From Azospirillum brasilense (GTDB lineage Bacteria > Pseudomonadota > Alphaproteobacteria > Azospirillales > Azospirillaceae): 64,000 nucleotides of DNA. The stretch covers positions 2,853,501-2,917,500 of the forward strand of contig NZ_CP032345.1 of NCBI RefSeq assembly GCF_005222205.1, given 5' to 3'. A program made the translations under genes and the position numbers. Below, piece after piece: positions 1 through 64,000 of this stretch; position 1 is the stretch's first letter, and the number at the start of each line of letters is the position of its first letter. Under the pieces are notes generated by a model. It did not search any database. It was not told the DNA's origin and saw only the letters and a list, made by a program, of their open reading frames with translations.

Positions 1-534
1 GGCGGTCGGGCGGTCCTCCGGCGGCAGGACGAGGCGATGGATGCGCCGGCCCCGCACGTCGGCGGTCACGATGTCGGCCTCCGGACGGCCCAGCCGCGCG
101 CGCTGGGCTTCGGCCTGTCCACGTTTGGAAAAGCTGCCCGCCACCACGAGGAAACGCCGTTCGGTAGGGCGCGGCATCGGCGGCAGCGCGGCGATCTCCA
201 CCTCCGCCGTCACGGGAAGCGGCGCGGGGGATGGCGGGGCGGGGGCGGGCGACGGTTCCGTTTCCGGAAGGGGGACCGGCACGCTCTCGGCGCTGCGGAC
301 CACCGGCACGATCACCGGCTTGCAGACATAGCCCTGGCTCAGGACACGGAAGGTCGCGCAATCCTGCTGCAGCATCGCCGAGAGCATGTGGTCGGTGCTG
401 CTCTTGTTGGTTCCGACATAGAGCATCCCATCCACCGCGAAGGACGCGGCGGTCATCGCCACCGGCGCCCCTGCGCAGCCGCCCAGCCCCACCAGCGCGA
501 CCGCCGCCACTCCCCGCTTGAGCCGTCCGCTCAT
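1..534 (-). CDS. SPOR-domain lipoprotein, C-terminus cut by window edge
   Basis: Translating the minus strand from the ATG at 534 gives 178 codons open to the window edge. A short hydrophobic segment ends in a lipobox LGGC (Cys19), so this should be a lipoprotein. After a Pro/Ala-rich linker (about residues 80-120) comes RRFLVVAGSFSKRGQAEAQR, which is typical of the start of a SPOR (peptidoglycan-binding) domain, so the protein probably sits in the envelope facing the cell wall. The true C-terminus lies outside the window. I do not recognise the exact family member. Nothing overlaps it with comparable quality; the plus-strand open frames here look like shadows. Confidence 0.75.
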   Translation of the reverse strand, partial: MSGRLKRGVAAVALVGLGGCAGAPVAMTAASFAVDGMLYVGTNKSSTDHMLSAMLQQDCATFRVLSQGYVCKPVIVPVVRSAESVPVPLPETEPSPAPAPPSPAPLPVTAEVEIAALPPMPRPTERRFLVVAGSFSKRGQAEAQRARLGRPEADIVTADVRGRRIHRLVLPPEDRPTA

Positions 535-709
535 GCCCTGCTTCCCCGCCCTGTTCGCGTCCCCACCCTGCTTGTGTCAGGGTCGGTGCTATGACCTGCG
601 GAGGTCAATGGAACGGCCAGCGCTCAGCCTTTCGCGTCATGCCTACCTCTTGCGAGGCATCCCTCCGCCCGCCGGGCCGGACGCCGCGGCGGACGGAGGG
701 AAGCCGGCA

Positions 710-1996
710 TCAGGCGGACAGCGCGCGGTCGAGGTCGGCGATGATGTCCTCCACGCTCTCCAGCCCGATGGACAGGCGCAGCACGTCCGGACCGGCGCCC
801 GCCTGGGCCTGACCTTCCGGCGAGAGCTGGCGGTGCGTGGTCGAGGAGGGGTGGATGATCAGCGAGCGGCTGTCGCCGATGTTGGCGAGATGGCTGAGGA
901 GCTGGACGTTCTCCACCACCTTCACGCCGGCGTCGAAGCCGCCCTTGACGCCGAAGGTCAGCACGGCGCCGGCCCCCTTGGGCAGGTACTTCCTGGCGAG
1001 CGCGTGATACTTGGAGGATTCCAGCCCGGCGTAGCTGACCCAGCCCACCGCCGGATGCCTCTCCAGGAACTGCGCGACCTTCAGGGCGCTGTCGCTGTGG
1101 CGCTGCATGCGCAGCGGCAGCGTCTCGATGCCGTTCAGCGTCAGGAAGGCGTTCAGCGGCGCCTGGCTCGGCCCGAGGTCGCGCAGACCGACGGCGTGGC
1201 CGTGGATGGTGAAGGCCAGATGACCGAAGGTCTCCTGGAACTTCAGCCCGTGATAGCCGGCGTCCGGTTCCGACAGGGCGGGGAATTTGCCGGACTTGCC
1301 CCAGTCGAAGGTGCCGCTGTCGACGACCACGCCGCCGACTGAGGTGCCATTCCCCGACAGGAACTTCGTCGTGGAGTGCACGACCAGCGTGGCGCCCCAC
1401 TGGATCGGGTTGATCAGGTACGGCGTTGCCAGCGTGTTGTCGACGATCAGCGGGATGCCGGCCTCGTCGGCGATCTTGGCGATGGCCTCCAGGTCGGTGA
1501 CCACGCCGCCGGGATTGGCGAGGCTTTCCACGAAGATCGCCTTGGTCTTCGCGGTGATGGCGGCGCGGACGTTCTCCGGCTGGTCGGTGTCCACGAAGAC
1601 GGACTTCCAGCCGAAGGCGCGCGGGAAGCTGGTGCCGAGCTGGTTGAGCGTGCCGCCGTAGAGCTTGCGCGAGGCGACGATCTCGTCCCCCGGCTCCATC
1701 AGCGGGAACAGGGCGAGCAGCTGCGCGGCGTGGCCGGAGGAGGTGGCCGTGGCCCCCGCGCCGCCTTCCAGATTGGCGAGCCGCTCCTCCAGCACCGACA
1801 CGGTCGGGTTGGTCAGGCGGGAGTAGATGAAGCCGACCTTCTGGAGGTTGAACAGCGAGGCCGCGTCGTCCACGTCGTCGAAGACGAAGCTGGTCGTCTG
1901 GTAGATCGGCGTCTGGCGCGCCCCGGTGGCGGGGTCGGGGGCGGCGCCGGCGTGGATGGCGCGGGTCTCGAAACCGAAGGACTTCTGCTCGCTCAT
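710..1996 (-). CDS. metY: O-acetylhomoserine sulfhydrylase / aminocarboxypropyltransferase
   Basis: This 428-residue PLP enzyme makes homocysteine (or methionine) from O-acetylhomoserine and sulfide (or methanethiol), the direct-sulfhydrylation route of methionine synthesis in the cytoplasm. The start FETRAIHAG and the segment QTPIYQTTSFVF are typical of the Cys/Met-metabolism PLP family. The PLP lysine is Lys211 in VHSTTKFLSGNG, with Asp186-Asn187 upstream to hold the cofactor ring nitrogen. Length and the long C-terminal half match MetY rather than the shorter cystathionine enzymes. The next gene downstream, 18 bp from its start, is unrelated in direction context but lies on the same strand upstream (CoA-binding protein), so co-transcription with it is plausible. 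Confidence 0.93.
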   Translation of the reverse strand: MSEQKSFGFETRAIHAGAAPDPATGARQTPIYQTTSFVFDDVDDAASLFNLQKVGFIYSRLTNPTVSVLEERLANLEGGAGATATSSGHAAQLLALFPLMEPGDEIVASRKLYGGTLNQLGTSFPRAFGWKSVFVDTDQPENVRAAITAKTKAIFVESLANPGGVVTDLEAIAKIADEAGIPLIVDNTLATPYLINPIQWGATLVVHSTTKFLSGNGTSVGGVVVDSGTFDWGKSGKFPALSEPDAGYHGLKFQETFGHLAFTIHGHAVGLRDLGPSQAPLNAFLTLNGIETLPLRMQRHSDSALKVAQFLERHPAVGWVSYAGLESSKYHALARKYLPKGAGAVLTFGVKGGFDAGVKVVENVQLLSHLANIGDSRSLIIHPSSTTHRQLSPEGQAQAGAGPDVLRLSIGLESVEDIIADLDRALSA

Positions 1997-2014
1997 GATG
2001 GCTTCCTCTGCTTT

Positions 2015-2533
2015 TTACATCAGTTTTTTGAAGGATTTGGCCGGTGCGGCCTTCTTGGACGTCAGGATGTTGGAGTTGACGCCGATGCGCCCGATTTCAT
2101 GGAACAGGCGCTGAAGCTCGATCTTGGGACAGCGGTTCATGACCACGGTCAGCCCCGCCGCCTCGGCCCGCGCCGCCGCCTCGTCGTTGCGCACGCCGAG
2201 CTGCATCCACACCACCTTGGCGCCGATGGCGATGGCCTCGTCGGTCACGCCTCCGGCGGCGGCGGCGTTGCGGAAGACGTCCACCATGTCCGGCGGCTCC
2301 GGCAGCTCCGACAGGCTGCCGTAGACCCGCTCGCCGAGGATGGTCTGGCCGGCCAGCTTCGGGTTGATGGGGATGACGCGGTAGCCCTTGTCGCGCAGGT
2401 ATTTCAGCACGATGAAGCTGGCCTTCACCGGGTCGTTCGACGCGCCGACCAGGGCGATGGTCTTCACCCGGTCCAGGACTTGGCGGATGAATTCATCGCT
2501 GTAGCCGTCGTGCGAAGGGGAGGGGCCGCTCAT
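2015..2533 (-). CDS. CoA-binding domain protein (YccU-like)
   Basis: A 172-residue Rossmann-type protein. The segment IALVGASNDPVKASFIVLKY near residue 25 is the CoA-binding loop of the YccU family, and VVWMQLGV plus a late VVMNRCPKIE are also typical of that family. Its biochemical role is unknown; members bind CoA. The ATG at 2533 overlaps the stop of the enoyl-CoA hydratase gene by four bases (ATGA), so the two are translationally coupled. The stop lies 18 bp before metY, so the three genes 3336 to 710 may form one transcript. Longer upstream starts only extend into the neighbouring gene and were not used. Confidence 0.85.
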   Translation of the reverse strand: MSGPSPSHDGYSDEFIRQVLDRVKTIALVGASNDPVKASFIVLKYLRDKGYRVIPINPKLAGQTILGERVYGSLSELPEPPDMVDVFRNAAAAGGVTDEAIAIGAKVVWMQLGVRNDEAAARAEAAGLTVVMNRCPKIELQRLFHEIGRIGVNSNILTSKKAAPAKSFKKLM

Positions 2534-3336
2534 TGGCCGCACCACACCGGAGGGCGCTTCTGCAGGAAGGCGTCGATGCCCTCCTCGGCGTCGCGGGCCA
2601 GCATGTTCTCGGTCATCACGCGGGCGGCGTAGGCGTAGGCCTCCTCCACGTCCAGCTCGATCTGGCGGTAGAAGGCTTCCTTGCCGATGGCGAGCGTCAG
2701 CGGCGACTTCGCGGCGATCTTGCCGGCGGCCTCCGCCACCACGGCGTCGAGCCGGTCGGCCGGCACCGCGCGGTTGACGAGGCCGATGCGCGCCGCCTCG
2801 TCGGCGCCGATCAGGTCGCCGAGCAGAAGCATCTCCATGGCCGCCTTGCGCCCCACGGCGCGGCTCAGCGCCACCATCGGGGTGGAGCAGAACAGGCCGA
2901 TGTTCACGCCCGGCGTGGCGAATCGCGCCGTGTCGGCGCAATAGGCGAGGTCACAGGTGGCGACGAGCTGGCAACCCGCCGCCGTGGCGATGCCGTGGAC
3001 CTTGGCGATCACCGGCTGGCGGAGCCGGCTGACCGTCAGCATCAGTTTGGAGCACTGGACGAACAGCGACTCATAGGCCGCGCGGTCCGGGTTGGCGCGC
3101 ATCTCCTTCAGGTCGTGCCCGGCGCAGAAAGCCGGCCCGGCTCCGGCCAGCACCACGGCGCGGACCGCGGGGTCCTGGTGGATGGCGTCCAGCTCCGCCT
3201 GCAGCGCGCCCATCAGCCCGACGGACAGGGCGTTGCGCGCCTGCGGGCGGTTCAGCGTCAGGGTGGCGACCCCGTCGCGGTCCTCGCGGAGAACCAGCGG
3301 CGCGGAGTCGCCGATGAGGGGCGGGGTGTCGTTCAT
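2530..3336 (-). CDS. enoyl-CoA hydratase/isomerase family protein
   Basis: A 268-residue crotonase-fold protein. The ATG at 3336 is preceded by a good ribosome site (GGGAGGAT) and begins just before the conserved LTLNRPQARNALS. The oxyanion-hole segments are AFCAGHDLKEM and the later Gly-rich AAGCQLVATCDLAYC. The acid/base position and the motif GLVNRAVP fit enoyl-CoA hydratase-like enzymes of acyl-CoA breakdown; the exact acyl substrate cannot be told from sequence. It is divergent from a hotdog thioesterase, which also acts on acyl-CoA. A frame extension 30 residues upstream lacks a ribosome site and was rejected. Confidence 0.85.
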   Translation of the reverse strand: MNDTPPLIGDSAPLVLREDRDGVATLTLNRPQARNALSVGLMGALQAELDAIHQDPAVRAVVLAGAGPAFCAGHDLKEMRANPDRAAYESLFVQCSKLMLTVSRLRQPVIAKVHGIATAAGCQLVATCDLAYCADTARFATPGVNIGLFCSTPMVALSRAVGRKAAMEMLLLGDLIGADEAARIGLVNRAVPADRLDAVVAEAAGKIAAKSPLTLAIGKEAFYRQIELDVEEAYAYAARVMTENMLARDAEEGIDAFLQKRPPVWCGQ

Positions 3337-3449
3337 CGCTGTCCAATCCTCCCGGATGTTTTGATCGTTGGCGGGAACAGTACCCCGACCGCCCCCGCCA
3401 CGGAACCGGGCGTGTGGTCCGCCCATCTAACGGTGCCGCCACGGACAAC

Positions 3450-3465
3450 TCAACCAATTTGTTGA
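3450..3465. promoter_or_regulatory. possible operator in divergent acyl-CoA intergenic region
   Basis: A dyad TCAAC-N6-GTTGA lies in an AT-rich patch between the divergent enoyl-CoA hydratase and thioesterase genes. Such dyads often bind TetR or GntR type regulators, but no regulator gene is adjacent, so this is only a candidate. Confidence 0.25.
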
Positions 3466-3584
3466 TTGAAATAGTAGATTTAATTCCGGCTGGCTCCGGG
3501 TGATTGTGTGAAATTGGCGGCGGTGCGAGGCGCTTGGCGGGGCGGACGATGTTCGCCATGATCGGATGACCACAAGAAAAAACC

Positions 3585-4067
3585 ATGGGTGAGGGAATGA
3601 GCGCGCCGGTCGTGTCCGCCGAGGAACTGGAAGCCCTGATTCGCGAGGGTGTGCCGCTGGTCGGCAATTATGGAATCAGCATCGAGCAGCTCGGCGCCGG
3701 GACCGTGCGCATGAAGCTGCCCTACAACGACAGCTTCGTCCGTCCCGGCGGCACGGTGACCGGGCCGGCGATGTTCGGTCTGGCCGACGTGGCGCTCTAC
3801 GCCGCCGTGCTCAGTCTGATCGGGCGGGTGGAACTGGCGGTGACCACCAGCATGACCATCAACTTCCTGCGCCGTCCGGCGCCGGTCGCCATCACCGCGG
3901 ATTGCCGGATTCTGAAGATGGGCAAGCGGCTGGCCTACGGCGAGGTCCTGCTGTTCTCCGAGGGCGATCCGGAGCCCGTCGCCCACGCCACAGGCACCTA
4001 CTCGATTCCGCCGCACGACCCGGTGACGCTTGCGGTATCAGGATACCATGATCCGGAGAACGCCTGA
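3585..4067 (+). CDS. PaaI-type hotdog-fold thioesterase
   Basis: A 160-residue single hotdog domain. The helix-start segment RPGGTVTGPAMFGLADVALY corresponds to the catalytic 'hot dog' helix region of PaaI-like acyl-CoA thioesterases, followed by ELAVTTSMTINFLRRP, the central strand motif. It probably hydrolyses an acyl- or aryl-CoA ester in the cytoplasm. The start could be 3585 or the in-frame ATG at 3597; neither has a well-spaced ribosome site (a GAGGG sits one base before 3597). Divergent to an enoyl-CoA hydratase, so a shared acyl-CoA role is likely. Confidence 0.82.
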   Translation: MGEGMSAPVVSAEELEALIREGVPLVGNYGISIEQLGAGTVRMKLPYNDSFVRPGGTVTGPAMFGLADVALYAAVLSLIGRVELAVTTSMTINFLRRPAPVAITADCRILKMGKRLAYGEVLLFSEGDPEPVAHATGTYSIPPHDPVTLAVSGYHDPENA

Positions 4068-4097
4068 AAAATCCAATGATATCAATAACTTTGCTTT

Positions 4098-4117
4098 CGC
4101 GGTAAAATGATACCGCG
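4098..4117. other. short hairpin between thioesterase gene and rplM
   Basis: Perfect 7-bp arms CGCGGTA and TACCGCG with a 6-nt loop, in the AT-rich gap after the thioesterase gene. No U-run follows, so it is either a weak terminator or an operator. A similar GGTATC/GATACC dyad sits at 4033-4046 inside the gene end. Confidence 0.3.
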
Positions 4118-4153
4118 ACCGTAGGCCGTTGATGTAAAAGAGATATTTTTCCG

Positions 4154-4183
4154 TTGACAGAGTCCCCGTGCGCTGCGTACAAC
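4154..4183 (+). promoter_or_regulatory. sigma70-type promoter of rplM-rpsI
   Basis: TTGACA at 4154-4159, an 18-bp spacer and TACAAC at 4178-4183, about 80 bp before rplM. The consensus -35 and the position upstream of a ribosomal operon make this a strong candidate. Confidence 0.65.
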
Positions 4184-4263
4184 ACCGGCCGCTTCGGCGC
4201 CCCGGGGATTGAACGTCCAGTTTCGGTGGCCCGCCGATCCACGTTTAGTCAACGAGTGTGGCG

Positions 4264-4728
4264 ATGAAGACCTTCAATCTGAAGCCGACCGACATCGAGA
4301 AGAAGTGGTACGTCGTCGATGCCGACGGCCTCGTTCTCGGCCGGCTTGCCAGCATCCTGGCGAACATCCTGCGCGGCAAGAACAAGCCGACCTTCACCCC
4401 GCACATGGATTGCGGCGACCATGTCGTCGTGATCAACGCGGAGAAGGTCAAGCTGACCGGCAACAAGCGCCAGGACGACATCTTCTACTGGCACACCGGT
4501 TATCCGGGCGGCATCAAGGGCCGTTCCAAGGGCCAGATCCTGGACGGCAAGTACCCGGAGCGCGTGATCGAGAAGGCCGTGGAGCGCATGGTTCCGCGCG
4601 GTCCGCTCGGCCGCAAGGTGATGACCCACCTGAAGGTCTACAAGGGCGCCGCCCACCCGCACGAGGCGCAGCAGCCGGTCGCTCTCGACGTTGCGGCCAT
4701 GAACCCGAAGAATAAGCGGAGCGCGTAA
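4264..4728 (+). CDS. rplM: 50S ribosomal protein L13
   Basis: A 154-residue protein that binds 23S rRNA early in large-subunit assembly. The start [20 protein letters not shown] and the later [20 protein letters not shown] and [10 protein letters not shown] segments are diagnostic for bacterial L13. A GTG two codons upstream (4258) is an alternative start; the ATG gives the usual N-terminus. The stop is 4 bp before rpsI, the classical rplM-rpsI operon pair. Confidence 0.97.
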
Positions 4729-4732
4729 TCCA

Positions 4733-5215
4733 ATGGCTCAGGTTACCACCACCCTTTCCGGCCTGAAGGACATCGCTGCCGCTCCGGCCGCCGCCTCCGC
4801 CGAAGTGGTCGCCCCGAAGCTGGACGCCCAGGGCCGCGCCTACGCCACCGGCAAGCGCAAGGACGCCGTCGCCCGCGTGTGGATCAAGCCGGGCTCCGGC
4901 AAGATCGTCATCAACGGCCGCGACCAGGAAGTCTACTTCGCCCGCCCCGTGCTGCGCATGATGATCGCCCAGCCGTTCGGCATCACCGACCGCGCCGACC
5001 AGTTCGACGTGATGGTCACGGTGGCCGGCGGTGGTCTGTCCGGCCAGGCCGGCGCGGTCCGTCACGGCATCTCCAAGGCGCTGACCTACTTCGAGCCGGC
5101 GCTCCGTCCGCCGCTGAAGGCCGCCGGCTTCCTGACCCGCGACGCCCGCGTCGTCGAGCGTAAGAAGTACGGCAAGGCCAAGGCCCGCCGCAGCTTCCAG
5201 TTCTCGAAGCGCTAA
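4733..5215 (+). CDS. rpsI: 30S ribosomal protein S9
   Basis: A 160-residue protein. An alphaproteobacterial N-terminal extension of about 35 residues precedes the S9 domain, which starts at [18 protein letters not shown]. The conserved C-terminus ends in RRSFQFSKR, whose terminal Lys-Arg contacts P-site tRNA in the small subunit. It lies 4 bp after rplM and is followed by a strong terminator, so the operon is bicistronic. Confidence 0.97.
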
Positions 5216-5252
5216 AGCCTACCGCGGACCCGCGTTACTGCTGTACAAGCGA

Positions 5253-5286
5253 GGGGCGTCCCGACGGGACGCCCCTTTCTTGTTTC
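5253..5286 (+). terminator. rho-independent terminator of rplM-rpsI
   Basis: Arms GGGGCGTCCC (5253-5262) and GGGACGCCCC (5266-5275) with a GAC loop, followed by a T-rich tail to 5286. Confidence 0.85.
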
Positions 5287-5350
5287 AGGTCTGTTTCACT
5301 TCTCTTCACCGTTCCGTGCCCATCCCCGTGCGTCAAAAGGAACAGCGTCC

Positions 5351-6403
5351 ATGGCCAACAGCACTTCCCCCATCCGCGTCGGCATTCTCGGTGCGTCCGG
5401 TTACACCGGCGCCGAGCTGGTGCGCATGCTTCTCCGCCATCCCGGCGTGGAGATCTGCGCGCTGACGGCCGAGCGACAGGCGGGGAAGCCCATGGCGGAG
5501 GTGTTCCCGCATCTGGGCCAGTTCAACCTGCCCGGCCTCGTGAAGATCGAGGAGGTCGCCTGGGACAAGCTGGACGCCGTCTTCTGCGCCCTGCCGCACG
5601 GCACCACGCAGGAGGTCATCGCCGGCCTGCCGCGCCACATCAAGGTGGTGGACCTGTCCGCCGACTTCCGCCTGTCCGACCCCGCCGAATACGCCACCTG
5701 GTACGGGCATGAGCACCGCGCCGTGGAGCTTCAGAAGGAGGTCGCCTACGGGCTGACCGAGTTCAACCGTCAGGGCGTGCGCAAGGCGCGCGTGGTCGCC
5801 AATCCCGGCTGCTACCCGACCTGCTCGCTGCTGGCCCTGCTGCCGCTGCTGATGGACGAGATGATCGAGCCGGGCGGGATCGTGATCGACGCCAAGTCGG
5901 GCGTTTCCGGCGCCGGGCGCGACGCCAAGCAGCAGAACCTCTTCACCGAGGTATCGGAGGGCTTCAACGCCTACGGCGTCGGCCACCACCGCCACATGCC
6001 GGAGATCGAGCAGGAGCTGCGGCTGGCCGCCGGGCGTCCGGTGACGGTCAGCTTCACGCCGCACCTCGTCCCGATGAACCGCGGCATGATGGCGACGATC
6101 TACGTCCGCATGGCCGACGGGGTCACCGCCGACGACCTGCGCGCCACGCTGACCGCGCGTTACGAATCGGAGCCTTTCGTGAACGTCACGGCGGCGGGCA
6201 TCGCCCCGGCGACGCGCCACGTCCGCGCCTCCAACCAGGCGCTGATCGGCGTCTTCCCCGACCGCACCCCGCGCGGCGCCATCATCGTTTCGGTCATCGA
6301 CAATCTGGTGAAGGGCGCCTCCGGCCAAGCCATCCAGAACATGAACGTCATGTTCGGCCTGGGCGAGACGACCGGCCTGGAACAGGCCCCGCTGTTCCCG
6401 TGA
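5351..6403 (+). CDS. argC: N-acetyl-gamma-glutamyl-phosphate reductase
   Basis: This 350-residue enzyme reduces N-acetylglutamyl phosphate to the semialdehyde with NADPH, the third step of arginine synthesis. The NADP fold motif GILGASGYTGAELVRML is at residues 11-27 and the catalytic cysteine is Cys154 in ANPGCYPTC. Length and the GVSGAGRDAK and HRHMPEIEQEL segments fit type 1 ArgC. The following carbonic anhydrase-like gene overlaps by GTGA, so they are co-translated. Confidence 0.96.
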   Translation: MANSTSPIRVGILGASGYTGAELVRMLLRHPGVEICALTAERQAGKPMAEVFPHLGQFNLPGLVKIEEVAWDKLDAVFCALPHGTTQEVIAGLPRHIKVVDLSADFRLSDPAEYATWYGHEHRAVELQKEVAYGLTEFNRQGVRKARVVANPGCYPTCSLLALLPLLMDEMIEPGGIVIDAKSGVSGAGRDAKQQNLFTEVSEGFNAYGVGHHRHMPEIEQELRLAAGRPVTVSFTPHLVPMNRGMMATIYVRMADGVTADDLRATLTARYESEPFVNVTAAGIAPATRHVRASNQALIGVFPDRTPRGAIIVSVIDNLVKGASGQAIQNMNVMFGLGETTGLEQAPLFP

Positions 6404-6957
6404 CCGAAGAGAAACAGCCCGAGGAAAAGTTCCCTGCGATGTCCGGCCTGATCTTGCCCTTCCAGGGCGCGCATCCGAAGATCGACCCCAGCGTCTATGT
6501 GGCGCCGACGGCCTCGGTCATCGGCGACGTGGAGATCGGGCCGGGCAGCAGCGTCTGGTTCGGCTGCACCATCCGCGGCGACGTGAACGAGATCCGAATC
6601 GGTGCGCGCACCAACATCCAGGACGGTACCGTGATTCACGTCGCTTCGGCGGGGCAGGGGACCTACATCGGCGACGACGTGTCGATCGGCCACATGGCCC
6701 TGTTGCACGCCTGCACGCTGGAGAGCGGCTGCTTCATCGGCATGCAGGCCTGCGTCATGGACGGGGCTTACGTCGAGTCGGGGGCCATGGTGGCCGCCGG
6801 GGCCCTGGTGACCCCTGGGAAGCGTGTTGCCGCCGGGCAACTTTGGGCCGGAAGTCCCGCAAGACCCGTGCGTGCACTTACGGAAAAGGACACATCTTTC
6901 TTCCCGGTAAACATCCGGAACTACGTGCGGCTTGCTCAAATCTACAGAGAGGGCTAA
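6400..6957 (+). CDS. gamma-carbonic anhydrase family protein
   Basis: A 185-residue left-handed beta-helix protein with repeated hexapeptides from about residue 30 to 150. The zinc-ligand histidines of gamma carbonic anhydrases appear to be present: one in GTVIHVA and two in IGHMALLHAC. Family members hydrate CO2 or serve as metal-binding scaffolds; activity here is unproven. The GTG start overlaps the argC stop by four bases; an ATG at 6439 (MSGLILPFQG) is the alternative start and matches the usual family N-terminus. Confidence 0.85.
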   Translation: MTEEKQPEEKFPAMSGLILPFQGAHPKIDPSVYVAPTASVIGDVEIGPGSSVWFGCTIRGDVNEIRIGARTNIQDGTVIHVASAGQGTYIGDDVSIGHMALLHACTLESGCFIGMQACVMDGAYVESGAMVAAGALVTPGKRVAAGQLWAGSPARPVRALTEKDTSFFPVNIRNYVRLAQIYREG

Positions 6958-7074
6958 TACCTCTTTAGTGCGTCGCAGCACTGTGGCATACTAGCAACAG
7001 TGACACCGGCACGAAACGTGTAGGACTTCCGGAGGGTATGTTTGTACGTGGACAAACCCCACATGTTTCGCGTT

Positions 7075-7102
7075 TTGTCACGTTACATGCACGCGATATG
7101 TC
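7075..7102 (+). promoter_or_regulatory. possible promoter of OmpA-domain gene
   Basis: TTGTCA at 7075-7080 and TATGTC at 7097-7102 with a 16-bp spacer, about 70 bp before the OmpA-family start. Moderate match only. Confidence 0.35.
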
Positions 7103-7170
7103 CTATCGTTTGTGCGATTCGTCCTCCGCGAACCAAGCGGTAGGGAGTGTGTCTCTAAGGGAGTGGAGAA

Positions 7171-7758
7171 ATGAACAGCTTCTTCCGCGCTACCATGGCC
7201 GTCGTGCCGGCCGCCGTCGTCGCTTTCGGCCTGACCGCCGGGGCTCAGGCCCAGAGCGCTGACACCGCCGAGTGGTGCAACCCGGTCATCGGCTGGAACG
7301 ACACCCCGGTCCGCACGGCGGATGGCGGCTACGCCACCCACCAGGGCAGCTACAAGTGCCCGCCGGCCGCCGCTCCGGCGGTTGCCCCGGCCCCGGCCGC
7401 CCGCGCCCAGACCGAATACCTCGTGTTCTTCGACTGGGATAAGGCCAACGTCACCCCGGCCGCCGATCGCGTGATCGGCGATGCGGCCGCCGCCATCGGC
7501 AAGGGCGCCAACGCCCGCGTCCATGTCGTCGGCCACACCGACACCTCGGGTTCGCCGGCCTACAACCAGCGTCTGTCGGTGCGTCGCGCCGAGGCGGTGA
7601 AGCAGGCCCTCGTCTCCAAGGGCATCGCCGCCGGCGCCATCACCACCGAGGGCAAGGGCGAGAGCCAGCTCCTGGTGCAGACCGGCCCGAACGTCCGCGA
7701 GCCGTCCAACCGTCGTGCGCAGATCCTGCCGCGCGGTGCGAACGCCCCGTCGTCGTAA
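7171..7758 (+). CDS. OmpA-family envelope protein
   Basis: A 195-residue exported protein. A Sec signal peptide (about residues 1-27, cut after AQAQ) is followed by a 50-residue region with two cysteines (WCNPV and YKCPP) that could form a disulfide, an Ala/Pro linker, and an OmpA C-terminal domain from about residue 85. The peptidoglycan-binding core is VHVVGHTDTSGSPAYNQRLS with the later EPSNRRAQI motif. It probably anchors the outer membrane or periplasm to the cell wall. The start is set by GGGAGTGGAGAA just upstream. It ends in two strong terminators. Confidence 0.9.
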   Translation: MNSFFRATMAVVPAAVVAFGLTAGAQAQSADTAEWCNPVIGWNDTPVRTADGGYATHQGSYKCPPAAAPAVAPAPAARAQTEYLVFFDWDKANVTPAADRVIGDAAAAIGKGANARVHVVGHTDTSGSPAYNQRLSVRRAEAVKQALVSKGIAAGAITTEGKGESQLLVQTGPNVREPSNRRAQILPRGANAPSS

Positions 7759-7784
7759 GGCGCAGGTTCCCTTTCGGGACACGG

Positions 7785-7810
7785 AACCCCGGACCTCGGT
7801 CCGGGGTTTT
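7785..7810 (+). terminator. terminator 1 after OmpA-family gene
   Basis: Arms AACCCCGGACC and GGTCCGGGGTT with a 2-nt loop, followed by TTTT. Confidence 0.75.
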
Positions 7811-7817
7811 CGCTGAC

Positions 7818-7859
7818 AAAAGAAAAGGCCCCGGACTTCGGTCCGGGGCCTTTTCTTTT
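7818..7859. terminator. bidirectional terminator with TTCG tetraloop
   Basis: Perfect 19-bp arms AAAAGAAAAGGCCCCGGAC and its complement around a TTCG loop (7837-7840). A-run on one side and T-run on the other allow it to stop both the OmpA gene and the convergent phaC. Confidence 0.88.
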
Positions 7860-7920
7860 TGGCCGTCCCTTTCGGTCCGGGCATCCGGAGGGCGGCGGAC
7901 CGCCCTCCGGATTCGGGGCA

Positions 7921-9720
7921 TCAGACGATGCGCACCTTGGCGTAGGAGCCGGGGGCGTCTTCCAGGACGGGCAGGCCGCCCTTTTCCGGATTGCGCGCCG
8001 GAACCTTGCCTTCGGAGAAGGTGGAGACCCAGTTGTTCCACTCCGGCCACCAGGAGCCGGGGGTCTGCTCCGACGACGCCAGCCAGTCGTCCGAGGCCTT
8101 CGGCAGCTTGGCGTTGGTCCAGTAGCAGTACTTGCCGGCGGCCGGCGGGTTCACCACGCCGGCGATGTGGCCGGAGGCCGCCAGCACGAACTTCACCGGG
8201 CCGGAGAACAGGTGGGCGCCCATGTAGGTGGACTTCCACGGCGCGATGTGGTCCTCGCGGGCCGACAGGAAGAAGGACGGGGTCTTCACGTTGCGCAGGT
8301 CGATCGGCACGCCGCCCAGCGACACCCCGCCCGGCTGGGCCAGCAGGTTCTTCTGGTACATGTTGCGCAGATAGAAGCTGTGCATCGCCGCCGGCATGCG
8401 GGTCGAATCGCTGTTCCAGTAGAGCAGGTCGAACGGGAACGGGTCCTTGCCGAGCAGGTAGTTGTTCACCACGAACGACCAGATCAGGTCGTTGGCGCGC
8501 AGCATGTTGAAGGTGGTCGCCATCTTCGAGCCGTCCAGGTAGCCCTGCTGGGCCATCTGGCTCTCGATCATGGTGAGCTGCTCCTCGTCGATGAAGACCG
8601 ACAGCTCGCCGGCTTCGGTGAAGTCGAGCATGGTGGTGAAGAAGGTGGCCGACTTGATGCGGTCGTCCTTCTTGGCCGCCATGTAGGACAGGGTGGAGGC
8701 CAGCAGCGTGCCGCCCAGGCAATAGCCGATGGCGTTCACGTCCTTCTCGCCGGTCACCTTCTCGATGGCGTCCAGCGCGGCCAGCACGCCCTCGAACATG
8801 TAGTCTTCGAAGCCCTTCTGGGCCAGCTTCTCATCCGGGTTCACCCAGGACAGGACGAAGACGCTGTGGCCCTGGTCGACCGCCCACTTGATGAAGCTGT
8901 TCTTCTCGCGCAGATCCAGGATGTAGTACTTGTTGATCCAGGGCGGCACGATCATCAGCGGCCGCTTGTTCACCTCCGGCGTGGTCGGGGTGTACTGGAT
9001 GAGCTGCATCAGGTCGGTCTGGAAGACGACCTTGCCCGGGGTGACGGCGATGTTCTTGCCGACCTGGAAGGCGTCGTAGTCGGTCATGGAGATGCGCAGC
9101 TCGCCCTTGCCGCGCTCCAGATCCTTCAGCAGGTGCTCCAGGCCCTTGACGAGGTTCTCGCCGCCCGTCTCGATGGTCGTGCGCAGCACCTCCGGGTTCG
9201 TCATGACGAAGTTGGAGGGCGCCATCGCGTCGACGAACTGGCGGGTGTAGAAGTCGACCTTCTTGGCCGTGTGGTCGTCGAGCCCGTCGACCTCGTTGAC
9301 CGTCGACTGCATCCACCGGGCCGACAGCAGGTAGGACTGCTTGATGAAGTCGAACAGGGTGTTCTCGTCCCAGGCCGAATCCTTGAAGCGGCGGTCGTCC
9401 TTCGCCGGGGCGATGACCGGCTGGGCCTCCTGGCCGAAGAAGCGCTGGGTGGTGCGCTGCCACAGGGTCAGGTAGTCCTGCCACAGCGTCATCTGCGCCT
9501 TCATCAGCTTGGCCGGGTCGGCCATCATGCGCGTGGTCATCTCCAGGAACGCATGGCCGACGCCCATCGGGTCGGGGTTCTTCGCGCCGACGCCGTCCGA
9601 GGCCTGACGGGACAGGAATTCGGTGACCAGCCGCTGGCTCTGCTCGGCGATGCGGGTCATCGCCCGCGACATCTCCACCGGATCGGGAAGCTTGACGTCA
9701 GGGGCCTGGTTTTCGGCCAT
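7921..9720 (-). CDS. phaC: class I poly(3-hydroxyalkanoate) synthase
   Basis: This 599-residue enzyme polymerises 3-hydroxybutyryl-CoA into PHB storage granules. The lipase-like box GYCLGG has the catalytic Cys334; the triad Asp is in LSAREDHIAPW and the His in AASGHIAGVVNPP. The N-terminal domain (about residues 1-200) is the PhaC N domain. Length fits a class I single-subunit synthase. It is monocistronic as far as can be seen, convergent with the OmpA gene, and divergent from a small lipoprotein gene. Confidence 0.96.
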   Translation of the reverse strand: MAENQAPDVKLPDPVEMSRAMTRIAEQSQRLVTEFLSRQASDGVGAKNPDPMGVGHAFLEMTTRMMADPAKLMKAQMTLWQDYLTLWQRTTQRFFGQEAQPVIAPAKDDRRFKDSAWDENTLFDFIKQSYLLSARWMQSTVNEVDGLDDHTAKKVDFYTRQFVDAMAPSNFVMTNPEVLRTTIETGGENLVKGLEHLLKDLERGKGELRISMTDYDAFQVGKNIAVTPGKVVFQTDLMQLIQYTPTTPEVNKRPLMIVPPWINKYYILDLREKNSFIKWAVDQGHSVFVLSWVNPDEKLAQKGFEDYMFEGVLAALDAIEKVTGEKDVNAIGYCLGGTLLASTLSYMAAKKDDRIKSATFFTTMLDFTEAGELSVFIDEEQLTMIESQMAQQGYLDGSKMATTFNMLRANDLIWSFVVNNYLLGKDPFPFDLLYWNSDSTRMPAAMHSFYLRNMYQKNLLAQPGGVSLGGVPIDLRNVKTPSFFLSAREDHIAPWKSTYMGAHLFSGPVKFVLAASGHIAGVVNPPAAGKYCYWTNAKLPKASDDWLASSEQTPGSWWPEWNNWVSTFSEGKVPARNPEKGGLPVLEDAPGSYAKVRIV

Positions 9721-9953
9721 TGGTGCGGTCCTTCTTCTTTAGGCGAGTTTTAGGCTTCAGGAGGGACGTTGTGCGGTTTATACAGTGCCTGCCGGAAGTC
9801 TGTTCGGTCGGAGTGCGGTCCGGTCCTGGCATCCCGGACAGCTTATGCCATGTCCGTTCGAGCCGGGGTCCGTCATACACCTCTCGTATGAAGATTTCAT
9901 TTCGCCCACCACCGTTCAAGCGGCCGGATGGGTTCGGATGTGGGGTTCGCAGA

Positions 9954-10349
9954 ATGGAAACGGGTATCCGACGCGGCATGGTTGCGAAGACGGGACGGCT
10001 GGGGCCGGCGCTGTCCGTCCTGGTTGTTCTCGCCTTGCCGGCCTGCAGCGACCGCGTGCTCGACACCGGTCTGGTCGGCGCCGTGATCGGGCGCGACGTG
10101 CCCAGCCAGGAGGCCCCGGTGCGCGGCATGTCCGGCGAGAACCGCGAATACCCCAATCTCGGCAGCGTTCCGCCGCGCCCCACCGACCTGCGGACGGACG
10201 CGCAGCGCCAGCAGGACCTGGACCGTCTGGCCCAGGACCGCGAGGCCGCCAAGAACCTGCTGCCGACCCCCATGGACGTTCCCCCGCCGCCGGACATCAC
10301 GCCTGGACAGCCAAGCGCCGGGAATCCCGCCCCCGGAAAGCCCAAGTGA
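9954..10349 (+). CDS. small lipoprotein of unknown function
   Basis: About 131 residues. A short basic N-terminus and hydrophobic stretch PALSVLVVLALPACSDRV give a lipobox LPAC with the lipidated Cys near residue 31. The mature part is hydrophilic and rich in Asp, Arg and Gln, ending in a Pro-rich tail. I do not recognise the family. Alternative in-frame starts at 9888 and 9978 exist; 9954 has a GGGG stretch at suitable spacing. Divergent from phaC across about 230 bp. Confidence 0.6.
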   Translation: METGIRRGMVAKTGRLGPALSVLVVLALPACSDRVLDTGLVGAVIGRDVPSQEAPVRGMSGENREYPNLGSVPPRPTDLRTDAQRQQDLDRLAQDREAAKNLLPTPMDVPPPPDITPGQPSAGNPAPGKPK

Positions 10350-10674
10350 GGGCAGGGGTGTAGCAAAAGGCAGGGGACGCCAGTAATCCGTAAGTATACC
10401 TATGCGGAGCGTCCTGCGGCCTCTGGTGGCGCCCCTTTGACAGAAAGGGATGCACCGGTCTTCGTCCGGTCGATGCGCAGTTACGAAGGCGGTGGCGCGG
10501 ACCACGGAGCACCCATTGCTGCTGCCAATTCGGCAAAACCTACGTCCTGCGGTGGCGGGTCCGCAACAGATTTTCAAACTGCGACTATTTGGCGCGTCGG
10601 CGTCGCTTCACGTTGCGCAAACGGGTGTGGCGCGGCCATGGCGCCGCGGCATGACCGCCCTGCGCCGCCCGCGG
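10350..10674. other. intergenic region, no gene seen
   Basis: About 360 bp separates the small lipoprotein gene from marR. The open frames here have atypical composition and no ribosome sites. A TTGACA at 10438-10443 lacks a matching -10 box. Nothing else is supported apart from the marR promoter listed separately. Confidence 0.5.
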
Positions 10675-10704
10675 TTGCTGGAAATTATAAGGCGCCCTTA
10701 CAAT
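10675..10704 (+). promoter_or_regulatory. promoter of marR-MFS operon
   Basis: TTGCTG at 10675-10680, an 18-bp spacer and TACAAT at 10699-10704. The -10 box ends only 5 bp before the first possible marR start codon, so the transcript may be leaderless. Confidence 0.55.
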
Positions 10705-10709
10705 AAGGG

Positions 10710-11177
10710 ATGCTTGATGAATCCCCCTTCGGAATGATCCTGATCGACTGCGCGCGGCTTCTGCGCGCGCGGTTCGACCGTGCCCTGGACGACGCGCGCC
10801 TCGGCCTTACGGCGGGGGAGGCGCGGGCGCTGGTTTATGTCTGCCGCCACCCCGGCTCGCGCCAGTCGGTGCTGGCGACCCACATGTGGGTGGAACCGAT
10901 GACCCTGGTCGGCTTCCTCGACCGGCTGGAGGCGCGCGGGCTGGTGGTCCGCGAGCCGGACCCGGCCGATCGCCGCGCCAAGATCGTCCGGCCGACCCCG
11001 CAGGCCGAGCCGCTGGCGCTCCAGGTTCTGGAGGCCTTCCGCACCGAGCGCGAGTCGGCCATGGCCGACCTCTCGGCGGAGGAGGTCGTGCTGCTCAAGG
11101 ACATGCTCGCCCGCCTGCGCAACCGCATGATCGCCGACGACATGATCGCCAACGACCGCGGCGGGGCCGGCCAATGA
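10710..11177 (+). CDS. MarR-family transcriptional regulator
   Basis: A 155-residue winged-helix regulator. The helix-turn-helix lies around GLTAGEARALVYVCRHPGSR and MWVEPMTLVGFLDRLEARGL, with the wing at VREPDPADRRAKIV. It overlaps the following efflux-type MFS gene by ATGA and so probably controls it, with release by a small lipophilic ligand as in other MarR proteins. The start at 10710 would make a leaderless message; the ATG at 10734 (MILIDCARLL) is the alternative. Confidence 0.88.
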   Translation: MLDESPFGMILIDCARLLRARFDRALDDARLGLTAGEARALVYVCRHPGSRQSVLATHMWVEPMTLVGFLDRLEARGLVVREPDPADRRAKIVRPTPQAEPLALQVLEAFRTERESAMADLSAEEVVLLKDMLARLRNRMIADDMIANDRGGAGQ

Positions 11178-12520
11178 GCCACACCCCCGTTCAGACCGAC
11201 GCGCCCGCCATGACGGAGACGCGGACGGCCGTCATCGGAACGCTGATCGTCACGCTGGGTCCGCTCAGCCTCGCGCTCTACACGCCGGCCCTGCCGATGC
11301 TGGTGGAGGCGTTCCAGACCACCCCGGCGGCGCTGAAGCTGACGCTCTCCGTCTATTTCTTCGGCTTTGCTTTCTCCCAGCTCGCCTGCGGACCGCTGTC
11401 CGACGCCTACGGTCGGCGGCCGGTCGCCCTGGCCTTCTTCGTCACCTACGTCCTGGGCAGCGTGGTGGCGGCCCTGTCGGGCACCATCGAGTGGCTGCTG
11501 GTCGGGCGGGCGTTGCAGGGCATCGGCGCGGCGGCGGGCATCGCCATTTCCCGCGCCATCGTGCGCGACCAGTTCACCGGGCAGCGATCGGCACGCATCC
11601 TCAACCTGATCGGGCTGATGCTGGCCATCGTGCCGGCGGTGGCGCCGACGCTGGGCGGGGTGATCCTGGGCACGGTGGGCTGGCACGCCATCTTCGTGGT
11701 GATGACGCTCTACGGCCTCGCCGTGCTGACCGTTTTCGCGGTGGGCACGGCGGAGACCAACCGGACGCGCGACCGCTCGGCGGCCCGTCCCGGCCCGGTG
11801 CTCCGCAACTACCGGACCCTGCTGACCGACCGGCGCTTCATGCGGGCGGGACTGGTGCTCGGCACGACGCTGGGCGGCCTCTACACCATGGCGGCCCTGC
11901 TGCCCTTCGTGATGATCGAGCGGGTGGGGCTGAGCCCGACCGTCTTCGGCTTCGCCATGCTGCTGCAGACCGGTTCCTACACGCTGGGGGCGACCCTGGC
12001 CGGGCGGCTGCTGCGCCGGGTCGACGCGATGCGGCTGATCCCCTACGGGCTGGCCTGCGTGGCCGTCGGCGGGCTCGGCTTCGCCCTGGCGCCCCTGACG
12101 GGCGAACCGACCGTGACGAGCGTGATGGCGCCGACCGCGATCTGGGCCTTCGGCATCGCCCTGGTCATGCCCGGGGCGACCAGCGACGCCCTGGCCGGCT
12201 TCCCCCGCATGGCCGGAGCGGCCTCGGCGCTGATCGGCTTCATGCAGATCGGCGGCGGGCTGGCCGGCACGGCGGTGGCCGCGCTGTTCGCCGATCCCTA
12301 CACCGCGACGACGGCCATCATGCCGGGCCTCGCTTCGCTGTCGCTGCTGTCCTACGCGCTGCTGCGCGTGCCGGCATCCCGGCGCGGCCACCCGGCCAAG
12401 CCCGCCCGGCCGGAGGATCTGGAGGTTGCCGTGGACCCCGTCGCCCTGGTCGGCGCCGGCGGCGAGGAGATCGAGGAGGCGCTGCACCAGCGCCGGGCCT
12501 CCGGCCGCAAGGGAGGCTGA
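11174..12520 (+). CDS. Bcr/CflA-type MFS drug efflux transporter
   Basis: A 448-residue inner-membrane protein with about 12 hydrophobic segments. The motif after TM2, GPLSDAYGRRPV, is the MFS loop 2-3 motif, and LYTPALPMLVEAF near the N-terminus is typical of the DHA1 Bcr/CflA group that exports drugs such as bicyclomycin or chloramphenicol in exchange for protons. Substrate is not known. The ATG overlaps the marR stop (ATGA), so the pair is a regulator-transporter operon. The last 60 residues form a charged cytoplasmic tail. Confidence 0.88.
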   Translation: MSHTPVQTDAPAMTETRTAVIGTLIVTLGPLSLALYTPALPMLVEAFQTTPAALKLTLSVYFFGFAFSQLACGPLSDAYGRRPVALAFFVTYVLGSVVAALSGTIEWLLVGRALQGIGAAAGIAISRAIVRDQFTGQRSARILNLIGLMLAIVPAVAPTLGGVILGTVGWHAIFVVMTLYGLAVLTVFAVGTAETNRTRDRSAARPGPVLRNYRTLLTDRRFMRAGLVLGTTLGGLYTMAALLPFVMIERVGLSPTVFGFAMLLQTGSYTLGATLAGRLLRRVDAMRLIPYGLACVAVGGLGFALAPLTGEPTVTSVMAPTAIWAFGIALVMPGATSDALAGFPRMAGAASALIGFMQIGGGLAGTAVAALFADPYTATTAIMPGLASLSLLSYALLRVPASRRGHPAKPARPEDLEVAVDPVALVGAGGEEIEEALHQRRASGRKGG

Positions 12521-12674
12521 AGACGGGCTTCGGCGTCCGGTATGCCTCAGGCAGCGCAGGAATGCGGCCGGACGCGAATTTTACCTCGCTTCTGAAGATG
12601 CGGGGCGGTAGATAAGTGGTCCCGGTCCGCAAATATGGGTTCGTGGCGTGGCCGGACAAGGCTTCGGAGCGTCC

Positions 12675-13948
<1,274 letters not shown>

Positions 13949-13949
<1 letters not shown>

Positions 13950-15256
13950 TGTCCGACTCCCACAAAGCAGGCCCCCTGAACATCGCCGTCGCGGGCCTGG
14001 GCACGGTCGGCGCGGGCGTTCTGAAGCTTCTGGAGCGGCAGGCCGACCTGATCGAGCAGCGCTGCGGCCGCCGCATCGAGGTGGTGGCGGTCAGCGCCCG
14101 CTCGCGCGGCAAGGACCGTGGCGTCGACCTGTCGACGGTCGAATGGTACGACGATCCGGTGGCGCTCGCCGCCCATCCCGGCGTGGATGTGGTGGTCGAG
14201 CTGATCGGCGGGTCCGAGGGGCCGGCGAAGGAGACCGTCGAGCTGGCGCTGGAGCGGGGACGCCACGTCGTCACCGCCAACAAGGCGCTGCTCGCCCATC
14301 ACGGCACCGCGCTCGCGGCCAAGGCGGAGGCCGCCGGCCTCGCCATCGGCTTCGAGGCGGCGGTGGCCGGCGGCATCCCGATCATCAAGGGGCTGCGCGA
14401 GGGGCTGGCGGGCAACCGGGTGTCGGAGGTGCACGGCATCCTCAACGGCACCTGCAACTACATCCTGACCGAGATGCGCACCACCGGCCGCGATTTCGCG
14501 GACGTGCTGGCCGACGCGCAGAAGCTGGGCTACGCGGAAGCCGACCCGAGCTTCGACATCGACGGCGTGGACGCGGCTCACAAGCTGGCGATCCTGACCT
14601 CGGTGGCCTTCGGCACGCCGGTGGACTTCCAGAGCGTCCATGTCGAGGGCATCCGCCACGTCGCGGCGGTGGACTTCGACTACGCCGACGCGCTCGGCTA
14701 CCGGATCAAGCTGCTGGGCATCGCCCGGCGCACCGACCACGGGATCGAGCAGCGCGTGCACCCCTGCATGGTGCCGAAGGCAGCACCCATCGCGGCGGTG
14801 GACGGCGTGTTCAACGCCGTGATCGCCCAGGGCGATTTCGTGGACCGCGTGCTGTTCGTCGGCCGCGGCGCCGGCGAGGGACCGACGGCCTCGGCCGTGG
14901 TCGCCGACCTGATCGACATCGCCCGCGGGCGCTCCACCCCCACCTTCGGCGTGCCGGCGGCCCAGCTTTCCGAGGCCCAGCCGTCCCCGATGGAGGCCCG
15001 CCGGGGGTCGTACTACGTACGCCTGATGGTCGTGGACCGCCCCGGCGTGATAGCGGATGTTGCGGCGGCCATGCGCGACCAGAACGTCTCCATGGAGCAG
15101 TTCCTGCAGCGCGGGCGCGCCCCCGGCGAAGCGGTGCCGGTGGTCCTGACCACCCATGACACCGACGAGGCGGCCATGCAGCGCGCGCTTGCCACCATCG
15201 CCGCCAAGGAGTCGGTGGTCGAGCCGCCGCGCATGATCCGCATCGAACAGTTTTGA
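13949..15256 (+). CDS. hom: homoserine dehydrogenase
   Basis: A 435-residue enzyme that reduces aspartate semialdehyde to homoserine with NAD(P)H. The nucleotide motif IAVAGLGTVGAGVLKLLE is at the N-terminus, the catalytic-domain segments VTANKALLAHHG and LNGTCNYILTEM are present, and an ACT domain (YYVRLMVVDRPGVIADVA) occupies the last 85 residues, which allows threonine feedback. The start overlaps the alaC stop (TAATG). Homoserine made here feeds threonine and methionine (metY lies 12 kb away). Confidence 0.96.
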
Positions 15257-15299
15257 CCGAACCATAGAAGAACCGAGCATCGATTCGGGGGAGAACAAC

Positions 15300-16292
15300 A
15301 TGTCCGTTCATGTCGACCTGTCCGGTATGGACCGGAACCTGGCTCTGGAAGCCGTACGCGTCACCGAGGCCGCCGCGCTGTCCGCGTCGCTGCTGATGGG
15401 CCGCGGTGACGAGAAGCTTGCCGACCAGGCCGCGGTCGACGCCATGCGCCAGGCGCTCAACACCCTCTACATCGACGGCACCGTCGTGATCGGAGAGGGC
15501 GAGCGCGACGAGGCGCCCATGCTCTACATCGGCGAGAAGGTCGGCGCCGGCATCGGCCGCGGGCCGAAGGTCGACATCGCGCTCGACCCGCTGGAAGGCA
15601 CCACCATCTGCGCCACCGGCGGCCCGAACTCGCTGGCCGTCATCGCCATGGCGGACGAGGGCGGCTTCCTGAACGCGCCCGACGTCTACATGGACAAGAT
15701 CGCCGTCGGCTCCGGCCTGCCGGAAGGCGTGGTCGATCTCGACGAGACCCCGGCCAACAACCTCAAGGCCCTGGCCAAGGCCAAGGGCACCGAGGTGCAG
15801 GAGCTGCTGGTCTGCATCCTGAACCGTCCGCGCCACGCCGAGCTGATCGCCCGCGTCCGCGAGGCCGGCGCGCGCATCATGCTGATCAATGACGGCGACG
15901 TCTCGGGCGTGATCGCCACCAGCCAGGTCGGCACCGGCGTGGACATGTATGTCGGCTCCGGCGGCGCGCCGGAAGGCGTTCTGGCCGCGGCGGCGCTGCG
16001 CTGCATCGGCGGTCAGTTCCAGGGCCGTCTGCTGTTCCGCAACGACGACGAGAAGGCCCGCGCCGCCCGCTGGGGCGTCAAGGACCTGAACAAGAAGTAC
16101 AGCCTGACCGAGCTGGCCAGCGGCAACGTCATGTTCGCCGCGACCGGCGTGACCGACGGCGCCATGCTGCGCGGCGTGCGCCGCTTCCCCGGCGGCGCGA
16201 CCACCCATTCGGTGATCATGCGCTCCAAGTCGGGCACCGTGCGCTACGTCGAGGCGCACCACAACCTGCAGCGCAAGCCGGCCATGGCCTGA
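15300..16292 (+). CDS. glpX: class II fructose-1,6-bisphosphatase
   Basis: A 330-residue metal-dependent phosphatase of gluconeogenesis and the Calvin cycle. Family motifs DGTVVIGEGERDEAPML and the metal-site IALDPLEGTTICATG are present. It follows hom by 43 bp and may be read from the same promoter, ending in a strong hairpin terminator. Confidence 0.95.
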   Translation: MSVHVDLSGMDRNLALEAVRVTEAAALSASLLMGRGDEKLADQAAVDAMRQALNTLYIDGTVVIGEGERDEAPMLYIGEKVGAGIGRGPKVDIALDPLEGTTICATGGPNSLAVIAMADEGGFLNAPDVYMDKIAVGSGLPEGVVDLDETPANNLKALAKAKGTEVQELLVCILNRPRHAELIARVREAGARIMLINDGDVSGVIATSQVGTGVDMYVGSGGAPEGVLAAAALRCIGGQFQGRLLFRNDDEKARAARWGVKDLNKKYSLTELASGNVMFAATGVTDGAMLRGVRRFPGGATTHSVIMRSKSGTVRYVEAHHNLQRKPAMA

Positions 16293-16305
16293 GGCTGCGC
16301 AAGAA

Positions 16306-16343
16306 AAAGGGGCGCGCGGTGGTCTGCCGCGCGCCCCTTTCTT
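16306..16343. terminator. bidirectional terminator glpX / gldA
   Basis: Arms AAAGGGGCGCGCGG (16306-16319) and CCGCGCGCCCCTTT (16327-16340) with a 7-nt loop. It lies between convergent genes and can work in both directions. Confidence 0.82.
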
Positions 16344-16355
16344 ATTTGATGAAGC

Positions 16356-17450
16356 CTATAGGCTCTTCCGCCGCCGCCCTTCGGCGTCGGCGGCCTTCAT
16401 GGCGGCCAGAACGCGCTGCGGTGTGATCTCGTGCGGCTCGTTGTGGATGGTCTCGCCCTCGGCGCAGGCCCGTTCCGCCGCCAGAAGGAGCCGCTCGTCC
16501 GACACGTCGCCAAGACCGATCTCGGCCAGCGTCGTCGGCAGCCCCACCACCTTGCAGAATCCGTAGACCTCGTCCAGCACCGCCGGCGGCCGGTCGGTCA
16601 GGATCAGCAGCGTCAGCGTGCCGAAGGCGACCTTCTCGCCGTGCCAGTAGTGGTGCGTTTCCTCCAACGCGGTCAGGCCGTTGTGGACGGCGTGCGCCGC
16701 CGCCAGCCCGCCGCTCTCGAAGCCCAGCCCGCTCAGCAGCGTGTTGGCCTCGACGATGCGCTCCAGCGCCGGGGTGACCACGCCCTGCTCGCAGGCCGAC
16801 TTGGCGAGCACGCCATACTCCAGCAGCGTGTCGTAGCACAGCCGGGCCAGCGCGAAGGCGGTCATCGGGCCGACGCGCCCGGTCATGTTGCCGCCGCGCT
16901 TGATGCGGCAGTCCTCCGCCTCGAACCAGGTGGACAGGGCGTCGCCCATGCCGGAGACGAGGAAGCGCACCGGGGCACCCGCCACCACGCCGGTGTCGAC
17001 CAGCACGAGGTCGGGGTTGCGCGGCAGCACGAGGTAGCGCTTGAAGGCGCCTTCCAGCGTGTAGATCACCGACAGCGCGCTGCACGGCGCGTCGGTGGAG
17101 GCGAGCGTCGGGACGATGGCGGTGCGCGCGTCCAGCGCGTGGGCGACCGCCTTGGCGGTGTCGAGCGCCTTGCCGCCGCCGATGCCGGCCACGACGTCGG
17201 CGCCCATGGCGCGGGCGATGCCGACCAGCCGCTCGATCTCCTCGTCGGAGCATTCGCCGCGGAATTCCTGGATGTCCATCGTGACGCGCCCGGCGGCGGC
17301 ATCGACCAGCCGGCCTTTCAGCGTCTTCAGGACGAAGCCGTCGGTGACGGCCAGAACCGTCTTGCCCAGCCGCGCCAGATCCTCGCCCAGACTGTCGAGC
17401 GCGCCGTTGCCCTGGACGTAGCGGGCCGGAAAGATCGCCGTGGTGATCAT
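16356..17450 (-). CDS. gldA: glycerol dehydrogenase (iron/zinc-type ADH family)
   Basis: A 364-residue NAD-dependent enzyme close to E. coli GldA: GIGGGKALDTAKA, LASTDAPCSALSVIYT and GFESGGLAAAHAVHNGLT match. The metal ligands appear as Asp in GMGDALSTWFEAE, His in AHAVHNG and His in YWHGEKVAFG. It oxidises glycerol to dihydroxyacetone or related alcohols. The ATG at 17450 has an excellent GGAGGAGGG site; the longer open frame upstream lacks one. Confidence 0.9.
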   Translation of the reverse strand: MITTAIFPARYVQGNGALDSLGEDLARLGKTVLAVTDGFVLKTLKGRLVDAAAGRVTMDIQEFRGECSDEEIERLVGIARAMGADVVAGIGGGKALDTAKAVAHALDARTAIVPTLASTDAPCSALSVIYTLEGAFKRYLVLPRNPDLVLVDTGVVAGAPVRFLVSGMGDALSTWFEAEDCRIKRGGNMTGRVGPMTAFALARLCYDTLLEYGVLAKSACEQGVVTPALERIVEANTLLSGLGFESGGLAAAHAVHNGLTALEETHHYWHGEKVAFGTLTLLILTDRPPAVLDEVYGFCKVVGLPTTLAEIGLGDVSDERLLLAAERACAEGETIHNEPHEITPQRVLAAMKAADAEGRRRKSL

Positions 17451-17674
17451 GGTTCCCTCCTCCGCGTGGTGTTGACCGCAGTGGAGCAGGACGGCTCTCC
17501 ACCCGCAATGACCTGCCTCAAGTTGCGGTGCGGCAAGGGCGCCTGCCACCTTTGCGTACAGGCGCGGCGGCACCGGACCCGCTGGAAACCCACCGGGAGA
17601 GCCCCATCCGCTGGCCCGCCCGTCCCCCATCTGCTATGGCTTCGGCCTTTCCGATCCGTGGCATCCTGGGCAGC

Positions 17675-19474
17675 ATGACCGACACCGTTCCCCCCTTCCT
17701 GAACGTCGCCCATTCCCTGTCCGGCAAGCGCTGGCAGGCGCGGCCCTACGACGAGCGGCTGGCCTGGGGGCTGGCGCAGGGGCGGGGGCTGCCGGAGATC
17801 GTCGGGCGGGTGCTCGCCGCCCGCGGGGTGACGGAGGAGGCCTGCGACGGCTTTCTGAACCCGACGCTGAAGGCGCTGCTTCCCGACCCCTCCCGCTTCA
17901 AGGACATGGACATCGCGGCGGAGCGCATCGCCCGCGCCCTCATGGACGGCGAGCCGGTGGCCGTCTTCGGCGACTACGACGTGGACGGCGCCACCTCCTC
18001 CGCGCTGCTGCGGCGCTTTTTCCGGGCGGTGGGGGCGGACCTGCGCATCTACGTGCCCGACCGCATGAAGGAAGGCTACGGCCCCAACGGCCCGGCGCTG
18101 CTGCGGCTGAAGGCCGAGGGCGTGCGGCTGGTGGTGACGGTGGATTGCGGGATCTCCGCCTTCGCGGCGCTGGAGGCGGCGGCGGAGGCCGGGCTGGAGG
18201 TGGTGGTGCTCGACCATCACGCGGCGGAACCGCGCCTGCCGCCGGCCGTTGCCCTGGTCAACCCGAACCGGCTGGACGAGGACGGCGCCTATCGCACGCT
18301 GTGCGCGGCGGGGGTCACCTTCCTGGCCGTGGTGGCGGTGAACCGGGCGCTGCGCAGCGCCGGATTCTACGCGGGCCGCAACGAGCCGAACCTGATGGAG
18401 TGGCTCGACCTCGTGGCTCTGGGCACGGTGTGCGATGTGGTTCCCCTGACCGGGTTGAACCGGGCGCTGGTGGCGCAGGGGCTGAAGGTGATGGCGCGGC
18501 GCGCCAACCCCGGCCTGTCCGCCCTGTCCGACGTCGCCGGGGTGAAGGAGAAGCCGGACGCCTACCACGCCGGCTTCGTGCTCGGCCCGCGGGTCAACGC
18601 GGGCGGGCGCGTCGGCGCGTCGGACCTTGGGGCGCGGCTGCTCTCCACCGACGACCCCATGGAGGCGATGGAACTGGCCCAGAAGCTGGAGGCTCACAAC
18701 GCCGAGCGCCGCGCGGTGGAGCAGGGCGTGCTCGCTGACGCCATGGCCCGGCTGGAGGAGCACGCCGAGGAGCTGGCCGAGCTGGTCTTCGTGGCGGGGG
18801 AGGGTTGGCATCCCGGCGTGATCGGCATCGTCGCCAGCCGCCTGAAGGAGCGCTACAGCCGCCCCGCCTGCGTCATCGCCCTGGAGGAGGGGGCGGACGG
18901 CACGGTGATCGGCAAGGCCTCGGGCCGTTCGGTGCGCGGGGTCGATCTCGGGGCGGCGGTGATCGCGGCGCGGCAGGAGGGGTTGCTGATGGCCGGCGGC
19001 GGGCACCGCATGGCGGCGGGCTTCACTGTGGCCGGGAGCAGGCTGGCCGACCTGCAGGCCTTCCTGACCGGCCGCGTCGCCGAACAGGTGGCCGCGGCCC
19101 CGCTGGTGCCGACGCTGGAACTGGACGGCGCGCTGTCCGTGGGGGCGGCGAACACGTCCCTGGTGGACCGCCTGAACCAGCTCGGCCCGTTCGGCACCGG
19201 CAACGCCGAGCCGCGCTTCGCCGTCACCGACGCCCGCGTGGTGCGGGCCGACGTGGTCGGGGCGAATCACGTCCGCTGCATCCTGCAGGGCAGCGACGGC
19301 GCCCGGCTGAAGGCCATCGCCTTCCGCGCGCTGGAGAGCGAGATGGGAAAAGCCCTGCTGATGGGCCGCGGATCGCCCTTCCACATCGCCGGTGTCCTGC
19401 GCATCGACCGCTGGAACGGGGCGGAGGGAGTCCAGCTCCTGATCGACGACGCCGCACCCGCGCAAACCATGTGA
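17675..19474 (+). CDS. recJ: single-stranded-DNA-specific exonuclease RecJ
   Basis: A 599-residue 5'-3' exonuclease of recombination and mismatch repair. The DHH-domain motifs are visible: VAVFGDYDVDGATSSALL, VTVDCGISAFAAL, VVVLDHHAAEP, and the DHHA1 motif with GGGHRMAAGFTV. An OB-like C-terminal domain follows. The start at 17675 was chosen because the protein begins just before the typical N-terminal region; an in-frame ATG at 17636 is possible. It lies just upstream of the tRNA-Glu gene. Confidence 0.94.
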   Translation: MTDTVPPFLNVAHSLSGKRWQARPYDERLAWGLAQGRGLPEIVGRVLAARGVTEEACDGFLNPTLKALLPDPSRFKDMDIAAERIARALMDGEPVAVFGDYDVDGATSSALLRRFFRAVGADLRIYVPDRMKEGYGPNGPALLRLKAEGVRLVVTVDCGISAFAALEAAAEAGLEVVVLDHHAAEPRLPPAVALVNPNRLDEDGAYRTLCAAGVTFLAVVAVNRALRSAGFYAGRNEPNLMEWLDLVALGTVCDVVPLTGLNRALVAQGLKVMARRANPGLSALSDVAGVKEKPDAYHAGFVLGPRVNAGGRVGASDLGARLLSTDDPMEAMELAQKLEAHNAERRAVEQGVLADAMARLEEHAEELAELVFVAGEGWHPGVIGIVASRLKERYSRPACVIALEEGADGTVIGKASGRSVRGVDLGAAVIAARQEGLLMAGGGHRMAAGFTVAGSRLADLQAFLTGRVAEQVAAAPLVPTLELDGALSVGAANTSLVDRLNQLGPFGTGNAEPRFAVTDARVVRADVVGANHVRCILQGSDGARLKAIAFRALESEMGKALLMGRGSPFHIAGVLRIDRWNGAEGVQLLIDDAAPAQTM

Positions 19475-19550
19475 ATGCAAACAAATTCGGCTCGGGAGCG
19501 CTGCATGGGGGGCATACGCGAACGGGGTAGAAAGGAGTTGGAAAAAACGC

Positions 19551-19579
19551 TTGCGCTCGGCCCGTCATCCCATTAGTAA
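19551..19579 (+). promoter_or_regulatory. promoter of tRNA-Glu
   Basis: TTGCGC at 19551-19556, a 17-bp spacer and TAGTAA at 19574-19579, 18 bp before the tRNA 5' end. Confidence 0.6.
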
Positions 19580-19597
19580 TCCCGCCACGCCAACGAC

Positions 19598-19673
19598 GTC
19601 CCCATCGTCTAGAGGCCTAGGACACCGCCCTTTCACGGCGGCGACAGGGGTTCGAATCCCCTTGGGGACGCCA
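19598..19673 (+). tRNA. tRNA-Glu (anticodon TTC)
   Basis: A full cloverleaf: acceptor arms GTCCCCA and TGGGGAC, anticodon loop CTTTCAC with anticodon TTC, T-loop GGTTCGAATCC, discriminator G and an encoded CCA at 19671-19673. Its 3' end is the left attachment site of the genomic island; the tRNA itself stays intact. Confidence 0.97.
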
Positions 19674-19675
19674 CC
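19657..19675 (+). repeat. attL: island junction in tRNA-Glu 3' end
   Basis: TCCCCTTGGGGACGCCACC, identical to 27751-27769. The bases just outside differ on both sides, which fixes the repeat at exactly 19 bp. It covers the T-arm end, acceptor arm and CCA of the tRNA. Confidence 0.92.
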
Positions 19676-19741
19676 ACCGCTCCGACGCGGTGATGCGCAA
19701 GAAGTCTTGCGAGATCAGGTACTTCCAGCCCTGCGCAGTGC

Positions 19742-19760
19742 TACGAACTGTGCTACGATG
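19742..19760 (+). repeat. arm-type repeat near attL
   Basis: TACGAACTGTGCTACGATG matches 27671-27689 at 17 of 19 bases, in the same orientation. It sits 66 bp inside attL and overlaps the integrase leader, so it may be an integrase arm site and autoregulatory site. Confidence 0.5.
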
Positions 19761-19765
19761 GGGGC

Positions 19766-21367
19766 ATGGAAGGCATGGCGAAACTACCCTATCTGCAAAA
19801 GCACCCGCGTACGGGTATGTACTGGTTCCGGGGTCTCGTGCCCAAGGAGCTTCAAGGCGTCCTGGGACGGAAAGAGATCATCGAGAGTCTGCGGACCAAG
19901 GATGCATCCGAAGTGCCCGCCCGTTACGCGGATGCACGCAAGCGATTCGAAGATAAGCTCGCGCTTGCTCGTTCGGGTGATTGGCCGGGCGTTTCTTTGG
20001 ATGCGATAGAGATTGTTGCACACCATTGGGCACGCTGGCATTGGGAGACGAATCCTGAAGTCGATCCCCTAGGGAGCAATCGCGGTCTTGGGCTTGGTAG
20101 CGAGTGCGAACTCGTAGAATCCCTCAAGACCTACCTTGCTTCTCGCGACATCCGCCTTGGAGACCAAGCATTCCAGATACTTGTCGGCTGTGCGACCGCA
20201 GAGCACCATGAGATGTACGGTGGTTGGGCGCCTGACGTTGACCAACTGGTTCGTAGACGCCTGAGAGACACGTGCGTGGCAGTCGCGCCGAATGCCGGGC
20301 AGCAGCAGTCCGCTACTGAGGTAAGTCCTCAACGCCTACAGTCCTTTAAGGAGAAGGCCGCGCGCCCCTTTACGTCGTTCTTGGATGAATTTCTTCGCGC
20401 ACGTGGTCATCTCGACGCGGACGGCAACTACACGAGTAGTGGAAAGGGATATAAGAAGACGTTTGAACGTTTGGCAAAGCTGGTCGGCGAGAAGCCTATT
20501 GCGGATATTGATACGTACGATATTGAATCATTCTATCAGAAGCTTCTTGTTACCTCCAGCGATAAAGGGAATGGCGCACTTGCTTATGACTCTGTCAATC
20601 GGTCCATTAGCAACATTCGCGTGTTTTTTACATGGGCATATGCGCGTCATCTAATCGATGAGAACCCGGCCCGGAAGGTCACCGTGGAGCGGACGGCGTT
20701 TGCTACTGCTAATCAGAAGGGCGACCGGGTATATTCGATAGACGACCTCAAGCGTATCTTCAACGTGCCTCTCTATACCGGATGCCTAGACGAACATCGT
20801 ATCTACGAACCCGGCTCGCGCATCCTACGCGGTGACCACCGCTACTGGTTTCCGCTCGTGGGTCTTTACACTGGGATGCGCTTGTCAGAGATCGCTCAGT
20901 TAGAGTTTGATGATTTGATCGTTCTGAATGGGCGAGTGCACTTTTCTGTGAACCCCGTGTCAAAGAACGGGAACAAGAAGAATCTGAAAACTGCCTCAGC
21001 GGTGAGGCAAGTGCCGATGCACAACGACCTGGAGGACTTGGGGTTCTTGGATTGGGTAGAAGGGCGGAAGCTGCTTTCGAAAGATGGGCGAATATTTCTT
21101 GGATTTAACTATTCAAAGTGGTGGAATGCCGTCTTTCTGGTTAATATCAAGATGAAGACGCGAACGAAGGTGTTCCATTCGTTCCGGCACACGTTCGCCG
21201 ATGCGCTCCGTGCGGCTACCGACAACGCGGAGACACGAGATCGCTTAATGGGGCATTTTCGGCAGGGCACTGGGGCGCTTTACGGGTCACGCGACCTGCT
21301 CCCGCACGAGAGCGACGTCATTGATTCGGTCGCGTTCCCCGGCCTCGACCTAAAACACCTACGATAG
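19766..21367 (+). CDS. int: tyrosine site-specific integrase of the island
   Basis: A 533-residue recombinase. An N-terminal DUF6538-like segment (about 8-45: YLQKHPRTGMYWFRG) is followed by a SAM-like core-binding domain (about 200-300) and the catalytic domain. The catalytic residues are Arg372 (LYTGMRLSEIAQ), His471 and Arg474 (HSFRHTFAD), His497 (MGH) and the nucleophile Tyr506 (GTGALYG). It should cut and join DNA at the tRNA-Glu att site. GGGGG lies just before the ATG; an ATG at 19775 is an alternative. Base composition is lower in GC than the flanks, consistent with transfer. Confidence 0.95.
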   Translation: MEGMAKLPYLQKHPRTGMYWFRGLVPKELQGVLGRKEIIESLRTKDASEVPARYADARKRFEDKLALARSGDWPGVSLDAIEIVAHHWARWHWETNPEVDPLGSNRGLGLGSECELVESLKTYLASRDIRLGDQAFQILVGCATAEHHEMYGGWAPDVDQLVRRRLRDTCVAVAPNAGQQQSATEVSPQRLQSFKEKAARPFTSFLDEFLRARGHLDADGNYTSSGKGYKKTFERLAKLVGEKPIADIDTYDIESFYQKLLVTSSDKGNGALAYDSVNRSISNIRVFFTWAYARHLIDENPARKVTVERTAFATANQKGDRVYSIDDLKRIFNVPLYTGCLDEHRIYEPGSRILRGDHRYWFPLVGLYTGMRLSEIAQLEFDDLIVLNGRVHFSVNPVSKNGNKKNLKTASAVRQVPMHNDLEDLGFLDWVEGRKLLSKDGRIFLGFNYSKWWNAVFLVNIKMKTRTKVFHSFRHTFADALRAATDNAETRDRLMGHFRQGTGALYGSRDLLPHESDVIDSVAFPGLDLKHLR

Positions 21368-21530
21368 ATCGTATAGACTGGAGGGGAGCGTGGTAGTCGC
21401 GCCTTGAGTGGTACAGAGGGTACCCTTCCGTTCATCGCGATCAGGGGCATTCGGACGCGCTGGGCGGTCTCCAATAGGCGCCGGTTGGTCGCCATCGGGA
21501 CTGCTGCCTCAGAAGACCGCCAGAGGCGCC

Positions 21531-21564
21531 CGGAAGGGCGGGGTGGTTGTTGCCCCTCCTTCCG
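21531..21564. other. hairpin downstream of integrase and Rep operon
   Basis: Arms CGGAAGGGCGGGG and CCCCTCCTTCCG (one bulge) around a 9-nt loop, between the convergent integrase and minus-strand operon. No U-run, so termination is uncertain. A smaller dyad TACGAT-AG-ATCGTA lies at 21360-21373. Confidence 0.35.
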
Positions 21565-21591
21565 GTAGCCAGACCCGGTTCAGCGGGCTTC

Positions 21592-21831
21592 CTAGGGGCT
21601 TGCCGATGGGTACTGACGGGGGCGCCCGCCCGCCTTTATGATCTCCTTGACCATTACCGGTCCCAGGTGAACGCCAGCGTGTTCGAGCACTGCCGTGTAC
21701 ACCACGTTGCCGACGGTCGTCCCCTTGAGGACGGCCAGCACCCCGGCAAGCTCACGCAACTCGGCCATGGCTTGGGGGTCGGAGAGGCGCAAGCTCCAAC
21801 GAGCGTCCGTGTCCAAGGCTTCAACGGTCAT
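21592..21831 (-). CDS. small island protein, function unknown
   Basis: A 79-residue protein beginning MTVEALDTDARWSLRLSDPQ. The ATG at 21831 has GGGAGG nine bases upstream and overlaps the end of the preceding gene by 11 bp, so it belongs to the same operon. No domain is recognised; helices are likely in the middle (ELAGVLAVLKGTTVGNVVYT). Confidence 0.6.
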   Translation of the reverse strand: MTVEALDTDARWSLRLSDPQAMAELRELAGVLAVLKGTTVGNVVYTAVLEHAGVHLGPVMVKEIIKAGGRPRQYPSASP

Positions 21832-22291
21832 GGCGAGAGACCTCCCGGCTGATCTGTTCGAGTGCACGGGCGATCCGGTCGAGCAGGGGGCCATTCCGCT
21901 GGTTCGCCTGCACGAACGACAATGCGTAGCGACGCAGCACTTCTACGTCCGTCTTGGTGATCTCCTCGATCAACCGCCGCGCAACCCCGTGGTACACGTT
22001 GTCGATCCCTGCGCGCCGGATCAATTCAGCGAGATCGGCGTCCAGTTCATCGCCTTCTGGGTTGTCGGGTGGCACAAATCGCCTCGACTTTAAGTCGGCG
22101 ATTTCGTCCTCGCTCTTCTTGATCTCGTATTCATGCTCCTGGCGGCGCTTGGTTCGCTCCCAAGTGTCCAATCCTTCTTCAAGAAGCTGAGTACCGGCTT
22201 GACTGATTGGTTTGCCAATGGCGTCCGCGTACTCTTCAAGAAGCTCTGCTACTTTCCATGTTTGCACATGAACAATCGTGTTACTGGACAC
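21821..22291 (-). CDS. island protein of unknown function
   Basis: A 156-residue, charged, largely helical protein starting at GTG 22291 (MSSNTIVHVQTWKVAELLEE). GGAGGG is placed seven bases before this GTG, which is a much better site than that of the ATG five codons earlier (22306). The stretch KRRQEHEYEIKKSEDEIADL may form a short coiled coil. It is the middle gene of the Rep operon, 47 bp after the Rep stop. A role in replication, copy control or DNA binding is possible but not shown. Confidence 0.6.
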   Translation of the reverse strand: MSSNTIVHVQTWKVAELLEEYADAIGKPISQAGTQLLEEGLDTWERTKRRQEHEYEIKKSEDEIADLKSRRFVPPDNPEGDELDADLAELIRRAGIDNVYHGVARRLIEEITKTDVEVLRRYALSFVQANQRNGPLLDRIARALEQISREVSRHDR

Positions 22292-22338
22292 ATTGTTACC
22301 CTCCATTGCAGTTGTCGGACTTGTCGTCCATTGACTAT

Positions 22339-23073
22339 TTACGCCGCCATGCTGAATGGAAGGTCGTGTGGGTGGGGAGTGCCGTTCTTGCCGTCCGGCT
22401 GCAAGAGCGCCGCCAGCCCGTCCGGCGTGGTCTCTTCGTCCCACCCGGCCCGGAGCCGCTGTCGGAAGCCCAGAGAGTGGCTGACCCCGGCCCGCTTGGT
22501 CCGTATGACCCCCTGCATCCCACGGTGCTGGATGCCGAGATGGGCGGCGAAGTTCTCTGGGCCGGACGGACCGTAGAAGGTCAACGTGTGATCGACCCCT
22601 TTGAGGCGGTACAGAATCCCACCGAGCCGTTGATTAGGGTGGAAGTAGAACTTGGGCGTGTCGTCGCCCTGGTCGCGCTCGAAGTAGGTAATGTGCTGAT
22701 TCCCAGTATGACCCGGTACGAAGGAGTTGAAGTTAATAATGAACTCCGCGAACAACTTCTTCGGCACATGCACGGCCAGATGCATGTGGACCCGGTGCTT
22801 TGTCAACAGGTCAGTGACCGAACGCTTGCGAACTGCTTCGAGCGTCCAGATGTACGTGGGTACAATATTGTTTCTGCGCAGCCAGCGGTTCATCTTGGCG
22901 ATGAAACGGCTCTGACGCTCCTGGTGGTTGACTTCACTCCATCCATCAGTGAGGGACCAGTCAATAGTTACGAAGGCAGTCAGTGGGGTACGCTTGTACT
23001 CACTGAAACGGAATGCATTGGTGAGGTTTGTTACGGCCTCGCGTGACAACGATGTGGATGACTTCCTCGGCAT
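22339..23073 (-). CDS. HUH-type rolling-circle Rep-like protein
   Basis: A 244-residue protein. TYIWTLEAV followed by HRVHMHLAVHV gives an HUH metal motif (His96-Met-His98), and LYRLKG gives a Tyr155-x-x-Lys158 nucleophile motif; this order and spacing fit single-tyrosine HUH replication initiators such as those of inoviruses and small plasmids. It would nick and join single-stranded DNA at an origin. It starts an operon of three minus-strand genes. An IS630 element is inserted with its TA target 6 bases beyond the start codon (23079-23080), so the native promoter is now about 1.1 kb away. The assignment is by motif only. Confidence 0.55.
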   Translation of the reverse strand: MPRKSSTSLSREAVTNLTNAFRFSEYKRTPLTAFVTIDWSLTDGWSEVNHQERQSRFIAKMNRWLRRNNIVPTYIWTLEAVRKRSVTDLLTKHRVHMHLAVHVPKKLFAEFIINFNSFVPGHTGNQHITYFERDQGDDTPKFYFHPNQRLGGILYRLKGVDHTLTFYGPSGPENFAAHLGIQHRGMQGVIRTKRAGVSHSLGFRQRLRAGWDEETTPDGLAALLQPDGKNGTPHPHDLPFSMAA

Positions 23074-23161
23074 GATCTTAAAGCGGATTGTCGCTGAGTA
23101 TAGACGGAATTTTGGCTGGCCTGAGCGGTTGGAGGAAGACACCGCTGAAGGACCGCGCGCC

Positions 23162-23521
23162 ATGGGCCAGCCATATTCCGCCGATCTGCGCGAACGGGTT
23201 CTGCTGGCTTATGAGCGCCACGAGGGCGGCCCCGAGTTGCTGGCGCGGCGCTTCCAGATCAGCCGAGCCTGCGCGTACAACTGGGTGCGGGCCGCGCGCC
23301 TTGAGGGGCGGCGGGTCGCCAAGCCCCATGCCGGCGGCGTACCAGCCAAACTGGACGCGGAGGGCGTGAGCGTGCTGCGGGCCTTGGTGCGGGAGGATAA
23401 TGACGCGACACTGGCACAGTACCGCGACCGGTTGGCCGCACGCACCGGCATCGCGCTGAGCCCGGCGGTGGTGTGCCGCACCTTGAAGCGGCTGGGGTTG
23501 GCGCGCAAAAAAAGACGCTGA
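23162..23521 (+). CDS. IS630 transposase, OrfA (DNA-binding part)
   Basis: A 119-residue N-terminal part with a helix-turn-helix (ELLARRFQISRACAYNWVRA) and a second helical DNA-binding region. It ends at TGA 23519-23521, six codons after a run of seven A (23507-23513). The catalytic part continues in the -1 frame, so the full transposase (about 320 residues) requires ribosomal or transcriptional slippage on the A-run. Confidence 0.85.
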   Translation: MGQPYSADLRERVLLAYERHEGGPELLARRFQISRACAYNWVRAARLEGRRVAKPHAGGVPAKLDAEGVSVLRALVREDNDATLAQYRDRLAARTGIALSPAVVCRTLKRLGLARKKRR

Positions 23522-24126
23522 GGGCCAGCGAGCAAGAGCGCATGGATATCGCCGCGGAACGCGCGGCCTACCGGGACGATGCGGTGGTCCACGAACCGGC
23601 GCGTTTGGTTTTCCTCGATGAAACCGGCATCAACACCCAGATGACGCCCACCCAGGCCCGGGCGCCGCGCGGCCAGCGGGCGCTCGGGTCCGTGCCCTGT
23701 GGGTCGTGGCACCGCGTCACGGTGCTCGGGGCGTTGAGCGCCGAAGGCATGCTGGCCGCCATGAGCATCGAGGCGTCTACCTCCTCGGCCGTGTTTCTCG
23801 CCTTTGTCGAGCAGGTGCTCTTGCCCGTGCTCCGGCGCGACAAACCCGGCGCCGTGGTCGTGATGGACAACCTTTCCGCTCACAAGCGGGCCGATATCCT
23901 CGCCGCCTTTGAGACCGCAGGGATCCGTGTCCGCTTCCTCCCGCGCTACTCGCCCGACCTGTCGCCCATCGAGCCCGGCTGGGCCAAGCTCAAAGGAATC
24001 CTGCGCGCCAAGGAAGCCCGCACCGTCGAGGCCCTCAACGAGGAACTCGGCCCAGCCCTCAATGCGATCACCGCCACCGACGCCAAAGCGTGGTTCAAGC
24101 TATGCGGCTACCCGAATCTAAACTGA
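23473..24126 (+). CDS. IS630 transposase, OrfB (catalytic DDE part)
   Basis: The open frame carrying the catalytic core, probably entered by a -1 shift at 23507-23514 rather than from its own start. The DDE residues are Asp in RLVFLDETGIN, Asp in VVMDNLSAHK and Glu in DLSPIEPGWAKLK, which are typical of IS630. The frame is uninterrupted to the stop at 24126, 14 bp before the right end, so the element looks intact. Confidence 0.88.
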   Translation: MPHLEAAGVGAQKKTLRASEQERMDIAAERAAYRDDAVVHEPARLVFLDETGINTQMTPTQARAPRGQRALGSVPCGSWHRVTVLGALSAEGMLAAMSIEASTSSAVFLAFVEQVLLPVLRRDKPGAVVVMDNLSAHKRADILAAFETAGIRVRFLPRYSPDLSPIEPGWAKLKGILRAKEARTVEALNEELGPALNAITATDAKAWFKLCGYPNLN

Positions 24127-24139
24127 GCCGAAATCCGCT

Positions 24140-24187
24140 TTAGTTGTTCTCGTAGATGTTGGTGTTCTTCAGGGCGATGTTCTCCAT
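24140..24187 (-). CDS. possible 15-codon leader ORF of the Rep operon
   Basis: The minus strand reads MENIALKNTNIYENN and stops at TAA formed at the IS junction. If the IS and one TA copy are removed, the same TAA remains, followed 5 bases later by the Rep ATG. It could be a coupled leader peptide. Support is weak: no clear ribosome site. Confidence 0.2.
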   Translation of the reverse strand: MENIALKNTNIYENN

Positions 24188-24832
24188 GCTTAATACCAGC
24201 GCCCCATATGCGGCTGGGCAATAGCTAGGCGCCGTATGGCTTTGATCGTCAGCAGAAGTTCTGAGTTTTGAACTTCTTGACGGTTCAGAACCGTATTTTG
24301 AACACCATCCTCCAACTACCCTGTATGTCCCAAGCGCCCAAGTTTCAAGATAATAGGCAATTTACGTAAAATACAAGGTATGTAGTGAATTGTCTCGCCA
24401 TCGAGGGTGGCTCTTGTCGGTAGGGCGCTGGTGCCGCCTGTGCTTTGATGCTGATCTCGATCTTGTCGATGTTCGTCGTTCTCTTCCAACATCGTGAGGA
24501 AGCTGCGTTGAGGATGTCGGGGAGGCGGCGCTGGTCATCGGCGCGCGCTCGTCACCGTTCTCCTCGTCTGGCGTTGGGACGGAATAGGTTGGACATCACC
24601 GCCGAACACATCGATGTCAGTGTATCTGGGGCGTGTAGCTTACGTGCCTAACTGTGCGGGAGTATTCCAAGCTGCCGCGCAATCTGGAATGTGCGACATG
24701 GTGCGCTGGGGGTAACGCGTTGGCACCTTCCACCACTTTTTCGCTTGAAAATTCGTGAGCCTGTGACAAACTTGTGATCGTTCACGTCTCCCGGACTCAT
24801 CCGCCGGGCAACGTCCACTGATTGAGCGTCGG
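24188..24832. other. intergenic region before RT module
   Basis: About 650 bp without a convincing protein gene. Composition is mixed, with an AT-rich part around 24240-24400. It may hold the former Rep operon promoter (minus strand) and the 5' part of the RT-associated transcript, but no specific signal is clear. Confidence 0.4.
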
Positions 24833-24973
24833 TGGTGCGAGTACGGTTGCAATCCGTCCACGGTGTCACGATGGCGCCGATCGGTCGCGGATCAAGACCG
24901 GCAGCGAGCATCGCAGGCAGCGACAGGTGAACAGCCGGAACCACGTTCCGTGCTCGAAGCCTCGAAGCGCACG
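24833..24973 (+). repeat. 141-bp structured repeat, copy 1
   Basis: Matches 25232-25372 at 140 of 141 bases; the only difference is A24843 against G25242. It contains a hairpin at 24933-24954 (AGC-CGGAAC, loop CAC, GTTCCG-T-GCT) and a 3' end dyad CGTGC/GCACG ending exactly at the repeat border. The copies are 399 bp apart, a multiple of three, and lie in one open frame. Only the RT gene follows copy 2. Confidence 0.9.
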
Positions 24974-25034
24974 CGAGTGCTGGCAGGCACCTTCCGGATG
25001 GCCCCTGCACCCAAGCAGAGAAGAGGGGGCTAGA

Positions 25035-25385
25035 ATGCTTGATCGGAAGGGCGGGGCTGCTGGCGCGGCTCCTGGGGAAGCGCAAGGGTTGCGTGTCCGT
25101 CGGGCGGTTTCGCTTGCGGCGGCGGTCGCGGTGTGCTATAGTATACTGGGGCTGAGTGAACTGGCTGCGGGTGCCAACATCTCGTTCGGGGCGCAGGTCT
25201 CGGTCGCGTTGGGGGCGAAGCGGTCAGCCGATGGTGCGAGTGCGGTTGCAATCCGTCCACGGTGTCACGATGGCGCCGATCGGTCGCGGATCAAGACCGG
25301 CAGCGAGCATCGCAGGCAGCGACAGGTGAACAGCCGGAACCACGTTCCGTGCTCGAAGCCTCGAAGCGCACGTGCTGATACCTAG
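25035..25385 (+). CDS. small putative membrane protein coupled to RT
   Basis: A 116-residue frame starting at ATG 25035 with GAGGGGG upstream at good spacing. Residues about 24-46 (AVSLAAAVAVCYSILGLSEL) form one likely membrane segment. The C-terminal half, about 47 basic residues, is encoded by repeat copy 2. Its TAG stop shares a base with the GTG start of the RT (TAGTG), which suggests translational coupling and supports both calls. No homologue is recognised. The alternative is that this stretch is a non-coding template RNA and the frame is fortuitous. Confidence 0.45.
   Translation: MLDRKGGAAGAAPGEAQGLRVRRAVSLAAAVAVCYSILGLSELAAGANISFGAQVSVALGAKRSADGASAVAIRPRCHDGADRSRIKTGSEHRRQRQVNSRNHVPCSKPRSARADT
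25114..25142 (+). promoter_or_regulatory. promoter placing repeat copy 2 in the RT leader
   Basis: TTGCGG at 25114-25119, a 17-bp spacer and TATAGT at 25137-25142. A transcript from about 25149 would carry copy 2 in a leader of about 235 nt before the RT. A second TATACT overlaps at 25142-25147. Confidence 0.5.
25232..25372 (+). repeat. 141-bp structured repeat, copy 2
   Basis: Near-identical to 24833-24973. It ends 12 bp before the RT start. The same hairpins fall at 25332-25353 and at the 3' border. It is the natural candidate for an RNA recognised or copied by the RT. Confidence 0.9.
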
Positions 25386-26629
25386 TGTGGGTGCCTAATT
25401 CGGAAACACTGGGAGGACGCTTGGCAGTACCCGCGCTTCAAAGACTTGCCCGCATCAGCAATCTCAAAGCCGTGTGGGATGCGTCTGGTGACGCCAAAGG
25501 GGGCAAGAAGGCCGCCGGACCTGATGGTAGGCGCCCTGAAGCGTTTGCCTTGAAGCTAATTGACAACCTATCTGAGGTGCGCGTCCAGTTGCTGGACGGC
25601 AGCTTTCGATTCGACCCGCTGCGGGCTGTGGCCTTCCAGAAGCCGAACTCATCCAAGTACCGGATCATCTGCATTCCCAATGTGCGTGATCGTCTCGTCC
25701 AGAGAGCGTTGGTTGCGTTCCTGACCAAGGAGACTGACCGGCTGAAGCTTGAGAACAACGCAAGCTTTGGATTCATTAGTGGTCGAGATCGCGGAGTGGC
25801 GGGGGCCGTCAAGACTGCTTGTAGACGGCGAGGTCAACTGCCTTGGGCCTTCAAGTCCGACATCTTGTCGTTCTTCGACGAGATCGATCGTCAGATCTTG
25901 GTGGATCGCCTGAGGCGGTGTGTTCGGAGCGTATCGGTTCTTAAGTTGCTTGAGCAAGCTGTCAACTGTGAGATCGGTGAAGTAGACCCGGATACCAGGA
26001 AGAAGATTGCCACCACGAGTATTAGGAACGGTAAGGGGTTGAGGCAGGGTATGCCCCTCTCGCCTGTACTATCGAACTTCTTTCTTGCTCCATTTGACAG
26101 GCATTTTAACGACCGTCGAGAAAACCTCGTCCGGTACGCTGATGACTTTATCGTGTTTGCAGAATCTCGGGAGGAATGCGAGGCGTACCACACTGTCTGT
26201 TGTGATTTGCTTTCTGAACTGAACCTTGGCATTCCAGCTATTGCAGCAGAGAGCAAGACGAAGATCTACGCGCCCGATGAACCTGCGGAGTTCCTAGGGT
26301 ATGAAATCTCACCGATTTCTTCTCGCAGATATCGTCCCAGGATTCCTGAGGTTGCTTTTCGGGAATTGACAGATAAGGTAAGGAGCTTTCAGTCGTACTC
26401 GACAGTCCCTAAGAAGGCAAAGTCTATTGAGTCTGCCTTGGCGCAGCTTGGCCGGATTGTGGATGGCTATGTCCATGCATACCATCTCGGGGATAACATC
26501 AAGGATCTCGAATCCCACCTAATCAATCTTCAGGCGCAGTGCCGTCAAAGACTGTTCGAGAGCCTGTTCGGCAATGCTGCGGTTGCTGCGTTGACCGTCG
26601 AGCAGAGGAAGTTCCTTTCACTAACCTAA
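25385..26629 (+). CDS. reverse transcriptase of unassigned family (retron/UG/G2-like)
   Basis: A 414-residue RNA-directed DNA polymerase. Fingers-palm motifs run in order: AGPDGRRPEAFA (44), QKPNSSKYRIICIPN (85), FKSDILSFFDEID with Asp159, GKGLRQGMPLSP (217-227), YADD at 251-254 and EFLGYEIS. The QG..SP motif fits group II, retron or UG/Abi RTs rather than typical diversity-generating RTs, which have SQ. There is no maturase X domain, no HNH, and no retron NAXXH motif. About 120 C-terminal residues form a helical thumb or accessory region. The GTG start overlaps the stop of the small ORF; another GTG follows at 25391. No protease or integrase partner is adjacent, so a defence or retroelement role is likely. 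Confidence 0.85.
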   Translation: MWVPNSETLGGRLAVPALQRLARISNLKAVWDASGDAKGGKKAAGPDGRRPEAFALKLIDNLSEVRVQLLDGSFRFDPLRAVAFQKPNSSKYRIICIPNVRDRLVQRALVAFLTKETDRLKLENNASFGFISGRDRGVAGAVKTACRRRGQLPWAFKSDILSFFDEIDRQILVDRLRRCVRSVSVLKLLEQAVNCEIGEVDPDTRKKIATTSIRNGKGLRQGMPLSPVLSNFFLAPFDRHFNDRRENLVRYADDFIVFAESREECEAYHTVCCDLLSELNLGIPAIAAESKTKIYAPDEPAEFLGYEISPISSRRYRPRIPEVAFRELTDKVRSFQSYSTVPKKAKSIESALAQLGRIVDGYVHAYHLGDNIKDLESHLINLQAQCRQRLFESLFGNAAVAALTVEQRKFLSLT

Positions 26630-26873
26630 TGCTCAGGGCGTGGGCATGGTGCGCTACGCGACCCCGGCAGTTGATACTGTTCAAGCTGGTAGATCTCCAG
26701 GTGCTTCGAGGAGGAGGCGTGCTCGGCGCAGCTACCTCGTAGCACCATACCTACCCCTGACAGGCGTGGTGCTTGCTTCGGTGCAGACACTGGTGTACCT
26801 TTTTCTCAGGAAACAGGTACGACAATGCGCACGTAAGCCGCTACGCCGCTCAGGTTCTTCCATGGAGAACGAC

Positions 26874-27545
26874 ATGAAGCCCGTCCAGGCAATCGCGTAC
26901 CTTCGGACCAGTTCTGCGGCGAACGTCGGTGGTGACAGCGACCAGCGCCAGCGCGCCGCCGTGGACAGCTACGCGAGCCGCGCCGGGTTCGAGGTCGTGA
27001 AGGAGTTCTACGACGCGGCGGTGAGCGGGGCGGACCCTATCGACCAGCGGGACGGCTTCACGTCCTTGCTGGCGTGGGCGACCGAGACCAACGTCACGAC
27101 GATCATCGTGGAGAACGCCAGCCGCTTCGCCCGCGACCTGATCGTGCAGGAGGTCGGCTACGCCTCGCTGAAGGCCCAGGGCTTCACGCTGATCGCCGCC
27201 GACGATCCCGACGCCTTCACTGCCGACACCCCCACCGCGCGCATGGTCCGGCAGATTCTGGGCGCCGTGAGCGAGTTTGAAAAGGCCAACCTCGTTGCCA
27301 AGCTGAAGGGCGCGCGCGACCGGAAGTCGGCAGCAGCGGGGAAGCGCATCGAAGGTCGGAAGGGGTACGACGACACCAACCCGGACGTGGTGCGCGAGGC
27401 CAAGCGCCTCGCCAGAAAGAACCCGAAGACAGGCAAGACCCGGTCTCTTCGGGAGATCGCGGCTGAACTGGCCCGGCTCGGGCATGTTACCCGCGCCGGG
27501 AAGCCGTTCAGCGCCTCCCAGGTGTCCCGACTGCTGGCCTACTAA
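26874..27545 (+). CDS. small serine recombinase (resolvase/invertase family)
   Basis: A 223-residue protein. The N-terminal resolvase domain starts QAIAYLRTSSAANVGGDSDQ, with the nucleophilic serine in YLRTSS; ENASRFARDLIV is the conserved Arg/Asp-containing segment. A C-terminal helix-turn-helix lies around TRSLREIAAELARLG and FSASQVSRLL. It could resolve multimers or invert DNA in the island. The ATG at 26874 is favoured by GGAG seven bases upstream; 26862 is an alternative. Its codon use is closer to the host than that of the RT. Confidence 0.88.
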   Translation: MKPVQAIAYLRTSSAANVGGDSDQRQRAAVDSYASRAGFEVVKEFYDAAVSGADPIDQRDGFTSLLAWATETNVTTIIVENASRFARDLIVQEVGYASLKAQGFTLIAADDPDAFTADTPTARMVRQILGAVSEFEKANLVAKLKGARDRKSAAAGKRIEGRKGYDDTNPDVVREAKRLARKNPKTGKTRSLREIAAELARLGHVTRAGKPFSASQVSRLLAY

Positions 27546-27670
27546 GCGGGTGCCGAACCTCAGCCCTGCCAGCGGCGGGAGGTCAACACGATCAGACTTC
27601 GAAGGAAGGTTCGGTAACGTGTGCGCATCACCTATGTGGCGCTCCCATCATGGACGCCTTGCTCAAGTGA

Positions 27671-27689
27671 TACGAGCGGTGCTACGATG
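27671..27689 (+). repeat. arm-type repeat near attR
   Basis: TACGAGCGGTGCTACGATG, 17 of 19 bases identical to 19742-19760 and 61 bp inside attR. Same orientation. Confidence 0.5.
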
Positions 27690-27750
27690 TGGAAGATGTT
27701 CAGGGTTCTAAGTTGTTGATTTCTCGGGGCTTGCCTTTCGCGTCATCGCC

Positions 27751-27769
27751 TCCCCTTGGGGACGCCACC
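27751..27769 (+). repeat. attR: right island junction
   Basis: TCCCCTTGGGGACGCCACC, exact copy of the tRNA-Glu 3' end at 19657-19675. Only the acceptor end is duplicated, so no second tRNA is present. Confidence 0.92.
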
Positions 27770-27794
27770 TTCTCACAGGTTGGCACCGGTTTCG

Positions 27795-27820
27795 AAAGCT
27801 CAGCCCTTGGCTGAGCTTTT
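27795..27820 (+). terminator. displaced terminator of tRNA-Glu
   Basis: Arms AAAGCTCAGCC (27795-27805) and GGCTGAGCTTT (27809-27819) with a CTT loop and a T-run. It lies 26 bp after attR, where the tRNA terminator would be without the island. Confidence 0.8.
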
Positions 27821-28010
27821 GTCGTTTCAGGCGTCATTTGTCTGCCGCCTTTGCCGGTCTGGCAAGCGACCTGTTTGCCGCGCCGCGTTCGCCGGCTTCT
27901 CCCACCCGCCGAAATAGCGCCAAGGGGCGGTTTCCAGGGGTGGCTTGGTGGACTAACGTTCCTCACGCCCCTTCGATGCTTCGACGGGGCCAAGGGAACG
28001 GGAGACATCC

Positions 28011-28850
28011 ATGACCATTCCGACGACACGCCTTCCTTCGGGAACCGCCGTGCCGGTGCTCGGCCAGGGCACCTGGTACATGGGCGAGGACAGCCGCGAC
28101 CGCGCGCGGGAGGCGGCGGCGCTGCGGCTCGGCCTCGACCTCGGCATGACGCTGATCGACACGGCGGAGATGTATGCCGACGGCGGAGCGGAGGAGGTGG
28201 TCGGCGAGGCCATCGCCGGGCGCCGCGACGAGGTGTTCCTGGTCAGCAAGGTGCTGCCGATGAACGCCAGCCGCCGCGGCACCATCGCGGCCTGCGAACG
28301 CAGCCTGAAGCGCCTGCGCACCGATCGCATCGACCTCTATCTGCTGCACTGGCGCGGCAGCCACGATTTTTCCGAAACCATCGAGGCTTTCGACACGCTG
28401 ATGCGCGACGGCAAGATCGGCCGATGGGGCGTCAGCAACCTGGATCTCCAGGACATGGAGGAGTTGGTCGGCACGCCGGGCGGGGAGGGGGTGCAGACCA
28501 ACCAGCTCCTCTACAACCTGACCCGCCGCGGCATCGAATACGACCTGCTGCCCTGGTGCCGTGGGCGGGGCATTCCGATCATGGCCTATTCGCCCATTGA
28601 GCAGGGGCGCATGCTGCGCCATCCGGAGCTTCGCCGCGTCGCCGACCGGCACGGCGCGACGCCGGCCCAGGTCGGGCTGGCTTGGCTGCTCCGCCAGGAC
28701 GGGATGATCGCCATCCCCAAGGCGTCGGATCCCGCCCACGTCCGCGACAACCGGGCCGCCGCCGATTTGCGGCTGGACGAGCAGGATCTCGCGGACCTCG
28801 ACCGGGCCTTCCCGCCGCCCCGCGAGCCGCGCCCGCTGGAGATGCTGTAG
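28011..28850 (+). CDS. aldo/keto reductase
   Basis: A 279-residue NADPH-dependent TIM-barrel oxidoreductase. The catalytic tetrad is visible as Asp and Tyr in LIDTAEMYADGGAEE, Lys in FLVSKVLP and His in YLLHWRG. AYSPIEQGRML and IPKASDPAHVRDN belong to the cofactor site. It reduces small carbonyl compounds; the natural substrate is unknown. GGAGACATCC precedes the ATG. It is the first host gene after the island. Confidence 0.9.
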   Translation: MTIPTTRLPSGTAVPVLGQGTWYMGEDSRDRAREAAALRLGLDLGMTLIDTAEMYADGGAEEVVGEAIAGRRDEVFLVSKVLPMNASRRGTIAACERSLKRLRTDRIDLYLLHWRGSHDFSETIEAFDTLMRDGKIGRWGVSNLDLQDMEELVGTPGGEGVQTNQLLYNLTRRGIEYDLLPWCRGRGIPIMAYSPIEQGRMLRHPELRRVADRHGATPAQVGLAWLLRQDGMIAIPKASDPAHVRDNRAAADLRLDEQDLADLDRAFPPPREPRPLEML

Positions 28851-28971
28851 CGCGGCGAAGCGCCGCGCTTGCGGTGGCGGACTCGATTTCCCTGGCCGAA
28901 TGGCCTATGTATGCTGCATTGCGGAATCAGGCGTGCCTGAGCCCGCTATCGGTTTATCCGGGAATCGAAGC

Positions 28972-29178
28972 ATGCTCGCCATCGTTCTTCTGTCCATGCT
29001 GCTGTCGGGCTTCGCCATCGTCGTGGCGCGGATTCTGACCGCCGAGGTCGCCACCGCCGGCATGCCGGTCCGCGATCCCTGGTCGCCCCGGCATCTCCGC
29101 CGGGTGAAGAAGGCGCGCAGGGTGCAGGAGGAGATCGAGGGCGGCCCGTCCTGGGCGTCCTTCCCGCGCGGGCTCTGA
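28972..29178 (+). CDS. small single-pass membrane protein
   Basis: A 68-residue protein starting MLAIVLLSMLLSGFAIVVAR, a membrane helix, then a basic cytoplasmic tail (RRVKKARRVQEEIEGG). No family recognised. The longer frame from 28900 has no ribosome site. A strong terminator follows. Confidence 0.5.
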   Translation: MLAIVLLSMLLSGFAIVVARILTAEVATAGMPVRDPWSPRHLRRVKKARRVQEEIEGGPSWASFPRGL

Positions 29179-29210
29179 CCGTTTCCCAAGAACTTTTTTC
29201 CCCACAAGCA

Positions 29211-29240
29211 AATCGGGCCGGGAAATTTCCCGGCCCGATT
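29211..29240. terminator. bidirectional terminator before OFA transporter gene
   Basis: A perfect 30-bp palindrome with half AATCGGGCCGGGAAA, between a plus-strand small gene and the end of the minus-strand transporter gene. Confidence 0.75.
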
Positions 29241-29271
29241 GCGTTCGTGTGCTGATGGTGCGTCCGGTGCC

Positions 29272-30573
29272 TTACTGGGCCGGCTCCGCCGCCAGCTTCG
29301 AGGTCGGCAGGCTCTCGTTGATCTGGCGGGCGCGCATCGGCTTCAGGACGAAGATGGCCAGCAAAGCGGCGATGCCGTTCACCGCGGCGGCGAAGAAGAA
29401 CACCGCCTGCCAGCTGCCGGTCGAGGCCACCGCCACGTTGGCGAAGGGAACGACCAGCGACGCGGTGCCCTTGGCGGTGTACAGCAGGCCGGCGTTGGTG
29501 GTGGCGAACTTCGAGCCGAAGGAGTCGCCGCACAGCGCCGGGAACAGGCTGTAGATCTCACCCCAGGCGAAGAACACCAGACCCGTCAGGATCACGAAGG
29601 CGACGGGGTTGTGGCCCCACTGGTTCAGCGCCAGGATGCCGACGCACTCCAGGGCGAAGGCGATGAACATGGTGTTCTCGCGGCCGATGTGGTCCGACAC
29701 CCAGCCGAAGAAGGGGCGGGTGACGCCGTTCAGCACGCGGTCGATCGACAGGGCGAAGGTCAGCGCCGGCAGGGTCAGGCCCATGATGCTGACGGGGACG
29801 CCGTCCAGGTGGAAGTCCTTGGCGATCGGGCCGAGCTGCGCGGTCGCCATCAGGCCGCCCGCCGCCACCATCACGAACATGGCGTACATGACCCAGAAGA
29901 CCGGGGTCTTCAGCATCTGGACGGGGGTGTAGCTCTCGCGGGTCTGCGACACCGCCGAGCGGGTGACCTCCGGAACCTGCCCCTTCTTCGGCGACGCCAG
30001 GAACCACGCCAGCGCGAGGATCACCGCGCCCTGGCCGATGCCGAAGGTCATGAAGGTGGCTTCGTAGCCCGAGGAGTGGATCATGTTGGCGATGGGAACG
30101 ACCGTGAGGGCCGAACCGGCGCCGAACCCGGCGGCGGTCAGGCCGGCGGCGAGGCCGCGGCGGTCGGGGAACCACTTCAGCGCGTTGCCCACGCAGGTGC
30201 CGTAGACGCCGCCGGCACCGATGCCGCCCAGCGCCGCGCCCAGATAGAGCATGGCGAGCGAGTCGGCCACCGAGTTGACCGCCCAGGCCACGGCGCAGAG
30301 CACGCCGCCGATCAGGACGACGATGCGCGGGCCGAACTTGTCGACGAACCAGCCTTCGACGGGAACCAGCCAGGTTTCCATGACGACGAAGATGGTGAAG
30401 GCCACCTGGATGGCCGCACGGCCCCAGCCATGCTTCTGGTCGATGGGCTCGACGAACAGAGTCCAGCCATACTGCAGGTTCGCGATCATCGACATGCAGA
30501 TGACGCCGATGACGAGCTGGAACCAGCGGCCACCGAGGGGCCCCTTCGGGGCCTCCGTGAGGGCTTGGTGCAT
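29272..30573 (-). CDS. OFA-family oxalate/formate antiporter 1
   Basis: A 433-residue, 12-segment MFS transporter of the oxalate/formate antiporter (OFA) family. NLQYGWTLFVEPID in the first membrane segment, GGIGAGGVYGTCVGNALKWF and RRGLAAGLTAAGFGAGSA are family signatures. The charged residues expected for dianion binding may be Arg in LNGVTRPFFG and Lys in YTAKGTA. It should bring oxalate in and let formate out. An AGGAGGAG site precedes the ATG. A GntR-type operator lies about 195 bp upstream. It is a close paralogue of the transporter at 52084-53382. Confidence 0.88.
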   Translation of the reverse strand: MHQALTEAPKGPLGGRWFQLVIGVICMSMIANLQYGWTLFVEPIDQKHGWGRAAIQVAFTIFVVMETWLVPVEGWFVDKFGPRIVVLIGGVLCAVAWAVNSVADSLAMLYLGAALGGIGAGGVYGTCVGNALKWFPDRRGLAAGLTAAGFGAGSALTVVPIANMIHSSGYEATFMTFGIGQGAVILALAWFLASPKKGQVPEVTRSAVSQTRESYTPVQMLKTPVFWVMYAMFVMVAAGGLMATAQLGPIAKDFHLDGVPVSIMGLTLPALTFALSIDRVLNGVTRPFFGWVSDHIGRENTMFIAFALECVGILALNQWGHNPVAFVILTGLVFFAWGEIYSLFPALCGDSFGSKFATTNAGLLYTAKGTASLVVPFANVAVASTGSWQAVFFFAAAVNGIAALLAIFVLKPMRARQINESLPTSKLAAEPAQ

Positions 30574-30766
30574 TTCTCTCCTCCTAGAAGCGATCTCTTT
30601 GCGAAGCGGTCTTTTGCTTTTTTGAGTCGGGTTGTTTTTGTTTTTTGACCGGAGGCGTTCCCGTGGTGTGCCGGGTCGTCTCCATTACCTTGGCCTGACC
30701 GTGGAACCGGCCGCTTGGTGTGGGCGGCTTGAACTCACGGGATGAGCGTTTTTGGCATTAGAGATA

Positions 30767-30783
30767 TGGTATGCCAGATACAG
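30767..30783. promoter_or_regulatory. GntR-type operator a (OFA1)
   Basis: TGGTATGCCA (30767-30776) followed one base later by the third half-site ATACAG. Upstream of the minus-strand OFA1 gene. Confidence 0.6.
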
Positions 30784-30944
30784 TTTCCGGCGCAAGCTGT
30801 TTGTCAGCGTAACAAACAGACCAAGCGCGAGAGGGCCGGCCTACCACCTCCGGAAGTGTTGATAGCCCTTGTTCAAATGGGGACTCGCGGCGCTTGTCGG
30901 TGGGTAGCGCTGACGGTTCGTTAGCAAAGCGATTTTGCCCATTT

Positions 30945-30961
30945 TGGTATCTGGTATACAT
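30945..30961. promoter_or_regulatory. GntR-type operator b (deacetylase)
   Basis: Half-site TGGTAT, one base, then TGGTATACAT. About 100 bp before the deacetylase start. Confidence 0.65.
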
Positions 30962-31062
30962 ATAAGGCAAGGGCGCGCGTCGACCCGGTGTGCATGCCGC
31001 TCCCGCGCCGTCGCGCAATCACCCAGTTTCCAATGATTCGGTACAGGGGAGGAGACGACTCG

Positions 31063-31992
31063 ATGACCACTGCCATATTCACCCATCCGGACTTCCTGGC
31101 GCACGACACCGGCCCGGGGCACCCGGAGCGTCCGGAGCGAATCGCCGTGGTGTGGGAGGTTCTGGACCGCGACGAATTCCGCGATCTGCCCCGCTTCGAG
31201 GCGCCGGAAGCAGAGGTCGAGCAGCTCCGCTGGGTGCATGACCCGGCCTATGTGGACGCCGTGCTGAACGCGGTACCGGACAGCGGCCATGTCCGGCTGG
31301 ACGCCGACACCGTGCTGTCGCCCACCTCGCGCTCGGCGATCCTGCGCGCCGCCGGAGCGGTCTGCGCGGCGGTGGACGCGGTGCTGGACGGGACGGCGAC
31401 GAACGCCTTCTGCGCCGTCCGCCCCTGCGGTCACCACGCCGAGCCGGCCCGCGCCATGGGCTTCTGCGTCTTCAACAATGTGGCGGTTGGCGCGGAGCAC
31501 GCCCGCAAGCGGCGGGGCCTGACACGGGTGGCCGTGGTCGATTACGACGTGCACCACGGCAACGGCACCCAGGCGATGTTCTGGGACGACGCCGACCTGT
31601 TCTTCGCCTCGACCCACCAGTCGCCGCTCTATCCCGGCACCGGTGCGATGAGCGAGACCGGAGTCGCCGACAACATCGTCAACGCGCCGCTGCCGCCCCA
31701 CGCCGGGACGGTGGAGTTTCGTCAGGCCATGGAGCGCCGCATCCTCCCCGCGCTGGAGGAGTTCCGGCCGGAACTGATCCTGATCTCCGCCGGATTCGAC
31801 GCCCACGCCCGCGACCCGCTGGCGTCGCTGAACTTCACCGGCCCGGATTTCGAGTGGGCAACCCGCAAGCTGGTCGAGGCGGCGGACCGGCTGTGCGGTG
31901 GCCGCGTCGTGACGGTGCTGGAAGGCGGCTACGACATGGTGGGGCTCGCCGAAGGCTGCGCCGCCCATCTTCAAGCCCTGATGCGCGCCTGA
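31063..31992 (+). CDS. histone deacetylase superfamily protein (AcuC/polyamine deacetylase-like)
   Basis: A 309-residue zinc hydrolase of the arginase/deacetylase fold. Active-site parts are clear: RPCGHHAEPARAMGFCVFNN (paired His), VVDYDVHHGNGTQ (Asp and His zinc ligands), ISAGFDAHARDPLA (Asp ligand) and LEGGYD. It should remove acetyl groups from lysines in proteins or from polyamines. GGGGAGGAG precedes the ATG. It stands between two operators of the oxalate regulon and next to an acetyltransferase gene. Confidence 0.9.
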   Translation: MTTAIFTHPDFLAHDTGPGHPERPERIAVVWEVLDRDEFRDLPRFEAPEAEVEQLRWVHDPAYVDAVLNAVPDSGHVRLDADTVLSPTSRSAILRAAGAVCAAVDAVLDGTATNAFCAVRPCGHHAEPARAMGFCVFNNVAVGAEHARKRRGLTRVAVVDYDVHHGNGTQAMFWDDADLFFASTHQSPLYPGTGAMSETGVADNIVNAPLPPHAGTVEFRQAMERRILPALEEFRPELILISAGFDAHARDPLASLNFTGPDFEWATRKLVEAADRLCGGRVVTVLEGGYDMVGLAEGCAAHLQALMRA

Positions 31993-32079
31993 TCGCGGTT
32001 CGAACGGCGAAGCCCGGCTGATTTCGAGGGACTTTGCGCAGCCGCGTCATAAGGTCGGTTGCTTCCAGCACGGATTATC

Positions 32080-32096
32080 TGGTATACCAAATACCA
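32080..32096. promoter_or_regulatory. GntR-type operator c (GNAT gene)
   Basis: Perfect TGGTATACCA (32080-32089) plus an inverted half ATACCA one base later. A TTGCTT at 32059 with TATACC at 32083 (18-bp spacer) could be the promoter, so binding would cover the -10 box. Confidence 0.7.
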
Positions 32097-32147
32097 GAGA
32101 GACGAACAGAGTCCCTCGAACACCAAAAAAAACGGGAGTTACGCACG

Positions 32148-32630
32148 ATGGACCAGCGGATCGCCGAACAGAACGCCGCTCAGAACGCTGCCGACCAGCC
32201 CACCATCGAGATCACCCTGGCGAAGTCCGACGCCGACATCGCCGACAGCTACGCGGTGGTGAAGGAACTGCGCACCCACATGACCGACCCCGACGCCTAC
32301 GCCGCCCAGATCCGCCGCCAGATGGAGGACGGCTACAACCTCGCTCTCCTGCGCATCGACGGCGAGGTGGCCGGCTGCGGCGGCTTCCGCGTTCACGAGA
32401 CGCTGTCGCGCGGTCGCTATATGTATGTTGAGGATCTCGTCACCTCGCCGAAGCACCGTTCCTTCGGTCTGGGCGACAAGCTGTTCGATTGGCTGGCCGG
32501 TCAGGCCCGCGAAAAGGGATGCGCCCAGATGGAGATCATCTCCGGCGTCCAGCGCGGCGACGCGCACCGTTTCTATCACCGCAAGCGCATGACGGTTAAG
32601 GCGTTCCAGCTCGTCCTGCCGCTCACCTGA
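32148..32630 (+). CDS. GNAT-family N-acetyltransferase
   Basis: A 160-residue acetyl-CoA-dependent acetyltransferase. VAGCGGFRVHE, then MYVEDLVTSPKHRSFGLGDKLF gives the acetyl-CoA-binding loop (here S-F-G-L-G for the usual R/Q-x-x-G-x-G/A), and a late Tyr (RFYHRKRM) fits the catalytic region. Substrate unknown. It has its own operator and promoter and lies beside a deacetylase-family gene, so the two could form an acetylation pair. Confidence 0.87.
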   Translation: MDQRIAEQNAAQNAADQPTIEITLAKSDADIADSYAVVKELRTHMTDPDAYAAQIRRQMEDGYNLALLRIDGEVAGCGGFRVHETLSRGRYMYVEDLVTSPKHRSFGLGDKLFDWLAGQAREKGCAQMEIISGVQRGDAHRFYHRKRMTVKAFQLVLPLT

Positions 32631-32654
32631 TCCAGCGCACCGGATGGACCCGCG

Positions 32655-32690
32655 AACCGGGCGTCCGGACGGGCCGGGCGTCCGGTTTTC
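32655..32690 (+). terminator. possible terminator after GNAT gene
   Basis: AACCGG and CCGGTT arms around an inner GC-rich region, followed by TTTTCC. Imperfect. Confidence 0.4.
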
Positions 32691-32782
32691 CATGCTCGAA
32701 CTTTCGTTGGAAAACCCAGGATTCTCGCCCGATTCCGGATCATGTCCCTCCCTCGACAGGGTCTATTTTGCCAGTTGACATC

Positions 32783-32799
32783 TGGTATCTGGTATACCA
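32783..32799. promoter_or_regulatory. GntR-type operator d (panE2)
   Basis: TGGTATCTGGTATACCA: half-site, one base, perfect palindrome. It begins two bases after a consensus TTGACA (32775-32780), so bound protein would block RNA polymerase. Confidence 0.75.
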
Positions 32800-32890
32800 A
32801 ACTCCGTATTTGTTCGGTGTGCTGATTGATTGGGGTTACTGCAAAGGCTGCGCGGCGCGTGGCCGATAATTGGGGGAGAGGAAACGGGTT

Positions 32891-33916
32891 ATGAAGATCT
32901 GCATCTTTGGGTCCGGGGCCATCGGCGGGTATCTGGGTGTGCGTCTCCACCAGGCCGGCGCGGATGTCAGCCTCGTGGCGCGCGGCGCCCATCTCACGGC
33001 CATGCGTGAGAACGGCGTGAAGCTGATCGTCGGAGAGGAAGAAACGGTCGTCCACCCCCGCTGCACCGACAACGCGGCGGAACTCGGCCCGCAGGACTAC
33101 GTCATCATCGGTCTGAAGGCCCACTCCGTTCCCAGCGTCGTCGACGCCATCCAGCCGCTGCTCGGCAAGGACACCGCCGTGGTCACCGCGGTCAACGGCA
33201 TCCCCTACTGGTACTTCTACAAGAACGGCGGAGAGTTCGAAGGCCGCGTGCTCGACACCGTCGATCCGGGCGGCATCCAGTGGAACGGCCTGGGGCCGGA
33301 GCGCGCCATCGGCTGCGTCGTCTACCCCGCGACGGAGGTCGTCGAACCCGGCGTCATTCAGCACATCTACGGTGACAAGTTCTCGCTGGGCGAACCGGAC
33401 GGCAGCCAGTCCGACCGCGTGAAGAAGCTCAGCGCGGCCATGGAGGCCGGCGGCCTGCGCGCCCCAGTGCTCGACCGCATCCGCGACGAGATCTGGCTGA
33501 AGCTGTGGGGCAACCTCTGTTTCAACCCGATCAGCGCGCTCACCCACGCCACGCTGGACGTCATCTGCTCCGATCCGGAAACCCGCGCCGTCGCCAAGTC
33601 GATGATGCTGGAGGCCAAGGAGATCGGCGACCGTCTGGGCGTGCATTTCCGCGTGGATGTGGAGCGCCGCATCAACGGCGCCGGTGCGGTCGGCGCGCAC
33701 AAGACCTCGATGCTTCAGGATCTGGAGCGCGGCCGCCCGATGGAAATCGACGCGCTGCTGTCGGTGGTCCAGGAGATGGGCCGCATGGTCGGCGTGGCGA
33801 CCCCGACCATCGACGTGGTCCTGGCGCTCGTCCGCCAGCGCGGCGAGATCGCCGACTGCTACAGCCGCCCGCAGCGGGCATCGTCCGAGGCCGCACCCGC
33901 GGTCGCCGCCCAGTAG
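32891..33916 (+). CDS. panE2: PanE2-like oxalyl-CoA reductase (ketopantoate reductase family)
   Basis: A 341-residue NADPH-dependent reductase. The nucleotide motif ICIFGSGAIGGYLGVRL is at the N-terminus; the catalytic Lys region is ISALTHATL after KLWGNLCFNP. The fold is that of 2-dehydropantoate reductase, but the place in an oxalate locus and the operator in front favour the role known for Methylobacterium PanE2: reducing oxalyl-CoA to glyoxylate. That would link oxalate to the gcl-glxR-glycerate route encoded 20 kb away. GAGAGGAA precedes the ATG. True pantoate synthesis is the alternative. Confidence 0.7.
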   Translation: MKICIFGSGAIGGYLGVRLHQAGADVSLVARGAHLTAMRENGVKLIVGEEETVVHPRCTDNAAELGPQDYVIIGLKAHSVPSVVDAIQPLLGKDTAVVTAVNGIPYWYFYKNGGEFEGRVLDTVDPGGIQWNGLGPERAIGCVVYPATEVVEPGVIQHIYGDKFSLGEPDGSQSDRVKKLSAAMEAGGLRAPVLDRIRDEIWLKLWGNLCFNPISALTHATLDVICSDPETRAVAKSMMLEAKEIGDRLGVHFRVDVERRINGAGAVGAHKTSMLQDLERGRPMEIDALLSVVQEMGRMVGVATPTIDVVLALVRQRGEIADCYSRPQRASSEAAPAVAAQ

Positions 33917-34015
33917 GGCGGACACCGTCCGGCCCCGCACACAGAAACCAACGCCCCCAACGACGCAGCGAAGCAACGCCGAGGGGCCGGACAATCGCTT
34001 CACAGGAGGAGCGTC

Positions 34016-34471
34016 ATGAGGGTTGAAGACATTCTCCGCCGGAAGGGGACGCGCATCGGCACGGTGCGCATCAACGAAACCGTGGAAACGGCGTTGCGTC
34101 TTCTGAAGGCCGAAAACACCGGCGCGCTGGTGGTCAAGGACGTCTGCCGGACCGAGGGCAACACGGTCGTCGGGGTGATCTCCGAACGCGACATCGTGCG
34201 CAGCCTGACCGACCGCGGGCCGGGCATCCTGTCCCTGCCGGTCACGGCGGTGATGAGCCACCATCCCGTCTGCTGCACGCCCGGCGATTCCGTCCGCCGC
34301 GTGCTCCAGCTGATGGACGAGCATACCATTCGTCACATCCCCGTTCTGGACGGCGCCTCGCTCGTCGGCGTGGTCAGCGTGCGCGATCTCATTAAGGCGC
34401 AACTCGACGCCGCCCCGCCGGACGCCGAGCCGGGCGAAGTCGTCAGCTATCCCGTCGCCGCGGCCCAGTGA
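34016..34471 (+). CDS. CBS-domain pair protein
   Basis: A 151-residue protein of two CBS motifs (about 8-65 and 75-130): GVISERDIVRSL and HIPVLDGASLVGVVSVRDLI. CBS pairs bind adenosine nucleotides or NAD(H) and regulate partners; the partner is not known. AGGAGG lies just before the ATG. It sits upstream of the transhydrogenase genes and a second CBS protein lies downstream of them. Confidence 0.88.
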   Translation: MRVEDILRRKGTRIGTVRINETVETALRLLKAENTGALVVKDVCRTEGNTVVGVISERDIVRSLTDRGPGILSLPVTAVMSHHPVCCTPGDSVRRVLQLMDEHTIRHIPVLDGASLVGVVSVRDLIKAQLDAAPPDAEPGEVVSYPVAAAQ

Positions 34472-34721
34472 CGGACGACGGCGTCCCGGGCCGTTGTGCC
34501 TGGGGCACCTTCCCATGACGGCGGCGGTGATCCGGAGGCGGTCACCCGCATCCATCCCGGGTGACCGCTCCGCCGCCCCGCGGACCAGACGCCGGACCAT
34601 GCTCCGGCACCGACATCATTCGAGAATTTGACCGGCGGGCCGCCCGCCGAGGCCGCCCGCCGCCGAGGCCGGAGCGCTGACGCCTCGTCCTGCCGATTGC
34701 TTTGGGAGGCAATCAACAACC

Positions 34722-35894
34722 ATGAAAATCGCCATACCCAGGGAGCGGCGCGCGGGCGAGAATCGCGTCGCGGCGTCTCCGGAAACCGTCAAGAAGATCA
34801 AGGGTCTCGGTCTCGACGTCGTGGTCGAGGCCGGCGCCGGTCTGGGCTCGAACCTGCCGGACCGGGTGTACCAGGACGCCGGCGCGGAGATCGCGCCGGA
34901 TGCCGCGTCGGCGCTGGCCGACGCCGACATCGTGCTGAAGGTGCAGCGCCCGCTGCTGGCCGGGGAAGGGGACCTCGACGAGCTGGCGCTGATCAAGCGC
35001 GGTGCGCTGCTGTTCGCCATCCTCAACCCCTACAACAGCCGCGACCATGTGGCGGCCTACGCCGCGGCCGGAGTGAACGCCTTCGCCATGGAGTTCATGC
35101 CGCGCATCACCCGCGCCCAGGTCATGGACGTGCTGTCCTCCCAGGCCAACCTCGCCGGCTACAAGGCGGTGGTCGACGCCGCCAGCGAGTATGGCCGGGC
35201 CTACCCGATGATGATGACCGCGGCGGGCACCGTGCCGCCGGCGCGTGCCTTCATCATGGGCGTCGGCGTCGCTGGTCTGCAGGCGATCGCCACGGCCAAG
35301 CGGCTGGGCGCCATCGTCTCGGCCACCGACGTGCGCCCGGCGGTCAAGGAGCAGGTGCAGTCGCTGGGCGGCAGCTTCGTCGCGGTGGAGAACGAGGAGT
35401 TCAAGCAGGCCGAGACGGCGGGCGGCTACGCCAAGGAGATGTCCGACGACTACAAGCGCCAGCAGGCGGCGCTGGTGGCCGAGCACATCAAGAAGCAGGA
35501 CATCGTCATCACCACGGCGCTGATCCCCGGGCGCAAGGCGCCGATCCTGGTGACGCGCGAGCATGTCGCGTCGATGAAGCCGGGCTCGGTGATCATCGAT
35601 CTGGCGGTGGAGCAGGGCGGCAACGTTGAGGGCTCGGAACTGGGCAAGGTCGTCACCACGGAGAACGGGGTGAAGATCGTCGGCCACGCCAACTACCCCA
35701 GCCGCATCGCCGAGAGCGCCTCGCTCTTGTACGCCAAGAACCTCCTCGCTCTGCTGCAGTCGCTGCACGACAAGGAAAAGGGCATCGCCCTCAACTGGGA
35801 CGACGAGATCGTGAAGGCCATCGCGCTTACCCGCGATGGGCAGGTCGTCCATCCCGCCTTCGCGGACGCGGTCCGCGAAGTCCAGACCGTCTGA
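34722..35894 (+). CDS. pntAA: NAD(P) transhydrogenase subunit alpha part 1
   Basis: A 390-residue NAD(H)-binding subunit (domain I) of the proton-driven transhydrogenase, which makes NADPH from [24 protein letters not shown] opens the AlaDH/PNT N domain; [18 protein letters not shown] is the NAD fold. It is split from pntAB as in Rhodospirillum and relatives. It heads a three-gene operon. The 250 bp upstream show no operator of the oxalate type. Confidence 0.95.
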
Positions 35895-35907
35895 GGAGGC
35901 GGCTTCC

Positions 35908-36342
35908 ATGGAACATCCCGATCCCGCGAGCCAGATTGAGGCCTTCCGCCACTCGCTCCTCACCCTGACCAACCAGACGGCGGAGCTTCAGGTCCAGGTC
36001 GCCCAAATGACCCACGCGATGCCGATCCCGGCGCCCGTCCTGGAAGCGGCGAGCCACGGCAACTTCTTCATCACCGGACTGACGGTGTTCGTGCTGGCCT
36101 GCTTCGTCGGCTACTACGTGGTGTGGCGGGTGACGCCGGCGCTGCACTCGCCGCTGATGGCGGTGACCAACGCGGTGTCCTCGGTGATCATCGTCGGCGC
36201 CCTGATCGCCGCCGGCCCGGCCGGCTTCGGCTTCTCCAAGATCATGGGCTTCCTCGCGGTCATCCTGGCCAGCGTCAACATCTTCGGCGGCTTCCTGGTC
36301 ACCCAGCGCATGCTGTCGATGTTCAAGAAGAAGGGCAAGTAA
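35908..36342 (+). CDS. pntAB: NAD(P) transhydrogenase subunit alpha part 2
   Basis: A 144-residue membrane subunit with about four hydrophobic segments in the C-terminal two thirds ([51 protein letters not shown]). It forms the proton channel with PntB. It starts 13 bp after pntAA and ends 2 bp before pntB. Its N-terminus (about 45 residues) is hydrophilic and longer than in E. coli's fused form. Confidence 0.93.
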
Positions 36343-36344
36343 CC

Positions 36345-37739
36345 ATGGAAACCCTGTCCGCCCTTCTCTATCTGGTCGCCTCGGTCTGCTTCATCATGGC
36401 CCTGCGCGGCCTGTCCAGCCCGGAGACCTCCCGCCAGGGCAACTTCTTCGGCATGGCCGGCATGACCATCGCCGTGCTGACCACGCTGGCCCTGCCCATC
36501 GTCCAGTCCTACTGGATGATCGTGCTCGGCATCGCCATCGGCGGCGGCATCGGCTACGTCATCGCCAAGAAGATCGAGATGACCGCCCTGCCGCAGCTCG
36601 TCGCCGCCTTCCACTCGCTGGTCGGTCTGGCCGCGGTGTTCGTGGCGCTGTCGGCCTTCTACTCGCCCGAGGCCTACGGCATCGGCGTGCCCGGCGCCAT
36701 CGCCAAGGGCTCGCTGGTCGAGATGGCGCTGGGCACCGCCATCGGCGCCATCACCTTCACCGGCTCGATCGTCGCCTTTGCCAAGCTGCAGGGTCTGGTC
36801 ACCGGCAAGCCGCTGGTCTTCCCCTTCCAGCACCACCTCAACGCCGGCCTCGGCATCCTCACCATCCTCCTCATCGTCTGGCTGGTGCAGAGCAACGCCG
36901 ATGCCCCGATGTGGCTGATCGTCGCCGTGTCGCTGGCGCTCGGCCTGCTGCTGATCCTGCCGATCGGCGGCGCCGACATGCCGGTGGTGATCTCGATGCT
37001 GAACAGCTACTCGGGCTGGGCGGCGGCGGGCATCGGCTTCACGCTGCAGAACAACCTGCTGATCGTCACGGGCGCGCTGGTCGGCTCGTCGGGCGCGATC
37101 CTGTCCTACATCATGTGCAAGGGCATGAACCGCTCGATCTTCAACGTCATCCTGGGCGGCTTCGGCGGCGACAGCGGGGCGGCGTCGGCGGCGGCCGGCG
37201 GCGGTGAGCGCGGCACGGTCAAGGCCGGCTCGCCGGAGGACGCGGCCTACATCATGAAGAACGCCCAGTCGGTGATCATCGTCCCCGGCTACGGCATGGC
37301 GGTGGCCCAGGCCCAGCACGCGCTGCGCGAGATGGCCGACCTGCTGAAGAAGGAAGGCGTCGAGGTCAAGTACGCCATCCACCCGGTGGCGGGACGCATG
37401 CCCGGGCACATGAACGTGCTGCTGGCCGAGGCCAACGTGCCCTACGACGAGGTGTTCGAGCTAGAGGACATCAACCGCGACTTCAGCACCGCGGACGTGG
37501 CCTTCGTGATCGGCGCCAACGACGTGACCAACCCGGCGGCCAAGACCGATCCGCAGTCGCCGATCTACGGCATGCCGATCCTCGACGTGGAGAAGGCCAA
37601 GACGGTGTTCTTCATCAAGCGCGGCATGGCCGCCGGCTACGCCGGCGTCGAGAACGAGCTGTTCTTCCGCCCCAACACCATGATGCTGTTCGGTGACGCC
37701 AAGAAGGTCACCGAAGAGGTCGTGAAGGCCACCGAGTAA
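36345..37739 (+). CDS. pntB: NAD(P) transhydrogenase subunit beta
   Basis: A 464-residue subunit: about eight membrane segments, then the NADP(H)-binding domain III with VIIVPGYGMAVAQAQHAL, HPVAGRMPGHMNVLLAEA and GANDVTNPAA, all typical. It completes the NADH-to-NADPH proton-coupled enzyme. A strong terminator ends the operon. Confidence 0.96.
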   Translation: METLSALLYLVASVCFIMALRGLSSPETSRQGNFFGMAGMTIAVLTTLALPIVQSYWMIVLGIAIGGGIGYVIAKKIEMTALPQLVAAFHSLVGLAAVFVALSAFYSPEAYGIGVPGAIAKGSLVEMALGTAIGAITFTGSIVAFAKLQGLVTGKPLVFPFQHHLNAGLGILTILLIVWLVQSNADAPMWLIVAVSLALGLLLILPIGGADMPVVISMLNSYSGWAAAGIGFTLQNNLLIVTGALVGSSGAILSYIMCKGMNRSIFNVILGGFGGDSGAASAAAGGGERGTVKAGSPEDAAYIMKNAQSVIIVPGYGMAVAQAQHALREMADLLKKEGVEVKYAIHPVAGRMPGHMNVLLAEANVPYDEVFELEDINRDFSTADVAFVIGANDVTNPAAKTDPQSPIYGMPILDVEKAKTVFFIKRGMAAGYAGVENELFFRPNTMMLFGDAKKVTEEVVKATE

Positions 37740-37754
37740 AGCTCGGCCGAAAAG

Positions 37755-37793
37755 AAAAGCCCCTTCCTGGACGAACCGGGAAGGGGCTTTTTT
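37755..37793 (+). terminator. terminator of pnt operon
   Basis: AAAAGCCCCTTCC (37755-37767) and GGAAGGGGCTTTT (37779-37791) with an 11-nt loop and T-run. Also usable by the convergent CBS-BON gene. Confidence 0.85.
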
Positions 37794-37814
37794 GTTGCCG
37801 CATCGGCGATTGGC

Positions 37815-38516
37815 TCAGAAGCCGACCGCGCCTTCGGCGACATGATCCACGATGATCAGGTGATTTTCCACGCGGGTGACGCCGGGCGTATTCTCCGCGG
37901 CGACGCGAATGGCGTCACGCTGCGCCTCGGTGCGGACGCTGCCCCAGAGATGCACGACGCCGTTGCGCACCACGATGTTTTCGCTGATCTCCGGTGCCCA
38001 GGGCTGCGCCCGCAGGGTTTCCAGAAGCCGGTCGCGCACGACGCGGTCGTCCGCGGCGGCCGGGGAGACGTCCGGCGCGATGCTGGCGAGGACGTGCAGC
38101 AGGTTGGCGCGGCTGACGATGCCGACCAGCTTGCCGTTGTTCAGCACCGGAACGCGCTTGATGCGGTTGCCCTCCATCAGGCGGACCACCTCGTCGAGCG
38201 GGGTCTCCTCCGTGACGGAGATCAGCGACTCCGTCATCGCGTCGCGCACATGGCGGCCGTGGGACTTGGTGTAGTCGGCGGCCTGGTTCGGCGCGCCAGC
38301 GAACATGGCGAGCCACCAGGAGGCCCGGCGGACCGTGCCGGTCTCTGTCCGGCGCAACAGGTCGCCTTCGCTGATGACGCCGAGCAGGCGCCCGTTCGAA
38401 TCGCAGACGGGCAGGCCGCTGATCCGGTTCTCCAGCATGCGCTTCGCGGCTTCGGTCACCGTGGCGTCGGGACCGATGGTGACCACCTGACGGGTCATGA
38501 TGTCCGCAGCTTTCAT
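37815..38516 (-). CDS. CBS-pair and BON domain protein
   Basis: A 233-residue protein. CBS 1 (about 1-60: MKAADIMTRQVVTIGPDATV), CBS 2 (about 85-150: VPVLNNGKLVGIVSRANLL) and a C-terminal BON domain (about 160-230: ENIVVRNGVVHLWGSVRTEA). No signal peptide, so cytoplasmic; BON domains bind membranes or proteins. GGAGGAA precedes the ATG. A TGGTATACCA-type operator lies 71 bp upstream, which puts it in the oxalate regulon. Confidence 0.9.
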   Translation of the reverse strand: MKAADIMTRQVVTIGPDATVTEAAKRMLENRISGLPVCDSNGRLLGVISEGDLLRRTETGTVRRASWWLAMFAGAPNQAADYTKSHGRHVRDAMTESLISVTEETPLDEVVRLMEGNRIKRVPVLNNGKLVGIVSRANLLHVLASIAPDVSPAAADDRVVRDRLLETLRAQPWAPEISENIVVRNGVVHLWGSVRTEAQRDAIRVAAENTPGVTRVENHLIIVDHVAEGAVGF

Positions 38517-38586
38517 GGCTTTCCTCCGTTTGCCTGATTCGTTGACCCAGCCAACATACACACACGAGAAGTGCGGTGAAACTGTC

Positions 38587-38603
38587 TGGTGTACGGTATA
38601 CCA
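38587..38603. promoter_or_regulatory. GntR-type operator e (CBS-BON gene)
   Basis: TGGTGT, one base, CGGTATACCA. Same half-site spacing as sites b and d. Confidence 0.6.
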
Positions 38604-38773
38604 ATTTGCCGCAGGGCGAAGTCCGCGGCGGGGCAAATTTTACAGGCGGGAAAAAAGAAGGCTCCGCTGGCAGGAAGCCGCGGAGCCGTCAGGTGGGGGA
38701 ATCTACAGGGAGGAATGCGTGTAGTTCCAAGGACGTTTGTACCCCCAGCGATCCGCCTCAACCACAGTGGATT

Positions 38774-38819
38774 CGGTATACCAGTCATGCAGCATGTGGA
38801 TACCGTATACGGTATTCCA
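38774..38819. promoter_or_regulatory. GntR-type operators f1 and f2
   Basis: CGGTATACCA at 38774-38783, then a long dyad at 38797-38819 centred on ACCGTATACGGT with outer TGGA/TTCCA. Two sites about 20 bp apart suggest cooperative binding. Confidence 0.6.
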
Positions 38820-38933
38820 AAAGGGCCTTAAGAGAGCAGACTTTCCAGGCTGCAGCAGAGGAATGGCCGCGTCGTCGTTCATCGAAGAAACAGTCCGCGA
38901 TCCGAACATATCTGCTTGTCATGAACTGGCATC

Positions 38934-38951
38934 TGGTATACCGTATCACCA
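38934..38951. promoter_or_regulatory. GntR-type operator g (gntR1-oxc)
   Basis: TGGTATACCG followed by ATCACCA. It is the nearest site to gntR1 (108 bp) and fits autoregulation of gntR1-oxc. Confidence 0.6.
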
Positions 38952-39058
38952 ATCCAAGCCGCTTCCCTCTCCGGGGCAATGAAAGCGCGGCCCGAACCCC
39001 GTCAACCGGGGGAAACCCCGGATCATTCCGGGGCGGAGAGAGAGGGACGGGAACGCCA

Positions 39059-39748
39059 ATGCAGATGATGAGTTTCTCGGTCGCACCCCTGGATCAGGGG
39101 ATGAGCTTCAAGGCCAAGGCCTACCAGGCGCTGCGCCAGGCCATCACCCAGATGGACATCTACGGCGGGCCGAGCGAGATCCGCCTCGACGAGCGTCAGC
39201 TCTGCGAGGCGCTGGGCGTCAGCCGCACCCCGGTGCGCGAGGCCATGGCGCTCCTGGAGCAGGAGGGCTTCATCCGCTCCATGCCCCGGCGCGGCATCTT
39301 CGTCGTGCGCAAGACCAAGGCGGAGATCATCGAGATGATCACCGTCTGCGCCGCGCTCGAAGGCATGGCCGCCCGCCTCTTCGTCGAGCGCGCCGACGAG
39401 CGCGGCATGGCCGACCTGCACGCCACCTTCGACCGCTTCGCCGAAGGCGAGCTGGCCGACCACGTGCTGGAGTATTCCGACGCCAACGTCGCCTTCCACC
39501 AGTCGATCATCCAGGCCTCGGGCTGCACGCTCATCGCCGACCTGACCGACCGCTTCTTCATCCACATGCGGGCCATCCGCCGCGTCACCATGCGCCGCGG
39601 CGGCCGGGCCGAGACGTCCATCGTCGAGCACCGCGACATCATCGACGCCCTGACCCGGCGCGACGCCGACCTCGCCGAGCGGCGGGTGCGCGAGCACACG
39701 CTGGGGCTGGCCCGCCATGTCGAACAGCACTGCGATTTTCTCGATTGA
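39059..39748 (+). CDS. GntR/FCD-family regulator 1 of oxalate genes
   Basis: A 229-residue regulator. The winged helix (about 15-80) includes [20 protein letters not shown] and [19 protein letters not shown]; the rest is an FCD ligand domain with its metal-type His/Asp residues ([22 protein letters not shown]). It lies 41 bp before oxc and behind four operator-like sites, so it probably controls itself, oxc and the wider regulon in response to an oxalate or glyoxylate-derived metabolite. It is a close paralogue of the regulator at 59884. ATG at 39059 or 39065. Confidence 0.88.
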
Positions 39749-39789
39749 CCGATCGTGAACCGAATAAGAGTCGGGGAGGAGTAACCCTT

Positions 39790-41547
39790 ATGTCAGCCGT
39801 CACAGTCCTCAACAACCAAGCCACGGCCGCCACCGATGCGGAACCGGCGCTGACGGATGGTTTCCAGCTCGTCATCGATGCCCTCAAGCTCAACGGCATC
39901 GAGAACCTCTACGTCGTGCCGGGCATCCCGATTTCCGACCTGCTGCGCATGGCCCAGGGCGAGGGGCTGCGGGTCATCTCCTTCCGCCACGAGCAGAACG
40001 CCGGCAACGCCGCCGCCATCGCCGGCTTCCTGACCAAGAAGCCGGGCGTGTGCATGACCGTCTCGGCGCCGGGCTTCCTCAACGGCCTGACCGCGCTGGC
40101 CAACGCCACCACCAACTGCTTCCCGATGATCCTGATCTCCGGCTCGTCGGAGCGCGAGATCGTCGACCTCCAGCAGGGCGACTACGAGGAGATGGACCAG
40201 CTGGCCATCGCCAAGCCGCTGTGCAAGGCGGCCTTCCGCGTGCTGCACGCCCAGGACATCGGCATCGCCGTGGCCCGCGCGATCCGCGCCGCGGTGTCGG
40301 GCCGGCCGGGCGGCGTCTACCTCGACCTGCCGGCCAAGCTGTTCTCGCAGGTGATGGACGCCGCCGAGGGCGCGCGCTCGCTGGTCAAGGTGGTCGACGC
40401 CGCGCCGGCGCAGCTGCCCTCGCCGGACTCGGTGGCGCGCGCGCTTGAGGTGCTGAAGGGCGCCAAGCGGCCGCTGATCATCCTCGGCAAGGGCGCCGCC
40501 TACGCCCAGGCCGACGAGGCGGTGCGCGAGCTGGTCGAGAAGAGCGGCATCCCGTTCCTGCCGATGAGCATGGCCAAGGGTCTGCTGCCCGACACCCACC
40601 CGCAGTCGGCGGGGGCGGCGCGCTCGATGGTTCTGAAGGACGCCGACGTGGTGGTCCTGGTGGGGGCGCGTCTGAACTGGCTCTTGTCGCACGGCAAGGG
40701 CAAGACCTGGGGCGAGCCGGGGTCGAAGACCTTCATCCAGATCGACATCGAGCCGCGCGAGATGGACAGCAACGTGGCGATCGTGGCGCCGCTGGTCGGC
40801 GACATCGGGTCGTGCGTGTCGGCGCTGACCGCCGGGATGGCCAAGGGTTGGACGCCGCCGCCGGCGGAATGGACGGGGGCCGTGGCGGCGCGCAAGGAGG
40901 CGAACATCGCCAAGATGGCGCCCAAGCTGATGAGCAACGCCTCGCCGATGAACTTCCACGGGGCGCTGGGCGCGCTGCGCCGGGTGGTGCAGGAGCGGCC
41001 GGACGCGCTGCTGGTGAACGAGGGTGCGAACACGCTGGACCTGGCGCGCGGGATCATCGACATGCACCAGCCGCGCAAGCGCCTGGACGTCGGGACCTGG
41101 GGCGTGATGGGCATCGGCATGGGCTTCGCGGTGGCCGCGGCTGTGGAGTCGGGCAAGCCGGTGCTGGCGGTTGAGGGCGACAGCGCCTTCGGCTTCTCGG
41201 GCATGGAGGTGGAGACGATCTGCCGGTACAAGCTGCCGGTGTGCATCGTGGTGTTCAACAACAACGGCATCTACAAGGGGACGGACGTGAACCCGACGGG
41301 CGGGTCGGACCCGTCGCCGATGGTCTTCGTACCGGACTCGCGCTACGACAAGATGATGGAGGCCTTCGGCGGCGAGGGCGTCAATGTGACGACGCCGGAC
41401 GAGCTGTACCGGGCGGTCAGCGCGGCGATGGACAGCGGAAAGCCGACGCTGATCAACGCGGTGATCGACCCCAACGCCGGGTCGGAGAGCGGCAACATCG
41501 GCAGCCTCAACCCCACCAGCGCCGTCCGCAAGGGGCCCAAGACGTAA
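39790..41547 (+). CDS. oxc: oxalyl-CoA decarboxylase
   Basis: This 585-residue TPP enzyme converts oxalyl-CoA to formyl-CoA and CO2. The catalytic Glu is Glu68 in [15 protein letters not shown]/Mg binding is [20 protein letters not shown] and [10 protein letters not shown]; the ending SAVRKGPKT resembles the CoA-closing tail of the Oxalobacter enzyme. GGGGAGGAG precedes the ATG. It follows gntR1 directly and is separated from frc by a hairpin that may act as a partial terminator. Confidence 0.96.
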
Positions 41548-41591
41548 CGATCAAGCGTTAACCAAGGACGCCGGTTCTCCGGTTCCAGGCC

Positions 41592-41628
41592 GGGCGGCCC
41601 TGCCAGCGAGGGGTGGGGCCGCCCTTTT
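41592..41628 (+). terminator. terminator or attenuator between oxc and frc
   Basis: Arms GGGCGGCCC (41592-41600) and GGGCCGCCC (41616-41624), 15-nt loop, then TTTT. Confidence 0.6.
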
Positions 41629-41659
41629 CAGACACAGAGCACCACCGGGAGGAACGACG

Positions 41660-42937
41660 ATGGGAAAAGCTCTTGAAGGCGTGCGGGTTCTGGACTTTAC
41701 CCATGTTCAGTCGGGTCCGACCTGCACGCAGCTTCTGGCGTGGTTCGGCGCCGACGTGATCAAGGTCGAGCGTCCGGGCGAGGGCGACATCACGCGCGGC
41801 CAGCTCCGCGACGTGCCCGAGGCCGACAGCCTCTATTTCACCATGCTGAACCACAACAAGCGGTCCATCACGCTGGACACCAAGAACCCGGACGGCAAGC
41901 GCGTCCTGGAGGATCTGGTGCGCATCTGCGACGTGATGGTCGAGAATTTCGCCCCCGGCGTGCTCGACCGCATGGGCCTCACCTGGGAGCGCATCCAGGA
42001 GCTGAACCCCCGAATCATCGTCGCCTCGGTCAAGGGCTTCGGCCCCGGTCCCTACGAGGACTGCAAGGTCTATGAGAACGTCGCGCAGTGCGCCGGCGGC
42101 TCGGCCTCGACGACCGGTTTCGACGACGGCCCGCCGATGGTCACCGGCGCCCAGATCGGCGACAGCGGCACCGGCCTGCATCTGGCGCTGGGCATCGTCA
42201 CGGCGCTCTACCAGCGCACCCAGACCGGGCGCGGCCAGAAGGTGCTGGCGGCCATGCAGGACGCCGTGCTGAACCTCTGCCGCGTCAAGCTGCGCGACCA
42301 GCAGCGGCTGGAGCGCGGCCCGCTGAAAGAGTACCCGCAGTACCCGAACGGCGAGTTCGGTGACACCGTGCCGCGCGCCGGCAACGCCTCGGGCGGCGGC
42401 CAGCCGGGCTGGATCCTGAAGTGCAAGGGCTGGGAGACCGATCCCAACGCCTACATCTACTTCATCACCCAGGCGCCGGTGTGGGCGAAGATCTGCGACG
42501 TCATCGGCAAGCCGGAATGGGTCACCGATCCCGACTACGCGACGCCCGCCGCGCGCCTGCCGCGCCTGAAGGACATCTTCGCGACCGTCGAGGAATGGAC
42601 CATGACCAAGACGAAGTTCGAGGTCATGGAGATCCTGAACAAGTACGACATCCCCTGCGGCCCCATCCTGTCGATGAAGGAGCTGGCGGAGGACCAGTCG
42701 CTGCGCGAGACCGGCACCATCGTCGAGGTCGATCACCCGACGCGCGGCAAGTACCTGACGGTCGGCAACCCGATCAAGCTGTCGGACAGCCCGACCGAGG
42801 TCACGCGGTCGCCGCTGCTGGGTGAGCACACCGACGAGATCCTGCGCGAGGTGCTCGGCTTCGACGAGCGGCGCATTTCCGAGGTTCGCGACAGCGGCGC
42901 TCTGGGGCTGGTCGTTCCCCGCATGGCCGCCGAGTAA
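41660..42937 (+). CDS. frc: formyl-CoA:oxalate CoA-transferase
   Basis: A 425-residue class III CoA-transferase that moves CoA from formyl-CoA to oxalate, giving oxalyl-CoA and formate. The start [20 protein letters not shown] and the catalytic Asp168 in [12 protein letters not shown] are diagnostic; GGGQPGW is the glycine loop. With oxc it forms the CoA cycle of oxalate breakdown; formate leaves by the OFA antiporters. GGGAGGAACGACG precedes the ATG. Confidence 0.96.
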
Positions 42938-42952
42938 AGACAGCCGTGGCAG

Positions 42953-42973
42953 GGGCGTCCCGACGGGACGCCC
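42953..42973 (+). terminator. hairpin after frc
   Basis: GGGCGTCCC-GAC-GGGACGCCC. No U-run; the stem equals that after rpsI. Weak terminator candidate. Confidence 0.4.
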
Positions 42974-43170
42974 GCTCCATGAGAGGCCGGTCCGCCGGCG
43001 CGCCGTCCCGGAGGTAGGACGCGTGGCCGCGGGCGTCCGGCGAGCCATCGGCTTACCCGCCCATTCTTCCACAGATTCAGCACAGGACGCAGGGTGCCGG
43101 CGCGGGACGCGTCAGCGCCGATGCCGGCCTGCGCCCCGCACCCTTCCATTTTAAACACCCGAAGACAGCC

Positions 43171-44367
<1,197 letters not shown>

Positions 44368-44368
44368 G

Positions 44369-45244
44369 ATGGCTGTTCTCGTCGATAAGAACACGAAGGT
44401 GATCTGCCAGGGCTTCACCGGCGCCCAGGGCACCTTCCATTCCGAGCAGGCGATCGCCTACGGCACCAAGATGGTCGGCGGCGTCACCCCGGGCAAGGGC
44501 GGCACTAAGCACCTCGACCTGCCGGTCTTCGACACGGTGGCCGACGCGGTCGAGAAGACCGGCGCCAACGCCAGCGTCATCTACGTGCCGCCGCCCTTCG
44601 CGGCCGACGCCATCCTGGAGGCGATCGACGCCGAGATCCCGCTGGTGGTGTGCATCACCGAGGGCATCCCGGTGCTCGACATGGTGCGCGTCAAGCGCGC
44701 GCTGGGCAACTCCAAGACCCGGCTGATCGGGCCGAACTGCCCGGGCATCATCACGCCCGACGAGTGCAAGATCGGCATCATGCCGGGCCACATCCACAAG
44801 CGCGGCAAGATCGGCATCGTCTCGCGCTCGGGCACGCTGACCTACGAGGCGGTGGCGCAGACCACCGCGGCGGGGCTGGGCCAGACGACCTGCATCGGCA
44901 TCGGCGGCGACCCGGTCAACGGGACGAACTTCGTGGACAGCCTGGAGCTGTTCCTGAAGGACCCGGAGACCGAGGGCATCATCATGATCGGCGAGATCGG
45001 CGGTGACGCCGAGGTCAAGGGCGCGGAGTTCATCCGCGACTCCGGGACCAAGAAGCCGGTCGTCGGCTTCATCGCCGGGCGCACCGCGCCTCCGGGCCGC
45101 CGCATGGGCCACGCCGGCGCGGTGATCTCCGGCGGCAACGACACCGCCGACTTCAAGATCGAGTTCATGAAGTCCGTCGGCATCGCCGTCGCCGACAGCC
45201 CCGCGAGCCTGGGTTCCACCATGCTCAAGGTCTTCAAGGGCTGA
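44369..45244 (+). CDS. sucD: succinyl-CoA synthetase alpha subunit
   Basis: A 291-residue subunit. The phosphohistidine is His248 in [14 protein letters not shown]; CoA-binding [18 protein letters not shown] and [11 protein letters not shown] are present. Begins one base after the sucC stop. A GCAA-loop hairpin with T-run ends the operon. Confidence 0.94.
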
Positions 45245-45283
45245 TCCGTTTCCGTCGCAGTGGTGTTTCCCCGAAGTGACTGG

Positions 45284-45310
45284 CCGCGCCGGCAACGGCG
45301 CGGTTTTCTT
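45284..45310 (+). terminator. terminator of sucCD
   Basis: CCGCGCCG, loop GCAA, CGGCGCGG, then TTTTCTTT. Confidence 0.85.
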
Positions 45311-45478
45311 TGTTGTGTATTCGGGCAGGGGAGGGGGCTGTTTCCGCAATGTGGAAAGCTGATAAAGAGGCGTTGCGGCGAGTGGTCTGACCAGTCATCT
45401 TGGTCTTGCACAGGGTGCTTCACCCTTTGTATCGGGCGGGTTGTTGCTCTGCATTTATGCGAGCCTCTCGAAATCACT

Positions 45479-45510
45479 GGCCGTGCTGGCAACAGCACGG
45501 CCATTTTTTT
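45479..45510 (+). terminator. second, orphan terminator in sucD-lysR gap
   Basis: GGCCGTGCTG, loop GCAA, CAGCACGGCC, then ATTTTTTT. It points along the plus strand but no plus-strand gene precedes it after the sucD terminator; a small RNA between 45311 and 45478 is possible. Confidence 0.75.
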
Positions 45511-45514
45511 GCTC

Positions 45515-46402
45515 TTACCGATCGATTGTCCGGGCAAGGGTGAGGAAGCCGGCGATGTAGTCCACGCCCTCCTCGCCGCGGCGGACGCCGAGATGAATGC
45601 TCTTGCCGATCCCCTCGCTGCCCAGCCGCAGGCTGCGGACGGGTAGGCCGGCGCCGTCCTCCCGCACCAGCCAGTCCGGCAGAACGGTGACCCCGCGCCG
45701 GGCGGCGACGAGCTGGAGCATCAGGTCCGTCGACTCCGCGGTCTTGTGACGACGCGGCCGGCAATGGGCGGGGACGAGGAAGCGGGTGTAGACGTCCAGC
45801 CGTTCCAGGCTGACCGGGACCGTGATCAACTCCTCCGCACGCAGGTCTTCGGGCTGCGCCGCGCCACGCTCGGCCAGCGGATGCGTCTCGTGCACAACGA
45901 GGACGAGTTCGTAGTCGAAGACCGGCGTGAACAGGACGTCGGCGGTCTCGATGGGGTCGGGCGTGATCAGCAGATCAATCTCGTTGTCGAGCAGCGCAGC
46001 CAAGCCGTCGAAGCGGAAGGCGGTACGGACCTCGAAATCCACGTCCGGCCAGTGCGTGAGATAGCTGGCGGTCATCCGCATCAGCCAAGCCTGGCAGGGA
46101 TGGCATTCCATGCCCACCCGGAAGGCTCCGCGGCGGCCCGATGCGAAATCGGCGAGAACCCGTTCGGCGTGCTCGAACTGCGGCAGCAGGCGTTGCGCCA
46201 GGACCAGAAGATGCTGCCCAGCCTGGGTGAAGCGGAGGCTCCGCCCCTTCTTCGTCCAGACCTCCACGCCGCAACGCTCCTCGAACTTGCGCACCGTGTG
46301 GCTCAGCGCCGACTGGCTGAGGTTTAGGCGTTCGGCAGCGGCGGTGACGCCGCCCACCCGGTCTACTTCCCGCAGGATCGTGAGAATCTGACGGTCAAGC
46401 AT
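45515..46402 (-). CDS. LysR-type regulator, MetR-like
   Basis: A 295-residue regulator. Helix-turn-helix around GVTAAAERLNLSQSALSHTV; the effector domain starts FRVGMECHPCQAWLM, very like MetR, whose ligand is homocysteine, and continues DLLITPDPI and FDYELVLVV. It is divergent from an MFS transporter gene and likely controls it; a link to methionine metabolism (metY at 710) is possible. Dyads in the 104-bp gap fit LysR binding. Confidence 0.87.
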   Translation of the reverse strand: MLDRQILTILREVDRVGGVTAAAERLNLSQSALSHTVRKFEERCGVEVWTKKGRSLRFTQAGQHLLVLAQRLLPQFEHAERVLADFASGRRGAFRVGMECHPCQAWLMRMTASYLTHWPDVDFEVRTAFRFDGLAALLDNEIDLLITPDPIETADVLFTPVFDYELVLVVHETHPLAERGAAQPEDLRAEELITVPVSLERLDVYTRFLVPAHCRPRRHKTAESTDLMLQLVAARRGVTVLPDWLVREDGAGLPVRSLRLGSEGIGKSIHLGVRRGEEGVDYIAGFLTLARTIDR

Positions 46403-46412
46403 TCATGATCTC

Positions 46413-46434
46413 TGTTCATCCAATCATGAGAACA
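46413..46434. promoter_or_regulatory. candidate LysR binding dyad
   Basis: TGTTC-N12-GAACA between the divergent regulator and transporter genes; ATTCATGAT-like motifs repeat on both sides. Confidence 0.4.
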
Positions 46435-46506
46435 TACCATTTTCATTCATGATGGCGGGTCGGTAGGTGTGGGGCAACCATCACTGAGCGATTTCCGGAC
46501 ACCGTC

Positions 46507-47724
46507 ATGAGCCAAGCCGACAGCAACCCTTACACGCATGGTCCTTACGCGCATGGGACGGCGAACGTTCTGCGGCTGGCCACAGCGCAGGCGCTGGCCG
46601 GCGCCAACGCGGTGGTCGTCTACGCGACGGGGGCCATCGTCGGGAACACGCTGGCGCCCAGCCCAGCGCTGGCCACTCTGCCGCTCTCCGTCTTCGTTGT
46701 GGGCATGGCGGTCTGCACCATTCCCGCCGGGGCCATCGCCCGACGGTTTGGGCGTCGGGCCGCCTTCCTGGCGGGGACTGGCTGCGGCGTGCTCGTCGGG
46801 CTGCTCTCCGCCCTGGCGGTGCTTCTGGGGAGCTTTTGGCTGTTTTGCGCAGCGATGGTCCCCGGGGGCGCCTACGCTGCCGTGGTCCTGTCCTTCCGCT
46901 TCGCCGCCACCGATTGCGTCGAACCGGAGCGGCGGCCGAGAGCCATGTCGGCGGTGATGGCCGGCGGGGTGTTCGCCGGGGTCATCGGACCGCAGCTCGT
47001 CACCGTCACCATGGATGTCTGGCCGCCGCACCTGTTCCTGGCGACCTTCCTAGCCCAGGCCGCCGTGGCGGCGGTGTCCGCGCTGGTGCTGATCGGCGTG
47101 CGGCTGCCGATGCCGACCGCGGCGGAGTCCGCCGGGGGACGACCGCTCGGCGTCATTGTCCGCCAGCCGCGATTCCTCACCGCCGTGCTGTGCGGGGTTG
47201 TCTCCTATCTTCTGATGAACTTCATCATGACGGCGGCCCCGCTGGCGATGCGGCTGTGCGGCCTGTCGCAGGAGGTGTCAAACCTCGGTCTGCAGTGGCA
47301 TGTGATCGCCATGTACGCCCCGAGCTTCGTCACCGGGCGGCTGGTTGAGCGCTTCGGCGCGTCTCGCATCGTGTTCGCCGGCTTGGGCCTGATCGCCGCC
47401 TCCGCCGTGGTCGGGCTGGGGGGCGTCGACGTGGCGCATTTCTGGGTCAGCCTGATCCTGCTGGGGGTCGGCTGGAACTTCGGCTTCCTCGGGGCCTCCA
47501 CGCTCGTTCTGGCGTGCCACCGCCCGGAGGAGAAGACGCAGGTGCAGTCGCTCAACGACTTCATCGTGTTCGGCACGATGGCCCTGGGGTCCTTCGCGTC
47601 CGGCGGGCTGCTGGCGGCGTTCGGTTGGGATTCGGTGCTCTGGGTGTCCTTCGTGCCGCTGGCGGCGGCCATCGCGGCGCTTGCCATCACGGCCTCCTCC
47701 CGCGCCGCGTCCGCGACCGCCTGA
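46507..47724 (+). CDS. MFS transporter of unknown substrate
   Basis: A 405-residue, about 12-segment inner-membrane protein (YNFM-like arrangement). After TM2 the loop is AGAIARRFGRRAAFLAG, the general MFS motif. Divergent from a MetR-like regulator. Substrate unknown; amino acid or sulfur compound export is one guess from the regulator type. Confidence 0.8.
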   Translation: MSQADSNPYTHGPYAHGTANVLRLATAQALAGANAVVVYATGAIVGNTLAPSPALATLPLSVFVVGMAVCTIPAGAIARRFGRRAAFLAGTGCGVLVGLLSALAVLLGSFWLFCAAMVPGGAYAAVVLSFRFAATDCVEPERRPRAMSAVMAGGVFAGVIGPQLVTVTMDVWPPHLFLATFLAQAAVAAVSALVLIGVRLPMPTAAESAGGRPLGVIVRQPRFLTAVLCGVVSYLLMNFIMTAAPLAMRLCGLSQEVSNLGLQWHVIAMYAPSFVTGRLVERFGASRIVFAGLGLIAASAVVGLGGVDVAHFWVSLILLGVGWNFGFLGASTLVLACHRPEEKTQVQSLNDFIVFGTMALGSFASGGLLAAFGWDSVLWVSFVPLAAAIAALAITASSRAASATA

Positions 47725-48089
47725 TGTCGGTCGACGCCTCGCTCATCCGGTCGTGAGAACGCCATGAGCCCCGCCCACGAGGCGGGGCTGACCCTCTCGG
47801 CCGTCCGGTTTTCCAAAGCCAGAAAAATTTTTGGATGAAAAGCGCGACGCGGCAAAAGTTCGTGTTGCCAACAATCATGTCTCTGGCATACCATATGCCG
47901 TATCTGGAGCGCCACGAACGCAGGGACGGCGTGACCGGCTCTCCAGCTCATCATTGAAGCATGACTCGCATCGGCACGGAACAAGGCCGCCCATGACGCG
48001 GCGATGCGGACGCTCGCTCGGACACCGCCTCGCCGGCTCAAGGGGACCCTCATGCCCGGTATCAAAGCGTCGCAATCCCACGGGAGGGA
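47725..48089. other. control region before OFA2
   Basis: 365 bp with a GC hairpin after the MFS gene (AGCCCCGCC/GGCGGGGCT, 47768-47790, no U-run) and one regulon operator at 47884. No gene seen. Confidence 0.55.
47884..47900. promoter_or_regulatory. GntR-type operator h (OFA2)
   Basis: TGGCATACCA, one base, then ATGCCG as a weak third half-site. About 190 bp before the OFA2 start. Confidence 0.6.
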
Positions 48090-49439
48090 ATGATGGTTGG
48101 ATCGACAGAATCCCAGAGGCCAGCTTTTAACAGTTCCGGCGGCTCGCAGGCGCCCATTTCCGAAGGCGCGCGCTGGATGCAGATCGTCGTCGGCATCGTC
48201 TGCATGGTCGCCGCGGCCAACATCCAGTATGCCTGGACGCTCTTCGTGCCGGAAATCCAGGCCACCCATGGCTGGACCCGCGCCTCGATCCAGACCGCCT
48301 TCACCGTCTTCGTCGTCGTCCAGACCTGGCTGACCCCCATCGAAGGCTACTTCATCGACCGCTACGGCCCCCGCGCCATCGTCGCCTTCGGCGGCGTGAT
48401 GACCGGCCTCTCCTGGATCATCGACAGCTACGCCGGCTCGCTCGGCATGCTCTATGTCGGTTCGGCCATCGGCGGCATCGGCGTCGGCTGCGTCTACGCC
48501 ACCTGCGTCAACAGCGCGCTCAAGTGGTTCCCGGACAAGCGCGGCCTCGCCGTCGGTCTGACCGCGGGCGGCTATGGCGCCGGCTCGGCCGTGACGATCC
48601 TGCCGATCGCCAACATGATCCACTCCTCGGGCTATCAGGCGACCTTCTTCTGGTTCGGCCTGCTGCAGGGCACGATCATCCTCATCGCCGCCTTCTTCCT
48701 GCGCGCCCCGCAGAAGGATCAGGTGAAGGCCTCGACCAAAGTCCTGCAGTCCCGCCGCGACTACACGCTGAAGGAAGCGCTGCAGACGCCGGTCTTCTGG
48801 GTCATGATGCTGATGTTCATCTGCACCGTGTCGGGCGGTCTGATGGCGGTGGCCCAGCTCGGCGTGATCGCCCACGATCTGGGCGTGAAGGAAGCCCCGA
48901 TCAGCCTGTTCGGCATCACCATGGCGGCGCTGCCCTTCGCGCTGATGCTCGACCGCGTGATGAACGGTATTTCCCGTCCGCTGTTCGGCTTCGTCTCCGA
49001 CCACATCGGCCGTGAAGCGACCATGTTCATCGCCTTCACCTTCGAAGGCCTCGGCATCCTGATGCTCAGCCGCTTCGGCCACGACCCGATCATGTTCCTG
49101 ATCCTGTCGGGTCTGGTGTTCCTGGCCTGGGGCGAAGTGTACAGCCTGTTCAGCGCGACCTCGGCGGACACCTTCGGCACCAAGCACGCGGCGAAGATCT
49201 ACGGCGTGCTGTACTGCGCCAAGGGCGTCGCGGCGCTGCTGGTCCCGCTGGGCAACCTGCTGATGGAAGCCACCGGCACCTGGGCGACCGTGCTCTACAT
49301 CTGCGCCACCATGGACCTCATCGCGGCCTTCTGCGCCATCGCGGTCCTGCGGCCCATGTTGCGCAAGCATCATGCCCGCAACGCCGAACTCGCCGCCCAG
49401 CAGGGTGCGGGTGGGCTGGCGGTGCAGCCCGGCCACTGA
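48090..49439 (+). CDS. OFA-family oxalate/formate antiporter 2
   Basis: A 449-residue MFS protein of the OFA family, more divergent than the other two copies. Family segments are NIQYAWTLFVPEIQ, GCVYATCVNSALKWF, MNGISRPLFGFVSDHIG and LYCAKGVAALLVP (Lys). It should exchange oxalate for formate. GGGAGGGA precedes the ATG; a second ATG follows directly. Strong terminator downstream. Confidence 0.88.
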   Translation: MMVGSTESQRPAFNSSGGSQAPISEGARWMQIVVGIVCMVAAANIQYAWTLFVPEIQATHGWTRASIQTAFTVFVVVQTWLTPIEGYFIDRYGPRAIVAFGGVMTGLSWIIDSYAGSLGMLYVGSAIGGIGVGCVYATCVNSALKWFPDKRGLAVGLTAGGYGAGSAVTILPIANMIHSSGYQATFFWFGLLQGTIILIAAFFLRAPQKDQVKASTKVLQSRRDYTLKEALQTPVFWVMMLMFICTVSGGLMAVAQLGVIAHDLGVKEAPISLFGITMAALPFALMLDRVMNGISRPLFGFVSDHIGREATMFIAFTFEGLGILMLSRFGHDPIMFLILSGLVFLAWGEVYSLFSATSADTFGTKHAAKIYGVLYCAKGVAALLVPLGNLLMEATGTWATVLYICATMDLIAAFCAIAVLRPMLRKHHARNAELAAQQGAGGLAVQPGH

Positions 49440-49491
49440 TCGGCCCGCGAAGCTTCAGTTTCTTGTCTCGGACGACTTTATCTCGGATGAC

Positions 49492-49527
49492 GGCCGCCGC
49501 GCGCACCCCGCGCGGCGGCCTTCTTTC
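49492..49527 (+). terminator. terminator of OFA2
   Basis: GGCCGCCGCGCG and CGCGCGGCGGCC arms with a 5-nt loop, then TTCTTTC. Confidence 0.8.
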
Positions 49528-49714
49528 ATTCCAGGAAGAAGGGACGGTTGTGGCCCTCGCCGGACTGGTTGAAGCGGTCCGACGACCACAGGCCGTCCGG
49601 CTGCTCGTCCTGCGGATCGGAATTCCACTCGTCGTCCTCCCGCATCAGCAGGGTGAGGCCATGGCCCATCAGGCCGGCCAGGGCGACGAAGGCGATCAGT
49701 TGGGACTCGAGCAT
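49526..49714 (-). CDS. small membrane protein in the oxalate regulon
   Basis: A 62-residue protein starting MLESQLIAFVALAGLMGHGL, one membrane helix, then an acidic tail with conserved-looking Trp and Phe residues (EWNSDP, GLWSSDRFNQ, NRPFFLE). GGAG is well placed before the ATG, and a TGGTATACCA-type operator lies about 90 bp upstream. It may be an accessory subunit of a transporter. No family recognised. Confidence 0.6.
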   Translation of the reverse strand: MLESQLIAFVALAGLMGHGLTLLMREDDEWNSDPQDEQPDGLWSSDRFNQSGEGHNRPFFLE

Positions 49715-49800
49715 GGGACGGGCTCCGGGCACTCGGGAGGGGGCTTTGTTTTTTGTTGTGATGCAGCATAGCGGGCCGGCTCAGGCTGCGCAATAGGATT

Positions 49801-49824
49801 TTGTATACCAGATAATGGATACCA
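49801..49824. promoter_or_regulatory. GntR-type operator i (small membrane protein)
   Basis: TTGTATACCA and, eight bases later, ATACCA (in GGATACCA). Lies between the small minus-strand gene and the TPP riboswitch, so thiC control is also conceivable. Confidence 0.55.
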
Positions 49825-49924
49825 GAAGCACGCCAACTGCATTGATCGGGTGGGATTCGCCGTGAATAGCGCCGTGAATAGCGTTGACGTGGGTGGGGCG
49901 GATGGTTCAGCATGGCGACGTTCC

Positions 49925-51986
<2,062 letters not shown>

Positions 51987-52083
51987 CGTCCGAATCGAAA
52001 AGGGGGCGCCCTCGCGGGCACCCCCTCGCTTCGGCTCCTTCCCCAAGGCGGGGGGAGGGGAAGAGAGCGTCAGGACATGGCCT

Positions 52084-53382
52084 TTACGCGTCGGCCGTCA
52101 CGCTCCGGCCGCTGTGCGCACCCAGCGACTCGGCGGCCATGCGGTTGCGCATCGGACGCAGGACGAAGAGCGCCAGGACCGCGGCCAGCGCGTTGACCGC
52201 GGCGGCCAGCAGGAAGACGGCGTGCCAGCTTCCTGTCGCGTCGGCGATGATGTTGGCGAAGGGGATCAGCAGCGCCGCCGTGCCCTTGGCCGTGTAAAGC
52301 AGCCCGGCGTTGCTCGCCGCGAACTTCGACCCGAAGGTGTCGGCGCAGCAGGCCGGGAACAGGCTGTAGATCTCGCCCCAGGCGAAGAAGACCAGACCGG
52401 TCAGCAGCACGAAGGCCACAGGGTCGCGGCCGTAGAGGCTGAGCGCGACGATGCCCACCGCCTCGATGGCGAAGGCGATGAACATGGTGTTCTCGCGCCC
52501 GATGTGGTCGGACACCCAGCCGAAGAAGGGGCGGGTCAGCCCGTTCAGCACGCGGTCGATCGACAGGGCGAAGGTCAAAGCGGGCAGGGTCAGGCCGAGG
52601 ATGCTGACCGGCGCGTGGGCCAGCCCGAAATCCTGGGCGATCGGGCCGAGCTGCGCCGTTGCCATCAGCCCGCCGCCGGCCACCATGACGAACATGGCGT
52701 ACATGACCCAGAAGACCGGCGTGCGGACCATCTGGCTCGGCGTGTATTGCCGCTGCGCGGGCGGGGCGGCGAAGCCGCCGCGGGCGAGGGGAGCGGAGGG
52801 CGGGGCGACCAGCAGCCAGGCGAGCCCGAAGACCACCAGCCCCTGGCCCAGACCGAAGGCCATGAAGGTCGCCTCGTAGCCCGAGGTCTCGATCATCGTG
52901 GCGATGGGCACCACCGTCAGGGCGGAGCCGGCGCCGAAGCCCGCCGCGGTGATGCCGGCCGCCAGACCGCGCCGGTCGGGGAACCATTTCAGCGCGTTGC
53001 CCACGCAGGTGCCGTAGACGGCGCCCGCCCCGATGCCGCCGATGGCCGCCGCGACGTAGAGTACGAGCAGCGAGTCCGCCACCGCGTTCAGCGCCCAGGA
53101 GGCGGCGCAGAGCACCGAGCCGAACAGTACGACGATCCGCGGGCCGAAGCGGTCGACGAACCAGCCCTCGACGGGCACCAGCCATGTTTCGGTGACGATG
53201 AAGATGGTGAAGGCCACCTGGATGGCCGCACGGCCCCAGCCGTGCTTGTCGTCGATGGGTTCGACGAAGAGGGTCCACCCGTACTGGAGATTGGCGATCA
53301 TCGACATGCAGATGACGCCGGCAAGCAACTGCATCCAACGCCCGCCGACAGGCAGGGCGCTCCGCGCACCGGTTTGGCGCAT
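52084..53382 (-). CDS. OFA-family oxalate/formate antiporter 3
   Basis: A 432-residue close paralogue of the transporter at 29272-30573; long stretches such as NLQYGWTLFVEPID and GTCVGNALKWFPDRRG are identical. GGGAGGAA precedes the ATG at 53382; the longer frame upstream is not supported. It lies last in the minus-strand gcl-hyi-glxR-ttuD group but has its own operator. Its place with glyoxylate genes may mean it carries oxalate, glyoxylate or a related acid. Confidence 0.87.
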   Translation of the reverse strand: MRQTGARSALPVGGRWMQLLAGVICMSMIANLQYGWTLFVEPIDDKHGWGRAAIQVAFTIFIVTETWLVPVEGWFVDRFGPRIVVLFGSVLCAASWALNAVADSLLVLYVAAAIGGIGAGAVYGTCVGNALKWFPDRRGLAAGITAAGFGAGSALTVVPIATMIETSGYEATFMAFGLGQGLVVFGLAWLLVAPPSAPLARGGFAAPPAQRQYTPSQMVRTPVFWVMYAMFVMVAGGGLMATAQLGPIAQDFGLAHAPVSILGLTLPALTFALSIDRVLNGLTRPFFGWVSDHIGRENTMFIAFAIEAVGIVALSLYGRDPVAFVLLTGLVFFAWGEIYSLFPACCADTFGSKFAASNAGLLYTAKGTAALLIPFANIIADATGSWHAVFLLAAAVNALAAVLALFVLRPMRNRMAAESLGAHSGRSVTADA

Positions 53383-53498
53383 ATGGTTCCTCCCGGATGG
53401 GTCCGCTATCTCGTTTTTGTCCTGGCGCGCGCGGGGTGCGTTCGGTGCCCGACCGCTTCGCTTTGTCCTTCGAACGGGCCTGTCTGGTTGCATGATGT

Positions 53499-53508
53499 TG
53501 GCATGCCA
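53499..53508. promoter_or_regulatory. GntR-type operator j (OFA3)
   Basis: TGGCATGCCA, 117 bp upstream of the OFA3 start. Confidence 0.5.
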
Positions 53509-53637
53509 GACGCCGTATTCGTGATGCCTTGACGATGAGTGTGGCGGATAATCCGTGGAGTCAGCAACAAATTTTCGTGAGCGGGCGCCGCTCTGGCCAT
53601 AAGTGATATATTAAATCGGCCGGCGGCGCCCCGCCCT

Positions 53638-54900
53638 TCAAAGGACCAGGACGGCGCGGAAGTCGTTGACGTTGGTCAGGGTCGGTCCGGTCACCAGCAG
53701 GTCGCCGAGCGCGCTGAAGAAGCTGTAGCCGTCGTTGTCGGCCAAGCGCTCCTTGGCATTGACGCCGGCCTCGGCGGCGCGGGCCAGCGTGTCGGGGGCG
53801 AGCAGGGCGCCGGCGTTGTCCTCCGTCCCGTCGATGCCGTCGGTGTCGGCGGCCAGGGCGTGGACGCCCTTCATCCCGTCCAGTGCCACGGTCAGCGCCA
53901 GCAGGAACTCGGCGTTGCGTCCGCCGCGGCCCTTGCCGCGCACGGTCACCGTGGTCTCGCCGCCGGAGAGCAGGACGCAGGGCTTGGCCGCCGGCTGGTC
54001 GTGCTCGACGATCTGGCGGGCGATGCCGGCGTGGACGAGCGCCACCTCGCGCGACTCACCCTCCAGCGCGTTGCCGAGGATGACGGGGGTGACGCCGGCC
54101 TTGCGGGCGACCTCCGCCGCGCGTTCCAGCGCCATTTGCGGGGTGGCGACGAGGATCGTGCTGACGCGCTCCAGCCGCGGGTCGCCGGGCTTCGGGCTCT
54201 CGTCGCGCCCGGCCAGCAGATGGTCCATGACCGGTTGCGGCGGGGTGATGCCGTACTTCTCCAGCACGGCCAGCGCGTCGGCGTAGCTGGTCGGGTCGGG
54301 CACGGTGGGGCCGGAGGCGATCACCGACAGGTCGTCGCCCGGCACGTCGGAGATGACCAGCGAGACCACCCGCGCCTTGGTCGCCGCGGCCAGCCGTCCG
54401 CCCTTGATGGCGGACAGGTGCTTGCGCACGCAGTTCATCTCGGTGATGTTCGCGCCGGAGCGGAGCAGCGCCTTGGACACCGCCTGCTTGTCGGCCATCG
54501 AGATTCCGGGGGCCGGCAGGGCGAGCAGGGCGGAGCCGCCGCCGGAGATCAGGCAGAGCATCAGGTCGTCGGGGCCGAGCGACGCGGCGATGTCGAGAAT
54601 GCGCTTGGCGGCCTGCTGGCCGGCCTCGTCGGGGACGGGATGCGACGCCTCGACCACCTCGATCCGCTCGCAGGGCACGTTGTGGCCGTAGCGGGTGACG
54701 ACCAGACCGGACAGCGGACCCTTCCAGTGATCCTCCACCGCCTTCGCCATGGAGGCCGCGGCCTTGCCGGCACCGACGACGACCGTGCGGCCCTTCGGCG
54801 GTTCCGGAAGATGCGGCGGCACGCACAGCGCCGGCTGCGCCGAAGCGACGGCGGCGCGGAACATGTCGGTCAGGAGCGCGCGGGGGTCGGTGGTCGTCAT
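53638..54900 (-). CDS. ttuD: glycerate 2-kinase (MOFRL family)
   Basis: A 420-residue kinase that turns D-glycerate into 2-phosphoglycerate. VVVGAGKAAASMAKAVE, LCLISGGGSALLALP and the C-terminal MOFRL domain (LLSGGETTVTVRGKGRGGRN) are diagnostic. It ends the glyoxylate route glxR feeds. The start at 54900 gives the usual N-terminus. Confidence 0.93.
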   Translation of the reverse strand: MTTTDPRALLTDMFRAAVASAQPALCVPPHLPEPPKGRTVVVGAGKAAASMAKAVEDHWKGPLSGLVVTRYGHNVPCERIEVVEASHPVPDEAGQQAAKRILDIAASLGPDDLMLCLISGGGSALLALPAPGISMADKQAVSKALLRSGANITEMNCVRKHLSAIKGGRLAAATKARVVSLVISDVPGDDLSVIASGPTVPDPTSYADALAVLEKYGITPPQPVMDHLLAGRDESPKPGDPRLERVSTILVATPQMALERAAEVARKAGVTPVILGNALEGESREVALVHAGIARQIVEHDQPAAKPCVLLSGGETTVTVRGKGRGGRNAEFLLALTVALDGMKGVHALAADTDGIDGTEDNAGALLAPDTLARAAEAGVNAKERLADNDGYSFFSALGDLLVTGPTLTNVNDFRAVLVL

Positions 54901-55055
54901 GGTCTGGTTCTGTCCCTTCCCTAAGCCGCGCCGTTCACCGGCGCCGGTCCTCATGTGCTGGGAATGCTAACGGATTTGGCGCGGGGGGCAATGGGGAGGG
55001 TGAGGGGGATGTGCGTGGCGGTACGTCCGGCACAAGCGCAACCCCCTCACCCCAA

Positions 55056-55078
55056 CCCTCTCCCCAGGGGGGAGAGGG
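55056..55078. repeat. CCCTCTCCCC hairpin element
   Basis: Arms CCCTCTCCCC and GGGGAGAGGG with a 3-nt loop, preceded by CCCCTCACCCCAACC. This resembles a short dispersed intergenic element common in proteobacteria; it lies between glxR and ttuD. Confidence 0.55.
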
Positions 55079-55093
55079 AGATAAAGCGCAGCC

Positions 55094-56002
55094 TCACTCC
55101 GCGGGTTCGGTCACGCGGTGGTTCTGGCCGATCTCGTGGTTGGCGAGCAGCTCCAGCGCGCGGACCATGCCGGAGTGGTCCCAGGCCTTGCCGCCCTGGG
55201 CCGCGCAGGCGTTGAACAGCTCCTGGCAGGTCGCCGTGTTGGGCAGCGACACGCCGAGCGCGCGGGCGCCGGACAGGGCCAGATTCAGGTCCTTCTGGTG
55301 CAGCTCGATGCGGAAGCCCGGATCGAAGGTGCGCTTCACCATGCGCTCGCCGTGCACCTCCAGGATGCGCGAGGAGGCGAAGCCGCCCATCAGGGCCTGA
55401 CGAACCTTCGCCGGGTCGGCGCCGGCCTTGGACGCGAACAGCAGGGCCTCGCCCACCGCCTCGATGGTCAGGGCGACGACGATCTGGTTGGCGACCTTCG
55501 TCGTCTGGCCGTCGCCGTTGCCGCCGACCAGCGTGATGTTCTTGCCCATCTTCTCGAACAGCGGCTTCACCGTCTCGAAGGCCTTGTCGGGACCGCCGAC
55601 CATGATGGTCAGCGAGGCAGCCTTGGCGCCGACCTCGCCGCCGGACACCGGGGCGTCGAGGTAGTCACAACCCAGCTCGTTGATGCGCTGGGCGAAGGCC
55701 TTCGTCTCGATCGGGGAGATGGAGGACATGTCAACCACGATCTTGCCGGCCGACAGACCCTCGGCGACGCCGTTCGGACCGAACAGGGCGGCCTGCACAT
55801 GGGGGGTATCGGGGACCATCGTGAAGACGATGTCGGCCTTCTGCGCCACCTCGCGGCTGGAGCCGCAGGCCGTGGCGCCCTTGGCGAGGAGGTCTTCCGG
55901 GGCCGGGTTGATGTCGTAGACGAACAGGGTGTGGCCGGCGTCGGCCAGATGACCGGCCATGGGGCGGCCCATGATGCCGAGACCGATGAATCCAACGTTC
56001 AT
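55094..56002 (-). CDS. glxR: tartronate semialdehyde reductase
   Basis: A 302-residue beta-hydroxyacid dehydrogenase that reduces tartronate semialdehyde to D-glycerate. The start MNVGFIGLGIMGRPMAGHL is the NAD(P) fold; APVSGGEVGA binds substrate; the catalytic Lys169 is in GQTTKVANQI. It follows hyi by 79 bp. Confidence 0.93.
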   Translation of the reverse strand: MNVGFIGLGIMGRPMAGHLADAGHTLFVYDINPAPEDLLAKGATACGSSREVAQKADIVFTMVPDTPHVQAALFGPNGVAEGLSAGKIVVDMSSISPIETKAFAQRINELGCDYLDAPVSGGEVGAKAASLTIMVGGPDKAFETVKPLFEKMGKNITLVGGNGDGQTTKVANQIVVALTIEAVGEALLFASKAGADPAKVRQALMGGFASSRILEVHGERMVKRTFDPGFRIELHQKDLNLALSGARALGVSLPNTATCQELFNACAAQGGKAWDHSGMVRALELLANHEIGQNHRVTEPAE

Positions 56003-56081
56003 GGCTGTGTCCTCAAATCTTCTGTGTTCGGGCGGTCGAAATGGGGTGGGCGATCAGGTGGCGGCCATTAGGCGGCGGCCC

Positions 56082-56879
56082 TCAGGCAGCTACGGTCTCG
56101 CCGGGGGTGGCGGCGCGCATCCAGCCCAGCCCTTCGCTGGTCCCCTTGGCCGGCTTGTACTCGCAGCCGACCCAGCCGTCGTAGCCGATCCGGTCGAGCG
56201 CCGCGAAGACGAAGGGGTAGTTGATCTCGCCGGTGCCCGGTTCGTTGCGGCCCGGATTGTCGGCGATCTGGACATGCGCGATCTTCGGCAGCAGGCGCTG
56301 GATGGTCGGGACGAGATCGCCCTCCATGATCTGCATGTGATAGACGTCGTACTGGATGAAGAGGTTGTCGGAGCCGACGGCCTCGAGAATCCGTTCCGCC
56401 TGCGCGGTGTTGGTCAGGTAGAAGCCCGGAATGTCGCGGGTGTTGATCGGCTCGATCAGGAAACGGATGCCGGCCTGCTTCAGCGCCTTGGCGGCGAAGG
56501 ACAGGTTGTCGACGAAGGTGCGCTCCAGCGCGTCCGCCGCCGCGCCCGCCGGGGCCTTGCCGGCGAGGCAGTTGATCTGCTTGCAGCCCAGCGCCGTGGC
56601 GTATTCGATGGCGCGGCCCACCCCGTCCTGGAACTCGCCCACGCGGTCCGGCAGGACGGCGATGCCGCGCTCGCCCGCGTCCCAATCGCCCGCCGGCAGG
56701 TTGTGCAGGACCTGGGTCAGCCGGTTGGCGGCCAGCCGCTCGGCCAGCGCGTCCTTCTCGAAGGCGTAGGGGAACAGATACTCGACGCCGGTGAAGCCGT
56801 CCTTCGCCGCCGCGGCGAAGCGGTCGAGGAAGGGCAACTCGTTGTAGAGCATCGTCAGGTTGGCGGCGAACTTGGGCAT
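56082..56879 (-). CDS. hyi: hydroxypyruvate isomerase
   Basis: A 265-residue TIM-barrel enzyme interconverting hydroxypyruvate and tartronate semialdehyde. KFAANLTMLYNELPFLDRF, FLIEPINTRDIPGFYL and HVQIADNPGRNEPGTGEINY are Hyi signatures. GGGAGAGAG precedes the ATG. Between gcl and glxR in the minus-strand operon. Confidence 0.94.
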   Translation of the reverse strand: MPKFAANLTMLYNELPFLDRFAAAAKDGFTGVEYLFPYAFEKDALAERLAANRLTQVLHNLPAGDWDAGERGIAVLPDRVGEFQDGVGRAIEYATALGCKQINCLAGKAPAGAAADALERTFVDNLSFAAKALKQAGIRFLIEPINTRDIPGFYLTNTAQAERILEAVGSDNLFIQYDVYHMQIMEGDLVPTIQRLLPKIAHVQIADNPGRNEPGTGEINYPFVFAALDRIGYDGWVGCEYKPAKGTSEGLGWMRAATPGETVAA

Positions 56880-57019
56880 GTCTCTCTCCCGGATGGTCGT
56901 TTCGGGCTTGGCCGTTTGGCTCAGGATCGGAGGGTGATGGCGGAGGCGTCAACGCGACGGCCGCCTTTTTTCACCCTGCGGAACTGTGGATCTGGGGAGG
57001 CTGCTTGCCCCCTCCCTGA

Positions 57020-57080
57020 CCCTCCCCCGCTCACGCAGGGGAGGGGATTTGAGTCCCTCCCCTGCGTGAGCGGGGGAGGG
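57020..57080. repeat. long inverted repeat between gcl and hyi
   Basis: Perfect 26-bp arms (57020-57045 and 57055-57080), outer CCCTCCCCCGCTCACGCAGG, loop of 9 nt. Could halt or stabilise the gcl-hyi message, or be a mobile repeat. Confidence 0.75.
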
Positions 57081-57124
57081 AGGGGACCCACGAAGTGGGG
57101 AGGGTGGGGGCAATCGGCTGCCGA

Positions 57125-58894
57125 TCAGACCCGCACCAGCTCCGGCTCGTCCGCGGGCACGTCCAGCACGTCCTCGAACTCGGTGATGTTGTTGATCTCC
57201 GTGCCCATGGCGATGTTGGTGACGCGCTCCAGGATGACCTCGACGACCACCGGGACCTGGAACTCGTCCATCCACTGCTGCGCTTGCGCGAAGGCGGATT
57301 GCAGGTTGTCCGGGTCGGTGACGCGGATCGCCTTGCAGCCCAGCCCCTCGGCCACCGCGACGTGGTCCACGCCGTAGACGCCGATCTCCGGGGCGTTGAT
57401 GTTCTCGAAGGAGAGCTGGACCTGGAAGTCCATCTGGAAGGCGCGCTGCGCCTGCCGGATCAGCCCGAGATAGCTGTTGTTCACCAGGACGTGGATGTAG
57501 GGCAGCTTGAACTGGGCGCCGACCGCCAGCTCCTCGATCAGGAACTGGAAGTCGTAGTCGCCGGACAGCGCGACGATCTTGCGCTTCGGATCGGCCACCC
57601 GCACGCCGAGCGCCGCCGGCAGGGTCCAGCCGAGCGGGCCGGCCTGGCCGCAGTTGATCCAATGGCGCGGCTTGTAGACGTGCAGGAACTGCGCGCCGGC
57701 GATCTGCGACAGGCCGATGGTCGAGACGTAGCAGACGTCCTCGCCGAAGGCGCTGTTCATCTCCTGATAGACGCGCTGCGGCTTGATCGGCACGTTGGCG
57801 AAGTCCGACTTGCGCAGCATGGAGCGCTTGCGGACCTGGCAGGTCTTCACCCACTCCGACCAGTCGCGCAGCTTGCCGGCGGCCTTCCATTCCTTCGCCA
57901 CCTCGATGAAGAGGTCGAGCGCGGCCCCGGCGTCGGACACGATGCCCAGGTCCGGCGCGAAGACGCGGCCGATCTGGGTCGGCTCGATGTCCACATGCAC
58001 GAACTTGCGGCCCTTGGTGTAGACGTCGACCGAGCCGGTGTGGCGATTGGCCCAGCGGTTGCCGATGCCCAGCACGAAGTCCGACGCCAGCATGGCGGCG
58101 TTGCCGTAGCGGTGGGCGGTCTGCAGGCCGACCATGCCGGCCATCAGCGGGTGATCGTCCGGAATGGCGCCCCAGGCCATCAGGGTCGGGATGACCGGCA
58201 GGCCGGCGACCTCGGCGAACTCGACCAGACGGTCGCTGGCGTCGGCGTTGATGATGCCGCCGCCGGCCACCAGCAGCGGACGCTCCGCCGCGTTCAGCAT
58301 GGCCAGCGCCTTCTCCACCTGGGCGCGGGTCGCCGCCGGCTTGTAAGTGGGCAGCGGCTGGTAGGCGTCGGGATCGAACTCGATCTCGGCCATCTGCACG
58401 TCGATCGGCAGGTCGAGCAGCACCGGGCCGGGCCGGCCGGAGCGCATCAGGTGGAAGGCCTGCTGGAAGGCGTAGGGGACCTGCCCAGGCTCCAGCACGG
58501 TGACCGCCCACTTGGCGACCGGCTTGGCGATGGACGGGATGTCCACGGCCTGGAAATCCTCCTTGTGCAGGCGGGCGCGCGGCGCCTGGCCGGTGATGCA
58601 CAGGATCGGAATGGAGTCGGCGGAGGCCGAGTAGAGGCCCGTGATCATGTCGGTGCCGGCGGGGCCGGAGGTGCCGATGCAGACGCCGATGTTGCCGGCC
58701 TTGGCGCGTGTGTAGCCCTCGGCCATATGGGACGCGCCCTCGACATGGCGCGCAAGAACGTGGCCGATGCGGCCGTTGCGTTGCAGCGCCGCGTAGAACG
58801 GATTGATGGCCGCTCCGGGGACGCCAAAGCAAACGGACACGCCTTCCTTTTCCAGGACGTGCACCGCCGCTTCAATCGCCATCATCCTAGCCAT
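57125..58894 (-). CDS. gcl: glyoxylate carboligase
   Basis: This 589-residue TPP enzyme joins two glyoxylates to tartronate semialdehyde and CO2. It carries Val51 ([14 protein letters not shown]) in place of the usual catalytic Glu of TPP enzymes, the hallmark of Gcl, and matches E. coli Gcl along its length. GGGAGGAG precedes ATG 58894; a longer open frame runs upstream without a ribosome site. First gene of gcl-hyi-glxR-ttuD. No TGGTATACCA-type site is seen in front. Confidence 0.96.
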
Positions 58895-59089
58895 GGCTTG
58901 GTCTCCTCCCTCGCGTAACGGGTCGCTGTTGCGTTGGATTGAGCTTTCATCAGCGGGGCGGCTATTGGCAAAGTGTTGGCGAATCCTTTCCGCGTGATGG
59001 AAATCGCGCCGAACGGGGCAGTCCTTCACGGCGCTGCGGACAATTATGCTGCACTTGCACAGTCCCGATGGCGCTGTCATCGTGAGCGG

Positions 59090-59713
59090 ATGATGGCGAT
59101 CCCGAGTCCCCGCCTGTTGGCGATCACGGACCGGCGGCAGGCGGCGCAGCCCTTGCCGGATCTGGCGGCGCGTCTGTTCGCCGGCGGGTTGCGCTGGCTG
59201 TCGCTGCGCGAGAAGGATCTCGACGACTCCCGGCAGATCGCCTTGGCCCACGCGCTGGTCGAGCGGGCGCGGCCCTGGGGAGCGGTGGTCACGCTGCACG
59301 GCGATCCGGACCTGGCGCTGGCCGCGGGGACGGACGGGGTGCATCTGCCGGAAGGAGCCGATGTGGCGGCGGCGCGGCGGCGGCTCGGCCCCGGCGCGCT
59401 GGTCGGGCTTTCGACCCACGACGCGGAAGGGATTCGGCGGGCCGTCGCGGGCGGGGCGGACTACGTCACGCTGTCGCCCATCTTTCCGTCGCCGAGCAAG
59501 CCGGGCTACGGCCCGCCGCTCGGGGTTGAGGGGCTGAGACGCTTGGCCGCGGAGGCTCCGCTGCCGATCATCGCGCTCGGCGGCGTGGAGTCGGGCAACA
59601 TTGGAGGCTGTCTGGCCGCGGGAGCGGCCGGAGTGGCGGTCATGGGAACGGTGATGCGGACACCGGACCGCCTGTCCGACCTGCTCAAGGCCTTGAAAGC
59701 CGGACAACCGTAA
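59090..59713 (+). CDS. thiE: thiamine phosphate synthase (ThiE/TenI family)
   Basis: A 207-residue TIM barrel: [59 protein letters not shown] and [10 protein letters not shown]. It couples the pyrimidine and thiazole halves of thiamine; the TenI variant isomerises the thiazole. GSS-type residues are partly changed, so TenI is possible. Divergent from gcl. Confidence 0.82.
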
Positions 59714-59782
59714 GGACAAGAGGCAGGCGGGGGCGCCCAATCTTTATCGTGGTTCTGGACTTTTCAGCCCGAAATGTGCATC

Positions 59783-59799
59783 TGGTATCTCATATACGA
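59783..59799. promoter_or_regulatory. GntR-type operator k (gntR2)
   Basis: TGGTAT, one base, then TCATATACGA, a degenerate palindrome. 85 bp before gntR2. Confidence 0.45.
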
Positions 59800-59883
59800 A
59801 AACGATGCGATGCCTTTCGCACGACCGGGCCGGCGCACAGTGGGGTGTTTCCGGACGGCCAGCATTGAGGAACGGTGCCGACC

Positions 59884-60573
59884 ATGAACCCTCCGCCGAT
59901 CAACGTCCAGCCGCTCGACACCGGAACGACCTTCCGCAGCCAAGCGTACCATGCGTTGAAGCAAGCCATCTCGCAAATGGACATTTACGACCATAACGAC
60001 GAGATCCGGCTTGAGGAGCGGCAGCTCAGCGAGTTGCTGGGCGTCAGCCGGACGCCGATCCGCGAGGCGCTGACCCTGCTGGAGCAGGAGGGGTTCATCC
60101 GCCTCCAGCCGCGCCGGGGCATCTTCGTCATCCGCAAGACCAAGGCCGAGATCGTCGAGATGATCCAGGTCTGGGCGGCGCTGGAGAGCATGGCCGGGCG
60201 CATGGTCGCGACGCAGGCCACCGACGAGGACATCCGCACCCTGTGGGACCTGTTCCGCAACTTCGAGATGCGGAACCCCAAGGAGCATGTCAACGAATAC
60301 TCCGACGCCAACATCGCCTTCCACAAGAGCATCATCCGGCTCAGCGGGTCCAAGCTGATCCAGGAGATGACCGACAACCTGTTCATCCACATCCGCGCCA
60401 TCCGCAAGCTGACCATCGGCCAGGACAACCGGGCGGAGCGGTCGATCAACGACCACAAGGAAATCATCAAGGCCCTGGAGCGCCGCGACGTCGATCAGGC
60501 CGAACACCTGATCCGCGACCACACGCTGGGTCTGGCGGCGCACGTCGAGAAGCATTGCGATTTCCTGGAGTGA
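59884..60573 (+). CDS. GntR/FCD-family regulator 2
   Basis: A 229-residue paralogue of the regulator at 39059: [39 protein letters not shown] and the ending HVEKHCDFLE are near-identical. FCD residues YSDANIAFHKSI and NDHKEIIKAL fit a metal and organic acid site. GAGGA lies 11 bases before the ATG. It is next to gcl and probably controls the glyoxylate half of the locus, sharing operators with its paralogue. Confidence 0.88.
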   Translation: MNPPPINVQPLDTGTTFRSQAYHALKQAISQMDIYDHNDEIRLEERQLSELLGVSRTPIREALTLLEQEGFIRLQPRRGIFVIRKTKAEIVEMIQVWAALESMAGRMVATQATDEDIRTLWDLFRNFEMRNPKEHVNEYSDANIAFHKSIIRLSGSKLIQEMTDNLFIHIRAIRKLTIGQDNRAERSINDHKEIIKALERRDVDQAEHLIRDHTLGLAAHVEKHCDFLE

Positions 60574-60596
60574 GGGGCGATTTCCTGGAGTGAGGG
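60557..60596 (+). repeat. 20-bp tandem duplication at gntR2 stop
   Basis: GCGATTTCCTGGAGTGAGGG occurs twice in a row; the first copy holds the last codons and stop of gntR2. Confidence 0.9.
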
Positions 60597-60637
60597 TGCC
60601 CCGCCCCCGGTGAGGGGGGAAGGGCACGCAGGGGTGG

Positions 60638-62101
60638 TCAGGCCGGCTCGTGGAGCTGTGCGGTCGTCACGCTGTTCAGACCGTTCGCGGTGATCGTGAC
60701 CACGCGCAGGCTGTTGGTGGTGCCGGGCGTTCCGAAGGGGACGCCCGCCGTCACGATCAGCGACTGGCCGGGGGCGCCGATGCCCTCCTGGGCGGCGACG
60801 AGGCTGGCCCGCTCGACCATTTCCGCGAAGTTCGCCACGTCGGCGGTCCAGACGGGGTGCACGCCCCAGGCCAGCGACAGCAGGCGGGCGGTGCCGCGTT
60901 CGGCGCTGAGGCCGAGGATCGGCACGGTCGGCCGCTCGCGCGAGGCGCGCCGCGCGGTGGAGCCGGTGCTGGTGAAGGTGGCGATGCCGGCGGCCGAGAT
61001 GGTCTCGGCGATCTGGCGGGCCGCGGCGGACAGGGCGTCCGGGGTGGTCGCCTCCGGGCTCGGATGCTCGGAGTCCATGATGCGGCGGTAGAGGGGATCG
61101 CGCTCGACCCGGCGGATGATGCGGTCCATCATCGCCACGGCCTCCACCGGGTGCTTGCCCGACGCCGATTCCGCCGACAGCATCACGGCGTCCGACCCGT
61201 CATAGACGGCGGTCGCCACGTCCGACGCCTCGGCGCGCGTCGGCGTCGGCTCGGTGATCATGGATTCCAGCATCTGGGTGGCGACGATCACCGGCTTGCC
61301 GGCGGCGCGGCTCAGGCGGATCATCCGCTTCTGCAGGCCGGGCACGTCCTCCGGCGGCAGCTCCACGCCCAGGTCGCCGCGGGCCACCATCACCGCGTCC
61401 GACAGGGCGATGATCTCCTCCAGCCGGGGCAGGGCGGCCGGCTTCTCCACCTTGGTCATGATGTGGGCGCGGTCGCCGATCAGGGCGCGCGCCTCCAGGA
61501 TGTCCTCGGGCCGCTGCACGAAGCTGAGGCCGATCCAGTCCACGCCCAGCGTCAGGCCGAACTGCAGGTCGCTGCGGTCCTTCTCCGACAGGGCGCTGAG
61601 GGCCAGCGTGGTGCCGGGGACGTTCATGCCCTTGCGGTCGGACAGGGTGCCGCCGACCATGACCTCGGTCTCGGCGTGGTCGGGGCCGCAGCTCAGCACG
61701 CGCAGGCGCATCCGTCCGTCGTTCAGCAGAAGCTCGTGACCCGGCTCCAGGCTGGCGAAGATCTCCGGATGCGGGACGCAGACGCGGCTGCGGTCGCCGG
61801 GGGTCGGGTCGAGGTCGAGGCGGAAGCGGTCGCCGCCGGCCAGGATCACCGCCACTTCCTTGAAGGTGCCGACGCGCAGCTTCGGACCCTGAAGATCGAG
61901 AAGCACGCCGATGGGGCGCCCGACCGTCTCCTCGACCGCGCGGATCTGGCGGTAGCGTTCGGCGTGGTCGCGCTGCGTGCCGTGGCTGGCGTTCAGGCGG
62001 AAGACATCCACGCCGGCCTCGGCGAGGGCGAAGATCTGGCTGTAGGTCGAGCTGGCCGGCCCCAGAGTGGCGACGATCTTGGTGCTGCGGTTGCGCTGCA
62101 T
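60638..62101 (-). CDS. pyk: pyruvate kinase
   Basis: A 487-residue enzyme turning PEP and ADP into pyruvate and ATP. STKIVATLGPASS, the K/Mg region DVFRLNASHGTQRDH, the catalytic MTKVEKPAAL, the signature GDLGVELPPEDV and VIVATQMLESMI are present. GGAGG precedes the ATG 62101. In this locus it takes the PEP formed from glycerate. Confidence 0.95.
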   Translation of the reverse strand: MQRNRSTKIVATLGPASSTYSQIFALAEAGVDVFRLNASHGTQRDHAERYRQIRAVEETVGRPIGVLLDLQGPKLRVGTFKEVAVILAGGDRFRLDLDPTPGDRSRVCVPHPEIFASLEPGHELLLNDGRMRLRVLSCGPDHAETEVMVGGTLSDRKGMNVPGTTLALSALSEKDRSDLQFGLTLGVDWIGLSFVQRPEDILEARALIGDRAHIMTKVEKPAALPRLEEIIALSDAVMVARGDLGVELPPEDVPGLQKRMIRLSRAAGKPVIVATQMLESMITEPTPTRAEASDVATAVYDGSDAVMLSAESASGKHPVEAVAMMDRIIRRVERDPLYRRIMDSEHPSPEATTPDALSAAARQIAETISAAGIATFTSTGSTARRASRERPTVPILGLSAERGTARLLSLAWGVHPVWTADVANFAEMVERASLVAAQEGIGAPGQSLIVTAGVPFGTPGTTNSLRVVTITANGLNSVTTAQLHEPA

Positions 62102-62293
62102 GGCGCGGGCCTCCTGAGAGGGCGATGACTTGACAATGACTGGGTGGTGCTTGGGGTGATGCTGCGACCGGGGCGGGGCGGGGGTCAAACCGCCGCTATG
62201 GCTTTTCCACATAGCGGGAAGTCACACGGTTGGTTTGACCGGGGGTGAGCCCTGGGCGGACACTGGACGCCCGCGACCAGACAGGACGATGCC

Positions 62294-63061
62294 ATGAACA
62301 CGCCTGCCATCAACACGCCTGTCGAGCCGCTTTCCGCCGCCGGCCTGATCCTTCTGCGCGACAGCGTGGATGGGCTGGAGGTCTTCATGATCCAGCGCCA
62401 CCGCGACCTTCGCTTCGCGCCCGGCGCCACGGTGTTTCCCGGCGGACGGCTGGACGCGGAGGACAGCGAGCTGCCCTGGCGGGAGCTGTCGCTGCCGCTG
62501 ACCGACGACATGCCGCAGCGGATGGCCGCGATCCGCGAGGCGTTCGAGGAATGCGGGCTGCTGATGACCGGCGGCACGGTGGACGCCGCCCTTCTCGACG
62601 GGCTGCGCAACGCGTCGGGCAGAACCTTCCTCGACCGGCTGCTGGCGGCGGGGCTGGAGCCGGACGTGGCGGCGCTGGTGCCCTTCGCCCGCTGGGTCAC
62701 GCCGGAGAGCGTGTGGCGGCGCTACGACACCCTGTTCTTCCTCGCCAAGGCGCCGCCGCGCCAGACCGCCGTGGTCGACGGGGTGGAGGCGGTCGCCGGA
62801 TTCTGGGGCACGCCGCGGGCCATCCTGGCCGAGGCGGAGGCGGAGCGGCTGTCGCTGGTCTTCGCCACCCGCATGACCCTGCTGCGTCTGGCCGGCTGCC
62901 GCACGGTCCGCCACGCTATGGAGGAGGCCGCGCGCTTCCATCCCCTGACGCCCATCCTGCCCCGTCCCGCCGACACCCCCGAGGGGCCGGCGCTGTGCAT
63001 CCCGGACGGGCTCGGCTATCCCCTGACGCAGGTCCCGCTGGAGCAAGCGCGGCTGGGCTGA
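62294..63061 (+). CDS. NUDIX hydrolase (NUDT19-like)
   Basis: A 255-residue protein. The Nudix box is split: FPGGRLDAEDSE, then after an insert REAFEECGLLM (Glu residues bind Mg). This inserted form resembles NUDT19/CoA diphosphatases, so it may cleave CoA or acyl-CoA; unproven. Confidence 0.82.
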   Translation: MNTPAINTPVEPLSAAGLILLRDSVDGLEVFMIQRHRDLRFAPGATVFPGGRLDAEDSELPWRELSLPLTDDMPQRMAAIREAFEECGLLMTGGTVDAALLDGLRNASGRTFLDRLLAAGLEPDVAALVPFARWVTPESVWRRYDTLFFLAKAPPRQTAVVDGVEAVAGFWGTPRAILAEAEAERLSLVFATRMTLLRLAGCRTVRHAMEEAARFHPLTPILPRPADTPEGPALCIPDGLGYPLTQVPLEQARLG

Positions 63062-63116
63062 CCGCCTGAGATCGCCGCGCATTTCCAACCAGAATTTCCG
63101 GGCAACAATTCGCCTA

Positions 63117-63137
63117 AAATTCCGCTATGCGGAATTT
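63117..63137. promoter_or_regulatory. palindrome before ppdK
   Basis: AAATTCCGC-TAT-GCGGAATTT, perfect 9-bp arms, with TTTTTT some 15 bases later. Operator or terminator of the NUDIX gene. Confidence 0.4.
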
Positions 63138-63309
63138 CCCGTGCCTTTTTTCGCCGCCGAAGCGTTATCGTCGCAAATGCGACTATTTGTGCATTGCACT
63201 CAGTTCGTAAAGTGGCAATATGAGGAAATAAGATATCGGTTTGACCGGAGAAATTTTCCGTTCATGTCCACAAGGTGCCTGAACACCACGCCGACGCGAG
63301 GATAGGTCC

Positions 63310-64000
63310 ATGCTCCACCAGTCCATCATCCAAGGCTCCACCGACACCAGCGGCGCCATCGCCGTCGGTGCCGCCGTGGTTGCCGGGCACGCGGCGCTGC
63401 CGGCGGCCGGTGGACAGGTGGCCGGTGGACCGCGCTGGGTCTACGCCTTCGGCGGCGGCGGTGCGGAAGGGCACGGCGGCATGCTGGCGGAGCTGGGCGG
63501 CAAGGGCGCCGGGCTGGCCGAGATGGCGCGGCTGGGTGTGCCGGTGCCGCCGGGCTTCACCATCGTGGCGGAGGCCAGCCGCCGGCACCGCGCCGGGCAG
63601 GGCGGCTTTCCCGCCGGGCTGACCGCCCAGGTCGAGGAGGCGCTGACCCGGCTGGAAAGCGTTGCGGGCGCGCGCTTCGGCGGGTCGGAGACTCCGTTGC
63701 TGGTGTCCGTGCGGTCAGGAGCGCGGGCGTCGATGCCCGGCATGATGGACACGATCCTGAATCTCGGCCTGACCGACGCGACGGTGAAGGGGCTGGCCGC
63801 GCGCAGCGGCGACGCCCGCTTCGCCTACGACTGCTACCGTAGGCTGATCCAGACCTACGGCACGGTGGTGCAGGGGGTGGGCGCCCACGTCTTCGACGCG
63901 GCGCTGGAGGCCCACAAGGAGGCGCGCGGGCTGACCCGCGACGCCGACCTGACCGCCGCCGACTGGCGCGCCGTGGCCGCCGCCTACCGCGACGTGATCG
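63310..64000 (+). CDS. ppdK: pyruvate phosphate dikinase, N-terminal part
   Basis: The first 230 codons of a gene that runs past the window. VYAFGGGGAEGHGG, LGGKGAGLAEMARLGVPVPP and VRSGARASMPGMMDTILNLG are diagnostic of the PPDK nucleotide-binding domain. It interconverts pyruvate and PEP using ATP and phosphate. GAGGAT precedes the ATG. Confidence 0.93.
   Translation, partial: MLHQSIIQGSTDTSGAIAVGAAVVAGHAALPAAGGQVAGGPRWVYAFGGGGAEGHGGMLAELGGKGAGLAEMARLGVPVPPGFTIVAEASRRHRAGQGGFPAGLTAQVEEALTRLESVAGARFGGSETPLLVSVRSGARASMPGMMDTILNLGLTDATVKGLAARSGDARFAYDCYRRLIQTYGTVVQGVGAHVFDAALEAHKEARGLTRDADLTAADWRAVAAAYRDVI

Follow-up and report, generated by a model that had tools for sequence, protein, structure and literature searches.

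A reverse transcriptase (RT) gene of Azospirillum brasilense is preceded by two nearly identical direct repeats, R1 and R2, that enclose a spacer, S, and this R-S-R arrangement is found in 24 of the 28 family loci that could be assessed, in 23 of them directly upstream of the RT. Because the arrangement recurs to this extent, chance and local accident are excluded, and an isolated duplication is ruled out by the same count. Moreover, the unit bounded by the copies has a length divisible by three and is read in an unbroken frame with a start codon and a hydrophobic stretch, features that make the doubled element resemble the two ends of a head-to-tail template. We propose, and regard as an evenly balanced proposition, that the R-S-R RNA would be the template of the RT, and that a jump from R1 to R2 would yield head-to-tail cDNA encoding an endless membrane protein. 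The preliminary description of this locus had suggested an upstream non-coding RNA, present twice, as the RT template; a structured element is still plausible as the template, whereas the doubling would represent two template ends rather than two RNAs.

The A. brasilense locus

The window (the whole 64-kb stretch of A. brasilense DNA that was analysed) holds a single R-S-R arrangement, and the two R copies are the only matches to R in the 7.2-Mb genome at E ≤ 0.001. As described earlier, the copies are 141 bp long, are identical at 140 of 141 positions and lie 399 bp apart from start to start; the sole mismatch is an A/G difference at 24843, and a repeat finder placed the borders at 24830-24973 and 25229-25372. 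The features of the locus are as follows.

19657-19675, left end of the 8.1-kb integrative element, a 19-bp repeat at the 3′ end of tRNA-Glu
19766-21367, tyrosine integrase of the element that carries the RT
24833-24973, + strand, R1, first repeat copy (from the repeat comparison)
24974-25231, + strand, S, the spacer; R1 and S form a 399-bp unit of 133 codons with one stop-free frame if joined head to tail
24999-25032, + strand, predicted hairpin at the S start, its 3′ arm overlapping the Shine-Dalgarno-like GAGGGGG (25023-25029)
25035-25385, + strand, S ORF of 116 aa, from an ATG in S through R2 to a stop 13 nt past R2
25114-25142, + strand, promoter-like TTGCGG-N17-TATAGT inside the S ORF, directed toward R2 and the RT; the best site of the unit, with 1 of 100 shuffles as good
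25232-25372, + strand, R2, second repeat copy (from the repeat comparison)
25381-25413, + strand, stem-loop just past R2 with an 8-bp stem and a 17-nt loop (p 0.07 when taken alone)
25421-26629, + strand, RT of 402 aa from the likely TTG start, behind GGGAGGA (25411-25417)
26640-27545, serine recombinase inside the element
27751-27769, right end of the element, the same 19 bp

The longest reading of the RT starts from GTG 25385 and covers 25385-26629, with 414 codons, an RVT_1 match and YADD, in agreement with the 414-residue protein first described, and the 12-bp gap then given between R2 and the RT holds for this reading, of which GTG 25385 is the first possible start. To judge from the sequence, TTG 25421 is the likelier start. 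The RT had been assigned to a mobile island that lacked an integrase partner; the island is an 8.1-kb element at tRNA-Glu with 19-bp ends, and it does encode a tyrosine integrase, so the second part of that assignment is incorrect. A weak match to a phage G2P-type replication protein (22339-23163, − strand) and an IS630-type transposase region also lie within 19657-27769.

Recurrence, period and reading frame

Relatives of the RT with 25-39% identity came from plasmids, genomes and viral contigs; a genome scan with the A. brasilense protein as the single query found no relative, and a scan with the family alignment kept 80 of 508 loci. With each locus counted once, and with duplicates (L113, L116-L119, L121, L123 and L124) and near-identical plasmid matches excluded, the family comprises 33 loci, five of which are unassessable: L010, L013, L016 and L088 break off within the RT or too close to it, and L128 is an RT fragment in which no repeat was found. 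The contigs of L010, L013 and L088 stop 69-234 nt upstream of the assigned RT start, which is the expected place of R2, as assemblies do at repeats. R-S-R is present in A. brasilense, L005-L009, L011, L012, L014, L015, L017, L019, L021, L022, L089, L110, L111, L114, L120, L122, L125-L127 and L129. R is 63-150 bp long over the family, with 96-100% identity within a locus and little likeness between lineages; hence a search for the element at related RTs, as suggested in the preliminary description, recovers the arrangement but no shared repeat sequence. As a control, 149 RT loci from outside the family (1.17 Mb) were searched for repeats of at least 60 bp with 95% identity and a spacing of 250-460, and gave two R-S-R-like arrangements, neither with a period that is a multiple of three; a looser early count had found some repeat in 26 of 72 control loci, which were for the most part either DGR-like viral loci (18) or cases of short repeats.

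Mismatches between R1 and R2 are few and of mixed kinds across the loci. The copies differ mainly in one block of 1-3 bases at a like place in L005, L012, L014, L017, L022 and L089, and by one base in L129; the blocks lie elsewhere in L021 and L126. Two loci (L006 and L127) have broken RT frames, and L110, from Acinetobacter baumannii X4-300, carries R-S-R inverted behind a partial RT, as a rearranged copy of the L007 type. The four assessable loci with no second R (L004, L018, L020 and L115) have open RT frames, and thus R-S-R may be dispensable or easily lost. In L020 from Acinetobacter calcoaceticus (4594-4851), the upstream flank is followed by a single R, the stem-loop and the RT, and S is missing, whereas its sister L021 has R-S-R; on this comparison L020 appears as a clean collapse between the repeats. 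Its single R keeps the AAA form found in copy 2 of L021. Single-R loci mean either that the function was lost or that one R is sufficient for something. Downstream of the RT, L018 has a 79-nt repeat with a period of 153 (6387-6618), which was judged unrelated and was not counted.

One RT outside the family, L034 from Mucilaginibacter (Bacteroidota), also has R-S-R upstream (4493-4584 and 4828-4919, 92 nt, 3 mismatches, two of them adjacent). Its period is 335 and no open frame is present, though it has a short ORF with a hydrophobic stretch, and the arrangement may therefore be older than the endless frame. The matches listed for L034 (12, plasmids) offered no locus for further work, and none was found in viral contigs.

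The period of R-S-R is a multiple of three in 23 of the 24 loci, and takes 16 different lengths (303, 306, 342, 363, 369, 375, 378, 381, 384, 387, 396, 399, 402, 411, 423 and 453 bp). The exception is L122, with a period of 395, which differs from its sister L017 by one base between R1 and the S start codon, and in which the frame from there through R2 is kept. In all 23 multiple-of-three loci one RT-strand frame runs through the joined R+S unit without a stop (L110 being read inverted), and opposite-strand frames are also open in L014 (one) and L089 (two). For further tests the 24 loci were reduced to 19 lineages by removing the near copies L111, L120, L127 and L110, together with L122, which both nearly duplicates L017 and is the one exception; with that exception already left out, all 19 of the 19 chosen lineages have periods divisible by three. 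Single-base shuffles of the unit were open in 0 to 10% of cases over the 19. L017 and L022 are closely similar, which makes 18 a safer lineage count, and the odds of the multiple-of-three rule arising are near 3e-9 when 18 lineages are treated as independent, which is true only in part. The pattern was first noticed in L005-L007 and A. brasilense, and the later tally includes these as well as new loci.

The sequence from R1 to the first S start is open throughout, for a total of 501 codons over the 19 lineages, 147 of which come from L019 and L129, where the first ATG lies far into S. In L011, L012 and L089 the frame contains no ATG, GTG or TTG until R1 has ended, and R1 has a stop 0-9 nt upstream; with usual starts, reading from R into S is thus sensible there only with a preceding unit. 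A plain protein with two like ends that starts before R1 is contradicted in these three of the 19 lineages by the missing starts, and is tenable in the others. A stop is found within 30 nt upstream of R1 in 13 of the 19, and the open frame ends 1-81 nt past R2 in all of them.

The protein of the open frame is hydrophilic in its R part and has its hydrophobic maximum in the S part, as found in 22 of 22 units. The 19-residue means are 0.99-2.98 and exceed 1.6 in 19 units (raw maxima, taken without comparison to a control), and are weak in L009, L014 and L129; in A. brasilense the stretch covers unit residues 94-112. Neither Pfam nor PADLOC has a match to the A. brasilense S ORF, and ten S proteins gave no family match in them, with one Pfam hit at E 0.08, under the cut-off. 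dN/dS was 0.31-0.80 for S (eight pairs) and 0.48-1.38 for R (seven pairs). Between L017 and L005, dS is 0.08 in R, 0.54 in S and 2.1 in the RT gene, and these low values in R and S indicate that both are also held as nucleotide sequence, that is, as RNA or DNA.

The promoter scan was confined to the RT strand and used sigma-70-type weights, from which alphaproteobacterial promoters may differ. The best sigma-70-like site of the unit lies within S behind the start codon in 14 of the 19 units, at p ≤ 0.05 in 6 of these 14 (p values uncorrected for 19 units), and in A. brasilense, L114 and L015 a TTGnnn-N17-TATA(A/G)T site stands at nearly equal positions. In the other five (L009, L019, L022, L089 and L126) the signal is absent or elsewhere; the best site of L019, which shuffles equalled in at most 5%, is located just before the first ATG. 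In its chromosomal setting the site in S could act on R2 and the RT only; once units are joined, the next S would come under its control.

The best hairpin behind R2 begins at a distance of 4-19 nt from the repeat in the 18 lineages tested (L022 also being left out here), and its stem sequence differs between them. Since the test always returns some best hairpin, it is the p values that count and not the presence of a hairpin: p ≤ 0.05 against shuffles was reached in 11 of the 18, the others gave 0.053-0.133, and the combined p is 7e-12. Six additional RTs were put through the same test, with p ≤ 0.05 for L004, L010 and L088 and 0.083 for L020; L013 and L018 had no significant stem-loop before the RT against shuffles. 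In the alphaproteobacterial loci (A. brasilense, L008, L015 and L114) S begins with arms of the GGCC(T/C)C...GAGG type, and the 3′ arm is the Shine-Dalgarno sequence of the S start. The resulting hairpin is the predicted best fold in A. brasilense, L008 and L114; in L015 it is not, the arms being present by sequence.

In one clade (L005, L017, L122, L022, L012, L014 and L089), base pairs join R1 and the sequence upstream of it to the first half of S, enclosing a local hairpin; a stem-loop comes after R2. With this structure 90% of cells are paired, against at most 48% for slid versions, and 16 pairs have changed on both sides compared with 7.5 ± 1.7 in shuffles (whole structure); the structure was derived from the tested alignment, and the test thus favours it. 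L089 fits poorly, with 16 of 38 R1:S pairs. A scan for duplexes between R and S was near null, with z below −3 in only L114 and L089 of 18. We rejected the possibility that pairing upstream of R1 masks the S start and that joining of units exposes it, as in the joined context the start was more open in 4 and less open in 9 of 18.

Proposed mechanism and alternatives

The proposed reading is built on the two R copies, the period, the open frame, the hydrophobic stretch, the stem-loop, the conservation and pairing of the RNA in one clade and the monophyly of the RTs, all of which were computed; from these we infer transcription, reverse transcription, the jump, translation, toxicity and defence. 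An RNA spanning R1, S, R2 and the stem-loop would be the template of the adjacent RT, which would initiate in or behind R2 and copy S and then R1. The new DNA 3′ end, complementary to R, would then shift to R2 and be extended again, and every round would add one R+S unit. Retroviral R regions are direct repeats at both template ends that likewise let the RT switch templates, whereas here there is no virus and no integration step, and the proposed product is tandem rather than a single copy. The product would be a tandem cDNA with a period that is a multiple of three; after second-strand formation the promoter in the 3′ part of S would precede the start codon of the next unit, and transcription of the stop-free frame would give a repetitive membrane protein, which would probably arrest the cell, for example during phage infection. 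A defence role of the locus is conjectural, and few defence genes lie nearby: none was found among six neighbouring ORFs scanned in the window, and in the scan of neighbours methylase, restriction, AbiEi and PDC-S53 models each matched 1-2 of 110 ORFs (among the 25 of 30 families listed), these being 110 of the 118 collected, with eight of L111 left out.

Against an endless gene stand the four loci with no second R, the period of 395 in L122 and the lack of an open frame in L034. Moreover, because R-S and S-R junctions are already present in the genome, head-to-tail joining makes no new junction, and with promoter-like sites also found before R1 in gammaproteobacterial loci, S is possibly expressed from the chromosome. 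That R1 and R2 are nearly identical is also explicable by ordinary gene conversion between close direct repeats. A rival reading is an ordinary two-gene unit, in which the S ORF would be translated from the chromosomal transcript, the RT and R RNA would control or sense the S protein in the manner of a retron and its effector, and R would be doubled because the RNA needs R both before and behind S, with gene conversion keeping the copies alike. The S start codon stands behind a clear Shine-Dalgarno sequence in several loci, the S frame overlaps the RT start in L005 and, for the longest RT reading, in A. brasilense, and the termination of the frame shortly past R2, the promoter-like sites before R1 in gammaproteobacterial loci and the dN/dS of S below 1 in eight pairs are as such a unit would have them. 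Nevertheless, a two-gene unit needs neither a multiple-of-three period nor an in-frame, open path from R1 to the S start, as seen in 19 of 19 lineages with L122 left out, and we consider this explanation unlikely, though the likeliest of the rivals.

The frame favours the joining of units, and it cannot separate cDNA from circles. A DNA switch, in which recombination between R1 and R2 would leave one R and release an R+S circle, would equally place the promoter before the S start and yield the same endless frame as a concatemer, read round and round, with the RT either a passenger or a converter of circle RNA to DNA. L020, with its single R and no S beside the R-S-R of L021, and the three more loci with no second R are what such a switch would leave behind; yet direct repeats of ~150 bp would be expected to collapse even if this served no function, and a serine recombinase adjoins the RT only in A. 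brasilense and L004 of five gene lists inspected (also L005, L006 and L111). We regard the switch as improbable, and the RT next door favours cDNA over circles. The same neighbour points to DNA rather than to a circular RNA, which would form if R1 and R2 were processed at matching positions and would then serve for rolling translation or reverse transcription. Such a circle would be in keeping with the matching sites of the two R copies, the multiple-of-three unit and the predicted structure in R, but no Rfam ribozyme was found in 18000-29000 (E ≤ 1) or in nine relatives (gathering score), and it is very improbable in our estimate. Overall, Rfam matched a tRNA and, elsewhere in L007, a C4 antisense RNA, and gave one tRNA-like hit below threshold.

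That R1 and R2 are the template and variable repeats of a diversity-generating retroelement (DGR) is hardly credible: two similar repeats of ~140 bp near an RT do resemble the 18 viral DGR-like controls superficially, but the repeats are 96-100% identical with one A/G mismatch in 141 in A. brasilense and few, mixed mismatches elsewhere that form no adenine-biased pair, the periods are in frame at 303-453 against 512-599 in those controls, and the RT is not a member of the DGR-like clade, which is represented by three near-duplicate rows.

The reverse transcriptase among known systems

No model in Pfam, NCBIfam or PADLOC names the RT family, which is matched by generic RT models. In the RT phylogeny that the preliminary description had proposed, a 44-row maximum-likelihood tree, the 25 rows of the family lie on one side of a branch with support 100/98, and 13 group II-like, three DGR-like, two DRT2 and one UG17 rows lie apart from them; the group II-like and DGR-like labels were assigned in the present analysis, and the placement of the UG17 and DRT2 rows is unsure owing to long branches. 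The family is thus a monophyletic, separate clade. Its lack of maturase or retron character, also pointed out earlier, was borne out by 170 bits with the maturase model TIGR04416 (cut-off 300), 56 bits with the retron St85 model (cut-off 235) and no intron RNA family in Rfam at E ≤ 1 in 18000-29000, and a group II intron and a retron were rejected accordingly. Group II RTs and G2L4 are nonetheless the closest relatives by fold and by sequence profile: the structure model (mean pLDDT 87.6) has them as its top seven folds with TM-scores of 0.69-0.75 (G2L4 0.75), a template-switching complex of GsI-IIC RT being among the top matches. The family differs from them in its scores below the maturase cut-off, its separate clade, the R-S-R in front and the lack of an intron RNA in the region scanned.

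DRT2 makes concatemeric cDNA from an upstream RNA, with units that are divisible by three and stop-free, a template that ends in ACA and a frame on the reverse complement of the ncRNA (PMC12039810, PMC11100668). In the literature consulted, DRT2 with neo is the one case in which a gene comes into being only through reverse transcription, and its concatemeric, stop-free units show that such a mechanism exists. The present family shares with DRT2 an RT with an upstream structured RNA, a unit divisible by three and a single stop-free joined frame (23 of 24 R-S-R loci, A. brasilense included), as well as a promoter-like site so set that joining puts it before the start codon. It differs in having units of 303-453 nt instead of 111-129 nt, direct repeats of 63-150 nt at the ends instead of a 3-nt ACA, the frame on the RT strand instead of the reverse complement, and an RT nearer to group II RTs in fold and sequence (TM-score 0.55 with the DRT2 fold). 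The long R ends would then do the job that ACA does in DRT2. Membership in DRT2 (UG2) was rejected, since the Drt2 model gave 45.8 bits, where two DRT2 loci scored 534.8 and 402.6, and since the tree position and the long repeat ends set the family apart; it thus appears to match the DRT2 pattern by anatomy and to fail as a member by its RT.

Among the UG models UG17 scored best, and the cDNA of DRT10, the UG17 system, is also repetitive. Nevertheless, DRT10 copies a 9-nt motif and has a SLATT partner (PMC12632851), and UG17 RTs have SLATT_5 in 82% of cases (PMC8934634); with 134 bits against 511 for one UG17 RT, and no SLATT in a Pfam scan of eight proteins of the window, membership was rejected. 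Another RT system, DRT9, makes poly-dA (PMC12483538).

These comparisons suggest that the A. brasilense locus belongs to a second kind of gene-on-demand system, after the known phage-defence system DRT2. We think it possible, at somewhat less than an even chance, that the family is a second, separate lineage of gene-writing RTs, which would turn an inactive 1.35-unit chromosomal copy into an endless tandem membrane-toxin gene via retrovirus-like transfer between identical ends. If so, bacteria would have evolved gene assembly by reverse transcription on at least two occasions, closing the loop in different ways, and it would be a recurring way to hide dangerous genes; the simpler, predictable layout of long identical ends, a period divisible by three and a stop-free frame would then serve as a sequence rule for finding more. 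Long repeat ends would also be a natural device for programmable tandem DNA. No description of R-S-R with an RT was found in the open-licence literature, most subscription papers lying outside the search.

The family is rare. At a profile E ≤ 1e-60, it was found in 3 of 385 alphaproteobacterial genomes, A. brasilense included, in 1 of 398 genomes of a phylum sample and in 1 of 369 genomes of the class of Nitrosovibrio, in both cases that of the query itself, and in 9 of 149 Acinetobacter genomes, including that of the query.
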